Assembly (NCBI GenBank): GCA_937998875.1
Contig: CALLBO010000035.1
Coordinates: 1 to 64,000 of the forward strand
DNA length: 64,000 nucleotides
Reading direction: 5' to 3'
Origin: an uncultured Granulosicoccaceae bacterium
GTDB taxonomy: Bacteria; Pseudomonadota; Gammaproteobacteria; Granulosicoccales; Granulosicoccaceae
Position 1 is the first letter of the stretch, and each line of letters opens with the position of its first letter. The notes below the pieces were generated by a model. It did not search any database. It was not told the DNA's origin and saw nothing but the letters and a program-made list of their open reading frames with translations. Below are positions 1-64,000 of this stretch, piece by piece. A program made the position numbers and the translations under genes.

Positions 1-1208
1 GATCTATCAAGCAGCTGTATCCAGTGTTCAACCGGCGTATCACCTGCGGCGGACTGCAGGTGCAACAGGCACCCGATGTTGGCTGTCGTTATAACGTCAG
101 GTTTACCGTCTTTTATTGTATTTATCTTGCGCTTTAAAAGCTTTTGAGATAACTCTTTTTGTAGGATCGAATAGGTTCCGGCTGAGCCACAACAAAAGTG
201 AGAGTCTTTTATTTTAGTGAGTGAAAAGCCAAGTTCTTTTAGCAGGCTTTCAGTGGTGCCCATCTTTTTCTGGCCATGCTGAAGTGTGCACGGTGGATGA
301 AACGCAATAGCAGCATTTGATTTTATTTTTATTTTTGAGCAGTCTTCAGCGGCGATAATCTCGCTGATGTCTTTACAAAGCGCGCTGATTCTTTTGGCTT
401 TTGCTGCATATTTCTGATCATGCTTTAGTAATTCCCCGTATTCGCTGACAAATACTCCGCAGCCGCTAGCGGTCATTACAATGGCTTCTGCGCCTGACTC
501 TATATGCGACCACCAGGCATCGATATTAGCGCGCGCGAACTGCAATCCTTCTTCCTGTTCATTTAAGTGATAACTTAATGCGCCGCAACAGCCAGCCTCC
601 CTGATCGCAATCAGATTGATTGAGAGCTTGTCCAGTACACGTGCAGTGGCAGGATTGATACCCGGTGCCATAGACGGCTGAACACATCCATCCAATACCA
701 GCATGGTGCGACTGTGATTGTTTGCCGGCCAGGCGCCAGCAGTCTGTTTCGGCGGTAGATGTGACTTTAGTGATGCCGGTAGAACAGGGGATAACGTCTG
801 CCCGATCTTTACTAATGGCGATATTCTGTTTTTGTAGGGTAGTACTGCGCGCATGGTTTTGCGGAGTAACTTTTGTGGAGCACTGCGTGGTACTTGTTGT
901 TCCACCAGATGACGACCAGCGTCAACAAGATGCCCATACTCAACACCTGACGGACATGTTGTTTCGCAATTGCGGCAGGTGAGACATCTGTCCAGATGGG
1001 TTTGGGTACTTACGGTGGGTGTCTGTCCCTCCAGTACTTGCTTGATCTGGTAGATCCGCCCACGAGGGCTATCCAGTTCGTTGCCTAATAAATCATAAGT
1101 AGGACAGGTGGCAAGGCAGAAACCGCAGTGCACACATTTGCGCAATATGTCTTCAGCTTGCTTACCCAGTTCAGATTTTTTGTGTTCGTCCAATAAGGAT
1201 GTTTGCAT
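1..1208 (-). CDS. glcF: Glycolate oxidase iron-sulfur subunit GlcF (3' end cut by window)
   Basis: Electron-transfer subunit of the membrane-associated GlcDEF glycolate dehydrogenase, which oxidises glycolate to glyoxylate. The minus strand from 1208 translates as MQTSLLDEHKKSELG and shows two ferredoxin-type clusters near the N-terminus, CVHCGFCLATCP and CLTCRNCETTCP (each binding a 4Fe-4S cluster in this family). Two CCG motifs follow (CCGALSYH, CCGSAGTY), typical of the cysteine-rich repeats of GlcF/LutA/HdrD relatives. About 402 codons are present; E. coli GlcF is 407 aa, so only the last few residues lie outside the window. The ATG overlaps the glcE stop as TGATG, which implies translational coupling. 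It is the last gene of glcD-glcE-glcF. Confidence 0.95.
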   Translation of the reverse strand, partial: MQTSLLDEHKKSELGKQAEDILRKCVHCGFCLATCPTYDLLGNELDSPRGRIYQIKQVLEGQTPTVSTQTHLDRCLTCRNCETTCPSGVEYGHLVDAGRHLVEQQVPRSAPQKLLRKTMRAVLPYKNRISPLVKIGQTLSPVLPASLKSHLPPKQTAGAWPANNHSRTMLVLDGCVQPSMAPGINPATARVLDKLSINLIAIREAGCCGALSYHLNEQEEGLQFARANIDAWWSHIESGAEAIVMTASGCGVFVSEYGELLKHDQKYAAKAKRISALCKDISEIIAAEDCSKIKIKSNAAIAFHPPCTLQHGQKKMGTTESLLKELGFSLTKIKDSHFCCGSAGTYSILQKELSQKLLKRKINTIKDGKPDVITTANIGCLLHLQSAAGDTPVEHWIQLLDR

Positions 1209-2317
1209 CAGAATTCCGGAAACAGTCGCTGGTGATTGAAAATACCGGCCGGATCAAACTCTTGTTTGAGTCTTTGATGCAGATTGAGCAGCGTTGCCGG
1301 TAGTGGATGGAATACGCCAGCGTCTCGTTTTATCTTCTCATCAGCGCGAAAGAGGGTGGCATGTCCGTTAACCGCACTGCTTGCTTTTCGCACAGTGTCT
1401 GCTGTGGCATCTGTATATAGCCAGCGTTGCATACCGGCCCAGTCATACAGCCAGGTGCCCTCGATATCCAGTGGTTTTGTCAGTGCCGGAACGCTGATGC
1501 GCCACAGCGGCCTGCTATTGTTAAAGAACGGCAGCTCTTGTTCTCGCAACTGCCGCCATAGATTTGCGCTGTCCGTCATGTTGCCTGGTAATTTCTGGCC
1601 GGGGAGTTTACTAGCTGCCGCATTTATTGCGCTTTCAGTTCCTGCTATGCGTGTATACATCGTGTTATCAAACCATGCTGTAGCGGTGACTGGTAATCCG
1701 AGTCCTGCAAGTGCCTGCATGTCTTTTATAGCTGTTTCTGCCGGTGTCTCCTGTACTAACGTGAGCTCATATCCTGCCTGCGGCAGTACCTTCACTGAGA
1801 TGTCCAGGAGAACGCCGAGTGTGCCCATGGCTCCTGTCATTAAACGGCTGACGTCATAGCCTGCAACATTCTTCATGACCTCACCTCCGAATTGCAGTAT
1901 CTGTCCGTGACCGGTCAATACTTTGCAGCCGAGAATATAATCGCGCGTACCACCGAGATATGGTTTTGCAGGTCCTGCCAATGCACAGGCGATAGTGCCG
2001 CCAAGTGTTGCGTTGTCGCCATAAGCAGGTGGCTCAAAAGCAAGCATCTGTTTGTATCCACTTAACGTGTTGTTAATTTCTTTTAGTGTTGTACCGGCCC
2101 TTGCAGTTATTACCAGTTCAGTCGGTTCATAACTTATTATTCCACTGTGCTTGCTAACATCCAGTGCATTAGCCTCATTGATTAGCCCGAGAAACGATTT
2201 AGTTCCCTGGCCGGTAATATTTAGTTTCTGCTTATGGGCCACGGCTTGCTCTACTTGAGCAAGCAGAGCTTCGCTTTGATCATTGCCGGCTTCAGATTGG
2301 GGGATTGGATTATTCAC
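1208..2317 (-). CDS. glcE: Glycolate oxidase FAD-binding subunit GlcE
   Basis: Second FAD-binding (PCMH/VAO-type) subunit of glycolate dehydrogenase, 369 aa, shorter than GlcD as usual for GlcE. The flavin-binding half is recognisable (GTKSFLG near residue 40, NATLGGTIACALAGP near 105, EVMKNVAGYDVSRLMTGAMGTLG near 145-165), and the C-terminal FNHQRLFPEF ending is characteristic of GlcE. The start codon is GTG and overlaps the glcD stop as TAGTG; the stop overlaps the glcF start as TGATG. The three genes are therefore one tightly coupled operon, which supports the assignment over other FAD-linked oxidases. Confidence 0.93.
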   Translation of the reverse strand: MNNPIPQSEAGNDQSEALLAQVEQAVAHKQKLNITGQGTKSFLGLINEANALDVSKHSGIISYEPTELVITARAGTTLKEINNTLSGYKQMLAFEPPAYGDNATLGGTIACALAGPAKPYLGGTRDYILGCKVLTGHGQILQFGGEVMKNVAGYDVSRLMTGAMGTLGVLLDISVKVLPQAGYELTLVQETPAETAIKDMQALAGLGLPVTATAWFDNTMYTRIAGTESAINAAASKLPGQKLPGNMTDSANLWRQLREQELPFFNNSRPLWRISVPALTKPLDIEGTWLYDWAGMQRWLYTDATADTVRKASSAVNGHATLFRADEKIKRDAGVFHPLPATLLNLHQRLKQEFDPAGIFNHQRLFPEF

Positions 2318-3816
2318 TAGAAGCGCTCGATATCAGGGTGTGGCAGCTCGCCGTGATGTACGTGTAACGCGCCGTACTCAGCGCAGCGATTGAGTGTGGG
2401 AATAGCTTTGCCCGGGTTTAGCAGAGCGGTTGGATCAAATGCGTTTTTGATCGCATGAAACTGTGTGATTTCGTTGCTATCAAATTGCACGCACATTTGG
2501 TTAATTTTTTCCATGCCGACCCCGTGTTCGCCAGTGATGGTGCCACCGACTTCAACACAGAGTTCAAGGATTTTGCCGCCGAGTTCCTCGGTTTTTTCAA
2601 GCTCACCTTCTACATTTGCATCAAACAGAATTAATGGATGCAGATTGCCATCCCCGGCATGGAAAACATTGGCTATTCTCAGGTCGTACTCGGCAGACCA
2701 GGTGTTCATCTGTTGCAGTACCCTTGAGAGATGACGTCGAGGGATCGTTCCATCTATACAGTAGTAGTCAGGAGATAGCCTGCCCACTGCGGGGAAAGCC
2801 GACTTGCGCCCCTTCCAGAGTTGCAGGCGTTCCTCTTCATCTTTTGCGATATGAATAACAGTAGCGTTGTTTTTACGTACCAGCGCATCTACCTTTTGAA
2901 GCTGATCCTGAACCTCCTCTTCTGTGCCATCTAGTTCACATAAAAACAGTGCTTCAACATCGGTCGGGTATCCACATTTTGCAAACGCTTCAGCGGCAAT
3001 GATTGCGGGCTTATCCATCATTTCAAGGCCTGCTGGAATGATCCCGTTAGCGATTATCTCGGCAACTGTGTCACCTGCGGTATCCACACTGTTGAATGCT
3101 GCCATCAGTAGTTTGGTAGTGTTGGGTTTCGGTAACAGCTTAACCACAATTTCAACGGTGACTGCGAGCATGCCTTCGGAGCCGTGCAACAGACCGAGCA
3201 GGTCAAACCCGGGCGTATCTGCAGCAGTTCCGCCAACTGTAATTAATTCACCTTCAATTGTTACCGCAGTAACCTGAAGTACATTGTGTACGGTCATGCC
3301 ATATTTCAGGCAATGTACACCACCGGAGTTTTCCGCAACATTGCCACCAATAGTGCAAGCGATCTGTGATGATGGATCCGGTGCGTAGTACAAATTCAAA
3401 TCGGATACGGCTTCAGAGATTGCTAGATTGCGTACACCGGGTTGGACTGTCGCCGTTCGGGCCTCCGCGTCAATATCCAGAATCTTGTTAAATTTTGCCA
3501 GACCCAGAACGATGCCGTTTTTCAGTGGAAGAGCACCACCAGATAAACCGGTTCCAGCACCACGCGCGACCACAGGTACTTGCAGTTCATGGCAGATTCG
3601 TAGAATTTTTTGCACCTGATCGATCGTCTCGGGTAGTACCACCAACGGTGGCTTCTGGCGGTAAACGGCCAGCCCGTCTGATTCGTACGGGAACAGATCC
3701 TCATCCTCACGAAGTACTGACTCATCATCGATGAAGTCCAGGAAGCGCGCTATTAGTTCGCTTCTAGTGTCGCTATCTATATCAAGTGTTTCATCTTTGA
3801 ATAGTTGTCCAGACAT
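2317..3816 (-). CDS. glcD: Glycolate oxidase catalytic subunit GlcD
   Basis: Catalytic FAD-linked subunit of glycolate dehydrogenase. The FAD-binding segment ARGAGTGLSGGALPL lies near residue 85, the cap region contains GKISAFPAVGRLSPDYYCIDGTIPR-like sequence, and the C-terminal NVFHAGDGNLHP and GTITGEHGVG motifs are those of GlcD. I place the start at the ATG at 3816 (MSGQLFKDE), about 499 codons, matching E. coli GlcD length and alignment. An in-frame TTG at 3882 would add 22 residues with no family counterpart. First gene of the operon; the 203 bp up to the divergent gene at 4020 must contain the glc promoter, but I see no regulator of the GlcC type in the window. Confidence 0.95.
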   Translation of the reverse strand: MSGQLFKDETLDIDSDTRSELIARFLDFIDDESVLREDEDLFPYESDGLAVYRQKPPLVVLPETIDQVQKILRICHELQVPVVARGAGTGLSGGALPLKNGIVLGLAKFNKILDIDAEARTATVQPGVRNLAISEAVSDLNLYYAPDPSSQIACTIGGNVAENSGGVHCLKYGMTVHNVLQVTAVTIEGELITVGGTAADTPGFDLLGLLHGSEGMLAVTVEIVVKLLPKPNTTKLLMAAFNSVDTAGDTVAEIIANGIIPAGLEMMDKPAIIAAEAFAKCGYPTDVEALFLCELDGTEEEVQDQLQKVDALVRKNNATVIHIAKDEEERLQLWKGRKSAFPAVGRLSPDYYCIDGTIPRRHLSRVLQQMNTWSAEYDLRIANVFHAGDGNLHPLILFDANVEGELEKTEELGGKILELCVEVGGTITGEHGVGMEKINQMCVQFDSNEITQFHAIKNAFDPTALLNPGKAIPTLNRCAEYGALHVHHGELPHPDIERF

Positions 3817-4019
3817 CAAGTGGTTCCGAATCCGGTTGAGGTGTAACAGTGAGTATACCTTGATGTAAAGCCACTGAATCAAAATGTTACTCTGCTTTTG
3901 CTCATGCTTTTAATGTGAATTGAGTCACGTGAGTAATTCAGCATGTCACATACACTCTTACGCAATCACCTTGCAGATAATACAGATCCACCGCATCGCG
4001 TAAGAGGAAGGGATATGGC

Positions 4020-4673
4020 ATGTACGCTGTAAAAAACCGCTATTACAAACACTCCAAACTCGATGAGAAGCGCTTCAGAAAGATTCTCGAGTTGTTTTCC
4101 AAAGATATCACTGCGGTTGAATGTGCCAAAGAGACCGGTGTTAATGTTCGATCAGTCAATTCCATCTATCTGAAGCTTCGCGACCGGATTGCCCATTGGT
4201 GTGAGTCAAACGCCTCCGGCACACCAGGCTTGCATGCCAGCAGGGATAAGAACGAGTTGTCAGATGGCTCGGTATCGGCTTACCTGGACAGTCCCAGTGA
4301 CGGGGTGGTCGGGATCTACCTGTATCTGATGGACAATCTGGTGTATTGCTCCCTAATGAACGGCAAGGCGCTCGGCGACCCTGAGCCACTCGAGGAAGGG
4401 CAATGGCGAGAGTACCCCGTTGGTGTTGATGTCAGGCGTGATATGCGCTTAAAAATTAAGAACTCAACTTATCAAAGTGCTCACAAGGTTGGTGATATTG
4501 AGCGTATTGAATCATTTGGTCATTTCCTGCGTTTAAGGCTGACCAAGTTCAAAGGCCTGCGGCGCGAGAAATTCTACTTCCACTTAAAGGAAAGTGAATA
4601 CCGCTATAACCATCGCGATCAGGATCTGAACTCTTTGTTGCTTGGTATGCTGGGCGAAACTCCTATTGAGTAA
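4020..4673 (+). CDS. IS1595-family transposase derivative, apparently catalytically dead
   Basis: 217 aa, about the length of short IS1595-family DDE transposases, and both ends align well from memory. The N-terminal helix-turn-helix region (NRYYKHSKLDEKRFRKIL, then DITAVECAKETGVNVRSVNSIY) matches the usual transposase start. The C-terminus (RLRLTKFKGLRREKFYFHLK, then ESEYRYNHRDQDLNSLLL) matches the usual end. The middle does not: the VDESYFG block holding the first catalytic Asp is replaced by unrelated sequence near residue 75. The second-Asp block (normally SDGWRGY) reads EGQWREY, and the third block keeps only IES of the usual IEGFW. No terminal inverted repeats were seen. A good ribosome site (AGGAAGGG) precedes the ATG. 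I infer a domesticated DNA-binding protein; a possible role at the divergent glc promoter is speculation. Confidence 0.72.
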   Translation: MYAVKNRYYKHSKLDEKRFRKILELFSKDITAVECAKETGVNVRSVNSIYLKLRDRIAHWCESNASGTPGLHASRDKNELSDGSVSAYLDSPSDGVVGIYLYLMDNLVYCSLMNGKALGDPEPLEEGQWREYPVGVDVRRDMRLKIKNSTYQSAHKVGDIERIESFGHFLRLRLTKFKGLRREKFYFHLKESEYRYNHRDQDLNSLLLGMLGETPIE

Positions 4674-4986
4674 GTAGCTTTGCCGGTGAAGCTGGTGTAA
4701 CCGAACATGGCTGGAATCTACATTTGGGACGACCCACTAGCTTGCATTATCATGAGGATTCGGCATCCAGAGTCAATAGCGCGAAACAGGTCATTCGATC
4801 GCCTCAGAAGCGTGGCGCGCCACGTGCCGAAGGGGGTGAGATGTGACGCGCCTGCTCCCATTAACCACGGGGTCTCTGGTGTCTAATAGACAGAGTGTTA
4901 TTTCTGATAACAGGCTAAATTAAGATTAAACTCTATAAATGCAGACTCTTACTTAAACTGGTTGGTCGCCTCATGAATAATGCAGG
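4674..4986. other. Intergenic region, 313 bp, no gene seen
   Basis: Convergent space between the transposase derivative and pdxH. It holds a perfect 14-bp palindrome at 4811-4824 and otherwise only short, stop-rich reading frames. No T-tract terminator hairpin, tRNA or IS end was recognised. Confidence 0.6.
4811..4824. repeat. Perfect 14-bp palindrome
   Basis: The sequence cgtggcgcgccacg equals its own reverse complement. It has no spacer, so it is a poor RNA hairpin and more like a protein-binding or restriction-type symmetric site; it sits between two convergent genes. Confidence 0.6.
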
Positions 4987-5637
4987 CTAGGGTGCCAGCC
5001 TGTCGATCTGCCAGTTGTTGTTCGCTCGTGTAAATCTAAAGCGATCATGTTGCCGGCTGGGGCGGCCCTGCCAGAATTCGTAGACTTGTGGTGTGAGTTT
5101 ATAGCCACCCCAATTTTCCGGTCTCTTGAGAGTCTTCTCATCAAATTTATTTTGTAAGTCCTGCGTGCGTTCTGTCAGCCATTGTTGGTTTTCTATCACC
5201 TGCGATTGTGGGGATGCTGCTGCACTGTAGCGGCTGCCAAGTGGCCGCTTACCAAAGTATTCATCAGACTCAGCTGCACTCGCCTTGCTGACACTGCCTT
5301 CGATACGTACCTGCCGTTCAAGCTCCCGCCAATAGAACACCAGTGCTGCATTCGGATTACTGGATAATTCTATGCCCTTGCGACTTTCGTAATTGGTGTA
5401 CCAGTAGAAACCGTCAGCTTTAAATTGCTTTAACAGTACGATCCGTGCAGACGGAGCCCCGTTCTCGTTAACTGTGGCGAGGGTCATTGCGGTGGCATCA
5501 ATAATATCTGCATTTCTCGCATCGCTCATCCACTCGTTGAACATACTCAACGGATCGCTGCTCAGCGTGCTGCGTGTTAGTTCGTTTAGCGTGTAATCTT
5601 TGCGGTCTTCGTGTAAGTCGCCGGTGTTGTCATTCAT
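4987..5637 (-). CDS. pdxH: Pyridoxamine/pyridoxine 5'-phosphate oxidase PdxH
   Basis: FMN-dependent oxidase that makes pyridoxal 5'-phosphate, the last step of B6 synthesis and salvage. Family landmarks are ATAMTLATVNENG and SARIVLLKQF in the N-terminal half, YTNYESRKGIEL, VFYWRELERQVRIEG, YFGKRPLGSRYSAAAS, WGGYKLTPQVYEFWQG and the C-terminal DRFRFTR-WQIDRLAP. The start is placed at the ATG at 5637 (MNDNTGDLHEDRKDY), preceded by AGGAT, giving 216 codons; E. coli PdxH is 218 aa. An upstream in-frame start at 5739 would add 34 residues without family support and run into the yajQ promoter region. Divergent from yajQ. Confidence 0.95.
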   Translation of the reverse strand: MNDNTGDLHEDRKDYTLNELTRSTLSSDPLSMFNEWMSDARNADIIDATAMTLATVNENGAPSARIVLLKQFKADGFYWYTNYESRKGIELSSNPNAALVFYWRELERQVRIEGSVSKASAAESDEYFGKRPLGSRYSAAASPQSQVIENQQWLTERTQDLQNKFDEKTLKRPENWGGYKLTPQVYEFWQGRPSRQHDRFRFTRANNNWQIDRLAP

Positions 5638-5756
5638 CTTAATTTGATCCTGCAGATGTTGTTGTACAAAGGGTACGATGTGCTGCAATGCTGGACGGTA
5701 ACAACTAAAGCTCGATGTAGTATTATACGTTTTTGACACTTTACGAGGATGATTTT

Positions 5757-6239
5757 ATGGCTTCTTTTGATGTTGTGTCTGAAATTGATGAGCACGAACT
5801 CGCCAATGCAGTCGATCAGGCTAACCGGGAGATAGGTAACCGGTTTGATTTTAAGGGGTCTGATGCGAAGATCGAATTATCAGACGCTGCAATGACGCTT
5901 GAAGCAGATAGTGATTTTCAAATCCAGCAGATGCAGCCTATTATTCTGCAAAAGCTTACCAAGCGAGGAATCGACATTACTTGCCTGAAACATGGTGATA
6001 TCCAGACCAGTGGTCAGAAAGCGCGCCAGGAACTGGCTATTAAAAAAGGTATAGATAAAGAAATCGCGGGCAAGATTGTTAAAGCCGTCAAAGGTTCAAA
6101 AATGAAAGTGCAGGCGGCGATCCAGGGTGATCAGGTAAGAATTACAGGCAAAAAACGTGATGATTTGCAAAGTGCTATCGCGATGCTGAAGGCATCCGAC
6201 TTCGATCTGCCACTGCAGTATATAAATTTCAGGGATTAA
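5757..6239 (+). CDS. yajQ: YajQ family nucleotide-binding protein
   Basis: YajQ/DUF520 family, about 160 aa (E. coli YajQ 163 aa). Members bind nucleotides, and a Xanthomonas member is a c-di-GMP effector; function here is not established. The N-terminus MASFDVVSEIDEHELANAVDQA, the NRFDFKGSDAKIEL block and the C-terminal ASDFDLPLQYINFRD ending are diagnostic. The start at 5757 is preceded by GAGG at good spacing; an in-frame ATG at 5733 would add eight residues absent from the family. A possible -10 element (TATTAT near 5720) lies in the pdxH-yajQ divergent region. Confidence 0.93.
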   Translation: MASFDVVSEIDEHELANAVDQANREIGNRFDFKGSDAKIELSDAAMTLEADSDFQIQQMQPIILQKLTKRGIDITCLKHGDIQTSGQKARQELAIKKGIDKEIAGKIVKAVKGSKMKVQAAIQGDQVRITGKKRDDLQSAIAMLKASDFDLPLQYINFRD

Positions 6240-6287
6240 TTTGCCTAAGACTGTATTTGCCTGGGACCGTATTTGCCTGGGACTGGT
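6240..6287. repeat. Three imperfect 16-bp tandem repeats after yajQ
   Basis: Units of 16 bp beginning tttgcct (6240-6255, 6256-6271, 6272-6287) differ at a few positions. The array starts immediately after the yajQ stop codon and lies just before the rsmJ 3' end. Confidence 0.75.
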
Positions 6288-6301
6288 AGATTTGCAGGAG
6301 A

Positions 6302-7084
6302 CTAATCAGGTGGATGAGCACTGTAGATATCGTAGCGTGTATTCGGTGAAGTAATGTTGCCCGATGGTGTAACCTCTGCCAAAGGCGGGGCGTTTCGTGG
6401 CCGCTTCACCACAACACGCTTTGCAGTAGCGCGAGCCGCATTGAGCAAAGTGAGTTCATCCTGCTTTGCATCCAATAGCTCACGCAGTACTTGAATCTCT
6501 TTTTTTGCAGCGCGTTTTCCTTGTGGGTACATCGGGTCGAGATAGACAACCTGCGGGAGTTCTCTACGTTGATGAGCATCCACACCTGGCCAGCAATCCG
6601 GCAAATGATTGCTGTCTGCCAGTACCAGATGCATCTTTTGCACTATTGGTTTTGTGTCGTTATGACTGCGTGCCCGCTGCAGTGCATCCTGCAACAGTGC
6701 GTGCACGACAACAGATCTCTCTAATAACACCACTTCGCATCCAAGTGATGCGAATACGAAGGCATCTTTGCCGAAACCTGCTGTTGCATCGCAGATCAGG
6801 GGTGCGGTGTTGGTCTTGACTGCCCGGGCCATCGGCTGACCGTGTCTGCCGCCGAATTTTAGTCGGTGCAAGTTACGGCCGGCTGTAAAGTCTATGCTGG
6901 TGTCTACCGGGCGATTACTGCTGTGGTTGCGTAAGGTGAGCTTGTTGTTAATCCATTGCAGCGTGTAAGTGTGTGTAGTGGAGTCTCCCAGTAGTAAACC
7001 GGTTTCTTCAGCCAGTTTTTGGCAACGGCTGTTGTGCTCATCCTGTACGGCCACTGCCATTTTCTTTGTTTGCCCGTTTATCAC
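6302..7084 (-). CDS. rsmJ: 16S rRNA (guanine-1516-N2) methyltransferase RsmJ
   Basis: SAM-dependent methyltransferase modifying G1516 of 16S rRNA (E. coli YhiQ/RsmJ). The SAM-binding motif is APLICDATAGFGKDAF with VVLLERS following, and the catalytic-type motif is VVYLDPMYPQGKRAAKKE. These residues and order are specific for RsmJ. The longest frame begins with GTG at 7084 (260 aa). The first ATG is at 7060 (MAVAVQDEHNSR, 252 aa); neither has a strong ribosome site, so the start is open. The C-terminus is convergent with yajQ. Confidence 0.92.
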   Translation of the reverse strand: MINGQTKKMAVAVQDEHNSRCQKLAEETGLLLGDSTTHTYTLQWINNKLTLRNHSSNRPVDTSIDFTAGRNLHRLKFGGRHGQPMARAVKTNTAPLICDATAGFGKDAFVFASLGCEVVLLERSVVVHALLQDALQRARSHNDTKPIVQKMHLVLADSNHLPDCWPGVDAHQRRELPQVVYLDPMYPQGKRAAKKEIQVLRELLDAKQDELTLLNAARATAKRVVVKRPRNAPPLAEVTPSGNITSPNTRYDIYSAHPPD

Positions 7085-7163
7085 GCAGTGAAATTCTGCA
7101 TGATTAGACTTTCAGAGTGATGGCAGAATAAGGCCACCCCGGGCATACCTGTGACAATCTGTA

Positions 7164-7730
7164 GTGAATGATCAAAACATAAAGAAATTACTACTTCGCA
7201 CGTCCGTGAAGCTGATGATTGTGGCGGCGGTATTGGCATTTGTCTGGGTGCTGTTCGGATCTTTGCCAGAGCAGGGCCCTGAAGTGACGGAGATTGTTCG
7301 ATTTGATGTTTCTGATATGCAGCCCGGTGATCATCGTCTGGTCGAGTGGCAGAAAAAACCGTTGTTTATTGTCTACCGGAAGCCGGAGTGGGAGGCTGCA
7401 CTAATACGCGCTGATGCTGCACTGTACCATGACCCGGACAGCAGTAAATCGTCACAGATGCCATCGGCGGCCAATCCGTTGCGCTCCACGCAGAACGGAT
7501 GGTTTGTAACGCTTGGACTGGGTACCGGTATGGGGTGCACACTGGTATTTGCCGAGCCTAACGAGGCAACGACGGGTGTCGCCTCTGCCGGAGGGTTTAT
7601 CGATGGATGTGATCAGAGTTACTACGATCTTGCAGGGCGGGTATATAAGGAACAGCAAGCGAGGCGTAATACGGTGGTGCCGCGGTGGTCTTTGGTAGAC
7701 GGTGAAATTCTGGTTGGTGGCCCGGGTTGA
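7164..7730 (+). CDS. Membrane-anchored Rieske-fold protein lacking 2Fe-2S histidine ligands
   Basis: 188 aa with one N-terminal membrane segment (about residues 15-33, LMIVAAVLAFVWVLFGS) and an exported domain. The pattern resembles the cytochrome bc1 Rieske subunit: DVSDMQPGDHRLVEWQKKP followed by LFIVYR, then GGFIDGCDQSYYDLAGRVYK and NTVVPRW. In a true Rieske protein the cluster needs two C-x-H type pairs. Here the first site reads GCTLVF and the second GCDQSYYD, so both histidines are absent and no cluster is expected. The start is GTG at 7164. It stands alone between rsmJ and slyX. The function is unknown; the Rieske relationship is inferred from sequence pattern only. Confidence 0.6.
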   Translation: MNDQNIKKLLLRTSVKLMIVAAVLAFVWVLFGSLPEQGPEVTEIVRFDVSDMQPGDHRLVEWQKKPLFIVYRKPEWEAALIRADAALYHDPDSSKSSQMPSAANPLRSTQNGWFVTLGLGTGMGCTLVFAEPNEATTGVASAGGFIDGCDQSYYDLAGRVYKEQQARRNTVVPRWSLVDGEILVGGPG

Positions 7731-7798
7731 GGATTGACTGTCCTATTGACGGTGATGGAGGTTAGCTCTTGTTGCCGCGATTTTTTGTGGTGATTAAA

Positions 7799-7999
7799 TC
7801 AATAGTGCGGTGGCGGTGTCTCATCAGATTCTTTGGCAACCGGCGAGGCGATTGCCTGCAATTGGCTCTGATAAAGTTCCAGTTTTTTTGTCAAATCTGA
7901 AATTGTATTTTCGTGCCGGACAATGACATCGTTTAACTGCTCGACGATGAGTTCCATATCCATCAACTTTAGTTCCACTGCCTGAATACGCTGTTCCAT
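7799..7999 (-). CDS. slyX: SlyX family protein
   Basis: 66 aa, a small coiled-coil protein of unknown function found widely in gammaproteobacteria. The heptad-like stretch from residue 3 to about 50 (QAVELKLMDMELIVEQLNDV, KKLELYQSQLQ) and the proline/histidine-rich tail ending PPPHY are characteristic. The ATG at 7999 is the only sensible start. The neighbours do not suggest a pathway. Confidence 0.85.
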   Translation of the reverse strand: MEQRIQAVELKLMDMELIVEQLNDVIVRHENTISDLTKKLELYQSQLQAIASPVAKESDETPPPHY

Positions 8000-8083
8000 G
8001 ACTCTATACCGATTGATTCAGAGTAGTTTACCTGTTGCTCGTATTGCTGGCCCGGATTATTCACGACGCCCAGGTGCATATCG

Positions 8084-9178
8084 CTAAACAATTGCGGTGA
8101 GGTATTCTTCCCGGGTTTCCGTCTGAGCCGCTGGCGGCAATTCTAAACAGGTCGATGCAGCGCCGCGGACGTTGCTGCTTAGCGGTTGTTTGACTATCGC
8201 GACAGGCAGGTCAGTAGCCTGTATTACTAATTGATCCATGCGGGATAGCAGTGTTCCACCGCCACAGAGCTGAATACCTGTCACGTAAGCTGCATCTATA
8301 ATGTACCGGTCAATGTTAGTGAGGCTGGCTGCGATTGAATTTGCAAGCGTGTTCAGAGCCGGTTGTAAGATTTGGCTGATGGTTTCGGAGCTGATACTGA
8401 ATGTTGATGGGGTATTGGTTTTCACTGACAGGCACTCTACCTGGCAGGATGTACGCGTACATTTAACAATAGATCGGGGTGTTGCGGCTGCCACGCTGTG
8501 TTTAATCTGTCGTGCTACTTCATCAGAGACATAGAGACTAAAACGTTCCAGTAAACCAGTGGCGATGGTTGTGTCGAGTAAATCGCCGCCACAGGCTATA
8601 TTGTCATAGTGCACGACTTCTCCGTCTGAGATAGCAAACAGCCGTGTTGAAGTAGCGCCGAAATCAATCATGATGCAGGGTTCTGACTGATCGAGTTCTG
8701 TTGCATAGAAGGCTGCCAGTGCGGCATCCTGAACACGGATAGTTGCAGCACCGGCAGCCTTGCAGGCCTGCTGTAACCGGGAACTGGTTTTTACACTGCA
8801 ATCATGTGGCAACGTCAGTACAACTTCAGTTGCTCCTCCGGTTGCTCCAGCCTGGCTGGCCTGCACCAGAAAATGGCTGAGCATTTTTGCAGTCCAGCCG
8901 AGATCGTTGTGCCGGTCTGCCTGCACGGGGTGAACTAGCCGTAAGCTGTCTTTACTGGTGGCGGCCAACTCGTTAGCCTGATCACCGAAACCGCGGAGCG
9001 CATTGCTGCCCCCAACCGGGTGATCCATATCCAGAATTGCAACAGAAGGCTGGTCGAGCAGGATTCCTGTACTGGTAGCGTAAAACCTTGTACGAAAAGC
9101 ACCTGGATCGATAGCAAAGTGAATGGCTGCGTTGTTGTTTTCACGTTGGAACACAGAGTTGGACCCTTTATTGTCCAT
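8084..9178 (-). CDS. Divergent MreB/actin-like protein at the mre locus position
   Basis: 364 aa actin-fold protein that follows MreB throughout but with altered nucleotide loops. Phosphate-1 reads AIDPGAFRTRFY (MreB: DLGTANTLIY), the middle EEP motif is VQDAALAAFYA, and phosphate-2 reads MIDFGATSTRLFAI (MreB: DIGGGTTEVAII). The adenosine/C-terminal region GIQLCGGGTLLSRMD and NVRGAASTCLEL is well preserved. It is transcribed divergently from gatCAB, the place of mreBCD in Pseudomonas and relatives, yet no mreC or mreD follows; slyX does. I infer a descendant or replacement of MreB with changed ATPase behaviour. Whether a canonical mreB exists elsewhere cannot be seen. Confidence 0.7.
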   Translation of the reverse strand: MDNKGSNSVFQRENNNAAIHFAIDPGAFRTRFYATSTGILLDQPSVAILDMDHPVGGSNALRGFGDQANELAATSKDSLRLVHPVQADRHNDLGWTAKMLSHFLVQASQAGATGGATEVVLTLPHDCSVKTSSRLQQACKAAGAATIRVQDAALAAFYATELDQSEPCIMIDFGATSTRLFAISDGEVVHYDNIACGGDLLDTTIATGLLERFSLYVSDEVARQIKHSVAAATPRSIVKCTRTSCQVECLSVKTNTPSTFSISSETISQILQPALNTLANSIAASLTNIDRYIIDAAYVTGIQLCGGGTLLSRMDQLVIQATDLPVAIVKQPLSSNVRGAASTCLELPPAAQTETREEYLTAIV

Positions 9179-9325
9179 CGGATACTCGGGAGTATAGACA
9201 CGGCCGATCGAACTGCCAGTCAGCTACAAGTGCTGGCCGACCGCAGGCCTGCCGCGGCACAGGGCATGAGTGAGTACAGTGCAGCACTAATATGCTAAAT
9301 TAGCGGTTTTTTACGGGACGGGTCG

Positions 9326-9631
9326 ATGACAGAAAAAGCGGACACTGAGGTCGGGAATGAGGTGGTGGAACAGGTCGCCCATCTCGCGCGAATTCAGATC
9401 GATTCTGATTCTGTGTCGAACTACGCGTCTGAGATGTCTGGTGTACTCCAGCTCGCAGCACAGATGGATCAGGTTGACACTAGCTCGGTTGAACCAATGG
9501 CGCATCCGACGCATGCGGTACAGCGTCTACGCGAAGATGTTGTGACTGAATCGAATCGCCGCGATGCGTTCCAGAAAATTGCACCGTCAGTAGAGAATGG
9601 TTACTACCTTGTACCACCCGTGATTGAATAA
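9326..9631 (+). CDS. gatC: Asp/Glu-tRNA amidotransferase subunit GatC
   Basis: 101 aa small scaffold subunit of the GatCAB amidotransferase, which converts misacylated Glu-tRNA(Gln) or Asp-tRNA(Asn) to the correct amide. Typical features are VVEQVAHLARIQID near the start, the central VDTSSVEPMAHP and LREDVVTES, and NGYYLVPPVIE at the C-terminus. The ATG at 9326 is preceded by GGGACGGG. First gene of gatC-gatA-gatB, with 88 bp before gatA. Confidence 0.95.
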   Translation: MTEKADTEVGNEVVEQVAHLARIQIDSDSVSNYASEMSGVLQLAAQMDQVDTSSVEPMAHPTHAVQRLREDVVTESNRRDAFQKIAPSVENGYYLVPPVIE

Positions 9632-9719
9632 TCAGTGCACGAATAGTTTTTCTGATCTAACAAGGCAGGTGATCTGTCTGATATTCCAGCCATTCTCAAA
9701 TCTTTAAGCGTAACCAACA

Positions 9720-11168
9720 ATGCACACACTTACTTTAGCATCCATGCGAAGTGGACTTGAAAACGGTGAGTTTTCAAGTGTTGAGCTATGTCAGCACTTT
9801 ATCGATAGAATCAAAAAGCAAAACGAATCACTGAATGCTTTCGTGAGTATCACTGAGGAGCAGGCAATCGCTGCTGCCAGAGCTGCTGATGAATCAAGGG
9901 CGTCTGGAAATGTCACTGGTGCATTGCATGGTCTTCCGATTGCCCACAAAGATATTTTCTGCACCGAAGGCGTGCGCACCACTTGCGGGTCGCGCATGCT
10001 TGAAGCGTTTGTACCTCCTTACAATGCAACAGTCGTTGAGAAGCTGAGTGCCGCAGGGGCGATCTGTCTTGGTAAGACCAACATGGATGAGTTTGCGATG
10101 GGGTCATCGAATGAAAACAGCTACTTTGGTGCGGTTCGCAACCCGTGGGATACTGATCGCGTACCGGGTGGGTCATCCGGTGGTAGTGCTGCGGCGGTGG
10201 GTGGTCGGCTGGTGCCTGCCTGTACAGGTACTGACACCGGTGGGTCTATCAGGCAGCCTGCTGCGTTTTGCGGTATTACCGGACTAAAGCCCACGTATGG
10301 TCGAGTGTCGCGCTACGGCATGATTGCGTTTGCCTCAAGTCTGGATCAGGGTGGTCCAATGGCAACCAGCGCCGAGGATTGCGCCTGGCTCCTCAATGAA
10401 ATGGCAGGCTTTGATGAACGCGATTCCACAAGTATTGAGCGTGACAAGGATGACTACGTTTCTACACTGGTAAATTCGCTAGACGGCGTGACAATAGGCC
10501 TGCCGAAGCAGTACTTCGACGCGGGTCTGGATGCTTCTATTGCATCTTTGTTGCAGCAGGCAATTGCGGAACTTGAAAAGCTCGGCGCAAAATTTGTTGA
10601 TATTGATCTTGAAAATCAGCATTTGTCTGTCCCGGCCTACTACATTGTGGCGCCGGCTGAGTGTTCATCCAATCTGGCACGCTTTGATGGCGTGAGATAC
10701 GGGCATCGCTGTGAAGACCCCAAAGACCTTGAAGATTTATACAAGCGTTCACGTGCAGAAGGATTTGGTCGTGAGGTTAAACGACGGATATTGGTTGGCA
10801 CTTATGCGTTGTCTGCCGGTTACTACGATGCGTACTACCTAAAAGCGCAAAAGATACGCAGTCTTATAAGTCAGGACTTCAGTCAGGCGTTTGAGAGTGT
10901 TGATTTTATTCTCGGCCCGACAACTCCTTCACCGGCGTTTAAAGTAGGCGAAAAAACCGGTGACCCGTTAGAAATGTATCTTAACGATATCTACACAATA
11001 CCCGCTAACCTCGCAGGCCTGCCCGGCATATCTGTACCTTGCGGTGAGGTAGGCGGTTTACCTGTAGGGATGCAGCTGGTTGGCAACTACTTTGAAGAGG
11101 CGCGTCTGTTAAATGTTGCGCATCAGTACCAGATGGTGACCGATTGGCACACCCGTATTCCCGGATAG
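9720..11168 (+). CDS. gatA: Glutamyl-tRNA(Gln) amidotransferase subunit GatA
   Basis: Amidase-signature subunit that releases ammonia from glutamine, 482 aa, normal length. The catalytic Ser-cisSer-Lys triad is visible: Lys in LPIAHKDIF near residue 77, the cis-Ser in [12 protein letters not shown], and the nucleophilic Ser in [15 protein letters not shown] near residue 175. The [18 protein letters not shown] stretch is typical of GatA rather than other amidases. Flanked by gatC and gatB in the standard order. Confidence 0.97.
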
Positions 11169-11222
11169 CAATCGTACCTGTTCTTCAACCACCAACCGTA
11201 CAGCGAATAAACAAGTGAGATC

Positions 11223-12662
11223 ATGATGCAGTGGGAAACAGTCATTGGACTTGAAATTCACGCGCAACTTGCAACGCAGAGCAAAATATTCTCTGCGAGC
11301 TCGACGCAATACGGTGCTGAACCAAATACGCAGGCTAACGCGGTTGATCTGGGTATGCCTGGTGTATTGCCGGTGCTTAACCGTGAGGCGGTGCGGATGG
11401 CGGTTAAGTTTGCATTGGCAACCAACGCAGAGATTGGAAGGCATAATGTATTTTCCCGCAAGAACTACTTTTATCCGGACCTCCCCAAGGGTTACCAGAT
11501 TTCGCAAATGAGTTTGCCGATTGTTGGAAACGGGGTAGTGTCTGTTGAGCTTGAGGATGGAGTGGTTAAAGAAGTGGGCTTAACCCGTGCGCATCTTGAA
11601 GAAGATGCCGGCAAGTCTGTGCACGAAGACTTTCATGATGCAACCGGTGTTGATCTCAACCGGGCCGGTACTCCATTGCTTGAGATTGTCTCTGAGCCGG
11701 ATATGCGCAGTGCCAAAGAGGCGGTAGCCTATGCAAAGAAAATTCACTCTATTGTTCGCTATATAGAAATATGTGATGGCAACATGCAGGAGGGCTCGTT
11801 CCGCTGTGATGCGAATGTATCAATCCGACCAGCTGGTGAGGCACGGCTTGGGACACGCTCTGAAATAAAGAATGTTAATTCGTTTCGTTTTCTTGAGCGC
11901 GCTATTAACTTTGAAGTGGAACGTCAGATAGACATTCTTGAATCGGGTGGACAAGTAGTGCAGGAGACGCGGCTTTACGACGCCGACAAAGACGAAACAC
12001 GCTCCATGCGAAGTAAAGAAGAAGCTAACGACTATCGCTACTTTCCGGATCCTGACTTGCTGCCGGTGCAGATCGAAGAAGAGCTGATAGAGTCAATCCG
12101 AAAAACGCTGCCTGAACTTCCGGATGCGAGGAGGGCGCGTTTTATGTCAGCGCTTGAACTCTCTGAATACGATGCAGGTGTGATGACTTCTGATCGCTAC
12201 ACAGCAGATTACTTTGAAGCTGTAGTAAAGAAAAGCGGTGCCAGTGCCAAGCTTGCCTGTAGCTGGATCAGTGGGGAACTATTCTCGCGCCTAAACAAAG
12301 ATGGTTTGGAATTAAATGCATCTCCGGTGGATGCAGATCGATTTAGTCAGCTGGTTGAGCGTGTGCATGACAATACGATCTCCGGAAAAATCGCAAAAGA
12401 AGTGCTGGATAAAATGTGGTCTGGTGCCGATACGGCGGATCAGGTGATCGAGAAAGAAGGGCTGCGACAGATCTCAGATAGTTCTGAAATCGAAAAAATG
12501 ATAGACGATGTTATTGCTGCCAATCCGGATCAGGTTGCGGAATACAAATCCGGCAAAGACAAGTTGCTTGCCTACTTTGTCGGGCAGGTGATGAAGGCAT
12601 CGCGCGGAAAGGCTAATCCCGGTGAGCTGAACAAATTGCTGCAGGAAAAGCTCAAAGGCTGA
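11223..12662 (+). CDS. gatB: Asp/Glu-tRNA amidotransferase subunit GatB
   Basis: 479 aa tRNA-binding and kinase-like subunit of GatCAB. Landmarks are [18 protein letters not shown] at the N-terminus, [54 protein letters not shown] and [17 protein letters not shown]. The C-terminal YqeY-like helical domain ends in [16 protein letters not shown]. It has two adjacent in-frame ATG codons at 11223 and 11226; the second gives the usual MQWETVIG start. 54 bp downstream of gatA. Confidence 0.97.
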
Positions 12663-12795
12663 CGCGCAGATCAAGCGGTTATTCAGTTTGCCATCAGGAA
12701 TTGGTTGTTTGTACCGGAATGGTTGTAATGTTGCTGATCGATGAAAGTGATAAATATTTGATACACTGACGCCCAGTCAACTCGAATAGTCTGCT

Positions 12796-13356
12796 GTGGT
12801 TTTAAGAAAAAAAATACTATCTATCCTGCTGATGATGCTGCCATTTTGTGCCTTGGCGCAACAATCAGGTTCGCAGTTGCAGCCGCAATTCTACCTTGGG
12901 GCTAATCTCGATCGGTTCTCTCTCGGGAATAGTAGCAATACCGGAGACACTAACGCTGAGCTGCAACCGGTTATCGCCATGGCACAGCTAGGTTATTGGC
13001 TGCGTCCGGGTATTGGGCTAGAGCTGGAAGCGGGCGCCGGTGTGGTGTCGGATTCCGTCGGTACTCTCGATCTTGATTTTACTTCGGTGATGGGTGCAAA
13101 CGTCCGGCTGGAGTCTCAGCCTATTAGCAGGTTTGCAGCCTACGCAGTGGTCGGGTACGTGCGCAGCTCCTATGATTTATCCAGCGATGGCTTTGATACC
13201 TCTATTACGCTGCCCGGCGGCCGGCTGGCTTTTGGTATGACTTATATACTCAATCGCTACTTGCAGCTTGATGGTGGATTTTCGCATCACGATTATGATG
13301 GTGATACACGAATCAATAGCTTCCGCCTCGGCATACGTTACGAAACCAGTCGCTAG
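12796..13356 (+). CDS. Outer-membrane beta-barrel protein
   Basis: 186 aa with a clear signal peptide (LRKKILSILLMMLPFCALA, cleavage before QQSGSQ). The mature part has alternating amphipathic strands of the OmpA/OmpW-like small barrel kind: FYLGANLDRFSLG, PVIAMAQLGYWLRPGIGLELEAGAG, AAYAVVGYVRSSYD, LAFGMTYILNRYLQLDGGFSH, and a final strand NSFRLGIRYETSR. The start codon is GTG. The function is unknown; such barrels are often structural or porin-like. The next gene begins in a tandem repeat directly after its stop codon and may be co-transcribed. Confidence 0.75.
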   Translation: MVLRKKILSILLMMLPFCALAQQSGSQLQPQFYLGANLDRFSLGNSSNTGDTNAELQPVIAMAQLGYWLRPGIGLELEAGAGVVSDSVGTLDLDFTSVMGANVRLESQPISRFAAYAVVGYVRSSYDLSSDGFDTSITLPGGRLAFGMTYILNRYLQLDGGFSHHDYDGDTRINSFRLGIRYETSR

Positions 13357-13417
13357 GTGCTTGTTAAGCCAGGTGCTGTCAAGCCAGGTACTATCAAGCC
13401 AGGTACTATCAAGTATG
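13357..13417. repeat. Four 15-16 bp tandem repeats reaching the next start codon
   Basis: Copies at 13357-13372, 13373-13387, 13388-13402 and 13403-13417 share the core caagccaggta. The first copy begins right after the barrel-protein stop codon, and the last copy ends in the ATG of the lipoprotein gene at 13415. The array therefore fills the whole intergenic spacer and occupies the place of the ribosome-binding site. Confidence 0.85.
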
Positions 13418-14704
13418 AACAAACAATCTTTCGCTGCTACCTTTTTAGTGGCCGCGTTGGCAGCGCTGACTTTAGTTGCCTGCGACAGCAATGGAGATGC
13501 GCGGCGGTTGGGTAATCTCGTGTCTGTGGCTGATGCCAATTACACGAGCCTCGTTATCAATACCGGAGGTGAATCTGCCGTCATTGAAACAGGCGAAGTC
13601 ACTCAGTTGTCGCTGGAAGCTTTTGCTGAAGGTAGTGAGACTGGGGTAGTTATTGGCTCTGGAAGTGCTGCCTGGAGAAGCAGTGACTCTTTAATCGCAG
13701 AAGTTGATCCGGATACCGGTAGTGTATTGGGCGGTGCGGTGGATGGAGAGGTGACGATTACTGCCACGTTTGGCAACCTGCTCGCGACAACTCAGGTGCG
13801 TGTTTCTTCAGCGCAACTTGTGAGTATTGATATCGAGTCGGTTGATGATTCTTTTTCGTTGAATGAATGTAGCAGTGGTGAGTATGTTGCCTGGGGCAAT
13901 TATGAGGGTGAGGAGCAGCGCCGCAATATCACCGACTCTGTAGAATGGGAGGTCGTCCCTGCCGATGGCTCCGGGATCACAGCAGCATTCGATGAAGCGG
14001 GTGTCTTGAGGGTAACTGCAGCAGGAGTGCTGGCGGTTAGCACAACCAGGCTCGCGTTTCTGGATAAGCCTGAAGTAGCAAGTGCAATCACAGAAGTAAC
14101 GGTAGCCGATAGTCTGGAGGGCATTGAAATCGAAGCTGATGCCGGTGAACTGTCAGTCGCTTCGCCACTGCAGTATCGTGGTTACCCGGTCTATTCAAAT
14201 GAACCCGATCAGAGGCCGGAGATTAGTGACTACCTGAGCTGGAATATTGCAGCTACCTCTGGTCGGTTTGATGCGGTAGTTAATGGCCTTGTCACCGCCA
14301 GTGAGGCAGGTGATGGGGTGCTTACGGCAGGTTGTAACGGCACAGGTATTACCGAGTCAGTTGCAATAAGTGCTGCCGGTTCCGGATTGTTTGCCGGACT
14401 CACGATAACGGCGGCCAATGCAGACCGTGAGTTTCCGTTGACCGTCATATGGCAGGGGGAGCGAATCACCGAGCGCTTGACCGCTACGGCACTTTACGCT
14501 GATCAAGATGGTGGCGAGGATGTGACCGATGAAGCCAACTGGCTTATCAATTCCGCCCCCGATGGCATTTTCACGCTCGGCAATGATAACGATAACAAAG
14601 GTGAGCTGATTATTCGTGGCAGGGGAAGAGTAACTTTGACTGCGACTTACACCGACGACAACGACGTGCGCTTTCCCGCAACCGTTACCGTTATCTCGCG
14701 GTAA
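13415..14704 (+). CDS. Lipoprotein with bacterial Ig-like (BIG2-type) domain
   Basis: 429 aa from the ATG at 13415. The N-terminus MNKQSFAATFLVAALAALTL ends in the lipobox LVAC followed by DSNG. Asp directly after the lipidated Cys is an inner-membrane retention signal in E. coli. The first mature domain has the BIG2 pattern (YTSLVINTGG, VIGSGSAAWRSSDSLIAEVD, GEVTITATFG), and further acidic, beta-rich repeats follow to GRGRVTLTATYTD. Reading could continue upstream to 13268, but that adds low-complexity residues encoded by the tandem repeat (SQVLSSQVLSS) and hides the signal peptide, so I reject it. No Shine-Dalgarno sequence is visible. The function is unknown. Confidence 0.75.
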   Translation: MNKQSFAATFLVAALAALTLVACDSNGDARRLGNLVSVADANYTSLVINTGGESAVIETGEVTQLSLEAFAEGSETGVVIGSGSAAWRSSDSLIAEVDPDTGSVLGGAVDGEVTITATFGNLLATTQVRVSSAQLVSIDIESVDDSFSLNECSSGEYVAWGNYEGEEQRRNITDSVEWEVVPADGSGITAAFDEAGVLRVTAAGVLAVSTTRLAFLDKPEVASAITEVTVADSLEGIEIEADAGELSVASPLQYRGYPVYSNEPDQRPEISDYLSWNIAATSGRFDAVVNGLVTASEAGDGVLTAGCNGTGITESVAISAAGSGLFAGLTITAANADREFPLTVIWQGERITERLTATALYADQDGGEDVTDEANWLINSAPDGIFTLGNDNDNKGELIIRGRGRVTLTATYTDDNDVRFPATVTVISR

Positions 14705-14868
14705 TCCAGGCCTGCTGTCTGTCACAGACGGGCGATCCATGTGATGCTTCAATAATTTTCAATCCCGCCGATACAGTGGCCCAGCAGGGTAGTTGCCGAA
14801 GCGAATTGTGACCTGGTTCTTTTCGAATCGATGATTGCCCGTTTTTACGGGGGTTGATCGATCGGGAT

Positions 14869-15324
14869 ATGAAGAAGCGCTGCGTACCGGCCTTGTATTG
14901 CCTGCTGCTTTCCTGTGCTTCACCGCATGAAGGGCGTGATGCTGTGCGGCTGGATGGTGACTGGCAGGCGCTTATGGGTGGTACTGATTCTGTGCAGTTG
15001 GTCGAGGGATTGAGATTCGATTGCTCGCCCTTCACTGATTCCTTTTTCATGCGGGTTCAGGATGGAGTGGTCGCAGGGTTTCTGCAGGCGGATGAAAACT
15101 ATAGCTTCACGGCGTCGATAAACGACAGTGGCTATTTCAAAGCGACAATCCCGACGAACTCAGCTTACACCTATAAAGATGCTCAAGTCAGGCGCAAATC
15201 AGCTATCGTGCTGGTGCTTGAGGGCAGTCTGTCTGCGAGGGACAGGACGGGTGTATTCGTTATTGGCGATCGAGAGCTAGGCGGGCAAGGTTGTAAAACC
15301 GATGTGCGGTTCGTTTCGGTATGA
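14869..15324 (+). CDS. Small lipoprotein upstream of M16 protease
   Basis: 151 aa, starting at the ATG at 14869 with GGGA just upstream. An in-frame TTG at 14854 would add five residues. The short signal MKKRCVPALYCLLLSC ends in the lipobox LLSC, then ASPHEG. The mature part is beta-rich (DGDWQALMGGTDSV, VAGFLQADENYSFTASIND, DAQVRRKSAIVLVLEG) with no family I recognise. Its stop overlaps the next ATG (ATGA at 15321-15324), so the two products are translationally coupled and probably act together in the envelope. Confidence 0.65.
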   Translation: MKKRCVPALYCLLLSCASPHEGRDAVRLDGDWQALMGGTDSVQLVEGLRFDCSPFTDSFFMRVQDGVVAGFLQADENYSFTASINDSGYFKATIPTNSAYTYKDAQVRRKSAIVLVLEGSLSARDRTGVFVIGDRELGGQGCKTDVRFVSV

Positions 15325-18218
15325 AAAAACTTCAGCGCCTGTTACCTGTTCTGTTGTCAATGCTGTTAGCGCTTTCCGGTACCACGGCCTGTACCACAGC
15401 AGTTGAATTAGATGACAAGCGTCCTCCGGTCACGCTGGATCCGGGGATCCTGTCAGGTCATCTGGAAAACGGTTTTCGTTACTACCTCAGAAGTACCAAC
15501 AGTGCTGTGGTGAATGATCGTCTTGAATTAAGACTTGTGGTTAAAGCCGGGTCGCTGGATGAGTCTCCGGATCAACGTGGCTTTGCGCATCTGATCGAGC
15601 ATATGGCCTACCGGGGTACAAGATCATTCTCTGAAAAGAGAATTGAATCTCTACTAAGAGATAATGGCTTGCGTTGGGGTGATGATGTTAATGCCACCAC
15701 TCATTATGGTGCAACGGTATACCGTTTTTCACTTCATGAGTCAGATGAACACTTGCTGCCGGTTTTACTGTCGCTTATGGCGGAATGGCTTGATTCTATT
15801 GAGTTTGATGAATCGGCACTTGCAAAAGAAAAGCGCATTGTCGACGCTGAGTTGCATGAACGTTATACAGCAAGAGGTTATACCGTTGATCCTGTCACTC
15901 TCAGTGCCTATTCGAGCAGCCGCTATAGCAACCGACATCCTGCGGGTGATGTTAAAAGTACTCACAGTGCAACGAGTGATCAATTGCGGCAGTTCTGGGA
16001 GTCCAATTATCAACCCGATAACGCGGTACTTATCATGGCTGGTGGCACGAGGCCGTGGTTGTATGAGCCAATGATAGAATCTGCCTTTAGTGATTTGACC
16101 CGGCAACCGGAACATCAACAAGAGTATCCAGAGCGGAGTTTTTCAGACGAGATTGAAGAGCATCATAGCCCTGCGGTGAATTACTATGACGATGGCACGC
16201 TTATCGAGCTATTGTCCTCCGTCGATCCGACGCTTGCGCTACCGGAGTTATCTATAAACCTGATTTCCGGATTGCAGAGTCTGCCTGTTGATGTAGCTAG
16301 TTCGATTGTTTCAATAAAGAGTCGATTTCAAAGTCAGTTGCTATACAGTGCGTTTTCCAATCTCGTGCGTGATCGTATCGTTAGTACGACAGAATGTAGT
16401 GCCGTCAAGCTTGAGAGTTCGCTGCTGGAGTCAGGGCAGGCGATAGAACATATTACGTTGTCTCTCACAGAAGATTCAATTCTACCTTGCTTGTCAGTAG
16501 CGTTTGATGCAGTTAGAACGGTACAAAAATCAAAGCTCACCGAGGAAGAGTTTTATGATTTCAAAAAACTGTTTGAGCAGATATCTCTCTTGAGTATTGA
16601 GCAGTATCGAAGTCGAAACGCCAGTTTGGTTGCGTCCGGTTTGGTGGATATGGCGACAAACGGGGAAGCAGTATTATCAGTATGGGACATGCAGAATATC
16701 TTCAATGAAGTGGTTGCATCTCTTGATCGTGAAACGCTCAATAGCCTTGTCGGAAATATTACGCGGTCGCACAAATTAGTGATCTCTGCAGTGGTAAATA
16801 GTAATCGTGCTGTACCAGTCGCAGAAATAATTACAGGGCTGAGTGATGCAAGGAAAGACATCGCCACCCGTATTCCGGCAACCGTAATTTACGGTGACTT
16901 AAGTCCTGATCAGACACTGGCGGGGTTGCTGACTTCGATTCGTTCTCCTGAACTCGGGAGGTCAATTGCGTCGTTGATGCCGGACGATCAGTTGATTCGC
17001 TCAATGCCTGCGTTGTCATCTGCGATCAAAGTACGGTCACACGGTAACTATCATGAATGGCGCTTGGCAAATGGTGCTGTTGTAGTACTACTGCAGGACC
17101 CGCAGTATGATCATGTGTCGATCACTGGTATCGCCGATGGCGGATATGCGGGCAAAACCGGGTCTTCAGCAGTTGCGGCCTGGTATCTGCCCAAGTATTT
17201 GTCGGTCAATGGTGTGAATGGATTTAGCAGTCAAAGTCTCCGCGCCATTATGCGGCAGAGTCGAATATCCGTAGAGCCATTCACAGGACCGCTTCACCAC
17301 GGTATTAACGCCAGCGGTGTGGCTGAAGAATTGTCGTCAATGCTTTCAATGATCAGTGGCTATTTTGAAGAGCCACTCGTAATAGAGCCAAACAGCAGTC
17401 TGCTTCTAGAGCAACTTGGTGAAAGACAGGCAGCGACAGACTGGCCCGGCGCTATCGGACGCGGGATGGTAGCTGATTCAAATCAACAGCGTCTCAATAA
17501 TCAGTTGTTTATTGAAAGTAAAAACCAGTTCTTTTCATCGACTAAAGATTTTGGTTTTATTGTTGTCGGAAATCTTTCACCGGAACAGCTTGAACCCGAA
17601 TTGTATTATCTAATCACGGACGATACAGCCCGGCCATTGAGGTCAAGTAGTGAAAATGAACCGGGTATCGAAAATTCCGTCGAGCTTCATCACAGGGAAA
17701 AGATTACTGATGTCTCGGTAAGTTTTTCCTGTACAGCTGCTACAGCGTCAGGTATTACACAGATGGACTCATTGGATGTTGACACAATCTCATCCGATCT
17801 GTCGCTGCGGCATTGGCGGTTGTTGGCAGATATTGTGACAGAAAGGCTGCGATATTCACTCAGGGAAAAGTTGGGTTTCGTTTATGAAATCTCAAACAAA
17901 TTGTTCGTTGCAAAGCAGCAGCTCGTACAGCAGATAGACTTTTCCATACATCCGGAACTAGAGCAGCAGGTGTTATCTGCTATTGCAGATGTAACAGTAC
18001 AGATAGCCACAAAAGGCATTAGTCAACAGGAGTTTGATGCTGCGCTGGCACGAGATGAAAGATATCGCGTTCTGGATGCTGCCGTGTACGAAACGCGATC
18101 AATGGAACTGGCGAAACAGTGGCTTTACAACGGTGAGCTATTTAACGAGGAATCTCTTGAAGCTGATCTTGCGCAATTAAACAATCTGGTGCCGTGCCTT
18201 CACATTCCTGACAGGTAG
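15321..18218 (+). CDS. M16 family zinc metalloprotease (insulinase-like), exported
   Basis: 965 aa. The N-terminal hydrophobic segment (residues 5-24, ending GTTACTTA) is a signal peptide, possibly a weak lipobox. The zinc site HLIEH (the inverted HxxEH motif) lies at about residue 90-94 within GFAHLIEHMAYRGTR, and the third ligand Glu is in EKRIVDAELHERY about 75 residues later. The rest has the duplicated M16 architecture with a second, inactive half: FSQSLRAIMRQ-like core near 640 and a C-terminal SLREKLGFVYEIS segment. It is thus likely an active periplasmic peptidase. Coupled by ATGA overlap to the small lipoprotein; convergent with malonyl-CoA decarboxylase 16 bp away. Confidence 0.88.
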   Translation: MKKLQRLLPVLLSMLLALSGTTACTTAVELDDKRPPVTLDPGILSGHLENGFRYYLRSTNSAVVNDRLELRLVVKAGSLDESPDQRGFAHLIEHMAYRGTRSFSEKRIESLLRDNGLRWGDDVNATTHYGATVYRFSLHESDEHLLPVLLSLMAEWLDSIEFDESALAKEKRIVDAELHERYTARGYTVDPVTLSAYSSSRYSNRHPAGDVKSTHSATSDQLRQFWESNYQPDNAVLIMAGGTRPWLYEPMIESAFSDLTRQPEHQQEYPERSFSDEIEEHHSPAVNYYDDGTLIELLSSVDPTLALPELSINLISGLQSLPVDVASSIVSIKSRFQSQLLYSAFSNLVRDRIVSTTECSAVKLESSLLESGQAIEHITLSLTEDSILPCLSVAFDAVRTVQKSKLTEEEFYDFKKLFEQISLLSIEQYRSRNASLVASGLVDMATNGEAVLSVWDMQNIFNEVVASLDRETLNSLVGNITRSHKLVISAVVNSNRAVPVAEIITGLSDARKDIATRIPATVIYGDLSPDQTLAGLLTSIRSPELGRSIASLMPDDQLIRSMPALSSAIKVRSHGNYHEWRLANGAVVVLLQDPQYDHVSITGIADGGYAGKTGSSAVAAWYLPKYLSVNGVNGFSSQSLRAIMRQSRISVEPFTGPLHHGINASGVAEELSSMLSMISGYFEEPLVIEPNSSLLLEQLGERQAATDWPGAIGRGMVADSNQQRLNNQLFIESKNQFFSSTKDFGFIVVGNLSPEQLEPELYYLITDDTARPLRSSSENEPGIENSVELHHREKITDVSVSFSCTAATASGITQMDSLDVDTISSDLSLRHWRLLADIVTERLRYSLREKLGFVYEISNKLFVAKQQLVQQIDFSIHPELEQQVLSAIADVTVQIATKGISQQEFDAALARDERYRVLDAAVYETRSMELAKQWLYNGELFNEESLEADLAQLNNLVPCLHIPDR

Positions 18219-18234
18219 TTGTTAAGCGGATTAA

Positions 18235-19608
18235 CTACAGATATTTTTGTATCTTCTTTGATTGTGCAACGTTGCTGTGCTCGATGTACTCCTCATGATT
18301 TTTATCTATAGAACTGAGGTCATACAAGTAGTTGATCATCATGCCGTAGGATTGTGATAAGCCGTGTTCGCTGGTATCGCCCAGCCAGTTAACCCGCTCA
18401 AAGATAGCACCGTTAGATAAATGAAAATGCGCTACGGGATTTGCAGCGTTTCCGTTTGGTTTTTTCTCGGTAACGATATATTTGGCAACAGCTCGTTGCA
18501 ACGGTTCCTGCAGTGCACTGCAGATGTGCTCATTGGACAACCAATCAGTGTTTTCAAGCAGTTCACTAATTGATTTATCTGTGGCCTTTTGTAACGCCTC
18601 GCTTTCATCTTCTGTGAGCAAGCTGTGATTTTCCTGAGCAGAAAGTTTCTTCACCCATGAGGAGAATCCTGGAATCGGTGACAGGGTCGCGAAGTTTGTA
18701 AGGCTAGGGCATTCGCGTTTTAATTCATCAACCACCCGTTTTATTAAGAAATTACCAAGGCTGACACCTGCGAGACCTTTCTGTGCACTGCTGATCGAAT
18801 AGAATATTGCAGTTGACGGATTATCTCTTTCAATCTCCTGCTGGCTACTGTCTAGAAGTGTAATTACGTTGTCTGAGATTTCGTCTACCAACGCAACCCA
18901 GACGAATATCAATGGTTCATTCGGCATATTGGGATGAAAAAATGCGAAACAACGTCGGTTGTCTCCGAGGCGATGGTGCAGGTCAACCCACGATTCCACT
19001 CGATGCACCGCTTCATATTCAATTAGTTTTTCCAGCAGGGCGGCTGAAGAATTCCAGTTGAGTTTTTTAAGCTCCAGAAAACCGATGTCAAACCAACTGT
19101 AGAGTTGCTTGTGCAAAACCTCGTTCAACGGTTTCAGCTCCGGGTGTTCTTTACTGAGACGCATGACATCTGAGCGAAGGTCAACGAGGAATTTTGTCCC
19201 TTGTGGTAACGCGTTGAACTGTCGGAGTAGTGTCCGGTAGGGTGGAGTTAGTTGTTCGCGCAGCTGGTCTTCCACTTCATTCCTGCGCTCGTCAGTGAGA
19301 TCAGTAAACAGGGCTTCCGCTGTAGTTCTGACTTTGTCATGATCGATGCTGAAATCGGTGATCATGAGCTTCAGGAATTTGTGTCTGCCCTCGTCATTGA
19401 GGCCGAGATAAGTTTTGCCTAGATCAGCCGCTCTTGCACGGGTTGAGACGTCGCCGCCCTTACCGTCGAGGCAGGCAGTGATTTTGACTTTTAGCGGTTC
19501 AATTTCATTGGCGTGCAGATACGGACTCAGCTCCAGAGTTTTGCCGCTGAACTGGGTAGACACGCCTTTCCATGCGTTGAGTATATTGCTGAACAGTCTA
19601 TTGCTCAT
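18235..19608 (-). CDS. Malonyl-CoA decarboxylase
   Basis: 457 aa enzyme converting malonyl-CoA to acetyl-CoA and CO2. The helical N-terminal domain contains LPQGTKFLVDLRSDV. The GNAT-like catalytic domain has HHRLGDNRRCFAFFHPNMP, then YSISSAQKGLAGVSLGNFLI with the conserved Ser, LTNFATLSPIPGFSSW, and VAHFHLSNGAIFERVNWLGD with the conserved His. This order matches human and rhizobial enzymes. The usual malonate genes (matB, matC) are not adjacent, so it may serve malonyl-CoA turnover rather than malonate growth. Confidence 0.93.
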   Translation of the reverse strand: MSNRLFSNILNAWKGVSTQFSGKTLELSPYLHANEIEPLKVKITACLDGKGGDVSTRARAADLGKTYLGLNDEGRHKFLKLMITDFSIDHDKVRTTAEALFTDLTDERRNEVEDQLREQLTPPYRTLLRQFNALPQGTKFLVDLRSDVMRLSKEHPELKPLNEVLHKQLYSWFDIGFLELKKLNWNSSAALLEKLIEYEAVHRVESWVDLHHRLGDNRRCFAFFHPNMPNEPLIFVWVALVDEISDNVITLLDSSQQEIERDNPSTAIFYSISSAQKGLAGVSLGNFLIKRVVDELKRECPSLTNFATLSPIPGFSSWVKKLSAQENHSLLTEDESEALQKATDKSISELLENTDWLSNEHICSALQEPLQRAVAKYIVTEKKPNGNAANPVAHFHLSNGAIFERVNWLGDTSEHGLSQSYGMMINYLYDLSSIDKNHEEYIEHSNVAQSKKIQKYL

Positions 19609-19668
19609 TGATTTTTTTTATTTGATCAGTGTTCGGGGGGAAATTCAGGACACAACGGCGTTGTCGGC

Positions 19669-20685
19669 TTAATACATCACTGGTTCTCTTTCGAGCTCAA
19701 TGTCATATCGATCTTTGATGTCTGCGTATATCTCATTAGCTAGTACTGCAATCTGCTTACCATTACCGTTGCCGTGGTTCACTAACACTAAAGCCTGTCG
19801 GTCGTGTACGCCGACACCGTCAGCACGGTGACCTTTCCAGCCGGCCTGATCAATAAGCCAGGCGGCAGGCACTTTGTAGCATCCGTTGGTCCAGCTATAT
19901 ACCGGTAGGTCTGGATACTTTTTGCGTAGTGTGTCAACCCGTTGACTTGACAGGATCGGGTTTTTGAAAAAACTGCCGGCATTGCCGATCGTTGCGGGGT
20001 CTGGCAGTTTGGAACTGCGTAGTGCGCAGACCTGTTGTAATACCCGCTCGGCAGATATGTCTGCATCGGGTTCGCTGAGATTTAGAGCTTCACGCAGTGC
20101 GTCATAACTTATCACTGGATTGTCTAGTGTTGAAAGTTCAAGCTGAACGCCTAGGATAATAAATTCTGATCCTGCGGCAGTTTTAAATACACTGTGACGG
20201 TAGCCGAAATCGCAATCGGATTTTGTGAGTGTTGTCGTTTCACCGGTGGCTTGATGAATAACATCTACCGAAATCAGATTGTCGCAAATTTCTTTCCCAT
20301 AGGCACCTATGTTCTGAATGGGTGCGGCGCCGCAGTTTCCGGGAATAAGTGCGAGGTTTTCAAGGCCGAATTGACCGTTGGATACGGTGGCTTTAACCAG
20401 GGAATGCCAATTGACACCTGCGCCGACGTACACCATTGCTGTGTTTTTTTCTATGGAGGTGCGGTGGGTATCAATTGCAATGTGCAGTACGAGCCCGCTT
20501 ACATTGCGGGTAAAAACAGTATTGCTGCCGCTACCGAGAATGAGGATTGGCAGGTTTTTACTTTGCTGCCAGGTCAAAGCCTCTCTGACTTCATCTATTG
20601 ATGATGCGCTGCAGAAGTATTCAGCGCTAACATCGAAGCCAAAGCTGTTGCGATCACGCAGCGATACATTTTTACTGATGTGCAT
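19669..20685 (-). CDS. murB: UDP-N-acetylenolpyruvoylglucosamine reductase MurB
   Basis: FAD-dependent reductase making UDP-MurNAc for peptidoglycan. Type I (E. coli-like) features are LILGSGSNTVF, VYVGAGVNWHSLVKAT, ENLALIPGNCGAAPIQNIGAYG and the catalytic serine in GNAGSFFKNP. AAWLIDQAGWKGHR and the acidic C-terminus ELEREPVMY follow. I place the start at the ATG at 20685 (MHISKNVSLRDRNSFGFD), giving 338 codons, near the family length. The longer frame to 20748 would extend into the upstream gene. The start lies inside the last codons of the MATE gene (14-bp overlap), suggesting coupling. Confidence 0.95.
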   Translation of the reverse strand: MHISKNVSLRDRNSFGFDVSAEYFCSASSIDEVREALTWQQSKNLPILILGSGSNTVFTRNVSGLVLHIAIDTHRTSIEKNTAMVYVGAGVNWHSLVKATVSNGQFGLENLALIPGNCGAAPIQNIGAYGKEICDNLISVDVIHQATGETTTLTKSDCDFGYRHSVFKTAAGSEFIILGVQLELSTLDNPVISYDALREALNLSEPDADISAERVLQQVCALRSSKLPDPATIGNAGSFFKNPILSSQRVDTLRKKYPDLPVYSWTNGCYKVPAAWLIDQAGWKGHRADGVGVHDRQALVLVNHGNGNGKQIAVLANEIYADIKDRYDIELEREPVMY

Positions 20686-22015
20686 GGGTTTGATCGATAG
20701 TTGCTTTGATGCTTGGATAGAAAATGTACAACGTGGCAGCGCGTGCAATCATGAATAATGAAAATGCACTCCACAGACCGGTATTACCAAAAACGGGTAT
20801 CAGCACCCCGGTAAGAATGAAGAACAGCGGCGCTGAAATTATCATTGCGTTACGCATTTCCCGCGAATGTGTTGTACCGATGAATATACCGTCGAGCTGG
20901 TAGCACCATACGGATAAGAAAGGCAACACATACAACCATGGTAACAGTGAATTCGCTGCGTCTAAAACTTCAATCTGGTTAGTGAATAGTCGCAGTATAG
21001 CCGGTCCGGCGATGAACAACAGTACGGACATGCCTATGGCTGTGGTAATTGCCATGTGCGTGGACGCGCGAATAGCGCCGTGAAACTGCCGTTTGTTAGC
21101 GCTTCCCCAGGCCTGGCCTGCCAGCGTCTCGGCAGCGTGTGCAAATCCATCCAGTGCATGAGCGCAGATATGAAGTAGCTGCATCAGAATTACGTTGGCG
21201 GCAAATACGGTGCTACTGAATTTTCCACTGCTGGCATTGAAGTAGAAAAAGCACGATACCAGCAGGAGAGTGCGAATGAATATATCACCGTTTAGTTTTA
21301 GCAGGCGCTTCAGGGCATTAGCTTCCAATAGACTATTTTTATCGACCCTGGAAAGGGCAGGAGTGAGTTGTTCCCGCATCAGGTAGAGCATGAAAGCCAG
21401 TGCTGCATATTCACTGATCAAAGAAGCGGTTGCGACACCGGCGATACCGTACCCAAGTACCGGTACAAACAAAAGATCAAGGAATACATTGGTACAGTTG
21501 AGCAGCAGTTGGAATGCAAATACAGATCGCATTCGCTGCAAGCCGATCAGCACACCGGTTAGTACATAGTTTGCCAGAGTTGCCGGTGCTGACCAGACCC
21601 GAATAGAAAAGTATTCTCGCGTAAGTTGTTCAATTTTCAACTCTCCGCCAACAATATGAAGTGCCAGATCAAGCAGAGGTTTGTGGAGTACGACGATCAC
21701 AACACCGAGCGCTGCTGCGATGATTAACGATCTGACTATCGTCAGGTTGATAGTATCTGTTGCGCCCGCGCCAAATGCCTGGGCAATACTGCCACTGGTG
21801 CCCATTTTCAGGAAACCAAATGTCCAGAATACAAGACTGAATACCGAAGCACCCAGTGCTACCGCGGCGATAGGTTCAGGGGAGTTCATGTGGCCGGTCA
21901 CAGCGGTATCTACTGCGCCGACCAGTGGTACCGTAACATTGGAAAGGATAATTGGCAGCGCGAGCAACCAGACGCGCTTATGCCAGTTTACGTTTGAGCT
22001 GTTAGTTGCCGGCAT
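20672..22015 (-). CDS. MATE family efflux transporter, DinF-like
   Basis: 447 aa integral membrane protein with about 12 hydrophobic segments. The DinF-type N-terminus is clear: LALPIILSNVTVPLVGAVDT, AVTGHMNSPEPIAAVALGAS, FLKMGTSGSIAQAFGAG. Later motifs fit MATE antiporters that export cationic drugs or metabolites using H+ or Na+. It overlaps murB by 14 bp and probably shares its transcript. The real substrate cannot be read from the sequence. Confidence 0.9.
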   Translation of the reverse strand: MPATNSSNVNWHKRVWLLALPIILSNVTVPLVGAVDTAVTGHMNSPEPIAAVALGASVFSLVFWTFGFLKMGTSGSIAQAFGAGATDTINLTIVRSLIIAAALGVVIVVLHKPLLDLALHIVGGELKIEQLTREYFSIRVWSAPATLANYVLTGVLIGLQRMRSVFAFQLLLNCTNVFLDLLFVPVLGYGIAGVATASLISEYAALAFMLYLMREQLTPALSRVDKNSLLEANALKRLLKLNGDIFIRTLLLVSCFFYFNASSGKFSSTVFAANVILMQLLHICAHALDGFAHAAETLAGQAWGSANKRQFHGAIRASTHMAITTAIGMSVLLFIAGPAILRLFTNQIEVLDAANSLLPWLYVLPFLSVWCYQLDGIFIGTTHSREMRNAMIISAPLFFILTGVLIPVFGNTGLWSAFSLFMIARAATLYIFYPSIKATIDQTHAHQ

Positions 22016-22414
22016 AGTGAGCGAGTGTTCACGGCTGCGCTTTCGCGATGTGTTGCAGCGGTAGCCGCATGAAGTGATTGGTAAAGTCGTGCAGGGAGGT
22101 AATGTAAATAAGTTAACCAGCCGGTTTATTCACGAAATTAACGGCATCCCGCGTGATCTTTGAGTCCGCAGCAAATTACTATCATGCGAATATCAGTACG
22201 TGTTCGCCGTGAGAAACCAATTGAATGAATAATGGCCACTGAGGAGTCTCTGCGCGCTGTGCCTATCGCTTCATAAACATACCGAGCCGGAGTAAATCAT
22301 CACACTGCACGCGATATTAGCAAATCTCCGTAAAAATTGGCGGTATAAAAAAGCCGGCTACTAATTGCAACCGGCCTTTGTTGTAACTTTTGGGTGTTGG
22401 CAGTGACCAACAGG
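22016..22414. other. Intergenic region, 399 bp
   Basis: It contains the presumed promoter of the MATE-murB pair and, at its right end, the terminator of the UDP-glucose dehydrogenase gene. Only peptides under about 15 residues can be read from ATG starts, and no RNA gene was recognised. Confidence 0.6.
22347..22375 (-). terminator. Rho-independent terminator of UDP-glucose dehydrogenase
   Basis: On the minus strand a stem GCCGG / CCGGC with a 13-nt loop is followed directly by six T residues. It lies 40 bp beyond the stop of the dehydrogenase gene at 22415, the expected position. Confidence 0.8.
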
Positions 22415-23746
22415 CTAACTGACCATCGGGCGCCCTATGCAGTAGTATGTCACGCCATTATCTGCAACGATGGAAGGGTCATAGAGATTTCTGCCGTCGA
22501 AAATCACTGGGTTTTTCAGGGACGTTTTCAAATCTGCCCATGAAGGACTTTTAAATTCGTTCCATTCTGTCATGATAATCAGCGCATCGGCTCCCTCTGC
22601 AGCCTGCATCGCTGTGTCGGTGAGTTTTAGACCTGTGTGATCCGGGTAGAGATGTCTGGCTTCATCCATTGCTACAGGATCATAAGCCTGAACTTTCGCA
22701 CCTTGTGACCACAGCGCTTCCATCAATACGCGACTTGGTGCTTCCCGCATATCGTCAGTATTCGGCTTGAATGACAAGCCCCATACTGCGAACGTTTTAC
22801 CTGATAAGTCGTTGTCGAAGTGTTGATTAATCTTGTCTGGAAGTACACTCTTTTGTCTTTCGTTAACAATTTCTACTGATTCGAGCAGCGTCGCATCGTA
22901 ACCGACTTCTTTTGCTGTTGCGATCAGTGCCTTCACGTCCTTTGGAAAGCACGAGCCGCCGTAGCCGCAGCCGGGATAGATAAAGCTGTAACCGATACGA
23001 GGATCAGAGCCTATGCCGATCCGCACATTTTCAATATCGGCACCCAACGAATCCGCAAGGTTGGACAATTCATTCATGAAGCTGATCTTGGTGGCAAGCA
23101 TTGAGTTTGCAGCGTACTTGGTAAGCTCAGAAGATCGAATATCCATAAAGATCAGGCGATCATGGTTACGGCAGAACGGCGCGTATAATTTTCGCATTTG
23201 CTCGATAGCGTAAGGATCTTGTGTGCCGACTACAATGCGATCGGGCTTACGAAAGTCTTCAATTGCGGCGCCTTCCTTCAGGAATTCAGGGTTGGAGATT
23301 GTCGCGTACGGCAGGTCGCTACCACGCTTTTCCAGAACTTCAGCGATCTTCGCACCCACGCGATCAGAAGTACCAACCGGTACCGTTGATTTTGTTACCA
23401 CCAGTTTTCGTTCCTGCATGCGTTCAGCAATTGTTTCTGCCACAGCCAGAACATGCTTAAGATCGGCAGAGCCGTCTTCATCCGGTGGAGTGCCGACCGC
23501 GATGAACTGCATCTCGCTGTGAGCGACGGCCTGGTCCATGTCGGTGGTGAAGTTTAAGCGTCCGATTTCGACATTGCGAAGAATTACTTTGTCGAGGCCG
23601 GGTTCATGGATCGGAATAATACCTTTCTGAAGATTGGCAACTTTCGTTTCATCGATATCCACGCAGAGTACATCGTTGCCGACATCGGCGAGGAGTGAGC
23701 CGGTGACCAATCCGACATAGCCCGATCCGTAAACCGTAACTTTCAT
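22415..23746 (-). CDS. ugd: UDP-glucose 6-dehydrogenase
   Basis: 443 aa NAD-dependent enzyme oxidising UDP-glucose to UDP-glucuronate, a precursor of acidic surface polysaccharides. The Rossmann motif [18 protein letters not shown], the [14 protein letters not shown] and [11 protein letters not shown] motifs, [14 protein letters not shown], and the catalytic-Cys loop [16 protein letters not shown] (near residue 260) are all intact. C-terminal [18 protein letters not shown] is typical. GDP-mannose dehydrogenase is a possible alternative but the pattern fits UGD better. It is monocistronic, ended by a terminator, and may feed the polysaccharide locus at 52-64 kb. Confidence 0.93.
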
Positions 23747-24017
23747 CTATAACATCCGTAAAATTTGAAACTGAAGAATCTGAATTTGTATAACCAGCGT
23801 ATTGGAATCAAACGCCCCCGGATCCTCAAAAAAGCGCTGGAATTACTGACTATTGGGCCGGCGAATGCTGTTCTCTAGATCTGCTTTAAGCCAGACTTTG
23901 CAAGCACTGCGCCGCGAAGGCAGGCCACTATATAGTCGAGAAGCAATTCTGAACAGCTCTAAATCGTGATTTTAACAATTTTGCGCCAGATTTCTGTCTG
24001 TTTCGGGAATTGCGCAT

Positions 24018-24695
24018 CTAATCGGGAGTGGCGACCAGCACCTCCCGCTTGCCTTTCGGGCCGGGTAGCTTCCGGAACCTGAAACCGGCAGCGTTCAGGG
24101 CACGGCGGAACTCCCCATTGACGCAATAGGTAGCGAGTTTTGCGTCTGGTTTTAAGGCCTGGCGCAGCTTACATAAAAAGTCGGTACTCCAGAGTGCCGG
24201 GTTATTCTTCTTACTGAAGGCATCGAGATAAACTGCATCGAAACTGCTTTCAGGCAAGGAATGCTGGTGCGCATCCACGCGATGCAGATTTAATTGGGTT
24301 TGATGGTCAAAAAACAAAGTCGCCTGCTCTGAGCTAGAAATTTGATGAATCGCATCTGCTGTGAATACGCAAAGTGTTTTTGCGTGCGGCACGTTGTGGA
24401 TCAGCAACTCAAGCGCAATTTCCCGGTTGACCGGTTGAAATTCACAGGCGGTGTATTGCAGTGCGCAGTCAGACTTAAGCGCATGGTTTGCGGTATGAAC
24501 AAAATTAAAGCCGGTACCGAAACCGATTTCAAGTATTGATGTTGGTTGTTGAGCCTGAAGTCGTTGGTGCATTCCTGAATTGCGCAGGTATACCTGATCT
24601 GATTCTGTCAGTGCACCAAACTTTGAATGATAGGTTTCCTGTCGATCCGGATCCAATAGCGTGTAGCTGCCATCATCTGTCTCGATCAGTTGCAT
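24018..24695 (-). CDS. Stand-alone MnmD-type tRNA U34 methyltransferase
   Basis: 225 aa, corresponding only to the methyltransferase half of bifunctional MnmC (5-methylaminomethyl-2-thiouridine formation at tRNA wobble U34). Motifs are ETYHSKFGALTESDQVYL, the SAM site SILEIGFGTGFNFVHTA, YTACEFQPVN, and FDAVYLDAFSKKNNPALWS with the conserved Asp. TYCVNGEFRRALNAAGFRF and the PGPKGKREVL ending follow. The FAD-dependent MnmC2 domain present in E. coli is missing, and no separate copy is nearby. It starts 3 bp after the stop of the preceding unknown gene, so both are likely one operon. Confidence 0.85.
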   Translation of the reverse strand: MQLIETDDGSYTLLDPDRQETYHSKFGALTESDQVYLRNSGMHQRLQAQQPTSILEIGFGTGFNFVHTANHALKSDCALQYTACEFQPVNREIALELLIHNVPHAKTLCVFTADAIHQISSSEQATLFFDHQTQLNLHRVDAHQHSLPESSFDAVYLDAFSKKNNPALWSTDFLCKLRQALKPDAKLATYCVNGEFRRALNAAGFRFRKLPGPKGKREVLVATPD

Positions 24696-24698
24696 ACG

Positions 24699-25766
24699 CT
24701 ACATGCTTTGCGATTGGGGGCGCCGTATGCTTTGTGTTGCTTGTTTGAACTCAGTGCAGGAATTTTCGAATAGCACTGTACTGGCAGGCATTGGAACCCG
24801 TGCACGAGCAACCCATTCAATGAGGCTCTTACAGTCGAACATCAGTTTCAAGCCTGTGCTGTGCAACCAGGCAGGCATAGCCGGATCATTGTATGGATGG
24901 CCTGTATACTCCACCAGTTCCTCACCTGCAGAGACGAACATTGGCCAGACTTTGAAGTTATTAGTCGCATCACTGCGCATTGTTTCGCACTCATACTTTG
25001 CGGCTACAGCAAAGCGCTCAATATAGTCTTCAGCGCCGGTGAAAGTCGGTAGTTGCGCAATGACTTCCTTTAGATGAGTGGCGATGGTGTCTATGTTACG
25101 CATCGCCTGTGCGATTTTTATAAAGCGTGATTCGTAGAAAGTTTCGATCGGTACCGAAAAAGCGCGAAACGGCTCGCCCCACAGTTCGTCAATACCTTCC
25201 TGACCACTGTAGTGTTTGACGTCTTTACCAAGTTCCAGTGCCTCTTTAAAACACTGACCGCACTCCTGCATCAGTTCGTTGTCGCTACTGACTTCTACAC
25301 CTTTGGCGGCAAGATCTACAATTGTTCTAAAGATGTCTGTGGCACGATTAAACAATGCACCGGCCAGCATTGCTGCGTTGACGCGTTTCTTCCTTGGATC
25401 TGTCTCACGATCATAGGATTCGCGCGCGCTATTTAGATGTTGCCCCGGAGTGTTAATGCCATGCTCTGTATGATGGAAAGTCCGGCGTGTGAGTGACTCA
25501 ATTAAATTTTTCTTTGCCTCCAGAGATTCGGCAGGAGGCTGATAATATCTGATCCAATAGTTGTCATAGAATACGAATTGCTGATCATTGACCGTGCAGC
25601 GTTCGCCGTTTTGAATATCGGCCCCCGTGGCGCGTTGCCATTCAACACCAGCGCGAAAGGTGCCTGCATCGCAGATAAAATCCGTTTCACGGCTCACAAT
25701 AGTTTCTCGTGTGACTCTCGGGATACTGGTTGGTTTCTGCATAGACGGCATCGGAATGCTAAACAC
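24699..25766 (-). CDS. Conserved-looking protein of unknown function
   Basis: Up to 355 aa, starting at GTG 25766; ATG codons at 25751 and 25742 are alternatives, and none has a strong ribosome site. I do not recognise a family. The protein is soluble and mostly helical. Visible stretches include DNYWIRYYQPPAESLEAKKN, RKKRVNAAMLAGALFNRATD, YSGQEGIDELWGEPFRAFSV and AKYECETMRSDATNNFKVW. There is no signal peptide or membrane segment. It is immediately upstream of the MnmD-type gene (3 bp), so a link to tRNA metabolism is possible but unproven. Confidence 0.6.
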   Translation of the reverse strand: MFSIPMPSMQKPTSIPRVTRETIVSRETDFICDAGTFRAGVEWQRATGADIQNGERCTVNDQQFVFYDNYWIRYYQPPAESLEAKKNLIESLTRRTFHHTEHGINTPGQHLNSARESYDRETDPRKKRVNAAMLAGALFNRATDIFRTIVDLAAKGVEVSSDNELMQECGQCFKEALELGKDVKHYSGQEGIDELWGEPFRAFSVPIETFYESRFIKIAQAMRNIDTIATHLKEVIAQLPTFTGAEDYIERFAVAAKYECETMRSDATNNFKVWPMFVSAGEELVEYTGHPYNDPAMPAWLHSTGLKLMFDCKSLIEWVARARVPMPASTVLFENSCTEFKQATQSIRRPQSQSM

Positions 25767-25839
25767 TCTGGTCTTGATCTCGCAACCTGCGACTATTATT
25801 GGCGCAGTTGATTAAAGATTGTCAGAATAACGTCACAAT

Positions 25840-26010
25840 ATGGTTGCGAAAATGAACGTGTTGTATCGCCAGCCAGAGACGTGCGGGCGCGCATTATTAC
25901 ACACCTTTTTAGACAATGCAGACTGTCATTGCGAATTATTCCCGGGCCGATTCAACGCACGTGTGCTTGATGACAGTGCGAGTGCGCTTTATGTGCCATT
26001 TCCGGCCTGA
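25840..26010 (+). CDS. Possible small protein, 56 aa
   Basis: An open frame from ATG 25840 to TGA 26010 fills most of the gap between two divergently arranged genes. It encodes MVAKMNVLYRQPETCG and ends SASALYVPFPA. It contains three cysteines, two of them in DCHCEL. A second in-frame ATG is at 25852. There is no good ribosome site, and codon use could not be measured, so it may be chance. No family is recognised. Confidence 0.3.
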   Translation: MVAKMNVLYRQPETCGRALLHTFLDNADCHCELFPGRFNARVLDDSASALYVPFPA

Positions 26011-26024
26011 AGACCACCGGCAGG

Positions 26025-27008
26025 TTAGCCTTCAGCAGGCCTGCGAGCGAGCATAACGCATCGAATTGGTGCCGGGTAGCCTTCAATCGTTTTGTCCCTG
26101 TCTACAGGGTCGAGTCCGTTCTCAAGAGAATAAGATGGCATCCAGGGCGTTGATCGTTGCTCGTCGGTGGTTGTTTGGCAAAGGTCAATGCACTTGATGT
26201 CGCAAAAACCGGCTTGTCGCAACATATCCTCAAGCAGCGGCACACTTGGCAAAACCCAAACGTTTCGCATATTGGCATAGCGGTTCTCAGGTATCAGTGA
26301 CGTGACGTCATTACTCTCAATCACCAGAGTCTCAAGTACAAGTTCACCGCCGGGGCAAAGACAGGAGTGCAATCCTTCAAGATGTTGCAGAGGTTCGCGG
26401 CGATGACTGACGACACCCATAGAAAAAACAGTGTCAAATAGGTAGGGGTTATCGAATACATGTTCACCGGTAAGCGGCAGTACGGCGAATTGTGTTGCGC
26501 GTATAAAGTGATTGACGGCCGCATACTGAGTGCAGAAAAGTTCACCCGGGTCAACGCCGACTACCGTCTTTGCACCTTCGCCTAACATTCGGTAGCCGTA
26601 ATAGCCGTTGCCGCATCCGACATCCAGAACGTTGCGTCCCCTTAGCGGTGCGATGTGTTTTTTTATCCGGTCCCACTTAAGGTTGGAGCGCCACTCGCTA
26701 TCAATAAAGATGTCGTCAATTTTAAATGGGCCTTTACGCCATGGGGATAGCATTAACAATGCAGACTTAATCTGTTTTTGAATGTCAGCAGGAGTACTTG
26801 AAGTTGCGGTAACTATTTCTGAGTTAAGATCGATTTTGTTTGCATGGTACTCAGGTAACGAATGCAGTGCTTCCAGCCATAGCGGAAAATGACCGTGCTT
26901 TTTTGGATTCGATTGGGTTTCCACGATACCGTTGATTGAGTCTAACCAGACTTTCAGTTCTACCTGATGATCTGCCTGATAAAAACTGTCAAAGTTCAGC
27001 GTATTCAA
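26025..27008 (-). CDS. cmoB: tRNA U34 carboxymethyltransferase CmoB
   Basis: 327 aa. It uses carboxy-SAM made by CmoA to convert 5-hydroxyuridine at tRNA position 34 into cmo5U. Diagnostic are LMLSPWRKGPFKIDDIFIDSEW-like sequence around residue 90-110, WDRIKKHIAPLRGRNVLDVG with GCGNGYYGYRM, GVDPGELFCTQYAA, MGVVSHRREPLQHL, and NRYANMRNVWVLPSVPLLEDM near the C-terminus. All are typical of CmoB and distinguish it from ordinary methyltransferases. It follows cmoA by 7 bp in the normal cmoA-cmoB order. Confidence 0.96.
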   Translation of the reverse strand: MNTLNFDSFYQADHQVELKVWLDSINGIVETQSNPKKHGHFPLWLEALHSLPEYHANKIDLNSEIVTATSSTPADIQKQIKSALLMLSPWRKGPFKIDDIFIDSEWRSNLKWDRIKKHIAPLRGRNVLDVGCGNGYYGYRMLGEGAKTVVGVDPGELFCTQYAAVNHFIRATQFAVLPLTGEHVFDNPYLFDTVFSMGVVSHRREPLQHLEGLHSCLCPGGELVLETLVIESNDVTSLIPENRYANMRNVWVLPSVPLLEDMLRQAGFCDIKCIDLCQTTTDEQRSTPWMPSYSLENGLDPVDRDKTIEGYPAPIRCVMLARRPAEG

Positions 27009-27030
27009 CGAATCGCTACCGAATCGCTAC
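27009..27030. repeat. 11-bp tandem duplication at the cmoA 3' end
   Basis: Two exact copies of cgaatcgctac (27009-27019 and 27020-27030). The cmoA stop codon lies between them, so the duplication occupies the cmoA/cmoB junction. Confidence 0.8.
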
Positions 27031-27867
27031 AAGCGAGGCAAAATTAAAACACTGAAACCAGACTTCAACGCTGCGAAAGCCACAGTCGAGCAATCTTGTT
27101 TTGTGTGTGCTTAATGTCTCGGGCATCAATACGTTCTCAAGTGCATCGCGTTTTTGGCTTATCTCCAGTTCACTATAGCCGTTTGAACGTTTGAAGTTTT
27201 CATACATCGACGTCATCAGATGCTGTTGCTGTGTATCTTCGAATATAATTTTCTCAGACAGTATTAGTGCACCACCAGTGATCATGTTGTCGGCAAGCGA
27301 GCGGACGATTCTTTCACGTTCCTGTAAGGCAACGAACTGCAGTGTGAAATTTAATACGGCAACGCTATGCTCGACGTATTGATATTTTGTGATATCTGCA
27401 AGCTCTGATCTAACAGGTACCGGGCTGTCTTCGTTACTAATTCTTTCGTGCATGCGAGACAGCATCGCCTCAGAATTATCCAGTGCAACTATTGAGATCT
27501 TCGCGGCGTTCTGCTGGTGGTGGCGTTCTATCTGGTGCCGCATGGAGATTGTTGCAGCTCCAAGTGAGCTGCCAAGGTCGTAGCATACGGTGCCTGGCTT
27601 CGCGAACTTTGCTGCAAGCATGCCAGTTTGAAGCACAATGCTGCGATAGCCCGGGACGGACCGTTCTATCATGTCGTCGAATACACTCGCCACAGAATCA
27701 TTGAACTCAAACGGTGCAATCTGATCCAGTGGTTCGGCAAAGACACGGTCTGTTGGCGGGTTTGTCACGGTGCAGTTTATCACGGTGCATTGGGCCTGTA
27801 CGGGTATTGGGCTGTGGTGGCGGATTTGTCGTCGTGACTGGCTGGGGAATCTGTCATTATGATTCAT
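27016..27867 (-). CDS. cmoA: Carboxy-S-adenosyl-L-methionine synthase CmoA
   Basis: Makes carboxy-SAM from SAM and prephenate for tRNA cmo5U34 synthesis. Motifs are FNDSVASVFDDMIERSVPGY, TVCYDLGSSLGAATISMRH, AVLNFTLQFVALQERE, MITGGALILSEKI, KRSNGYSELEISQKRDALEN and VWFQCFNFASLVAIR. The frame from ATG 27867 is 283 aa, about 36 longer than E. coli CmoA (247). The extra N-terminus includes an in-frame 15-bp duplication, and GTG codons within it could be the true start. It is divergent from the DNA glycosylase gene, with starts nearly touching. Confidence 0.95.
   Translation of the reverse strand: MNHNDRFPSQSRRQIRHHSPIPVQAQCTVINCTVTNPPTDRVFAEPLDQIAPFEFNDSVASVFDDMIERSVPGYRSIVLQTGMLAAKFAKPGTVCYDLGSSLGAATISMRHQIERHHQQNAAKISIVALDNSEAMLSRMHERISNEDSPVPVRSELADITKYQYVEHSVAVLNFTLQFVALQERERIVRSLADNMITGGALILSEKIIFEDTQQQHLMTSMYENFKRSNGYSELEISQKRDALENVLMPETLSTHKTRLLDCGFRSVEVWFQCFNFASLVAIR
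27761..27790. repeat. 15-bp tandem duplication in the cmoA N-terminal region
   Basis: Copies tttgtcacggtgcag (27761-27775) and tttatcacggtgcat (27776-27790) differ at two positions. If cmoA starts at 27867 they encode CTVIN/CTVTN five-residue repeats in frame. Confidence 0.75.
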
Positions 27868-27869
27868 GA

Positions 27870-28568
27870 TTGACTCATCGGTACCAAGCCATCACATTCA
27901 AAGCTATCACAAGTAAAAACAGGCATTATAAATTGTCTGAAGCGAAAAAGTACCTGTCTGGTGTCGATAAAACCATGGGTCGACTGATTGCGCTTGTCGG
28001 TAAAACTGCAGTCCGTAGCGAGCAGGAGCTGAGTGTTTTTCAGTCTCTGGTTCGGGCAATAGCCTACCAGATGATTTCTACTAAAGCGGCAGCGGCAATT
28101 CACGGGCGATTAGTTGAGCACTGCGATTCAGACCTGCAACCCGATAAGTTGCTGCAGTTGGGGGAGGAACAGATCCGCCAGGTTGGATTTTCGCGCGCCA
28201 AGTCGGCATCAATACTGGATCTTGCTGAAAAATTTACCAATGGAACCTTGCCGGGTGATCCAGCCCTCGATGCAATGTCAGATGCCGAGCTGACCAGGTG
28301 CCTGACCCAGGTGCGCGGTATCGGTAACTGGAGTGTGCAGATGTTGATGATATTCAATTTGCGCAGGGCAGATGTTTTTCCTGCCACTGACCTCGGTGTG
28401 CGTAGAGGTCACATGCTCGCCTATGATCTTGATGAAATGCTTAGCGCTAAAGCGTTATTGGATCTATCGACAGTCTGGCAACCTTACCGTTCTGTTGCCG
28501 CCTGGTATTTGTGGCGTGCCAACGATTGTGTTGACTGGGATGCTGTTATGGCTGCCGCAAGAAAGTGA
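27870..28568 (+). CDS. DNA-3-methyladenine glycosylase, HhH-GPD (AlkA-like)
   Basis: Base-excision repair glycosylase, up to 232 aa from TTG 27870; a TTG at 27933 with AGG upstream gives 211 aa. The helix-hairpin-helix is LTQVRGIGNWSVQMLMIFNL, followed by the catalytic Asp in FPATDLGVRRG, the GPD loop order of AlkA. LVRAIAYQMISTKAA is the usual helix with substrate-side Gln and the C-terminus has WQPYRSVAAWYLWR. It lacks the N-terminal domain of E. coli AlkA, as in short AlkA/Mag forms. Its stop overlaps the next gene's GTG start (GTGA at 28565-28568), so the two are coupled. Confidence 0.9.
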   Translation: MTHRYQAITFKAITSKNRHYKLSEAKKYLSGVDKTMGRLIALVGKTAVRSEQELSVFQSLVRAIAYQMISTKAAAAIHGRLVEHCDSDLQPDKLLQLGEEQIRQVGFSRAKSASILDLAEKFTNGTLPGDPALDAMSDAELTRCLTQVRGIGNWSVQMLMIFNLRRADVFPATDLGVRRGHMLAYDLDEMLSAKALLDLSTVWQPYRSVAAWYLWRANDCVDWDAVMAAARK

Positions 28569-29425
28569 AGATTATATTAAGCCGCAAAGGTGTGGACAGT
28601 AGTGCAGGCGGCTTTGCCAGTCCGGTATTTCCCGATGGCCAAATGATCTCGATACCTATTCCGGATAAGCGTTCCAATGTTCGTTATCGCGATCTTATCG
28701 CTGCTGACAACAACAGATCAGTTGGCAAACTTGTCAGAGATTTAAGCAACAGCAAGCTAAATACTGCGGCAAAAGTGCACGTTGACCCTGATCTTAATCG
28801 CGACAGTCTTGACAGAGACTCTAATTGGCAACCGCTGTTCGGCCAGTGCGGTGCAGCGCAGACACATTTGCACAGCTTGAATGTCGGGCACGGTGATCTG
28901 TTCCTGTTTTTCGGCTGGTTCCGGCGGGTTGAATGGCATAAGAGACGTTGGCGTTATATGACAGGTGCACCTGATGAACATGTTCTCTTTGGCTGGCTGC
29001 AGATTGATTCTGTCGAGCCGGTTGAGAATATTATGCAGTCGGAGGAACTCACATGGATGCGCTATCACCCGCATTGTTTGGCAGATTTTGCAGGTAGCAA
29101 CGTAATCTATACAGCGTCAAAGCATCTTTCCTGGTCGCGAAAGAAACTACCGGGCGCGGGATTGTTCAAATGCTACCGTGATGAGCTCCGTTTGACCCAA
29201 CCGGGTGCCACTCGATCACACTGGCAGCTGCCGCGATGGATGCATCCGCAGGATCGTCACACGTCACTGAGTTATCACGCCGACATAAAACGGTGGCAGA
29301 GAACCGACAAGTTTGCTTTGTTAAGGTCTGCCGCGCGGGGGCAGGAGTTTGTACTGGACCTCGCGGACTATCCTGAAGGGGTGAAATGGGTGCGTAGTTT
29401 GTTGGCGCGCAACATCGCGCTATAG
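28565..29425 (+). CDS. Nmad3-like (nucleotide-modification-associated domain 3) protein
   Basis: 286 aa, start GTG 28565 inside the stop of the glycosylase gene. The N-terminus KIILSRKGVDSSAGGFASPV and PDGQMISIPIPD, the middle FGQCGAAQTHLHSLNVGHGD and LFLFFGWFRRVEW, HVLFGWLQI, and the C-terminus SLSYHADIKRWQ with ARGQEFVLDLADYPE correspond to what I recall of the Nmad3 family. That family was proposed from comparative genomics to act with DNA base modification. No enzymatic activity is established, and the family name is from memory. Coupling to a base-excision glycosylase is the informative context. No phage or restriction genes lie nearby. Confidence 0.65.
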   Translation: MKIILSRKGVDSSAGGFASPVFPDGQMISIPIPDKRSNVRYRDLIAADNNRSVGKLVRDLSNSKLNTAAKVHVDPDLNRDSLDRDSNWQPLFGQCGAAQTHLHSLNVGHGDLFLFFGWFRRVEWHKRRWRYMTGAPDEHVLFGWLQIDSVEPVENIMQSEELTWMRYHPHCLADFAGSNVIYTASKHLSWSRKKLPGAGLFKCYRDELRLTQPGATRSHWQLPRWMHPQDRHTSLSYHADIKRWQRTDKFALLRSAARGQEFVLDLADYPEGVKWVRSLLARNIAL

Positions 29426-29465
29426 TTGATCATGTTTTATTTTTTGACCACTTTGACCTTACGTT

Positions 29466-30221
29466 ATGAAAGACCCTGAACGTTACCCGGATAATCAACG
29501 GGCAGATACTTTCAACAAGCGGGAGCTGTTACTCGGTGCGCGTGACACGCTACCGATGATTGTCGGTGCGATTCCGTTTGGTATCCTGTTTGGCGCTTTG
29601 GCAACTTCGGCGGGCATGTCGGTATATGCCACCATGGCAATGTCGCTATTTGTGTTTGCGGGCTCGAGCCAGTTTGTTGCAGCAACGCTGATCAGTCAGG
29701 GAGTAGGTGTTGCGGTCATAGTGATGACCACATTTTTTGTGAACCTGCGGCATGCGCTTTACTCCGCATCATTGGGTCCTTACTTTAAAGGGTTGAAACA
29801 GAGATGGCTGTTGCCATTAGGTTTTTTGCTTACCGATGAAACTTATGCAGTCGTTATAAAACGGGCTAACGAATCGCCTGAAAAACGGCACCATTGGTAT
29901 TGTCTGGGGTCATCGATTGCTATGTACGTTAACTGGCAACTGTGTACGCTCATTGGCATAACAGCAGGTAACGCGCTTGAGAATCTTTCTGGCTGGGGGC
30001 TGGAGTTCGCGATGATTGTCACGTTCATCGGCATCGTCGTGCCTTTAATTACCCGGATGCCGATGCTGGTTGCCGCCCTGGTCGCAATTGCGGTTGGTTT
30101 GTTGACTCGCGACATTGCGCATAATCTTGGTTTAATTGTCGCATCAGTTGCGGGTGTGGCAGCAGGCTATATGACTGAAGTAATTAGTGAACGCAATGCA
30201 GCCGGGGTGACAGAGCAATGA
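29466..30221 (+). CDS. azlC: AzlC family branched-chain amino acid exporter, large subunit
   Basis: 251 aa membrane protein with about eight hydrophobic segments. The AzlC hallmark is at the start ([53 protein letters not shown]), followed by [10 protein letters not shown]. With AzlD it forms an exporter of branched-chain or related hydrophobic amino acids. The ATG at 29466 is 40 bp after the Nmad3-like gene. The stop overlaps the azlD ATG (ATGA at 30218-30221). Confidence 0.92.
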
Positions 30222-30538
30222 AAAATTTCCTGTTGATATTTTTTATGATGATCGTGACGTTTGGTGTGCGCTACCCGGTGCTGGCATTGATAGGACGCTA
30301 TGACTTGCCGAAGCCGTTGAAGCGTGCGCTGCAATTTGTGCCAGTCGCGGTCTTAAGTGCGCTGTGTGCACCGATGGTGCTGATCCAGGATGGCCAATGG
30401 GCTATCTCTGTGACGAATGCCTATCTCTTAGCAAGTGTTGTTGCGATATTGGTTGCATGGAAAACGCATCACTTGCTGCTGACTATTGTGGTTGGGATGA
30501 TCGTTTTTACGGTGCTGAGAGTTGCAGGGCTGGGCTAG
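30218..30538 (+). CDS. azlD: AzlD family branched-chain amino acid exporter, small subunit
   Basis: 106 aa with four hydrophobic segments. The pattern [24 protein letters not shown] matches AzlD, as do [16 protein letters not shown] and the C-terminal [13 protein letters not shown]. It is coupled to azlC by a 4-bp overlap and convergent with gpt 19 bp away. Confidence 0.9.
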
Positions 30539-30557
30539 ATGAATTTATGTCTAACGC

Positions 30558-31046
30558 TTAGATAACTTCGTCTGGCCGATCAACCAACGGGCTTGAGTAG
30601 TTCAGTTCCATGTCCCACGGAAAATTGATCCAGGTATCCTGCGGTACTTCTTTGATGAAATCATCAACTTCCCGACGTCCTTCGGGCTTTGCATAGACAG
30701 TAACAAAACGAGCTTTGGGAACCAGCGCTTTTACCGCTCGTGCTGTTGTGCCGGTATCGACAAGATCATCTATCAGTAAAAATCCGCTACCATCACCAAA
30801 GCTGGCATCCGCTTTTTTAATGATTTCCGCTTCACCCATGTCTTGCTTTTCATATGTTTTTATACAAATGGTATCCAGAAGGCGGATGTTCAGCTCGCGC
30901 GCGATAATGGCGGCTGGGATCATGCCGCCTCGGGTAATGGCAATCGCACCCCGCCATTGCGTTGCGGGTAAAAGCTGGCGGGCGAGAGTTCTTGTGTCTC
31001 GATGCAGCTCTTCCCATGAGACAAAAAAGTTTTCCGTGCGATTCAT
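30558..31046 (-). CDS. gpt: Xanthine-guanine phosphoribosyltransferase
   Basis: Purine salvage enzyme transferring PRPP to guanine or xanthine. From ATG 31046 (MNRTENFFVSWEEL) the protein is 162 aa; E. coli Gpt is 152. Matches include QWRGAIAITRGGMIPAAIIA, the PRPP loop FLLIDDLVDTGTTARAV, RFVTVYAKPEGRREVDDF and PQDTWINFPWDM. The longer in-frame start at 31163 would lie inside apt and is rejected. The ATG comes one base after the apt stop, so the two are one transcript. Confidence 0.93.
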   Translation of the reverse strand: MNRTENFFVSWEELHRDTRTLARQLLPATQWRGAIAITRGGMIPAAIIARELNIRLLDTICIKTYEKQDMGEAEIIKKADASFGDGSGFLLIDDLVDTGTTARAVKALVPKARFVTVYAKPEGRREVDDFIKEVPQDTWINFPWDMELNYSSPLVDRPDEVI

Positions 31047-31047
31047 G

Positions 31048-31608
31048 TTATTCGCCTTCAAATTCACAAATACTGAATACATCAATGCCTGCATCTGCAA
31101 GCTTTTTCGAGCCACCCAGATCCGGCAGATCGATAATTGCTGCGGCTTCAACAATCTCACCACCGAGTTTGGTAATTAAAGAGCTTGCAGCCAGCATGGT
31201 GCCGCCAGTGGCGATGAGGTCATCGAGTAACAAGACTTTGTCACCCTGGTGCACAGCATCTTTGTGTAACTCTACTTCAGCCGTGCCGTATTCAAGCTCG
31301 TATGACTCGCTGACAGTATCAAACGGCAGCTTGCCTCGCTTGCGCACCGGGACCAGGCTGGTGCTGAGTTCATAAGCCAGTGCACCACCTATAATAAAAC
31401 CTCGTGCATCGATACAGGCCAGTACATCAAAGTCTTTTTCGTAGTACCGGTGAACAAAACAATCTACCAGCCGTCTGAAGGTTGCGGGGTTTTGCAACAG
31501 CGGGGTGATGTCTCTGAACTGTACACCGTCAATCGGCCAGTCCGGAATAGTTCTTACGCGTGCGCGAATGTAATCTCTGAAGTAATCATCCTGGTTTGAT
31601 CTGCTCAT
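31048..31608 (-). CDS. apt: Adenine phosphoribosyltransferase
   Basis: 186 aa salvage enzyme converting adenine plus PRPP to AMP. Characteristic segments are [60 protein letters not shown], and the PRPP loop [16 protein letters not shown]. Its ATG overlaps the stop of the DAHP synthase gene (ATGA, 31605-31608), and gpt follows at once. This arrangement of aromatic synthesis with purine salvage in one operon is unusual but the couplings are clear. Confidence 0.95.
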
Positions 31609-32675
31609 GAGCGCACTCTCGCGTTCAGCGGGTCACGGAGTTGCTCGGTCATTGCGCTCAGGAGTTGTTCTGTGGTTTCCCAGTTTATACACGCATCGGT
31701 AATTGAAACGCCGTAATCCAGTGCCTGTGCATCGTCACCGAGTTTTTGATTGCCGTCTTTGAGATGGCTTTCGAGCATCAGGCCGATGATTGATTTGTTG
31801 CCCTCTGCAATCTGTTTGACGACGTTATCTGCAACCAGTGGTTGTAACTTATGATCTTTGTGTGAGTTGGCATGACTGCAATCGACAACCAGGCTGGGCA
31901 TTAGACCTGCTTCTTTTAACGCATGTTCCGCCAGAGCTACATTGACTGAATCATAGTTTGGCTCTGAGCCGCCGCGCAGAATGATATGGCCGTATTGGTT
32001 ACCGCTGGTGGTCAAGCGTGTGACCTGTCCGTCTGTGTTAATGCCAAGGAAACGGTGTGGTGAGGAGGCAGATTGCATTGCGTTTATAGCGATATCCAGA
32101 CTACCGTCAGTCCCGTTTTTAAACCCCACTGGTGTTGACAGACCACTCGACATCTCGCGATGTGTTTGCGATTCTGAAGTACGTGCACCGATGGCAGTCC
32201 AGGCGAAAAGATCAGACAGGTACTGCGGGCTGATCGGATCAAGTGCCTCGGTACCTGCAGGTAGCCCCATTTCGGCAAGCTTCACTAGTAACTCACGTGC
32301 TTTGCGCAGGCCTTTTTCTATTTTAAACGAGTCGTTCAAATCTGGGTCGTTGACAAAGCCTTTCCAGCCGACCGTGGTACGTGGCTTTTCAAAGTACACG
32401 CGCATCACAATGAAAAGTGTTTCATTGTATTGATCATGCAGGGTCTTGAGTCGCCCTGCGTATTCCATTGCTGCATCAATATCGTGGATCGAGCAGGGTC
32501 CTGCGACAATTAGCAAACGTGGATCTTTGCGATCGAGTATCCGTTCGATCGTGGTTCGCGATTGATGAATGAACTCACTGGCGGCGTCCGGACAGGGGAT
32601 GTCTTTGTGGAGTTGTCCCGGGGTGACGAGGACGTCTTCGGCGACGATATTGACGTCGCTCAAGTGCTTGCTCAC
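31605..32675 (-). CDS. 3-deoxy-7-phosphoheptulonate (DAHP) synthase, class I
   Basis: 356 aa, first step of the shikimate pathway, AroF/G/H type. Motifs are [98 protein letters not shown], and the metal site [11 protein letters not shown] followed by [16 protein letters not shown] cannot tell from sequence which amino acid inhibits it. It is first in an operon with apt and gpt. Confidence 0.95.
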
Positions 32676-32767
32676 GGTGATCGCTCTGTTGTGATTGGTG
32701 AGCGTCAGAGTTTATGGAAGTGGCACGCAGATTACAAAGTATTGTCGCGGGTGTGGTTGCTGGTGCC

Positions 32768-32809
32768 TGGTCGATAACCCTTGGTTGATTATCCCTGGTC
32801 GATTATTAC
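32768..32809. repeat. Three imperfect 14-bp tandem repeats at the rnd 3' end
   Basis: Units tggtcgataaccct (32768-32781), tggttgattatccc (32782-32795) and tggtcgattattac (32796-32809). The rnd stop codon at 32789 lies within the second unit, so the array overlaps the last codons of rnd. Confidence 0.75.
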
Positions 32810-33940
32810 GGCGCCGTCGCTGATTTTTATGCTGTTGTCTCCCGCCAGCACTGATTGCAGTGCCGGGCCGATCAGCTGGCCTCTCCAGCCCTGCATCACT
32901 GCGGTATCTGTATTGCCCTTGATTAAATCTTCGAGCGACTTGCGCGGTGCAAGAATTGAGGCGTTTATTTCCAGTTTACGGGCGTGCAATTTGGTGACCG
33001 CGGTCAGTACATCCAGTGTTGCGTCTTGATTAGGGGTCAGTTTTACTTTGCGTTTGGTGTATTCAGCATGCACCGGAATCGCGTCCTTTGATGCTTTTAT
33101 CTGATCAATAATCGAATTGCCGTGAGATCTGATCATGCCGTCGTTGAGGCCGCGAATATGTTTAAGTTCCGTAGTTTCCAGTGGCATTTGCTTGGCTAGA
33201 TCGAATAGCACATCGTCTTTAAGCAGCCAGCTGCGCGGCAGGTTTTTTTCTTTTGCAGTGACTTCCCGCCACTTCGCCAGTTGTTGGGCGACCGCGAGGC
33301 GATTACCTTTTAATTTATCGATGCCGCGCAAGCGTTTCCAGATTTCTTCAACCGGCTTCTCGTAGAGATCCGGGTTGGTCATGTTCTGCCATTCGCTGTC
33401 CAGCCATTGCAGGCGGTTTAGCTGTTGCAGCTTTTCTCGCATGACCGGATACATGCGCGCCAGGTAAATAACATCGTCAGCAGCATACTGCACTTGCTGC
33501 GACGGCAATGGTCGCCTGGTCCAGTCTGCGCGGGAGTGAGACTTACTAAGGCTTATATTAAGTACTTCGTTTACCAGATTACCGTAACCAATCTGCTCCT
33601 GATGGCCGAGCAAAGGGGCGGCGACTTGTGTATCAAACAGATTGACGGGTACTTCACCGCGTAGCCAGTAGAATATTTCCAGATCCTGTCCGGCGGCGTG
33701 CAGCACTTTTGTAATATCAGTCCGGTAGATAACATCGAGAATCGGATCAATTGACTCGAGCGCCAGTGGATCGATACAGGCGACCAGTTCAGGTGTAGCG
33801 ATTTGCAACAGACACAATTCAGGGCGGTAGGTTTTCTCACGCAGAAACTCAGTGTCGAGTGCCAGCCAATCAGCGTTGGTAATACTGCTTACCAGCTGCT
33901 CAAGCTGTTCCGGTGAATTAATAAACTGGATTTTACTCAT
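32789..33940 (-). CDS. rnd: Ribonuclease D
   Basis: 3'-5' exoribonuclease for tRNA 3' maturation, 383 aa. The DEDD catalytic set is visible: DTEF in WLALDTEFLREKTYRPELCL, Asp in HAAGQDLEIFYWL, and the YxxxD site in QQVQYAADDVIYLARMYP. Two HRDC-type helical regions follow (RLRGIDKLKGNRLAVAQQLA, and GRGL-like HIRGLNDGMIRSHGNSIID). The sequence SKSHSRADWTRRPLPSQQVQ is typical of Rnd. Monocistronic as far as can be seen. Confidence 0.96.
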   Translation of the reverse strand: MSKIQFINSPEQLEQLVSSITNADWLALDTEFLREKTYRPELCLLQIATPELVACIDPLALESIDPILDVIYRTDITKVLHAAGQDLEIFYWLRGEVPVNLFDTQVAAPLLGHQEQIGYGNLVNEVLNISLSKSHSRADWTRRPLPSQQVQYAADDVIYLARMYPVMREKLQQLNRLQWLDSEWQNMTNPDLYEKPVEEIWKRLRGIDKLKGNRLAVAQQLAKWREVTAKEKNLPRSWLLKDDVLFDLAKQMPLETTELKHIRGLNDGMIRSHGNSIIDQIKASKDAIPVHAEYTKRKVKLTPNQDATLDVLTAVTKLHARKLEINASILAPRKSLEDLIKGNTDTAVMQGWRGQLIGPALQSVLAGDNSIKISDGAVIIDQG

Positions 33941-34034
33941 ACGGCTCGTCTTTCAAGGCGAGCTGTATAATAGCAGTTCTGAGGAGGTATTCTTTTACCG
34001 GCTATCAACCAGCGGTAATCCTCTAATTGGCAAG

Positions 34035-34436
34035 CTAGTTTTGCAGCGCGCGCGGATCACCCGTGCCAAAAAACTTGTGCGCCTGAGTCAGATACTCTTG
34101 ATCATCGTTAGCGGCATCCAGTCCCATCAGGCTGGAGCGAAGATCATCTGCCTCATCGAGCTTGTTTGTCGCAATCAGTGCCTGCAGCAGGATGTTGCGC
34201 GTACGCTCTGAATCGCCCTTCAGTTCTTCAGATGCGTTTTCCAGGATCTCACAAGCGGCGTTGTAGTTACCGCGTGCAAGCTGCACACTTGCCAGACCAA
34301 TCGGGCCTGCGGCCTCATCAGGAGCTGCATCCGAGATTAGTTCAAATGCCGGCTGTGCTGCATCGACCAACCCTGTAGCAAGGCAACTAATGGCCAGGCT
34401 GTTCAGATAGGTTAGATCTTGATTTTTCATCACCAT
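34035..34436 (-). CDS. Small tetratricopeptide-repeat-like protein
   Basis: 133 aa, entirely helical, with TPR-like repeats (LAISCLATGLVDAAQPAFEL, GLASVQLARGNYNAACEILEN, LLQALIATNKLDEADDLRSS). Two in-frame starts, ATG 34436 and ATG 34430, follow GGAGG. There is no signal peptide. It has some resemblance to HrpB1/type III-associated TPR proteins, but no secretion genes are nearby, so I call only a TPR-like adaptor of unknown role. Confidence 0.6.
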   Translation of the reverse strand: MVMKNQDLTYLNSLAISCLATGLVDAAQPAFELISDAAPDEAAGPIGLASVQLARGNYNAACEILENASEELKGDSERTRNILLQALIATNKLDEADDLRSSLMGLDAANDDQEYLTQAHKFFGTGDPRALQN

Positions 34437-34569
34437 CCCCGTTTTTCCTCCGCATCTTTGTGCAGAGTGAATAAGTAGTTGTCAGGAACGGGTAGCGGCA
34501 CTTACTGTTGTGACTGTAGGGTCATGATGATTCATCCTGTCTGGTGTGATATGTGACACAGCGACAGGT

Positions 34570-35355
34570 CTAGCTGCGCAGATCAGGTTTTTTTTTATTC
34601 AAAAAACTGTCTACTGCGTCAACCGTTTCAGCGTCCAGCATATTTGTTGCCATCACACCGGCTGCATATTCATAGGCGTCATCGATATCCATTGGCAGTT
34701 GTGTGTAGAACATAGATTTGCCAACTCTGCGTGCGCTTTTCGGCTTTGAAGCGATTTTTTCTGCGAGGGTTCGTGTCTGGTTTTCCAGTTGATCCGGATC
34801 AACTGCGTGGTTAATCAGGCCAAAATCGACCGCGGTATACGCATCTATAAACTCCCCTGTGAGAAGCATCTCAAGTGCTCGCTTGTTATTGATGTTGCGT
34901 GACAATGCAACCGAAGGGGTGCTGCAGAACAGGCCGAGGTTTATACCCGAGACCGCAAACTGGGCGGTGTTTGCTGCCATTGCCAGATCGCATGTTGCAA
35001 CCAGTTGGCATCCGGCGGCAGTGGCCAGACCTTGCACGCTTGCGATCACCGGTTGCGGGATTTTCCGTATCGTCTGCATCATTTCAGAGCATTGAGTAAA
35101 AAGTTCCCGATAGTAGGTTTCTGAGTGCTTGCCCCGCATTTGCGAAAGATCGTGCCCGGCGCAGAAAGCGCGTCCGCGTGCAGATAAAATTACCACGGCA
35201 ATCGAGTCATCTTTGCCGATGCCGGATAAGGCAGCTTGCAATTCGTGCAGCAACTCCTCAGAGAGCGCGTTAAACTTGTGTGGTCGATTCAGGGTGAGGG
35301 TCGCTATCTGGTTGTCGATAATTGTTTCGAGCACTGGTGCTGTGGCTTCATTCAT
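34570..35355 (-). CDS. Enoyl-CoA hydratase/isomerase (crotonase) family, ECHDC3-like
   Basis: 261 aa from ATG 35355, which has GGGAA upstream; a longer frame to 35436 reaches into the promoter of the divergent gene. The crotonase oxyanion-hole segments are ILSARGRAFCAGHDLSQM and VQGLATAAGCQLVATCDLAMA. AQFAVSGINLGLFCSTPSVA and SRNINNKRALEMLLTGE resemble the ECHDC3 subgroup, in which the usual catalytic glutamates are replaced. Hydratase activity is therefore uncertain and the substrate unknown. Divergent from a hotdog thioesterase. Confidence 0.85.
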   Translation of the reverse strand: MNEATAPVLETIIDNQIATLTLNRPHKFNALSEELLHELQAALSGIGKDDSIAVVILSARGRAFCAGHDLSQMRGKHSETYYRELFTQCSEMMQTIRKIPQPVIASVQGLATAAGCQLVATCDLAMAANTAQFAVSGINLGLFCSTPSVALSRNINNKRALEMLLTGEFIDAYTAVDFGLINHAVDPDQLENQTRTLAEKIASKPKSARRVGKSMFYTQLPMDIDDAYEYAAGVMATNMLDAETVDAVDSFLNKKKPDLRS

Positions 35356-35441
35356 AGGTTTTCCCGCAGCTGTCAGAAACAGCTGCCATTGTGCGTAACT
35401 GTCAAAACTATAGTATTTGAGTAGATCAGCAGGCAAGTGTT

Positions 35442-35882
35442 ATGTCGAAAATAACCCCGCAGGACTTTCACAATTTGGCATCAGAGCGTCTGCCCTTTGC
35501 ACAAATCATGGGGCTTCAGTTGCAATCAATCGATGCAGGTGGTGTATGGATGCGTGCGGTATACAGCGAAAAGTTTTTACGTCCGGGTGGCACCATCGCC
35601 GGCCCTGTCATGATGGGGCTGGCAGATGCTGCAGTCTATGCATTGGTGTTAAGCCGTATTGGTCCGGTAGAACTTGCGGTAACCACATCATTGAACATCA
35701 ACTTTTTACGCAAACCGCTGCCCGGTGACATACTCGCCCGGGCAACACCGCTGAAGTTTGGCAAGCGATTGGTGGTAGGTGATGTAGCGTTATACAGCGC
35801 GGAACAGATCAGTATGTCTGAACCTGAGTCAGCTGATCCTGTCGCGCATGCTACAGCAACATACTCAATACCACCTGCGTGA
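35442..35882 (+). CDS. PaaI-type hotdog-fold thioesterase
   Basis: 146 aa single hotdog domain. LPFAQIMGLQLQSIDAGGVWM opens the fold, followed by RPGGTIAGPVMMGLADAAVYALVL on the central helix with the acidic catalytic position, then AVTTSLNINFLRKPLPGDILA and a final HATATYSIP strand. The family hydrolyses acyl-CoA thioesters; the substrate is unknown. AGG precedes the ATG at 35442. It is probably co-transcribed with the dehalogenase gene 48 bp downstream. Confidence 0.88.
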   Translation: MSKITPQDFHNLASERLPFAQIMGLQLQSIDAGGVWMRAVYSEKFLRPGGTIAGPVMMGLADAAVYALVLSRIGPVELAVTTSLNINFLRKPLPGDILARATPLKFGKRLVVGDVALYSAEQISMSEPESADPVAHATATYSIPPA

Positions 35883-35930
35883 CTTACTACATCGACTACC
35901 CCGTCATTCGATTAAGTCTTAAGGAATTCA

Positions 35931-36620
35931 ATGTCACAATCAATGTCTGAAATAAAAGTCTGTGCCTTTGATGCGTACGGCACGCTGTACGATGTTCACT
36001 CTGCTGTGGGTACGCATAGGGAAAGATTAGGCAATGTTGCTGACAGTGTCAGCATGATGTGGAGAACCAAGCAGCTCGAATACACCTGGCTGCGTAGTTT
36101 GATGCGTGAGTTCTCTGACTTCTGGCAGGTGACCGGTGATGCGCTGGACTATGCACTGGATGCGCACGATGTGGTTGATGGAGATCTGCGTGGTGATTTA
36201 TTGCAGGCCTATCTTGAACTTAAAACTTATGATGAAGTAGTGCCGGTATTGTCAGCTTTGAAGCAGGCTGATATAAAAACTGCTGTGCTTAGCAACGGTG
36301 CGATGGCAATGCTTGAGGCGGCAAATCGGAGCGCCGGAATCAGTGAGCTGCTGGATGCGAATATCAGCGTTGATGAAGTCAGGGTCTTCAAACCTGACCC
36401 TGCTGTCTATGAGCTGGTAACGCGGAAGTTTTCGGTGCAGCCGGAAGAGGTGCTGTTTCAATCGTCTAATGCCTGGGATGCAGCCGGGGCTGCGGCATTC
36501 GGATTTAAGGTTTTGTGGGTGAATAGATTTGGTCAGCGTCCAGAGAGACTACCGGCACGTCCGGACTACGAAGCAACTAACCTGAATCATCTGCTCGAGT
36601 TACTCAAGATTGCCACTTAG
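35931..36620 (+). CDS. Haloacid dehalogenase, type II (HAD superfamily)
   Basis: 229 aa. The nucleophile Asp sits in CAFDAYGTLYDVHS, followed by the type II signature WRTKQLEYTWLRSLM carrying the halide-binding Arg. The Ser/Thr motif AVLSNGAMAMLEAA, Lys in VFKPDPAVYELV and the acidic motif SSNAWDAAGAAAFGF complete the active site. This pattern is specific for (S)-2-haloacid dehalogenases, which hydrolyse 2-haloalkanoates to 2-hydroxyacids. In a marine bacterium, natural halogenated acids are plausible substrates, but this is inference. Confidence 0.92.
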   Translation: MSQSMSEIKVCAFDAYGTLYDVHSAVGTHRERLGNVADSVSMMWRTKQLEYTWLRSLMREFSDFWQVTGDALDYALDAHDVVDGDLRGDLLQAYLELKTYDEVVPVLSALKQADIKTAVLSNGAMAMLEAANRSAGISELLDANISVDEVRVFKPDPAVYELVTRKFSVQPEEVLFQSSNAWDAAGAAAFGFKVLWVNRFGQRPERLPARPDYEATNLNHLLELLKIAT

Positions 36621-36698
36621 TGTCGTGTCGTACGGGAATGTCCTGCTACGACGCCATTGCGCCGTTTGCGGAAAAATGGAGGTTGGCCTTTGGTCGAG

Positions 36699-36929
36699 CT
36701 AACTGGCTTTGTGGCTGCCATCGCACAGCGGTGAGTTAGCGGTTTTCTTGCAACCACAAAAGAATGCCTTACCGTCTTTTTCAGCGGTGTATTTTACAGG
36801 TTTAAATTCGGTTCCCTTATGCGAGCCATCGCAAAAGGGCTGATTTGCACTCTGACCGCAGGCGCACCAGAAATAGTCTTTGCCTTCTTCAACTTCGATC
36901 GGCATAGGTTGATTGTTTGTATCGTTCAA
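36699..36929 (-). CDS. Double CDGSH iron-sulfur protein
   Basis: 76 aa containing two CDGSH sites: WCACGQSANQPFCDGSHKGT near residue 17 and FCGCKKTANSPLCDGSHKAS at the C-terminus. Each provides the three Cys and one His that hold a redox-active 2Fe-2S cluster (mitoNEET family). Small tandem CDGSH proteins are found in many bacteria; their roles in electron or cluster transfer are poorly defined. It begins about 25 bp after the stop of the adjacent membrane-protein gene, so they may share a transcript. Confidence 0.92.
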   Translation of the reverse strand: MNDTNNQPMPIEVEEGKDYFWCACGQSANQPFCDGSHKGTEFKPVKYTAEKDGKAFFCGCKKTANSPLCDGSHKAS

Positions 36930-36953
36930 GAATGTACCTTTGCGTCGTGAAAT

Positions 36954-37331
36954 TTATGACGCTACTGATGGGCCATGTCGGTTACCACGGCCGGAGCGGG
37001 AAAACAGGGTTAGCTTTTTGTGTTTCGATAAACACCACGAGCCGATGATGCCACTGAAGAGCCAAATGGCAAAGCAGGCTATTGCAATCGTCTGCGCTAA
37101 AGCCCCCGGCCATAAAATAACGGCAAGGAAAACACCAGCTAGTACCGTCCAGAAAGACGCAATCTGCCAGATAAAGTGGCTGTATGCATAAGTGCCTCGC
37201 ACGCTGGCAAGTTTACTGTGATTGATAAAGATGCCAATGATAGCAGTGATGCCGAACAGAATCCCGAGTATCCAAAGGCAGTACACCAGGCCGGCAGTTT
37301 TGTGTGCGGTTTGTGTTTCAGCAAGTGACAC
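36954..37331 (-). CDS. Small integral membrane protein, DUF4870-like
   Basis: 125 aa with three hydrophobic segments (GLVYCLWILGILFGITAIIG, FWTVLAGVFLAVILWPGALA, IAIACFAIWLFSGIIGSWCL). The central YSHFIWQIASFW resembles the SHxxWQIRTFW element of small DUF4870-type membrane proteins. The C-terminus is basic. The start is GTG 37331 with GGAG seven bases upstream. The function is unknown; it probably lies in one unit with the CDGSH gene. Confidence 0.65.
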   Translation of the reverse strand: MSLAETQTAHKTAGLVYCLWILGILFGITAIIGIFINHSKLASVRGTYAYSHFIWQIASFWTVLAGVFLAVILWPGALAQTIAIACFAIWLFSGIIGSWCLSKHKKLTLFSRSGRGNRHGPSVAS

Positions 37332-37508
37332 ATGAAGCTCCGATGGGCTATGGAAACAGAGATGACAATATGCGGAGATAGCGACTGCTAACTGCAGGTT
37401 ATCAACTTAAAACCGCATGAGAGACAACTGCAATTTCCCTTCGAATCTACGCTGTATTCGTGGGTACGTCCAGTGAGCTTTCAGAAAAATTTTATCCCGA
37501 TCACAGTT

Positions 37509-38651
37509 TTACAGCGCCCGGCTAATAACAAGGCGTTGGATATCTGATGTGCCTTCATAGATCTGGCAAACCCGGACATCGCGCGCGATCCTTTCTACTG
37601 GAAAATCAGACAGGTATCCGTATCCACCATGAATCTGGATTGCATCGGAACAGATGCGTTCAGCCATTTCACTGGCAAAAAGTTTGGCCATGGATGCCTC
37701 AGTCAGACACGGTTGCCCTGCTTCACGCAGTTGCGCTGCTCGGTGAACAAGAAGTCGGGCGGCATCTATGGAGGTAGCCATGTCTGCCAGTTTGAATGCG
37801 ATTGCCTGTTGCGAAATGATCGGGGCACCAAACGCCTGCCGTTCCCGTGCGTAAGCGAGTGCGTGTTCGTAGGCAGCGCGCGCCATACCGACTGACTGTG
37901 CAGCAATGCCAATGCGGCCACCTTCAAGGTTGCCGAGTGCGATGCGATATCCTTGGCCTTCTTCACCAAGCAGGTGGTCTGCGGGGACTATGCAGTTGTT
38001 AAAAGCGATCTGGCAAGTGTCTGATGCACGCTGCCCCATCTTTTTTTCAACCGAGGCTACTTCATAGCCTTCTGTATTTGTCGGTACGATAAAAGCGCTT
38101 ATACCGCGCTTGCCTGCCTCTTTATCTGTGACTGCAAATACTATTGCAATGTCTGCGTTTTTGCCGGATGTAATAAACTGCTTTACGCCATTAATTTTGT
38201 AACAGTCGCCTTCAAGCTCAGCACGTGTAGTGAGTGCTGCGGCATCTGAACCTGCCTGTGGTTCAGTGAGGCAGAAGGCACCGAGCAATTGTCCGGTGGC
38301 CAGCTTAGGCAGCCATTTATCTTTTTGGGCATCGGTGCCGAACTGATAGATAGGCATACACGCTACCGAGTTGTGTACGCTCATGATCGTCGAGCAGGCA
38401 CCATCACCCGCTGCGATCTCTTCGAGCGCCATTGCATAGGCGACGGTATCAGTTGCGGAACCCTGATACTGCTCCGGCACGACCATGCCAAGTAAGCCCA
38501 GCTCTCCCATTGCAGCAATTGCATCGGTGGGGAACTCGGAATTCTGATCCCACTGCGCCGCATTGGGTGCCAGTTTTTCGGTTGCGAACTGGCGCGCCAT
38601 TTCGCGCACCATTAATTGCTCTTCGGTATAGCTGCCCGGGTTGTTGATCAT
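37509..38651 (-). CDS. Acyl-CoA dehydrogenase (short/branched-chain type)
   Basis: 380 aa flavoprotein. FAD and substrate motifs are [70 protein letters not shown] and [20 protein letters not shown]. The catalytic Glu lies in [13 protein letters not shown] near the C-terminus, the position used by short-chain and isobutyryl-CoA dehydrogenases rather than isovaleryl-CoA dehydrogenase. It overlaps the thiolase stop (ATGA, 38648-38651) and belongs to the MerR-thiolase-dehydrogenase operon divergent from icmF, so butyryl- or isobutyryl-CoA are likely substrates. Confidence 0.92.
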
Positions 38652-39838
38652 TTGATAATTTCAATTGCCATGGCAGTAGCTTCACCACCACCGATGCACA
38701 GAGATGCCATGCCGCGTTTTTTACCCTGATTAATAAGTGCATGAAGCAGGGTTGCAAGAATGCGTGCACCGGAAGCGCCGATCGGATGACCCAGCGCACA
38801 GGCACCACCGTGCACATTGACTTTTTCTGCCGGTAGATCGAGCTCCTGCATGGCTGCCAAAGTGACCACAGCAAAAGCCTCATTTACTTCGAAAAGATCG
38901 AAATCACTCTGTGTACAGTTAAGCTTGTCGAACAACTTGCGCATCGCATGTACAGGTGCGGTGGTGAACCAGTTTGGTTCATGCGCGTGGGTAGCGTGTC
39001 CAAGCACCGCTGCCAGTGGTGTTAAGCCACGCGCTTCGCATTCACTTTTACGCATCATCACCAACGCGGCTGCACCATCTGAAATCGAACTTGCGTTGGC
39101 GGCTGTGACAGTACCGTCTTTGGCGAACGCGGCACGCAGGGTAGGGATTTTTTCAGGCTTCGCGTTGTGTGGCTGCTCATCGTGTTCCACGATGGTGTCA
39201 CCTTTGCGGGAGCTGATTGTGACTGGTGCGATTTCGTTTTTAAAGTCTCCGTTGTCAATCGCTGCTTTCGCACGGGCTAGTGACTGTAGTGCGAATTCAT
39301 CCTGTGCCTCTCTGCTGAATTTGTAGTGACTGGCAGTATCTTCAGCAAAGCAACCCATCAGCTTGCCTTTGTCATAGGCATCTTCCAATCCGTCCAGAAA
39401 CATATGATCAAGTACCTGGCCGTGACCCATGCGCATACCACCACGCGCTTTTGGCAACAGGTAAGGGGCGTTGGTCATGCTTTCCATACCACCGGCGACG
39501 GCTATAGTGGCACTGCCTGCGATTAACAGATCGTGTGCGAACATCGCGGCTTTCATACCGGAGCCGCACATCTTGTTGATCGTTGTGCAATTTGTACCCA
39601 GTGGTAAATCAGCACCAAGTGCTGCCTGACGTGCAGGCGCCTGGCCTTGTCCGGCAGGCAGAACACAGCCCATCACTACTTCATCTATTGCCGCAGTTTC
39701 AACAGCACTTTTTTCAAGTGCAGATTTTATTGCGACAGCGCCTAATTCTGCTGCGGTGAGGCTGGACAGTGCGCCTTGCAATCCGCCAAGCGGTGTTCGC
39801 ATTGCGCTGGTGATTACAATAGGATCGTCGTTGTTCAT
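38648..39838 (-). CDS. Acetyl-CoA acetyltransferase (thiolase)
   Basis: 396 aa. The nucleophilic Cys is in [17 protein letters not shown] near residue 90. The active-site His and second Cys are in [20 protein letters not shown] and [15 protein letters not shown], and [15 protein letters not shown] is also canonical. Such thiolases interconvert acetoacetyl-CoA and acetyl-CoA or cleave other short 3-ketoacyl-CoAs. Coupled by 4-bp overlaps both to the MerR regulator upstream (39835-39838) and to the acyl-CoA dehydrogenase downstream. Confidence 0.94.
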
Positions 39839-40269
39839 GATGGTCTCTCTGTAACAAGTTTCTCTGTAACAAGTTTCTGGGATTCGTTGCCGCTCATAAG
39901 CGCTGCCAAGTGTGATTCGCAGCGCGCCTGAATTCGATCAAGGTCGGCCAATAGTGCATCGATATCCTTTTTCTGCTGCAGCAATTGCTGACGGCGTTGT
40001 TGTATTTTTTGGGTTGTATATTGGAGTTGCTGAACTTCTCCCTGTTCTCCGTCATACATCTCAAGCACTGACTTTATCTCTTCCAGCGGCCAGCCGAGCC
40101 GTTTGCCTCTCAACAGCAGCTTGAGTCGAGTGCGATCAGCGCGCGAATAGGTTCTCCTGCCACCCTGCCGAGCTGGACTCAGAAGTCCCTTATCTTCGTA
40201 AAACCGAATCGCCCGGGTTGTGATTCCAAATTCTTTGCCAAGATCCGAGATAGTGTAAGTTTCTTGCAT
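39835..40269 (-). CDS. MerR family regulator, LiuR-like
   Basis: 144 aa. N-terminal winged helix TYTISDLGKEFGITTRAIRF followed by YEDKGLLSPARQGGRRTYS, and a long dimerisation helix from about residue 85. The lack of metal-binding cysteines and this N-terminus fit the LiuR group, which controls branched-chain amino acid and short acyl-CoA catabolism. It heads the operon with thiolase and acyl-CoA dehydrogenase. A perfect palindrome at 40304-40325, between it and icmF, is its probable operator. Near the C-terminus an exact 15-bp duplication encodes KLVTEKLVTE. Confidence 0.87.
   Translation of the reverse strand: MQETYTISDLGKEFGITTRAIRFYEDKGLLSPARQGGRRTYSRADRTRLKLLLRGKRLGWPLEEIKSVLEMYDGEQGEVQQLQYTTQKIQQRRQQLLQQKKDIDALLADLDRIQARCESHLAALMSGNESQKLVTEKLVTERPS
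39846..39875. repeat. Exact 15-bp tandem duplication in the merR 3' end
   Basis: tctctgtaacaagtt occurs at 39846-39860 and again at 39861-39875. It is in frame and adds five residues (KLVTE) to the regulator's tail, next to the stop codon. Confidence 0.85.
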
Positions 40270-40303
40270 ATTTTGCCGCCAAACGTACTATGGAGAGGGT
40301 ACA

Positions 40304-40325
40304 TTGACGTTTACGTAAACGTCAA
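40304..40325. promoter_or_regulatory. Perfect 22-bp palindromic operator, LiuR-type
   Basis: The 11-bp half-site TTGACGTTTAC is followed at once by its reverse complement. It lies in the 133-bp space between the divergent MerR/LiuR-like regulator and icmF, 35 bp upstream of the regulator's ATG. The ACGT-rich core resembles LiuR sites as I remember them. The expected role is simultaneous control of both divergent transcripts. Confidence 0.85.
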
Positions 40326-40402
40326 ATCCCATAAAGCCCCCATCGACGGGTGCGGCAAATATTTAAGCACCCGGTGACTTTAACGTGCAATGGTGACCCC
40401 GC

Positions 40403-43400
40403 ATGAACTCACACGTGTCGAACAAAGTTGTCCCGATTTCTGAAAATAAGCCCGAGATTGCCATTCGGTTTGTCACGGCCTCCAGTTTGTTTGACGGTCA
40501 CGACGCATCGATCAATATCATGCGCCGCATATTACAAGGGGCAGGTGTAGAGGTAATTCATCTCGGTCACAACCGCTCCGTTGCTGAGATTGTGACTGCA
40601 GCGATCCAGGAAGATGTGCAGGGTATTGCGATCAGTTCCTATCAGGGGGGTCATGTCGAGTATTTTAAGTACATGGTAGACATGCTGCGTGAGCAGGGTG
40701 CAGATCACATACAGGTGTTTGGTGGTGGTGGTGGGGTAATTGTTCGTGAAGAGATTGATGACTTACACCAATATGGCATAGCGCGAATCTATACACCTGA
40801 AGACGGTCAGCAGATCGGTTTGCAGGGCATGATTGAAGACATGCTGACACGTTGTCGGTTTAACCCCGGAGAAAAAGCAGGGAGTGATCTCTCGATTCTT
40901 GCAGAGGATAACTACCGCCATCTTTCACCCTTGCTTACAGCGTTGGAAAGTGGCTGTTACCCCGAGTCATTGGTTAAACAGTTGCAGACGAATGCAGCTC
41001 CGGCGGTACCGGTGCTCGGCATTACCGGGACAGGAGGCTCGGGTAAGTCCTCATTAACTGATGAGTTGATCAGACGATTCCGGATAGATCACGACGATCA
41101 ATTAAAGATTGCAATACTTGCTATTGACCCAACCCGCCGTAAAACCGGTGGTGCGCTGCTGGGTGACCGCATTCGAATGAATGCGATTGATCATCAAAAT
41201 ATATTTATGCGTTCTATTGCAACCCGCGATGCAGGTGGCGATGTGCCAGCGGAACTCAACGACATGGTGGCTGCGACCCGGCTGGCGGGCTTTGACCTTA
41301 TTATTATCGAAACCCCGGGTATCGGACAGGGAGATGCAGGCATCGTTTCTCACAGCGATGTATCACTCTATGTGATGACGCCGGAGTTCGGTGCCGCGAG
41401 CCAGCTTGAAAAAATCGATATGCTTGACTTTGCCGATGTGGTGGCGATTAATAAGTTTGATCGCAAAGGTGCTGCCGATGCACTTCGGGATGTCGCCAAG
41501 CAGGTGCAGCGAAACCGGGAGGATTTCTCCATTGCACCGGAACAAATGCCGGTGTTCGGCACTATGGCGGCACGATTTAACGATGATGGCGTCAGTGCGC
41601 TTTATAAAGAGATACTGCAACAGCTGAATGATAAGGGGCTATCCGCAAAGGGCGGTGCGTTGCAGGTAACCGATACCCGTCACTCAACTGATGAGTCTGT
41701 GATTGTGCCGACGCATCGAAGCCGCTATCTGGCAGAGATTGCGGAAACGGTGCGTGGCTACCACAAAACTTCTGAACAACAGGCGGTGCTCGCGCGTGAA
41801 AAACAACAGCTCCAATCAGCGCTGGAACTGATGAAAGATGCGGGTGTAAGCGTTGACGAAGGCGGTCTGTCTGAACTGATTGACAACCGGCAGGCATTAC
41901 TGGATGCAAGTAACGCACGCCTGCTTGAACAATGGCCTTCGCTGGCAGAGCGGTATCGTGCGGATACTTTTGAAGTTGAGATCAGGGACCGGACAATCGT
42001 AACCGCACTTACGCATGAAACCCTGAGCGGCAATTCAATACGCAAAGTGAGCGTGCCTGCATACACCGATCAGGGGGATTTACTGCGCTGGTTGTTAAAA
42101 GAAAATCTACCCGGGTACTTTCCCTACACCGCCGGGGTCTTTCCGTTTAAGCGTGAAGGCGAAGACCCCACGCGAATGTTTGCCGGTGAAGGAGATCCTT
42201 ATCGTACCAATGCGCGGTTTAAATCTTTGTCTGAACATGCACCGGCAAAACGATTATCAACTGCATTCGATTCAGTAACGTTATATGGCAATGACCCGGA
42301 TCGCCGTCCTGATATCTACGGCAAGGTAGGTAACTCCGGCGTGTCAATCGCCACTGTTGAAGACATGCAGGTGTTGTACGACGGTTTTGATCTCTGTGAT
42401 CCGAATACGTCTGTGTCAATGACCATCAATGGACCGGCACCGACAATTCTTGCCTTTTATTTCAATGCAGCATTCAGACAACAGCAGGCTAAGTTTGAAA
42501 AAGAAAATGGCAGAGCGCCCGACGATGAGGAGCTTGCTGAAATAAAAGCCTGGACGTTTGCCAATGTGCGAGGCACGGTACAGGCAGATATTTTAAAAGA
42601 AGATCAAGGTCAGAATACCTGTATCTTTTCCACTGAATTCAGCCTTAAGGTGATGGGTGATATTCAGGAGTACTTTGTTGAGCACAATGTGCGAAATTTT
42701 TACTCGGTATCTATATCGGGTTACCACATCGCAGAGGCAGGTGCTAATCCGATTAGTCAGCTGGCATTTACCCTTGCAAATGGATTCACCTATGTAGAGT
42801 CATATCTTGCACGTGGTATGCAGATCGATGATTTTGCCGCTAACCTTTCATTCTTTTTCAGTAACGGTATGGATCCGGAATATACAGTAATGGGTAGGGT
42901 GGCGAGGCGAATCTGGGCGGTTGCACTGCGTGACAAGTACGGCGCAAACGAGAGAAGCCAAAAGCTCAAATATCATATTCAAACTTCCGGCAGATCATTG
43001 CACGCGCAGGAAATGGCATTCAATGATATCAGAACAACCTTGCAGGCCCTTATTGCGGTCTACGATAATTGTAATTCACTGCATACCAATGCTTACGATG
43101 AAGCTGTGACCACACCTACCGAGGAGTCGGTTCGGCGTGCAATTGCTATACAGCTGGTGATCAATCGCGAGTGGGGTCTGGCGAAATGTGAGAATCCGAA
43201 TCAGGGCAGCTTTGTGATAGATGAATTAACCGACCTTGTTGAAGAAGCGGTGCTGCTGGAATTTGAACGCATCTCTGAACGAGGTGGTGTGCTGGGTGCA
43301 ATGGAAACCGGTTATCAGCGTGGAAAAATTCAGGAAGAGTCCATGTTATACGAGCATCGCAAGCATGACGGCTCGCTGCCGATTATCGGTGTTAATACGT

Positions 43401-43669
43401 TTACCAATCCATCGGGTGATGCAGAGGAGCACGTGATCGAACTGGCACGTTCAACCACCGAAGAGAAGGAAAGCCAGATTGCACGGCTCGAAGCGTTTAA
43501 AAACAGCAATGCTGATGAGGCAGCAGCCGCACTTGCGAAAGTGAAGGCAGTTGCGATGAGTAACGGCAATGTATTTGCCGAGCTGGTGGAGGCCGTGCAG
43601 TATTGCTCTTTAGGGCAGATTACAGACGCCTTGTTCGAGGTAGGCGGTGAGTACCGGCGTAATATGTAG
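40403..43669 (+). CDS. icmF: Fused isobutyryl-CoA mutase IcmF
   Basis: 1088 aa, the three-part fusion of IcmF. A B12-binding domain comes first ([18 protein letters not shown] near residue 30, [19 protein letters not shown]). The G-protein chaperone follows (P-loop [12 protein letters not shown] near residue 210, [44 protein letters not shown]), then the mutase barrel ([53 protein letters not shown]-like). Phe where methylmalonyl-CoA mutase has Tyr-Arg in the substrate loop supports isobutyryl/butyryl-CoA. It catalyses their interconversion with adenosylcobalamin, and the built-in GTPase protects the cofactor. Divergent from the LiuR-like operon. Confidence 0.96.
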
Positions 43670-43737
43670 TCATCGATTTGCCGATGTACAGCACGGAATA
43701 ATTTTGCGTTAGTTCGCACGTAACCGATGGGGAATAA

Positions 43738-44481
43738 ATGAGTGTTGTCTTAATTACCGGTGCAAGTCGTGGTATTGGAGCAGCTACCGCATTACTGGCT
43801 GCAGGCAATGGCGATTCCGTAGTTGTTAACTACCGCAGCAACGAGGTTGCGGCCCGTCAGGTTGTAGATCAGATTACACACAATGGTGGAGCTGCTATTG
43901 CTGTCGCGGGCGATGTAGCTGTTGAGGCCGATGTCGTACGATTATTTGAAGCCGGTATTGCAAGGTTCGGTCGCATTGACGCTCTGGTAAATAACGCGGG
44001 AATTCTGGAGCAACATATGCGGCTTGAAGATATGAGTGTTGATCGTATGCAACGTGTTTTCAGCACCAATGTTATCGGGTCGATGTTGTGTGCACGCGAA
44101 GCTGTAAAGCATATGTCAACAAAAAATGGTGGGGCAGGAGGTGGTATTGTCAACGTATCTTCAATAGCGGCGCGGCTTGGATCTCCCAACGAATACGTTG
44201 ACTATGCGGCCAGTAAAGGTGCGATCGATACGTTAACAAAAGGTCTCTCGATAGAGCTTGCAGACTGCGGTATCCGTATTAATGCGGTAAGGCCTGGCGT
44301 TATATACACTGATATACATGCTTCCGGCGGGGAACCTGATCGCGTAGATCGTGTAAAAGACAATGTCCCGATGAAGCGTGGTGGTACTGCAGAGGAAGTA
44401 GCGAATGCGATATTGTGGTTGTTATCTGACGATGCGTCGTATACCACAGGTGCATTGATTGATGTAACAGGTGGTAGGTAA
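43738..44481 (+). CDS. Short-chain dehydrogenase/reductase (SDR)
   Basis: 247 aa classical SDR. The cofactor motif is LITGASRGIGAATALLAA, then NNAG in DALVNNAGILE. The catalytic Ser-Tyr-Lys is in IVNVSSIAARLGSPNEYVDY and YAASKGAI, followed by INAVRPGVIYTDIHA. VVVNYRSNE after the second strand suggests NADP(H). The sequence is closest to YgfF/glucose-1-dehydrogenase-like members, and the substrate is unknown. It begins 68 bp after icmF and may be part of its transcript. Confidence 0.9.
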   Translation: MSVVLITGASRGIGAATALLAAGNGDSVVVNYRSNEVAARQVVDQITHNGGAAIAVAGDVAVEADVVRLFEAGIARFGRIDALVNNAGILEQHMRLEDMSVDRMQRVFSTNVIGSMLCAREAVKHMSTKNGGAGGGIVNVSSIAARLGSPNEYVDYAASKGAIDTLTKGLSIELADCGIRINAVRPGVIYTDIHASGGEPDRVDRVKDNVPMKRGGTAEEVANAILWLLSDDASYTTGALIDVTGGR

Positions 44482-44588
44482 ACACTTCAAACAACAACCT
44501 TGTGACGGTATGTAACAATCTTCACCCGTTTTGCTATGCCTTATGAAAAAGTTTTTTGCTAGGATAGTGGAAAGGCGTGGGGATTGTT

Positions 44589-45053
44589 ATGGAGCAGGTG
44601 ATGGAGGGCGACTTAGACGATGAGCTTCATTCGATAATCAACGTGAAGTTGAACGTCGTTAACGTGAAAATCAGTCGTCAAATTGGTCAGGTGGTTCAGT
44701 CGAGTGCGAATTTGCGTCTGCCGGAATGGCGGATAATATCGCTGCTGTCTTCCGCTGGTGCGATGAGTCAGTCGGATATCCGCGGTAATATCGGCATGGA
44801 TAAAGGCCAGATCAGTCGAACTGTCAAATCAATGCTGCAAAACGAGCTGCTGCGCTTTGACGGGCAGAACGCGCAGGCAAGAAATGTCCGACTCTGTCTG
44901 ACGGACAAAGGGCGTGAGATTTACACCCGTGTCGGTGTGATGATGGAGAAACACCAGTCTCAGGTGCTGGCCGCTCTTTCGCGAGATGAAAAACAATCCT
45001 TGTATGACAGCCTGCTTCAGATTGAGAAATCTGTGGATAGCTGGAGCGCTTAG
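44589..45053 (+). CDS. MarR family transcriptional regulator
   Basis: 154 aa from ATG 44589, preceded by GGGGA; an in-frame GTG at 44577 would add four residues. The winged helix-turn-helix is LPEWRIISLLSSAGAMSQSD, IRGNIGMDKGQISRTVKSML and VRLCLTDKGREIYTRV. Amphipathic helices at both ends would form the dimer interface. MarR proteins usually repress neighbouring genes in response to small aromatic or acyl ligands. The ligand and targets are not evident; the SDR gene upstream is the nearest candidate. Confidence 0.88.
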   Translation: MEQVMEGDLDDELHSIINVKLNVVNVKISRQIGQVVQSSANLRLPEWRIISLLSSAGAMSQSDIRGNIGMDKGQISRTVKSMLQNELLRFDGQNAQARNVRLCLTDKGREIYTRVGVMMEKHQSQVLAALSRDEKQSLYDSLLQIEKSVDSWSA

Positions 45054-45283
45054 GAGTTCCATCTCCACGCGCAAGGGCGCGCTACGGAATTGCCCAGTGC
45101 GCGGTCGGCCCCGAAACCAGCCCTTTAGGGTATGAGTCCCCGTCTCGCAGGCTCTGGAAGCGCCGCGTTGTAGAGGAGCGCACGGTAAAAATCATCCCTG
45201 GATGCGATAGTCTCCTGCTACGGGCAGACTGATCGTTTACGATGTCTGCAGCACACCGATTCTGTGATTAATAGAAAGGCTGT
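45054..45283. other. GC-rich, hairpin-prone leader before the GGDEF-EAL gene
   Basis: 230 bp. A stem CGCGC / GCGCG with an AAGG loop occurs at 45068-45081, 15 bp after the MarR stop, without a T-tract. A further small hairpin, ccctttaggg, is at 45121-45130. No known riboswitch consensus, including the c-di-GMP type, could be fitted. Confidence 0.4.
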
Positions 45284-48076
45284 ATGGCAGCAAATTCCAC
45301 CGCAGGCGCAATACCGCGCAATTCCGCAATTAAAGACGCCCAGTTAACCTATCGCGCCTGCACGCTGGGTTACGCTGAATCTCTGCAGTTGGCATCGCCC
45401 AGCCAGCTGGTAGGGCAAACTGATTTCGACTTTTTATCTGATCGTGGTGCCTCGCTGGTACACGCAGCAGAGCAGCGAGTGCTTGAGTCAGGTACCACCG
45501 AGATAACTGCCGGAGCGCTGTTGAGCAAGCGAACCGCTGGTAAGTTTTTTGTGCGCAGCCCGGTTTTCAATCGCGCGGGGCAGATATGCGGTGTTGAGAT
45601 CTCTGTCGTCAGTGTCGATGACCTGCATCGCAGCTACCAGTTATTGCTCGGTCCAGAGCTGCAATTGCGTGATGTAATTAACCAATCGCCATTTGGATTA
45701 TTAATCCATCGCAACTACGAATTGATCTACGTTAATGCCAGCTGGCTGGCGCTTCTGGGCAGTGCGGAAACGCTACCGGGGGCGGAGGAGATCAGAAAAC
45801 TTGTGCCGTCCGGTAACGACGATATTAAAATTATTCATTCGCTGAACTCGACAGGCACTGAGCAGGAACTCCGCCTCCAATCGCGTGATGTCAGGTGGAA
45901 TGGCAGTACCGCAAGCGCGGTGTATTGTGTGCCCGGCGTACCGGTTACTTCGGCGTTTTCCACCATTGCGCCTGTGGCGGGAGAAGACGCGGGATTCATT
46001 GAGAAGCGTCACGGTCACAGGCGTAGCGTGGAGTTGGCAGAGTCTGGTTCACTCTTGCAACAATCCCGCGGCCACCAATATCAGGGGCCCGATGAACAGT
46101 TCTTTAAAGAGTTAAAACAGCCCATCCTGATTTGCGATAACTGGGTACCGATTCATGTCAACAGTGCCGCACAGGCAATGTTGACTAAAGATGCCAGTAG
46201 TAACTATCAATCGATATCGTCCTGGTTCAGTGACCGTGATCGTGCGAGTATCGAAGCGATAAACACTGATCCGGATAAAATTAACGACACAGTTTCTGCG
46301 CGCCTGCACAGAAAGGGTAAAAACTTTCTAGCCTTTGTCAGTACGACGCACTGGAACGGTAAAGATCTGATGTATTTATCGCTGCAACCGCAGATTGATA
46401 TGCAATCGGAACTTGAACAAACCGTTGCCAGATATTCCGACTATGTAGCTGCTGCAGGCGATTTCTCCTGGGAGATGGATAGCGAAAACCGTCTGACCCA
46501 TATCTCTGTGGAGATGAAGGAATTACTTGGTATCGAGTCTGATCAGCTGCTTAACGTACCTCTTCATACGCTGATTGCCGGACATGTTCATGAAGAAGAT
46601 CAGGCAGAGTGGAAGGTGCTGCTGGTTGATATGAATAAGAACCTGCCATTTCGGGATCGTGAATATATCTGGCGGCATAAAAATGGCGATAAAAGAGCGT
46701 TGAGATTGTCCGGGGTGCCGGCATTTGATTCGGAAGATCAGTATATCGGGTACCGTGGAGTTGGCTGGGACTGTACTGCGCGCCACCATAACGCAAGCAT
46801 CGTGGCTTACCATGCCAGTCATGACTCGCTCACCGGGTTGGTGAACCGCCGTGAGTTTGAGCTGCGCTGTAATGATGCGATAACCCGGACGGACAAGGCC
46901 AATCAAGCGCTTTGTTTTATTGATCTGGATAACTTCAAGCGGGTAAACGACACAGCCGGTCATCTTGCGGGTGACGAATTACTGCGTCAGCTTTCAGCGT
47001 TGTTTACCAGTTTGGTAAGAAAGAGTGATGTGCTCGCCCGCTTGGGCGGAGATGAATTCGGATTGCTTATTTATAATGTCGGTATAAAAGAAGCGATGAG
47101 GCTCGCATCGCAATTGCGGGCAGAAGTCGAGAGTTTTCAGTTCCACTGGGAAGGGCGGGTTTTTTCGGTTGGTGCCAGTATTGGGCTGGTCATGATTGAT
47201 ACCCGCTGGAGTACCCGGTCGGCGTTGTTTGGAGCGGCGGATGCCGCTTGCTATGAGGCGAAACACAAAGGTCGTAACCGGGTTGCCGTATTCACTGATG
47301 ACCATGCGACTGAAGATCATAAGCAAGGGGAGCCGCATCGGGACGAGTACATAAGGAGTGCTGTTGAACAGCGTAATATTAAACTCGCGATGCAGAGAAT
47401 CGCAGCACCGGATGATCTGGGGGGCAGCAGTTCCAAAATTGAAGTTTTAATGCGTCTACCTTCACCGGAAGGTGAATTGTTATTACCGGGTTCGGTGCTG
47501 CCGCTGGTTGAGCGATTTGGTTTGTCAGTGAAGCTCGACAAAGCGATAGTTGAGCTGACGATTGATTGGCTCGAAGGGCAGCCGCATGTTACGGATGGAC
47601 TTGATTTGTGCTGCGTTAACCTGAGTGGTACGTCAATCATTGATGAGGGATTTCAGCGTTTCCTGTTACGGGCGCTGAGACAGACAAACGTAGACCCCGC
47701 AGTCATGTGTTTTGAAGTCAGCGAGTCTGCGATCAGTACAAACCTGACTGTGATTTCGCGTTTCATGGAAGAGTTGGGGGCGCTCGGCTGCAGGTTTGCC
47801 ATGGATGATTTCAGCGGTGCAATTAGCTCATTCAACTATCTGAAAAAGCTGCCCGTGTCCTTTGTCAAAATAAACAGCACGTATGTACGTGCAATCATGG
47901 ATGACCCGGTGCACTACACGATGGTGAGGTCGATTAACGATGTGGCCCAGACACTGGGTAAGCAGACAATTGCAGAGTCAGTAGAGTCTGCAGATGTACT
48001 CGAAAAACTGCGAGAATTGGGTGTGAATCTGGTGCAGGGATATCATATCTCTGCACCGGAAATGATTGATTTCTAG
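45284..48076 (+). CDS. PAS-GGDEF-EAL cyclic-di-GMP signalling protein
   Basis: 930 aa, soluble, no membrane segments. PAS-like sensor regions come first (VINQSPFGLLIHRNYELIYV near 130 and the clear PAS/PAC at 390-505, FSWEMDSENRLTHISVEM to RGVGWDCTAR). The diguanylate cyclase domain has ARLGGDEFGLLIY near 588 with an inhibitory RxxD site (RKSD) five residues earlier, so it looks active and product-inhibited. The EAL domain is altered: EVLMRL replaces EALLR, DDFSGAISSF replaces DDFGTGYSS, and VKIN replaces KID. Phosphodiesterase activity is therefore doubtful, though c-di-GMP binding remains possible. Confidence 0.93.
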   Translation: MAANSTAGAIPRNSAIKDAQLTYRACTLGYAESLQLASPSQLVGQTDFDFLSDRGASLVHAAEQRVLESGTTEITAGALLSKRTAGKFFVRSPVFNRAGQICGVEISVVSVDDLHRSYQLLLGPELQLRDVINQSPFGLLIHRNYELIYVNASWLALLGSAETLPGAEEIRKLVPSGNDDIKIIHSLNSTGTEQELRLQSRDVRWNGSTASAVYCVPGVPVTSAFSTIAPVAGEDAGFIEKRHGHRRSVELAESGSLLQQSRGHQYQGPDEQFFKELKQPILICDNWVPIHVNSAAQAMLTKDASSNYQSISSWFSDRDRASIEAINTDPDKINDTVSARLHRKGKNFLAFVSTTHWNGKDLMYLSLQPQIDMQSELEQTVARYSDYVAAAGDFSWEMDSENRLTHISVEMKELLGIESDQLLNVPLHTLIAGHVHEEDQAEWKVLLVDMNKNLPFRDREYIWRHKNGDKRALRLSGVPAFDSEDQYIGYRGVGWDCTARHHNASIVAYHASHDSLTGLVNRREFELRCNDAITRTDKANQALCFIDLDNFKRVNDTAGHLAGDELLRQLSALFTSLVRKSDVLARLGGDEFGLLIYNVGIKEAMRLASQLRAEVESFQFHWEGRVFSVGASIGLVMIDTRWSTRSALFGAADAACYEAKHKGRNRVAVFTDDHATEDHKQGEPHRDEYIRSAVEQRNIKLAMQRIAAPDDLGGSSSKIEVLMRLPSPEGELLLPGSVLPLVERFGLSVKLDKAIVELTIDWLEGQPHVTDGLDLCCVNLSGTSIIDEGFQRFLLRALRQTNVDPAVMCFEVSESAISTNLTVISRFMEELGALGCRFAMDDFSGAISSFNYLKKLPVSFVKINSTYVRAIMDDPVHYTMVRSINDVAQTLGKQTIAESVESADVLEKLRELGVNLVQGYHISAPEMIDF

Positions 48077-48131
48077 AGTGCTAGTAGACTGTTTGGAAAG
48101 TTCGGTGACAAAATTTTCGCAGCACAGCCCA

Positions 48132-49580
48132 CTAACCGCGACGCCATCGGTGGTAGCGCTTCAAGATCTTTAAGGCAAACTGTGGTGCATGCTCCTTCTG
48201 CCAGTTACCAGCTACAGCTTTGTTGGCTTCTGACAGTGTCGGGTAGGTATGTATGGTGCCGAGGATCTTTTTCAGGCCGAGATTATATTTCATCGCCGTG
48301 ACGAATTCGGTCAAGAGGTCGCCTGCGTGTATTCCGACTATCGTAACTCCCAGTATGCGGTCCTTACCGGGTTTGGTTAAAACTTTAACAACCCCATGAT
48401 CTTCACTATCGGCTATCGCGCGATCCAGATCATCGATGCCGTAGATTGTAATTTCATACGGAATGTTTTTTTCTTTTGCTTCTGTCTCGTTAAGTCCTAC
48501 CCGCGCGACTTCCGGATCAGTGAAAGTTGCCCATGGGATTACCGAGTAGTCTGCTTTGTACTTTTTGAACTGTCCGAAAAGACTGTTGACGGTTGCATAC
48601 CAGGCCTGGTGTGAAGCGGTGTGAGTAAACTGGTACGGACCGGTTACGTCTCCGACTGCAAATATGTTATCGAAGTTGGTTCGCAGGAAATCGTCAGTTT
48701 CAACGGTGGTGTTTTTTCTGAGCTTAACACCAAGCTCTTCAAGACCAAATCCTTCAACATTGGGTTTGCGGCCAATAGCGACCAGCATTGCGTCAAACGG
48801 AATTTCGATGGTTTCACCGTTACGTTCGCAAACCAGCAATTGCTCTGTGCCTTTCTTGCAAGCCACCGCTTTTGTACCGGTCAGCACATTGATGCCTTCG
48901 CTCTTGAACTTGTTCAGCACCATGTCAGAGATTTCTTCGTCTTCGCGACTCATAATGCGAGGACTCATTTCAACCTGAGTCACTTCACTACCTAACCTTG
49001 AAAACGCTTGTGCCATCTCGCAGCCGATTGGCCCACCGCCTAACACGATCATTCTTTTCGGCTGTTCGCGTAAGTCCCAGATGTTGTCTGAGCTATACCA
49101 GCTGACCTGATCGAGTCCTTCTATGGGTGGGACGAAAGGTCGTGCACCGGTCGCGAGGATGATATTTCGTGCAGTGATTTTTTGACCGTTCACCTCAACT
49201 GTCCATGGATCAATGATTCTAGCTTCACCGGTGACGCAATCCACACCCAGGCCGGTAAATCGCTCTATAGAATCATGTGGTTCAATCTTCTTAATAACGT
49301 CCTGCACCCGCTCCATTACATCGGAAAATTCAAAGTCCGCCGTGGCGGACTTGATGCCATACTTTTGCGAGGTTTTTACATCGTGCAGGAATCTTGCACT
49401 TTTGATCAACGCTTTTGACGGTACGCAACCAGTATTGAGACAATCGCCGCCCATCTTGTGTTTTTCGATCAGTGTTACTTTGGCTTTCACTGCAGCGGCG
49501 ATCAGAGCCGCGATTAATCCGCCGGAACCGGCACCAATGACGACGATGTTTGTATCAAAGCTTTTAGGGGGGTTATGCAA
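48132..49580 (-). CDS. Flavin disulfide reductase (dihydrolipoamide dehydrogenase/MerA-like)
   Basis: Class I pyridine nucleotide-disulfide oxidoreductase, 482 aa from TTG 49580. That TTG follows AGGAAG and overlaps the upstream stop; a TTG at 49625 would add 15 residues. It has the FAD motif VIGAGSGGLIAALIAA, the redox-active disulfide GGDCLNTGCVPSKALI, the NAD(P) motif MIVLGGGPIGCEMAQAF, and FAVGDVTG. The dimer motif IHTYPTLSEANKAVAG keeps the His-Glu pair of thiol reductases. It lacks the C-terminal cysteines of mercuric reductase, so mercury reduction is not supported. It is coupled to a TVP38 membrane protein, a pairing I recall in other proteobacteria. The physiological substrate is unknown. 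Confidence 0.9.
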   Translation of the reverse strand: MHNPPKSFDTNIVVIGAGSGGLIAALIAAAVKAKVTLIEKHKMGGDCLNTGCVPSKALIKSARFLHDVKTSQKYGIKSATADFEFSDVMERVQDVIKKIEPHDSIERFTGLGVDCVTGEARIIDPWTVEVNGQKITARNIILATGARPFVPPIEGLDQVSWYSSDNIWDLREQPKRMIVLGGGPIGCEMAQAFSRLGSEVTQVEMSPRIMSREDEEISDMVLNKFKSEGINVLTGTKAVACKKGTEQLLVCERNGETIEIPFDAMLVAIGRKPNVEGFGLEELGVKLRKNTTVETDDFLRTNFDNIFAVGDVTGPYQFTHTASHQAWYATVNSLFGQFKKYKADYSVIPWATFTDPEVARVGLNETEAKEKNIPYEITIYGIDDLDRAIADSEDHGVVKVLTKPGKDRILGVTIVGIHAGDLLTEFVTAMKYNLGLKKILGTIHTYPTLSEANKAVAGNWQKEHAPQFALKILKRYHRWRRG

Positions 49581-50262
49581 CGGAAGTCTTCCTGTTTTTG
49601 TATAAGGTAAGTAGTTTTTTTGCAACTATCGGGAAGATACCTAGCAGCGCGAAAGCAGCAAGCAGTGACGGGGACAAAATGTCTTTTAATGAATCTAATT
49701 GCGCCAGTTGATTTCCTGCATTTACAAAAACAGCGGTCGCTGGCAGCATACCCAACTGACTCACAAGCGCATAAACAAGTGTTTTTATACCGGTCAGGCC
49801 CATGAGCAGGTTGACCACAAAAAACGGCACTACCGGTATGAGCCTAAGTGTGAAAAGGTAAAACGCACCTTCCTCTTCTATACCTTTATTGATGGTCTGT
49901 AAGTGAGAACCGAATTTGCTTTGCACTACGTCGCGAAACATAAAGCGCGAAAACAGGAAGGCGAGGGTAGCGCCGACTGTGGATGCAAAGGATACGACAA
50001 TTAGTCCGGTAAGAAAGCCAAATATCGCACCACCCGCCAACGTCATGATCGCAGCTCCAGGCAGTGAAAGGGCCGCAACTGCAACATACAATAGAAAAAA
50101 TCCAGTAATAGCAACTGCTTTATTTTCGGTTGTATAGGTCACCAGAGACTGATGCTGTGCTTTCAGAAAATCCAGCGACAGGTACTGCCCAAGATCAAAA
50201 ACAAAGAACGCCGCGACAAGCGCCAGTACCACCAGTACAATCAGTATTTTTATATTTTTCAT
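49573..50262 (-). CDS. TVP38/TMEM64 (DedA-like, VTT domain) membrane protein
   Basis: 229 aa with about six hydrophobic segments. The VTT-domain core is AALSLPGAAIMTLAGGAIFG and FASTVGATLAFLFSRFMFRD, with RLIPVVPFFVVNLLMGLTGI following. The family is linked to lipid scrambling or membrane transport. The last codons (KTSVA-stop) overlap the start of the disulfide reductase gene, so both are made from one transcript. The overlap suggests a functional pair, perhaps a fused protein in other species. Confidence 0.9.
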   Translation of the reverse strand: MKNIKILIVLVVLALVAAFFVFDLGQYLSLDFLKAQHQSLVTYTTENKAVAITGFFLLYVAVAALSLPGAAIMTLAGGAIFGFLTGLIVVSFASTVGATLAFLFSRFMFRDVVQSKFGSHLQTINKGIEEEGAFYLFTLRLIPVVPFFVVNLLMGLTGIKTLVYALVSQLGMLPATAVFVNAGNQLAQLDSLKDILSPSLLAAFALLGIFPIVAKKLLTLYKNRKTSVA

Positions 50263-50514
50263 GTGGGCTCAGCGTTATGATTACGGTTGTTGTTTTGACG
50301 ATCTGTATTTCAAAGCAATGATTCAGGTCTGAATGCATTGAACATACCCTTCGATGCAAAGTCAGCGGGTAAGTTCCATTTGGTTTGTTTGGGCAGCTGA
50401 TGCGATGTGTGATGAATTGCATGTATCTGCCGGGATTGAGAATTCGATTATCAGTAAAACGCGATGCAGGTAATGGAAAATTACCAATACTGGCCCGATT
50501 GGCATGCTACGAAA

Positions 50515-51534
50515 TTAGACCGAATCAGTTTCCAGGGCACGTCTAATCATTTGCGGATCTGCGTTTCCACCCGAAACCACGCAAATGACTGTGTCGGTGT
50601 CGAGTTCCTGCGTATGAAACAATGCGGCTGCAAGAGCTACCGCGCCGCCCGGCTCTGCAACAATCTTCAGGTGTTTCAAGGCCGCTGCCATTGACTGTAG
50701 TGCCTCCTGGTCACTGACGACGATGCCCGGTTGACAAAGGCGTTTTATGATTGGGAAAGTGAGCTCTCCAGGAGACGGGGTGACTATCGCATCGCAAATT
50801 GACGGTTGATCGTTTGTTGTTTGTTCACGCTGTCCGCTTTTCTGTGATCGAATAACGTCATCGTAGTGTGCGGGTTCCGCCGGCCTGACGATCATTTCAG
50901 GTGCTCTGGCTTCTAGGCTTATTGCGATGCCGGAGGTTAGTCCGCCGCCACCACAGCAAACCAGAACTTCCGCTTTGCTTATACCTATAGCCCCGGCTTG
51001 ACTGGCGATTTCAAGTCCACAGGTTCCCTGACCTGCAATAACCTCTTTGTTGTCGTAGGGTTTGATGAGATACAAACCACGTTCAGCAGCCAGCTGTTGA
51101 CCGATGGATTCGCGGCACTGTCCACCGGGCCTGTCGTAGAGAACTACCTCAGCACCATAGGCACGGGTGTTTTGAATTTTTAGTTCGGGGGCGTCGTCAG
51201 GCATGATGATGACAGCATTCACTGATGCTCTGCGCGCGGCATAGGCAACCCCTTGCGCATGATTGCCAGATGAATAGGCAATAACCCCTGCGCTGCGTTG
51301 TGCCGGTGTCAGGTTGGTTATTGCTGATGTGCCACCGCGAAATTTAAACGAACCTGTGTGCTGAAGGCACTCGGCTTTTACCAGTAACCGCTTGCCTACA
51401 AGCTTGTTCAGTAATTCACTTTCCAGCAGCGGTGTCTTTAAGATATGATTCTCAAGCCGCTTATGTGCGCTCAGTACGTCTGAAAAGCTGACTGCTTCGC
51501 TCAAATCTCTATACCGGATATGCGTGAACCTCAA
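50515..51534 (-). CDS. PLP-dependent threonine/serine dehydratase
   Basis: Up to 339 aa, fold type II PLP enzyme. The PLP lysine is in HTGSFKFRGGTSAI near residue 64, with the SSGNHAQGVAYAAR substrate loop, the phosphate-binding glycine loop LVCCGGGGLTSGIA, and a C-terminal VSGGNAD with the Ser/Cys position contacting the pyridine ring. This fits threonine ammonia-lyase without the regulatory ACT domain (TdcB-like) or a serine racemase. There is no ATG near the start; TTG 51534 or TTG 51504 are candidates. The sequence alone does not decide between lyase and racemase. Confidence 0.87.
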   Translation of the reverse strand: MRFTHIRYRDLSEAVSFSDVLSAHKRLENHILKTPLLESELLNKLVGKRLLVKAECLQHTGSFKFRGGTSAITNLTPAQRSAGVIAYSSGNHAQGVAYAARRASVNAVIIMPDDAPELKIQNTRAYGAEVVLYDRPGGQCRESIGQQLAAERGLYLIKPYDNKEVIAGQGTCGLEIASQAGAIGISKAEVLVCCGGGGLTSGIAISLEARAPEMIVRPAEPAHYDDVIRSQKSGQREQTTNDQPSICDAIVTPSPGELTFPIIKRLCQPGIVVSDQEALQSMAAALKHLKIVAEPGGAVALAAALFHTQELDTDTVICVVSGGNADPQMIRRALETDSV

Positions 51535-51626
51535 TCGTGCAACATTATGTTACGCTTGTCGATTGTGCAATGGGTAATGACGTCAACACTCCGTCTGGAG
51601 TAGCGACCCTAACCTGAGAGATAAAT

Positions 51627-52010
51627 TTGATTGTCCGTAGTCTTAGTGATGTAAAGGCATCTGAAGGATTTACTGAAAAACCGGAGGTATGGAGCAGTGC
51701 AAGGTACCTGATACATGCGGATAATGTCGGATTTACCCTGACTATGACGACGGTTGCATCTGGTCAGTCGCTGGAACTTGAATATAAAAATCACATAGAG
51801 GCGAATCTGCTGATAGAGGGGTGCGCCAGATTGAGTGATATCCAGTCGAATGAAACCTATGAGCTTGTAGCGGGCGATATGTACGCTCTGGATAAGCACG
51901 ATCGCCACCGGCTTGATGCCTTGACGGATCTCAAGCTTGTGTGTGTGTTCACCCCCGCGCTGACGGGCCGTGAAACACATGACTCGAGCGGATCCTATTC
52001 CCTAAGTTAG
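51627..52010 (+). CDS. ectC: L-ectoine synthase EctC, orphan copy
   Basis: 127 aa cupin, normal EctC length. The N-terminus MIVRSLSDVK, the YKNHIEANLLIEG strand with the Tyr and Glu of the active site, GDMYALDKHDRHRLDA with the conserved Tyr and His, and the C-terminal LVCVFTPALTGRETHDSSGSY match EctC. EctC cyclises N-gamma-acetyl-diaminobutyrate to the osmolyte ectoine. The start is TTG 51627 with GAGAG upstream. Neither ectA nor ectB is next to it, so the substrate must come from elsewhere or the enzyme has another role. Confidence 0.92.
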   Translation: MIVRSLSDVKASEGFTEKPEVWSSARYLIHADNVGFTLTMTTVASGQSLELEYKNHIEANLLIEGCARLSDIQSNETYELVAGDMYALDKHDRHRLDALTDLKLVCVFTPALTGRETHDSSGSYSLS

Positions 52011-52096
52011 TCGTATTCCGGTTTGCGGCTTGTTTACTATGCTGAGTGGTTTATGGGGACTAGTATGTCCGCAAGTAAATCTTTATTAGCGATCCA

Positions 52097-53143
52097 TTGA
52101 ATTCAATTCAGAACAGTAAAATTCCAACTGACGACGTGTCACCAGGAGAGTCGCGCGTACTCGTTTGGGATGGTTGGCGTGGGATTGCCATATTACTTGT
52201 GTTATGTGGTCACTTTTATGACATCAAGTGGGTCTGGGAAGACCGTATGGGGGTGGACGTCTTCTTCGTGCTTTCCGGTATGTTGATGAGCGTCATATTG
52301 TTTGAAAAGCGAATATCTTTGCGTGACTTTTACATCAGACGCTTTAGCAGGATCTATCCGGCTTTTTTCGTATGCGTAATTTTAATGTTTACCGCTGCTA
52401 CATTCCTGTCAGTTGAGTATACAGTCTGGGAGTTGATAGCCAGTTTGAGTTTTCTGCGTACTTATACACCGGTAGAGCCAGACATCTGGAGCAGCGGGGT
52501 TGTAGTAGCACACCTTTGGTCACTGAATGTGGAGGAGCACGCCTATGTTTTTTTAAGCGCAATGACTTTGCTCTTTGTCAGCCGCCGACACATTGCTTTC
52601 GTTTTGCTGCTGACAGGGTTTGGTCTTGTTGTTCTGGGATTTTATCGCTATGCACAGTTGTCGGAGGCAGAATTTCGTTTCTATTTGATCAGAACTGAGT
52701 GCTCGGTGGTGTTTATTCTTTTTTCAGCAGGCTACGGGTTGCTCGCACGCCAATACAAAATCACTATGCCGTCCACGCTGCCCCTGATCTGTTTTTTTCT
52801 GGCGTTCATCTGTTATGCCAATAGGGCACCTCTGTGGTTGTTGTTTTCTGTCTGCCCAATTCTGTTGGCGGTGACAGTAAATCACCTGAAAGACATGCCG
52901 ACTTTTGTTATCTCTATTTTGTCCAACCGTTTTATTCGACTTATTGGTTTGTGGTCCTACTCAATCTATCTGTGGCAGCAAATATTTTTTACCTATTCCT
53001 GGGGATTTCCGGGAGGCCTGTTTACGGCGCTGTTGCTGTCTGTCGCCGCTGGGGTAGTCTCCTATTATCTCCTGGAGCAACCGGCGAGAAGGGCTATTAA
53101 CAAACGATGGTCATCCAGGCCGGTGTACCGAAGCGCCAGTTAG
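52097..53143 (+). CDS. Acyltransferase family 3 (OafA/YrhL-like) membrane protein
   Basis: 348 aa with about ten membrane segments. The family's first helix holds the signature VWDGWRGIAILLVLCGHFYD with the essential His, followed by GVDVFFVLSGMLMSVIL, RDFYIRRFSRIYPAFF and HLWSLNVEEHAYVF. These enzymes O-acylate surface sugars. The start is TTG 52097, with a GTG at 52136 as alternative. It lies at the edge of the surface polysaccharide locus and is convergent with the acetyltransferase gene. Confidence 0.9.
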   Translation: MNSIQNSKIPTDDVSPGESRVLVWDGWRGIAILLVLCGHFYDIKWVWEDRMGVDVFFVLSGMLMSVILFEKRISLRDFYIRRFSRIYPAFFVCVILMFTAATFLSVEYTVWELIASLSFLRTYTPVEPDIWSSGVVVAHLWSLNVEEHAYVFLSAMTLLFVSRRHIAFVLLLTGFGLVVLGFYRYAQLSEAEFRFYLIRTECSVVFILFSAGYGLLARQYKITMPSTLPLICFFLAFICYANRAPLWLLFSVCPILLAVTVNHLKDMPTFVISILSNRFIRLIGLWSYSIYLWQQIFFTYSWGFPGGLFTALLLSVAAGVVSYYLLEQPARRAINKRWSSRPVYRSAS

Positions 53144-53170
53144 GTATCGAGCGATCTTCGCTCTCCTGGG

Positions 53171-53800
53171 TTAGCGCTCTTTAATCACGATCGCCGGATT
53201 GCCGGCCACTACCATATTATCGGCAACCGGATGCACTACTACGGATCCAGCGGCAATCACGCATTTATTCCCAATATCGGCCATCACAACGGAATTGTTA
53301 CCAATCCAGGTATCCTGACCGATCGTGATCTTTTCAAACCTGCCACCCTGCTGACGTATAGGGATATCGGTGCTTTCAATATTGTGTTGGTTTTTGCCGC
53401 TTAATATGTGAACCCCGCTCCCGAGCAGGCAATCCTGCCCGATCTTGCAGCTGCCAATATTGCACTGCGGCCCGATATAAGTGCCGGCTTCAATCTCTGT
53501 GTCAACTTGTGAGAATAATGTGCCGAAGGAGAAGACGACCCCTTGCTCACACTTTGTCATCGTGAGCGTATAAAAGCTGTTGCGAAGGTAGCTCCCGGTT
53601 TTACCGGGCAGCAAGCTCATAAATTGTGAGCTGCTTGCGAAGGCATCGTTCTTATTAACCAATGCCAACAATCGGAAAACGATATAGATTGGCAAAATCA
53701 GAATCACGGTGATTGTCTGGGCTATTTTTTTGATCATAGCTTGGGTGAATATTGTGCCTTGAACAGGCTGTGATCCGCTGATTTTGGACGTACATAACAT
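53171..53800 (-). CDS. Membrane-anchored left-handed beta-helix acetyltransferase
   Basis: Up to 209 aa; ATG 53737 (MIKKIAQTITVILIL) may be the real start, giving 188 aa. A single N-terminal membrane helix is followed by hexapeptide repeats (GTYIGPQCNIGSCKIGQDCLL) and the catalytic-type His in GKNQHNIESTDIPIRQQGG. ITIGQDTWIGNNSVVMADIG and VVAGNPAIVIKER are typical of maltose/capsule acetyltransferases (LbH-MAT). The probable role is O-acetylation of a polysaccharide precursor. Confidence 0.85.
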   Translation of the reverse strand: MLCTSKISGSQPVQGTIFTQAMIKKIAQTITVILILPIYIVFRLLALVNKNDAFASSSQFMSLLPGKTGSYLRNSFYTLTMTKCEQGVVFSFGTLFSQVDTEIEAGTYIGPQCNIGSCKIGQDCLLGSGVHILSGKNQHNIESTDIPIRQQGGRFEKITIGQDTWIGNNSVVMADIGNKCVIAAGSVVVHPVADNMVVAGNPAIVIKER

Positions 53801-54019
53801 TAGTCTATCGATTCAATTATGCCATCTTTGATTTTACTTTTTTGAGACAATTTGATCAGTTTCCTTTTGTTTCCATCTGATTGCTCTCAGATTTACGATA
53901 ATCGCCATTTAGCCTCAAATTTCCCTGTCGGGATTTGAAAAAGTCCATCTGTGCAACCTGGCAGTGAAACAGCCTGAGCTATACTTGTCTGCTCGACCGG
54001 GCGGCCTATCCAATACTCA

Positions 54020-55462
54020 ATGTCAAAGCTACAGAAAAAAATCAGAGACGGCATAAAGAAAGATGCTCAATCTACTCTCGAACATCTGCTGAGAGATTCT
54101 ACGGACGATGTGTTGATCGAAGAATCTGTTGATAGTATTTCAAGACTGATGGCCAGTGAGAAGGTACTGATTGATGACAGAAAGAAATTATCCCGCCAGA
54201 TTGGTGAAATGCGTAGAAAGGGCGAAGATACAACTGCGCTGATTGCCGGCGTTTCCGAAATTAGTGGAAAGATTAAGCAGATCGGAACTGATATTGATAA
54301 GCAAGTGACTCAAATTGAGAGCTGCCGGAAGTCACATAAACCATCAGATGATCAATTAGAGAGTACCGTACAGCAAAGTGTTCCGGCGCATCTGCTAGTC
54401 GTGGATCAGAAGCTGGATTGTGATGCTGATACATTGCTGCTCGCGAGTGAGCCGACTATAGACCTACCGGAGTGGCAGGCGTTTCTCGCATCGCAGAAGC
54501 ATTCGACGGTTTATCATGACGGGCGTTGGCAACAATTGATTAAAGCTAACTTTGGTCATGATGCACATTACATTACCTGTCGGCGACCTGACGGCTCACT
54601 GTGCGGTGTATTTCCAACGGTGCATTTGAACAGCCGGTTGTTCGGGTCCTTTCTGGTCTCAATGCCTTACTTTAACTATGGCGGTCCATTAACTTCCTAC
54701 CCGGTAGCCGCCCAAAAAATGATGGAGTTTGCTGCCGAGCTAGGTACCTCGCTGGGTTGCACTCACTGGGAGGCAAGAGAGACGCACCGACGCGAACCGT
54801 GGCTTTGCAAGCAGCAAAAAATCACCATGATATTGCCGCTGCCCTCAAACGACGATGAACTGGATCGGCGGCTCGGTACTAAAGTTCGCGCACAGGTAAA
54901 ACGTGCCGCGCAGCATGATCTGGAATTCGTGATTGGCGGTTCCGAGTTACTGCCCGATTTCTATCGTGTGTTCAGCCACAACATGCGAGATCTTGGAACT
55001 CCTGTATACAGCCGCAAATTCTTTGCGAATATTCTTGAGGATTTTAAGGCGCAGGCTAGTCTTGCCGTCGTCAGGCATGAGGGTAAGCCAGTCGCGGCCG
55101 GATTTCTGCTCGGGTATAACGATAAGTTGGAAATTCCCTGGGCATCGAGTCTGCGTCGCGCTAATCCGCTCGGTGCAAATATGTTTATGTACCGGCAAAT
55201 ACTTCGTACAGCAATAGAATCGAAGTATCAGTATTTTGATTTTGGCAGATCCAGTAAAGGTGCCAGCACGCATAAATTTAAAAAGCAATGGGGAGCTGTG
55301 GAGCATCCACTTTTCTGGCACTACTGGTTGCAAGACGCAAATGAATTGCCAGAGTTAAATCCCGACAATCCCAAGTATAAGCTTGCTATCTCCGCGTGGC
55401 AGAAGCTACCAGTGCGGGTTGCTAATCTGATCGGGCCGATGCTGGTAAAAAATCTGCCATAG
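54020..55462 (+). CDS. FemAB-like, exosortase-A-system type, with N-terminal SerRS-like coiled coil
   Basis: 480 aa in two parts. Residues about 145-470 are the FemAB-like (double GNAT) domain of the exosortase-A/PEP-CTERM-associated group: STVYHDGRWQQLIKANFGHD, PYFNYGGPLTSYPVAA, KVRAQVKRAAQHDLEF, FSHNMRDLGTPVYSRKFF, FDFGRSSKGASTHKFKKQWG. Residues about 30-110 are an extra antiparallel-type coiled coil (LIDDRKKLSRQIGEMRRKGE, then DTTALIAGVSEISGKIKQI). These closely resemble the tRNA-binding arm of seryl-tRNA synthetase. This suggests an aminoacyl-tRNA-using aminoacyltransferase, but that is inference. It lies between sugar-modifying genes of the locus. Confidence 0.85.
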   Translation: MSKLQKKIRDGIKKDAQSTLEHLLRDSTDDVLIEESVDSISRLMASEKVLIDDRKKLSRQIGEMRRKGEDTTALIAGVSEISGKIKQIGTDIDKQVTQIESCRKSHKPSDDQLESTVQQSVPAHLLVVDQKLDCDADTLLLASEPTIDLPEWQAFLASQKHSTVYHDGRWQQLIKANFGHDAHYITCRRPDGSLCGVFPTVHLNSRLFGSFLVSMPYFNYGGPLTSYPVAAQKMMEFAAELGTSLGCTHWEARETHRREPWLCKQQKITMILPLPSNDDELDRRLGTKVRAQVKRAAQHDLEFVIGGSELLPDFYRVFSHNMRDLGTPVYSRKFFANILEDFKAQASLAVVRHEGKPVAAGFLLGYNDKLEIPWASSLRRANPLGANMFMYRQILRTAIESKYQYFDFGRSSKGASTHKFKKQWGAVEHPLFWHYWLQDANELPELNPDNPKYKLAISAWQKLPVRVANLIGPMLVKNLP

Positions 55463-55470
55463 AAAAAGAC

Positions 55471-56631
55471 TTATGCAGCTATCGGATTACCGTCCAATAG
55501 TTGCTGATACAGTTCTGTATACTCGATGGCCATGCGTCTGGCAGAGAACTTGTCATTGATATGCTGTGCAGCAGCAGCAGATATAGTGTTAGCGAGGTTT
55601 TCATCCCACAGCAATCTTTTACAACAGGCGTATAGCTCATCTTTGTTGTTAAGAGTTGCGAGTAAGCCGGTTTTGTTATGTTCAAGTAACTGATTTACTC
55701 CGGGTATATCATAAGCGGCAACCGGAACACCCATCGCCATTGATTCCATCAGGCAGCGGGGAATGCCTTCCAGGGTTGAGCACATGACGAACAAATCGAA
55801 CGTTTTCAGGTACGAAAGCGGGTCACTTTTAAATCCCAGAAATGACATTCTATTTCTGGATTCGAGCTTGTCGGCATACGATTCGAATTTACTTCGGCTG
55901 ACTCCATCACCGAGGAGAACAAGCTCAAGACCGCTGTTTTCAGATGCCAGCTTGTCAAACACATCAAGTAGGTGACTGACATTCTTGCGATCGATCATCT
56001 GGCCAATGAAACCAATCGTTTTTTTCTCCGGCAGATTCAACGGGTCATTGATATCGCGCACCACAGGATTTTCGGCAGGTTTTCGGTAATCAATGTCTTT
56101 CAAGTCAACACCGTTTCGGATGTAGACTATTTTTTCATCCGGCACTTTGTAATTTTGAACATCGGCATACAGCTCCCGGGACAGGGGTACCGTGTAGTCA
56201 AAGTACTTGAAAGTTCTACAGCCTGCGGCGATAAACAATTCGAGTTTGCGATCGTTGGTTTTTTCGAAGCCGTGCGGTGTGGTAATACACTTTATGCCCG
56301 CTATTTTGGCCGCAATAATCCCGAGTATGTCTGACTTGTATCCGTGCGAGTGCAATATATCAACCTGTTGGTCTTTAATCAGCGTTACCAGAGACTTTAT
56401 TGCGCGCGGGTCGAAACGACCGCTCATGTCAACCTCATGACTGGTTAGACCAAGAGCGTTGAAATCGCGAACCAGTTGTAAATCCTGATTTTCGCGCTCG
56501 CGAGTTACCACTAATTCGGAGGTTACCAGTGACGGATCGCTGTTGTTAGCGAGTGCGAGTATCCATTTTTCTGCACCATAGAATCCAGTCGAACAGATAA
56601 AATGTAGTACTTTTATGGGTGTGTCAGTCAT
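55471..56631 (-). CDS. Family 4 glycosyltransferase
   Basis: 386 aa GT-B enzyme. The N-terminal donor loop is HFICSTGFYGAEKWILALAN, with ILHSHGYKSDILGIIAAKIA and the TTPHGFEK motif. The C-terminal half has IGFIGQMIDRKNVSHLLDVF, LVLLGDGVSRSKFE and the GT4 EX7E motif CSTLEGIPRCLMESMAMGVP. It transfers a sugar from a nucleotide donor during polysaccharide assembly at the inner membrane. The sugar is unknown. It is convergent with the FemAB-like gene 8 bp away. Confidence 0.92.
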   Translation of the reverse strand: MTDTPIKVLHFICSTGFYGAEKWILALANNSDPSLVTSELVVTRERENQDLQLVRDFNALGLTSHEVDMSGRFDPRAIKSLVTLIKDQQVDILHSHGYKSDILGIIAAKIAGIKCITTPHGFEKTNDRKLELFIAAGCRTFKYFDYTVPLSRELYADVQNYKVPDEKIVYIRNGVDLKDIDYRKPAENPVVRDINDPLNLPEKKTIGFIGQMIDRKNVSHLLDVFDKLASENSGLELVLLGDGVSRSKFESYADKLESRNRMSFLGFKSDPLSYLKTFDLFVMCSTLEGIPRCLMESMAMGVPVAAYDIPGVNQLLEHNKTGLLATLNNKDELYACCKRLLWDENLANTISAAAAQHINDKFSARRMAIEYTELYQQLLDGNPIAA

Positions 56632-56656
56632 CGGGATTTCGATTGCCAGATAGTTG

Positions 56657-59269
56657 TTAACCAGCGCGTGTTCGCAGCCAGCGTAGTTCGTTAGAGATTC
56701 GGAATTTCAGCAGACTGGAAATCAACCGGCCGGATATGTGTTTCAAGTGTGTGGCTGGTGTATGAAAACAACCATCCTGATCGGTCAGGTTTACATCGCG
56801 AATACCGGGGTGTGGCAGACTATCCGTATCTAGAAAGGCTGAAGTACCGTGATTTTGCAGTAACAAAACCTGGATTCTTGCGTAATGTAGTGTTTCGGCG
56901 CGAGATAGTTCTTCCACGAGATAGTCTCTGAAGTATCGTGCGCGCTGCAAAAATTTAGCACGGTCTTTTTGCGCATATTTATAAGCCGCATAAAGGACCT
57001 CTACCCGACGGGTTTCCTGTGCTACCCAGGTTGCGTTGGGGTTGAGCAGTTTATCCGGATCATGAAGATAAGGATGTTCGTTTTCCACCATCCATGTTGC
57101 GTAGTGAAGTAACGTGCGGTGTGCGTAGTAAAAATTGTTATCGTACTGATCCAGAGATCTTTTCAGGTCGAGGTATCGAACGACTTCCTGCAGGTAAACA
57201 ACGTAGAACCAGGTGTACTCGACGCTCTCAAAGTCACGTTCGTCTATGTCATCCTGTGGACCCGCAGTGTTGGTGATAATCTCTTCCACTTTTTTCAGCC
57301 AGTCGCTGTCGGCAGTGAGATCAAAGCAATCCATCAGTGTGCGCAGGTAGTTGCCAGTTTCCCGATTCATTGGATACTTATACTTAAATACTTTTGTACC
57401 TTTACAGGTTTTTATAAAGTTTGTGGTATCTTCTTTAAGAGTCTTTTTTGCAGTCTCAAGGAGCGTGCCGCTTCCTTCCTGATAGTTGATGATCCAGTTG
57501 CCAAGATTGATAACCGTGTTCTTTGCCTCTTCATCGCCGGTCATAAAATAGTAGTATGCCAAGCCTGTGCTGTAACAGTGACCGGCACTCGGACCTCCGC
57601 CTTGCTGAGGATTACCGTCGCTGTCAATTTGTGTGGCTGAGTAAGTGCGATGCGTTGCGATTTCGGCCTCAACAAAGTGGTCTGTGTGCCAGAAGTAGCC
57701 ATTGTTGTATTCAATACGGTCTTCATCGGTTCGATAAATATCAATATCCATGATGTGATTTGCCAGATCAGTGAATAGAGGTTGCCAACAATAATCTGCA
57801 CTCAGCGCGTATTGGCGAATGAACCCGTAGACGGCATCGTACTGATTGTTGTAGTGAGATACATACGGTCTGTCTGCATCCTTATGGTTTACCCCTTCGT
57901 GATCTGCATAAATGTCACCGAAATTGCGCCAGCCATACTCATCAAGCTGCTCACGTTTTGCGTAGAATCCGGATGAACTATCTTTTGACGGAGTCAGAAG
58001 CGAGTCGTACTTAGTGTAGATTAGCTGGTCGTCAAAACTTTTAAATACACCTGCCGCTTTGTAGGCTGTCACGGAAACATTTGCAAAAGGTTTTGAGGTG
58101 CTGATAACTTCTGAAACATTGGTGGCGGGCATGAAGCCAAACATCACTTCGTGGCGCTTTCGTTCGCCGCCTTGTATTTCGTAGGTGTCACCGTGATGCA
58201 TGGGGAACAGCCTTAATGCAATTTGATCCGTATCAATATCAATGCTTTTCGGAAAGTTCTGCCAGAAGTTCGGGGATTGCATAGTGTATGCAGACCCGTT
58301 GGATTCAATTCTTATTGTGGGACTCGCTCGCTCACCATCTGTTACGTGCTGTTCGCTGGAAGTTAGCCGATAGCCGCGGAAATTGTTACAAACCACGCCT
58401 TTTGCATTCTTATGTACCGGGTTATCCCAGTATTTGCCACCGCTTGAGGCCTGGAATAAAACCATTGGCTGACTGGCAATGATCCAGTCACCGTCCGGCT
58501 CGGGGAGCAGGTGGGTGGTTGAGTCATGTAGGTTCTGTTTCATTGCGAGGGAAAAGTCGCTAAAAGTTATTGAACCTGGATCTCCCAGATCCCAGATCCC
58601 TCCGGGATGCTGCGCGCGATGTGGATTGTGCACTTCACACACCAGGGATAGTTTTGCGTCCGGTAACACCTCGAATATGAATCTGGCATTCAAACGCTTA
58701 TCACTGTTGATGTTGTAAACACCCGATACTTGTAGTTTGAGGCTGAGACCGTCACTCTCAAGTACTGTGACATCCGTGATTTGAAGATCACATGGTGAAC
58801 CGTCGTCAAGTGTGAGTTGCGCGTGGCAGGCGCCAGGCTGCCATAGTGGCTCGCTGCCATAGTCTATGCTTGGGAAGACTGCGTTTTTACTCCAGTTAAA
58901 TGCTGCAGACGCACTCGTGACAACTATGTTCTGATCCTCGATGACAGTGACCAAAATTTCCTGTTCAGGTGATGATCCGGACTGAAGCCGAAGTATCCGG
59001 TTTGTTCTGGATGCGCTTTGAATCGCAATTTTGGCGAGACACCACTTAACGCTGCCATCTGACCAGAAAGCAGTGGGTTTTATGCGGCTTTGTATGTCTG
59101 AGGCCTCGCCTGTTATCCGTTCTGAAGTCTCATCAATGAACGATAAATTGTCACAATCTACAACTGAGCCCATTGGCAATGGTATGCCTACGCGAATAAG
59201 ATTTATTCCCGGTTGCAGGTCGTTCACAGTTATGGCTATTGGATTCATTCGGTTGTTTCGGTGGTTCAC
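56657..59269 (-). CDS. Large putative polysaccharide-active enzyme, PcRGLX/YetA-like N-terminus
   Basis: Up to 870 aa from GTG 59269; ATG 59248 (MNPIAITVNDLQ) is the likelier start. The N-terminus IRVGIPLPMGSVVDCDNLSF and FWSDGSVKWCLAKIAI matches the first domain of exo-rhamnogalacturonan-lyase-like (PcRGLX/YetA) proteins. A beta-rich middle follows, with VSGVYN and SGGKYWDNPVHKNAKG. The C-terminal half looks like an alpha/alpha toroid (ALSADYCWQPLFTDLANHI, YFWHTDHFVEAEIATHRTY, GGPSAGHCYSTGLAYYYFMT). No signal peptide is visible. I infer a lyase or hydrolase acting on the locus's own polysaccharide; catalytic residues are not established. Confidence 0.6.
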   Translation of the reverse strand: MNHRNNRMNPIAITVNDLQPGINLIRVGIPLPMGSVVDCDNLSFIDETSERITGEASDIQSRIKPTAFWSDGSVKWCLAKIAIQSASRTNRILRLQSGSSPEQEILVTVIEDQNIVVTSASAAFNWSKNAVFPSIDYGSEPLWQPGACHAQLTLDDGSPCDLQITDVTVLESDGLSLKLQVSGVYNINSDKRLNARFIFEVLPDAKLSLVCEVHNPHRAQHPGGIWDLGDPGSITFSDFSLAMKQNLHDSTTHLLPEPDGDWIIASQPMVLFQASSGGKYWDNPVHKNAKGVVCNNFRGYRLTSSEQHVTDGERASPTIRIESNGSAYTMQSPNFWQNFPKSIDIDTDQIALRLFPMHHGDTYEIQGGERKRHEVMFGFMPATNVSEVISTSKPFANVSVTAYKAAGVFKSFDDQLIYTKYDSLLTPSKDSSSGFYAKREQLDEYGWRNFGDIYADHEGVNHKDADRPYVSHYNNQYDAVYGFIRQYALSADYCWQPLFTDLANHIMDIDIYRTDEDRIEYNNGYFWHTDHFVEAEIATHRTYSATQIDSDGNPQQGGGPSAGHCYSTGLAYYYFMTGDEEAKNTVINLGNWIINYQEGSGTLLETAKKTLKEDTTNFIKTCKGTKVFKYKYPMNRETGNYLRTLMDCFDLTADSDWLKKVEEIITNTAGPQDDIDERDFESVEYTWFYVVYLQEVVRYLDLKRSLDQYDNNFYYAHRTLLHYATWMVENEHPYLHDPDKLLNPNATWVAQETRRVEVLYAAYKYAQKDRAKFLQRARYFRDYLVEELSRAETLHYARIQVLLLQNHGTSAFLDTDSLPHPGIRDVNLTDQDGCFHTPATHLKHISGRLISSLLKFRISNELRWLRTRAG

Positions 59270-59791
59270 TGGCGAACGGTTTTATACAAGAAAACGACCA
59301 CTAACTTCTGCGAAAAGCATTCGTATTCAGAAAATTGTTGTAAATTAAAGTTTACATTAAGCCAGCGGCGGAATTTATGGGCACTTGTTGTGGATTCTAG
59401 CGGGAGTAGCGTTGCAGCGAGAAAATCCTGGCGTGGTTCGAACTGTTGGCGAGTTTATGCTAGCGTTCCGGAACAACGTTGTTTTTGATAAAAGACCTGC
59501 AGGTTGCAACCTAAAAGTTTTCAGTTCTCTGCCAGTACGTCACATTCAGCGTTGCGAAATAATGACCGACTGCCTAATAATACTTATTGGGATGGATATA
59601 CTAGCGTCCTTCCAATTTTGCCAGATTTGACGGCGCGATGGTGTTCCGGCAAGAGCCTTAAGGGCCTGGGCGGATTTCGTAACGAATTGAGCACCTGTTC
59701 ACACCTGGATGTTTCGACTATCCGGGGTCAGGTAACAAGCTTGTCAGAACAGCAGCTGACCGTTTAAGCAAGCAACATCGTTGGTGAGACT
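59270..59791. other. Intergenic region, 522 bp, divergent promoters
   Basis: It separates the PcRGLX-like gene from the polymerase gene and must contain promoters for both directions. It is AT-rich near 59330-59360, where an inverted repeat lies. Frames of 80-90 codons on the plus strand show no recognisable protein, so I leave them unannotated. No RNA gene is seen. Confidence 0.55.
59339..59356. promoter_or_regulatory. Inverted repeat TGTAAA-N6-TTTACA, candidate operator
   Basis: Two perfect 6-bp arms separated by six bases (ttaaag) sit about 70-90 bp upstream of the divergent PcRGLX-like gene, in an AT-rich stretch. Spacing and symmetry suit a dimeric regulator. The regulator is unknown. 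Confidence 0.4.
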
Positions 59792-61330
59792 ATGACAATT
59801 CCTGTACTAATTTATATGTTGCTGACATGCATCACTGCCGTTGTAGTTCCGTGGCTGGGCGTCGCGTTCTACTACGTACTTGCTGTGGGGCGACCGAAGG
59901 ACCTTTGGCCACAACATTTCGGCGAGGACGGTCGAAATTCCCTCTTTATCTCACTTGCTATTCTTATTGGCCTTGGTCTTGCGACCGCTACCCGTCAGGT
60001 TGACTGGAGGCGGTTATTTGTGTTTCCAAGTATTTGTTTGATGTTTCTGGTTGTGGTGTTTAACCTTTCGATAGCCTACAGTCCATTCGCAGAATTTGTA
60101 GACATAAAGATTGCTCAGCTTTCTTCGCTTGAGATGCTCGACATCTTCAACAAGATTATGATCATTTTCTTTGTGGGACTGCTTTTGATCGATACGCGAT
60201 TTAAGCTGATCACGCTCATTACTGTGATAGGTGGGGTGTTGCTGGTCTATGTTTTGTGGGCAAATAAAATTTATTTCACTGGTGAGTACTGGCGTTTCGG
60301 GGACAATGGCAGGCTCAACGGTCCGTGGGGTTCATACCACGATGAAAATTATCTGGCGATGCTTTTCGTTCTCGCTGTGCCCATTTTTTACTATCTGTCT
60401 GTTGGTACCAGCTACCGGGTAATTCGATACGGGTTGTGGCTATGTATTCCGCTAGCCTGGCATGCGATGTTTTTAACAGGTTCGCGGGGAGGGCTAATGG
60501 CGCTCACTGTCACTATGACATACATATTCTTCCGCAGTTACAGCAAAAAAGCCTCGATTATACTAATGGTGGGTCTTGTGGTTGCAGTGGTTGATCAAAG
60601 CGGCCATTTGCTCACACGTGTGACTGATACGGTAACCCTTGAAGAACGTGAGCGAGATAGGGCTTTTATCGAGAATTCCGATGACTCTCCAGAGATGAGG
60701 ACACAGGTTGATCCAAGATTGGAATCCTGGCGAGTGGGGCTACAGCTCATGGCTGACTATCCGCTTTTGGGAGTGGGTGCTGGAAACTTCATGCGCGCTT
60801 ATCCTCAGTATTCGGACTCGGAACCCTATGTGGCGCACAATACGTTTGTGCAGTTTGGTGCGGCCTGTGGGGTTAGCGCGGCCTTGGTGTATATGTATTT
60901 TCTATTCCTGAGGCTTAAGAATATTTTTCAAAAGAAAGACCCTGAGAAGAAGAACCCACACGGTTATAAGAGAGACTATCTAGACGATTTGTTAAATTCG
61001 TTGTTTATCGCTTTCTACTCTATCGCTTTCTTCCTCGATCTTATGGTTCTCGAAATCACCTATTGCATTATCTTGTTGGGCACATGTAAGTACTGCCTTG
61101 AGAAACGAAAAATGCCGACTTTCAGGTCTCTCATCGATTCTATTTATCTTTGGAAAAATGACAATAACGAGGATGCTGGTGCCGCAAGTATCACCAGGGA
61201 TGCACCGATCCATGCCATGGTCGAACCAGTGCGCACCTTAGACGAAACTGGTGCGACATTGGATGGAGATGAACCAACAGAAGCGGTAGCTCAAAACCAG
61301 TATACCCCTGCCAGACTTTACCCCCGATAA
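59792..61330 (+). CDS. O-antigen ligase/polymerase-type membrane protein, exosortase-A-associated
   Basis: 512 aa with about ten membrane segments. The N-terminal VPWLGVAFYYVLAVGRPKDL recalls the exosortase-A-associated O-ligase group. The Wzy_C-type region includes FLTGSRGGLMALTVTMTYIF and the periplasmic loop DPRLESWRVGLQLMADYPLL, then GVGAGNFMRAYP and YVAHNTFVQFGAACG, conserved in O-antigen ligases and polymerases. The C-terminal 90 residues are hydrophilic. GGTGAG precedes the ATG. It probably polymerises or transfers the glycan. It is convergent with the next gene with no bases between their stop codons. Confidence 0.88.
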   Translation: MTIPVLIYMLLTCITAVVVPWLGVAFYYVLAVGRPKDLWPQHFGEDGRNSLFISLAILIGLGLATATRQVDWRRLFVFPSICLMFLVVVFNLSIAYSPFAEFVDIKIAQLSSLEMLDIFNKIMIIFFVGLLLIDTRFKLITLITVIGGVLLVYVLWANKIYFTGEYWRFGDNGRLNGPWGSYHDENYLAMLFVLAVPIFYYLSVGTSYRVIRYGLWLCIPLAWHAMFLTGSRGGLMALTVTMTYIFFRSYSKKASIILMVGLVVAVVDQSGHLLTRVTDTVTLEERERDRAFIENSDDSPEMRTQVDPRLESWRVGLQLMADYPLLGVGAGNFMRAYPQYSDSEPYVAHNTFVQFGAACGVSAALVYMYFLFLRLKNIFQKKDPEKKNPHGYKRDYLDDLLNSLFIAFYSIAFFLDLMVLEITYCIILLGTCKYCLEKRKMPTFRSLIDSIYLWKNDNNEDAGAASITRDAPIHAMVEPVRTLDETGATLDGDEPTEAVAQNQYTPARLYPR

Positions 61331-62458
61331 TCAGGCTTTTACGGCAGCTACGTTTAAATAAATTTTTCTGTAGCTCTGAATCATCTGATTCAGAGCGAAT
61401 TTTTGATCGAAGGTTTGCTTTGCTGCTTTACCTAGTGTAGCGCGGGTCTCATCCTCAGCGCATAGTCGAAGCATGGCGTCAGCGAGTTGCGCGGTATTGT
61501 CGGATTCAACCACCAGGCCGTTGACCTCATTTTTAATGATCTCAACATTGCCTCCTACCGCTGTGACAACACAACAGGTTGAAAAAGACATAGCCTCAAG
61601 CAGTGTCATTGATGTTCCTTCACTGAAAGATGAGAGGACATAAACGTCAATCATCGACATATATTTACGCGTATCGGTTTGAAAGCCAGTGAATAGAACC
61701 GCTTCCCTGACACCCAGCTCCTCGACAAGTCGTTCGATAGCAGGACGTTGATCACCGTCTCCGACGAGTAGCAATCTCACTCTCGGCTGTTTGCGGTAAA
61801 TATCAGCAAAAGCCCGGACCATCATTGGCAGGTTTTTGATAGTGTCGAAGCGGGTAATAGTGCCGAACACAATGTGTTCATCCTGTAGATTCAGCGTGTT
61901 GTTAATTCTGGTGTCCGTAGGAGTGTTTGCTTCGATGCCGTTGTAAATTACCTCTATTGAACTGTGTCGAAACCATTCAAATTTTGCCAGTGCTTCTTTA
62001 GTTGCAGCTGAAATTGCAATGATTGAACTGGTTGTCAGTCCGAGCAGCGGGTTGATCAGCCTTCTCTTCCAGCTGTACCGGTCAGGATGAAAGCGACCAT
62101 GTTCTGTAAACACTACTTTCGCGCTACTAAACAGTGCTGCCAGTACACCGTATACGTATGGTGTATACTGATGGCAATGGACAATATCTATTTTTTCTGA
62201 CTGGATCAGACGTCTGACAGATTTGATCAGGTCGGTGTCAAAGCCCGGCGCTCGATTGAGTACATGAAATTGTGTACCGGAACTCTGCAACTGTTGCCCG
62301 ATAGCGCCGACTTCGCCCTCCAGGCAGACGATTGCATTCTCGAATACAGCATCGTCTGCGTTTTTTACCAGCTGATAAATAACCTGCTCTGTACCACCAA
62401 TACCCATGTGATACGTCAGGTGCAGAATTTTTATTTTCGCTCTCACTCGGGCTGTCAT
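61331..62458 (-). CDS. Family 4 glycosyltransferase
   Basis: 375 aa GT-B enzyme. The start KILHLTYHMGIGGTEQVIYQ is the usual GT4 acceptor-side glycine loop, followed by DIVHCHQYTPYVYGVLAALF and VVFTEHGRFHPD. The C-terminal half has FGTITRFDTIKNLPMMVRAF, RLLLVGDGDQRPAIERLVEE and the EX7E motif SSFSEGTSMTLLEAMSFSTC. It resembles glycosyltransferases of exosortase-A-linked EPS loci. It begins 13 bp after the stop of the amidotransferase gene and is probably in the same operon. Confidence 0.91.
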   Translation of the reverse strand: MTARVRAKIKILHLTYHMGIGGTEQVIYQLVKNADDAVFENAIVCLEGEVGAIGQQLQSSGTQFHVLNRAPGFDTDLIKSVRRLIQSEKIDIVHCHQYTPYVYGVLAALFSSAKVVFTEHGRFHPDRYSWKRRLINPLLGLTTSSIIAISAATKEALAKFEWFRHSSIEVIYNGIEANTPTDTRINNTLNLQDEHIVFGTITRFDTIKNLPMMVRAFADIYRKQPRVRLLLVGDGDQRPAIERLVEELGVREAVLFTGFQTDTRKYMSMIDVYVLSSFSEGTSMTLLEAMSFSTCCVVTAVGGNVEIIKNEVNGLVVESDNTAQLADAMLRLCAEDETRATLGKAAKQTFDQKFALNQMIQSYRKIYLNVAAVKA

Positions 62459-62471
62459 CAGAAATGTCTGG

Positions 62472-64000
62472 CTAGTTAGCGGTTGGGTCTATGTAGCGTT
62501 CCCACCAGAGTTCAAAAGCCAGCATACTCCAGAGTTCACTGGAGAAGTCTCTCGAGCCGCTTTGGTGTAGTTGCCACACATTCCGCACTTCATCGGGTTT
62601 GAAAAACTGAGAGAGGCCGTTGTTTGGGGCAAAGAGTTTTGATTCTGCTATATGTTGTATTTCGCTTCTGAGCCAATTCGCAAGCGGTACTGAAAAACCC
62701 ATCTTCTTTCTATACAAAGTTTCGTTAGTGAGCAGACGTTCCATTGTTGTCTTAAGGATATATTTTGATTCTTTGTCTTTAAGCTTAAGGTTGGCGGGAA
62801 TAGTGGCGGCGTATTCCACGACTCGATAGTCAAGGATCGGTGCTCTGGTTTCGAGTGAGTTAGCCATGCTCATTCTATCCACCTTAACAAGTATATCGCC
62901 AGGCAGGTAGCTCTTGATATCGGTGTACAATATTTTGGAAAGATGGTTGTCTGTGTCGGCAGAATTGTAGAGTTTGGTGGTGATGTCAGCGGGGTTATAG
63001 TCTGTCAGCTCAGACTTAAAATCATCTCTTACTAATTGCTCCCATAGCGTGTCACTGAAAAAACTATTTGAGATAAAAAACCCCGTGTCAGGGGTCACCG
63101 CCAGAGAACTCAATAAGGATGCTCCCCTGCGCAGCTGCCTGTTATTACTGTCGAACAACATTTTTGAGCCTTTGTTAAAAATGCTTCGAGGCAGAATTGC
63201 AGGCACCATTGAACGAATTTTGTTTTCAAGCTCATCCTGTTGGTACTTGCTGTAGCCTGCAAAGTTTTCGTCGCCTCCATCGCCGGCGAGTGCGACTGTT
63301 ACCATTGATCTGGCGAGTTTTGATACGAAATACGTAGGTACAAAGGATGGATCGGCAAACGGTTCGTCAAAATAGCCTGCAATTTCAGTTAAATTGTCCG
63401 CAACCGTTTCCTTTACTGTGAGTTCGTGATGATCTGTTTTGAACCTCTCCGCCACTTTTGCGGCATAGGCTACTTCATCGAACTTTTCTGAATCAAAACC
63501 GATAGCGCAGGTAGTTACTGCGGTCTCGCTGTTACCCGCCATCAATCCGACCACTGCACTTGAATCGACACCGCCGCTTAGGAATGCGCCCAGCGGTACG
63601 TCACTTACCATGCGACTTTTAACGCTGTCATTAAGCAGCTCGTACAGTTCATCCTGAATTTGATTAACTGATTTGTCGCTGGTGTCCGCAAATGATACAT
63701 CCCAGTATTGCCGTGTTTTTACATCGTCTTTGCTGATCAGCATCCAGTGTCCTGCCTGCACCTTGTCAATGAACGTAAAAATTGATTTTGATTCAGGCAC
63801 GTACTGATAGAAGAAGAAATCTTTTACTGCATCGTTGCGGATGGATCGATCTATTCCCGGTGTTGCGAGGATTGCTTTTATTTCGGAGGCAAAAACAAAT
63901 TGATTACCTTTGCGGTAGTAGTAGAGTGGCTTTTTGCCGAGCCTGTCTCTGGCGAGAAACAAAGTTCTTTCAACCGTGTCCCAGATTGCAATCGAGAACA
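62472..64000 (-). CDS. Asparagine-synthase-like amidotransferase (5' end cut by window)
   Basis: The frame stays open to the right edge, so the N-terminal part lies outside. Visible are the end of the glutaminase domain (FSIAIWDTVERT, then ARDRLGKKPLYYYRKGNQFV) and the whole ATP-dependent synthetase domain. The pyrophosphate loop is VPLGAFLSGGVDSSAVVGLM, with YFDEPFADPSFVPTYFVSKL, VTVALAGDGGDENFAGYSKY and KVDRMSMANSLETRAPILDY. In exosortase-A/PEP-CTERM EPS loci such proteins are thought to amidate sugars or peptides rather than make asparagine. The neighbouring glycosyltransferases and ligase favour that reading. Confidence 0.92.
   Translation of the reverse strand, partial: FSIAIWDTVERTLFLARDRLGKKPLYYYRKGNQFVFASEIKAILATPGIDRSIRNDAVKDFFFYQYVPESKSIFTFIDKVQAGHWMLISKDDVKTRQYWDVSFADTSDKSVNQIQDELYELLNDSVKSRMVSDVPLGAFLSGGVDSSAVVGLMAGNSETAVTTCAIGFDSEKFDEVAYAAKVAERFKTDHHELTVKETVADNLTEIAGYFDEPFADPSFVPTYFVSKLARSMVTVALAGDGGDENFAGYSKYQQDELENKIRSMVPAILPRSIFNKGSKMLFDSNNRQLRRGASLLSSLAVTPDTGFFISNSFFSDTLWEQLVRDDFKSELTDYNPADITTKLYNSADTDNHLSKILYTDIKSYLPGDILVKVDRMSMANSLETRAPILDYRVVEYAATIPANLKLKDKESKYILKTTMERLLTNETLYRKKMGFSVPLANWLRSEIQHIAESKLFAPNNGLSQFFKPDEVRNVWQLHQSGSRDFSSELWSMLAFELWWERYIDPTAN

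Follow-up and report, generated by a model that had tools for sequence, protein, structure and literature searches.

A putative Mag1-type DNA glycosylase gene and an Nmad3 gene paired in a single clade of Granulosicoccaceae

Iyer and colleagues are said to have based the Nmad family name, in 2013, on comparative genomics. A literature search in partly accessible sources found no tested function of Nmad3 (PF18754), and the accessible part of PMC13092281 does not state which Nmad is meant. According to the accessible part of PMC7897488, EVE captures modified bases by flipping them into a pocket, and the accessible text of PMC7641849 presents YTH as the closest structural relative of EVE. The same text reports EVE in varied chromosomal contexts, a feature that Nmad3 shares in the present analysis, and its main text makes no mention of glycosylases or of Nmad. 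The EVE-HNH endonuclease VcaM4I (accessible part of PMC7897488) offers a functional analogy to the locus described here, since it couples a reader to an activity that attacks DNA; however, the present locus encodes two separate proteins, with a glycosylase instead of a nuclease.

The window, i.e. the whole stretch of DNA analyzed here, corresponds to positions 1-64000 on a contig of 152,775 bases, from an assembly of 5.2 Mb in 121 contigs. It carries a gene encoding an HhH-GPD DNA glycosylase followed by a gene encoding an Nmad3 protein (Table 1). The initial annotation had proposed these identities, and profile searches make them certain. The first protein reaches 46.6 bits against PF00730 (Pfam cut-off of 26.2). 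The second matches the Nmad3 profile over its full length (positions 1-247 of 247) and far above the cut-off (270.1 bits compared to 27). Nmad3 is the sole Pfam family that it matches at E ≤ 0.01, and EVE (PF01878) is not matched.

Table 1. Features of the glycosylase-Nmad3 locus and of its flanks (positions in the window).
Feature	Position	Strand	Remarks
HhH-GPD DNA glycosylase, most likely of Mag1/alkylpurine type	27870..28568	+	PF00730 E 4.9e-12; 232 aa as called
Nmad3 protein, 286 aa	28565..29425	+	PF18754 E 2.6e-80
GTGA stop/start overlap of the glycosylase and Nmad3 genes	28565..28568	+	not conserved in relatives
cmoA, divergent flank, outside the pair	27016..27867	-	TIGR00740 E 6e-79
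cmoB, flank	26025..27008	-	TIGR00452 E 1.2e-120
azlC, flank	29466..30221	+	PF03591 E 2.2e-45; homologue directly 3' of the glycosylase gene in genus g4 (by eye)
azlD, flank	30218..30538	+	PF05437 E 1.6e-24

The best solved relative of the glycosylase is 3s6i, a DNA-3-methyladenine glycosylase 1 (E 3.8e-37, residues 21-224), which we take to be Mag1 of S. pombe. The protein resembles the alkylpurine glycosylases of the Mag1 and AlkA2 types by its HhH motif and by an aligned Asp: G150, G152 and D174 are invariant in 13 aligned glycosylase sequences, and D174 is presumably the catalytic Asp. By contrast, it falls outside the AlkA equivalog (PRK10308 of NCBIfam), scoring 33 bits compared to a cut-off of 229. 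With its family, motif and Asp established, the first gene encodes an HhH-GPD glycosylase, of Mag1 type by sequence kinship, which would most likely excise alkylated purines. Its start as called, a TTG at 27870, is doubtful, since homology begins only at about residue 11-22, since two relatives (L032 and L036) start at a TTG corresponding to position 27933 of the window, and since only 2 bp would remain to the start of the divergent cmoA. The true start probably lies further in, for example at 27933.

A search for PF18754 detected Nmad3 in 13 of the 14 genomes of the genus of the window (g1) and in one genome of another genus of the same family (g5), compared to 0 of the 33 other genomes searched in the order. 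The only g1 genome devoid of Nmad3 (77% complete) has no glycosylase match either. The 14 Nmad3 loci are hereafter called the clade, and 13 of them hold both genes on one contig. In all of these (12 from g1 and one from the other genus), the glycosylase gene is located directly upstream of the Nmad3 gene and in the same direction. In the 14th locus (L043), a contig end lies 226 nt from the beginning of the Nmad3 gene, and the glycosylase gene of this genome is found near the end of another contig. The nine clade Nmad3 proteins that were aligned share 52-67% identity with the one from the window. It is likely that the two genes belong to one shared operon in this clade.

The surroundings of the pair are more changeable. 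Among the 13 loci, cmoA adjoins cmoB in six and was not found there in seven (L036-L040, L042 and L044), an antisense gene located between the Nmad3 gene and azlC was not found in two, and three loci (L037, L041 and L044) gave no azlCD despite having later genes. The pair itself stays together throughout these changes. The reading that we tentatively prefer is a chromosomal two-gene unit in which a glycosylase of alkylated bases would be co-transcribed with a putative base reader, because adjacency and co-direction persist in 13/13 loci while the neighbours on both sides turn over, and because Nmad3 is present in nearly the whole genus (13 of the 14 genomes). A joint function of the pair, as judged from its sequence and gene order, is possible. 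However, adjacency alone is weak evidence, since the whole region is syntenic in the clade. This synteny also favours an explanation that ranks just below the two-gene unit and is nearly as likely: Nmad3 would have landed once behind a resident glycosylase gene and then been inherited vertically within a syntenic region, the two neighbours doing no joint work. Such chance neighbours would fit less well with an adjacency kept in all 13 loci despite the turnover around it, and with a pair that is always co-directional. Beyond the flanks, a gene encoding a 355-aa protein (24699-25766, minus strand) adjoins cmoB in every clade locus but one (13 of 14), the exception starting at a contig end; Pfam and NCBIfam searches returned nothing for this protein at E ≤ 0.01.

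The initial annotation described the two genes as translationally coupled. The overlap itself exists: the stop codon TGA of the glycosylase gene occupies positions 28566-28568 and the start codon GTG of the Nmad3 gene positions 28565-28567, a start that is secure since relatives share the N-terminal stretch around ILSRKG. As a sign of a functional link, translational coupling was rejected. The two genes overlap in only 4 of the 13 genomes that carry both on one contig, and their spacing varies widely (-32, -10, -4, -1, 0, 6, 13, 19, 35, 39, 46, 53 and 264 nt), which is one more point in favour of chance neighbours. The GTGA sequence on its own is ordinary, since four-base overlaps of Nmad3 with unrelated genes occur elsewhere too (L046, L129 and L137).

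The origin of the pairing can be traced by comparison with another genus of the same family (g4), in which 6 of the 15 genomes searched carry a glycosylase of 42-46% identity. At these loci, inspected by eye, azlC follows the glycosylase gene directly in five cases, the sixth being cut by the contig end; three of the six also have a cmoA-like gene upstream, in divergent orientation. None of these six genomes carries Nmad3 (PF18754 search). Furthermore, a tree of 77 proteins unites the 14 clade Nmad3 in one branch (100/99). The pairing in the clade arose once, with Nmad3 located behind a resident glycosylase gene and ahead of azlC: none of 64 Nmad3 loci from outside the clade is paired in this way, and g4 carries the glycosylase gene at this site but no Nmad3. 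In the simplest history, Nmad3 was inserted once next to a glycosylase gene that was already resident, the alternative being an older presence of Nmad3 that was lost in g4. Both the single branch and the g4 loci devoid of Nmad3 are what would be expected of chance neighbours. They also bear on the proposal that the pair represents an undescribed system, which did not hold in its general form. The neighbourhood survey found the pairing at 13 of the 14 Nmad3 loci of the clade and at 0/64 outside, so that the adjacency is essentially confined to close relatives. As far as these data go, the pair does not represent an undescribed system of wide distribution; the pairing is real and seen only in one clade.

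The glycosylase of the clade also differs from the Mag1 and AlkA2 types at two positions. All 14 glycosylases of the Nmad3-bearing clade have Met at residue 68, the second position of a QQ(L/I)-type motif (that of L044 was read from the alignment of 13 glycosylase sequences), whereas all six glycosylases of g4, which lacks Nmad3, have Gln. Gln is also found in four more distant relatives (L104, L105, L106 and L108), the motif being unreadable in the other six. Just ahead of the conserved Asp, the clade carries Thr, whereas g4 carries Asn or Ala. From work on Mag1, residue 68 is presumably the plug, occupying the space that the flipped base vacates; a literature search for Gln62 of Mag1 gave no match. 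The contrast between Met68 in the clade and Gln in g4 argues for the two-gene unit. However, as a single change on a single branch, Met68 is inseparable from descent; both differences lie on this branch and may be unrelated to Nmad3.

The set of 64 outside loci includes 50 loci from sampled genomes, two from genome contigs, two from plasmid records and 10 from IMG/VR contigs. The 50 sampled loci are distributed among the class (n = 6), the phylum (n = 8), family f171 (n = 13), the class of genome G734 (n = 4) and the order of genome G764 (n = 19). Nmad3 was found in 7 of 369 genomes of the class and 9 of 398 of the phylum, the genome of the window being counted in both, and in 14 of 151 genomes of f171, 7 of 240 of the class of G734 and 22 of 322 of the order of G764, the genome on which each sample was centred being counted. 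With our own Nmad3 profile, the gene was recovered at 77 of all 78 loci, that of L050 resting on PF18754. Using a profile made from 13 glycosylases, which may miss distant HhH-GPD branches, no Mag1-type glycosylase was found beside Nmad3 in the 64 outside loci, 36 of which have only about 1.5 kb of flanking sequence. With this reservation, the location of an Nmad3 gene behind a Mag1-type glycosylase gene distinguishes the window from the members of PF18754 at these outside loci, and its absence there counts, together with the synteny of the clade region, against the unit of reader and glycosylase.

The recurrent partner of Nmad3 across families is Nmad2 (PF18753), which adjoins it in 7 of the 64 outside loci, in both gene orders and in several families. 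It is located upstream in L050, L052, L058 and L080 (just over the cut-off in the last one) and downstream in L083, L115 and L059, the frames of L115 and L059 holding only the first part of the profile. Nmad2 was detected neither in the genome of the window nor in any of the 15 clade genomes searched. The idea that Nmad2 and Nmad3 are sequence relatives was rejected (hhalign E 0.31). Within f171, the gene directly upstream of Nmad3 encodes an endonuclease IV (AP_endonuc_2) in L051, L062, L063, L065 and L071, which belong to two genera, and a helicase (Helicase_C_2), presumably DinG-like, in L067-L070, which belong to two other genera. These neighbours are a hint of DNA repair. They represent 2 of the 43 groups of upstream ORFs outside the clade, several of which are probably not genes, and an enrichment in repair genes is not claimed since all are in f171 and most other contexts look unrelated. 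Elsewhere, Nmad3 lies beside genes encoding HAD, thioesterase, class II tRNA-synthetase-like, glycine dehydrogenase, DUF599, MgtE, RsmE-like (by eye) and further proteins, a variety that again favours chance neighbours. Even if the pair has no joint role, Nmad3 is, in the sampled genomes, mainly a chromosomal gene of shifting neighbourhoods. Two neighbours deserve mention. L132 encodes an LPD1-domain protein (685-1467) immediately upstream of Nmad3, with a similar protein downstream in L137 (by eye), and the IMG/VR contig L078 encodes a HARE-HTH protein (6634-7593) upstream of Nmad3.

A link of the second protein with modified bases, also proposed initially, receives some support from fold comparison, which stays below significance. 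Models were computed with AlphaFold2 from 13 sequences for the Nmad3 protein of the window (pLDDT 90.7) and for a compact natural homologue of 246 residues from an IMG/VR contig (pLDDT 92.5). The window model gave no Foldseek match at E ≤ 0.001 in the PDB or BFVD; its resemblance to EVE is faint (best EVE match at E 1.0), and its weak matches include scattered proteins that we take to belong to the PUA superfamily. The compact model gave no match at E ≤ 0.001 in the PDB either. Its first-ranked match is PH1033, presumably an EVE protein (E 0.023, probability 0.90, TM 0.32/0.48, rmsd 6.5). Of its 231 matches at E ≤ 10, the best 50 comprise 30 titled YTH, four titled THYN1, six that are presumably EVE proteins (2hd9, 1wmm, 2eve, 2g2x, 2ar1 and 2gbs) and 10 others. 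EVE, YTH and THYN1 would thus amount to 40 of these best 50 matches, including the six presumptive EVE proteins, and all are non-significant; most are weaker than PH1033, and many of the YTH matches are the same few proteins. Alignment of the Nmad3 profile with an alignment of seven EVE proteins was not significant (hhalign E 0.34); these were seven of nine fetched EVE pieces, L125 being left out because of a stop codon and L126 because of a weak match. EVE itself was found in none of the sequences of the genome of the window and in 8 of 16 other genomes searched.

Although EVE (THYN1, PH1033) and YTH readers dominate the weak structural matches of the compact model, Nmad3 differs from them by the lack of a Pfam EVE match, of a significant profile-profile match and of high Foldseek TM-scores. 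We suspect, from the models, that the core of Nmad3 is EVE/YTH-like (PUA superfamily). The role of reader is suggested because most of the best matches of the compact model are EVE or YTH and because EVE holds modified bases in a pocket (accessible part of PMC7897488); the Foldseek and hhalign values given above count against it. A different role for Nmad3 would be that of an enzyme, whose invariant residues form a catalytic site making, altering or removing a base modification. Among 23 aligned Nmad3 sequences, the one from the window included, S6, R7, K8, D11, H72, D74, Q94, D111, H168, H170, Q260 and E261 are invariant, and the resulting set of Ser-Arg-Lys, Asp, His-x-Asp-Pro, His-x-His and Gln-Glu is large for a simple binding pocket. 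However, the best fold resemblance, itself weak, points to binding domains, and Nmad3 has no profile link to a known enzyme, which makes catalysis by Nmad3 distinctly improbable.

In the preferred two-gene unit, the glycosylase would excise alkylated purines, and Nmad3 would bind a modified or damaged base in a pocket of the PUA superfamily (EVE/YTH-like). Made together with the glycosylase, this putative reader would bind the same base or a related one; once bound, it could present or mark the base for excision or, conversely, shield a deliberate modification from the glycosylase. Should both proteins act together, a separate reader would guide base excision in these bacteria. It is rather unlikely that this extends to an EVE/YTH-like protein that recognizes a specific modified or damaged base and directs, or restrains, a glycosylase whose presumed plug, residue 68, differs in the same lineage (Gln to Met). 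If true, it would amount to a dedicated chromosomal pathway that edits or guards bases, lying outside both restriction and phage biology, and would provide a first function for the Nmad3 family. The conservation of Nmad3 with a base-excision enzyme and the faint hint of an EVE/YTH fold make base binding by Nmad3 directly testable.

The absence of a phage or restriction context, as initially described, was supported. PADLOC gave no match to the glycosylase or Nmad3 genes, three Nmad3 queries found the gene in 0 of 50,697 phage records, and among 72,556 plasmid records it was found in 2, both being non-mobilizable replicons (1.6 and 3.2 Mb); the pair thus shows neither a PADLOC match nor a mobile context that would point to anti-phage defence. 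On the other hand, the Nmad3 protein of the window weakly matches phrog_34025 (E 1.8e-4), a phage family of unknown function, and the occurrence of Nmad3 on 10 IMG/VR contigs counts against a purely cellular gene. A defence or anti-defence module, in which Nmad3, often with Nmad2, would sense modified phage DNA, could account for the adjacency of these two genes in both orders at seven outside loci. It could also account for a gene upstream of Nmad3 on an IMG/VR contig (L075) that encodes a DNA methylase with a ParB-like N-terminus (the ParB part being below the cut-off), with a homologue in L077, for such a methylase gene about 2 kb downstream of Nmad3 in L082 (IMG/VR), and for an IMG/VR Nmad3 whose tail matches HNH_3 below threshold. 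However, the lack of Nmad2 in the 15 clade genomes searched, the PADLOC result, the near absence of Nmad3 from phage and plasmid records and its presence in 13/14 genomes of the genus, a pattern that most mobile defence genes do not show, make such a module highly unlikely. The tail just mentioned is a C-terminal extension of the Nmad3 protein on IMG/VR contig L079 (1613-2065), which has no PDB relative better than E 0.69 and scores 12.7 bits against HNH_3 compared to a cut-off of 24.8; it is reminiscent of the EVE-HNH enzymes and is kept as a hint.
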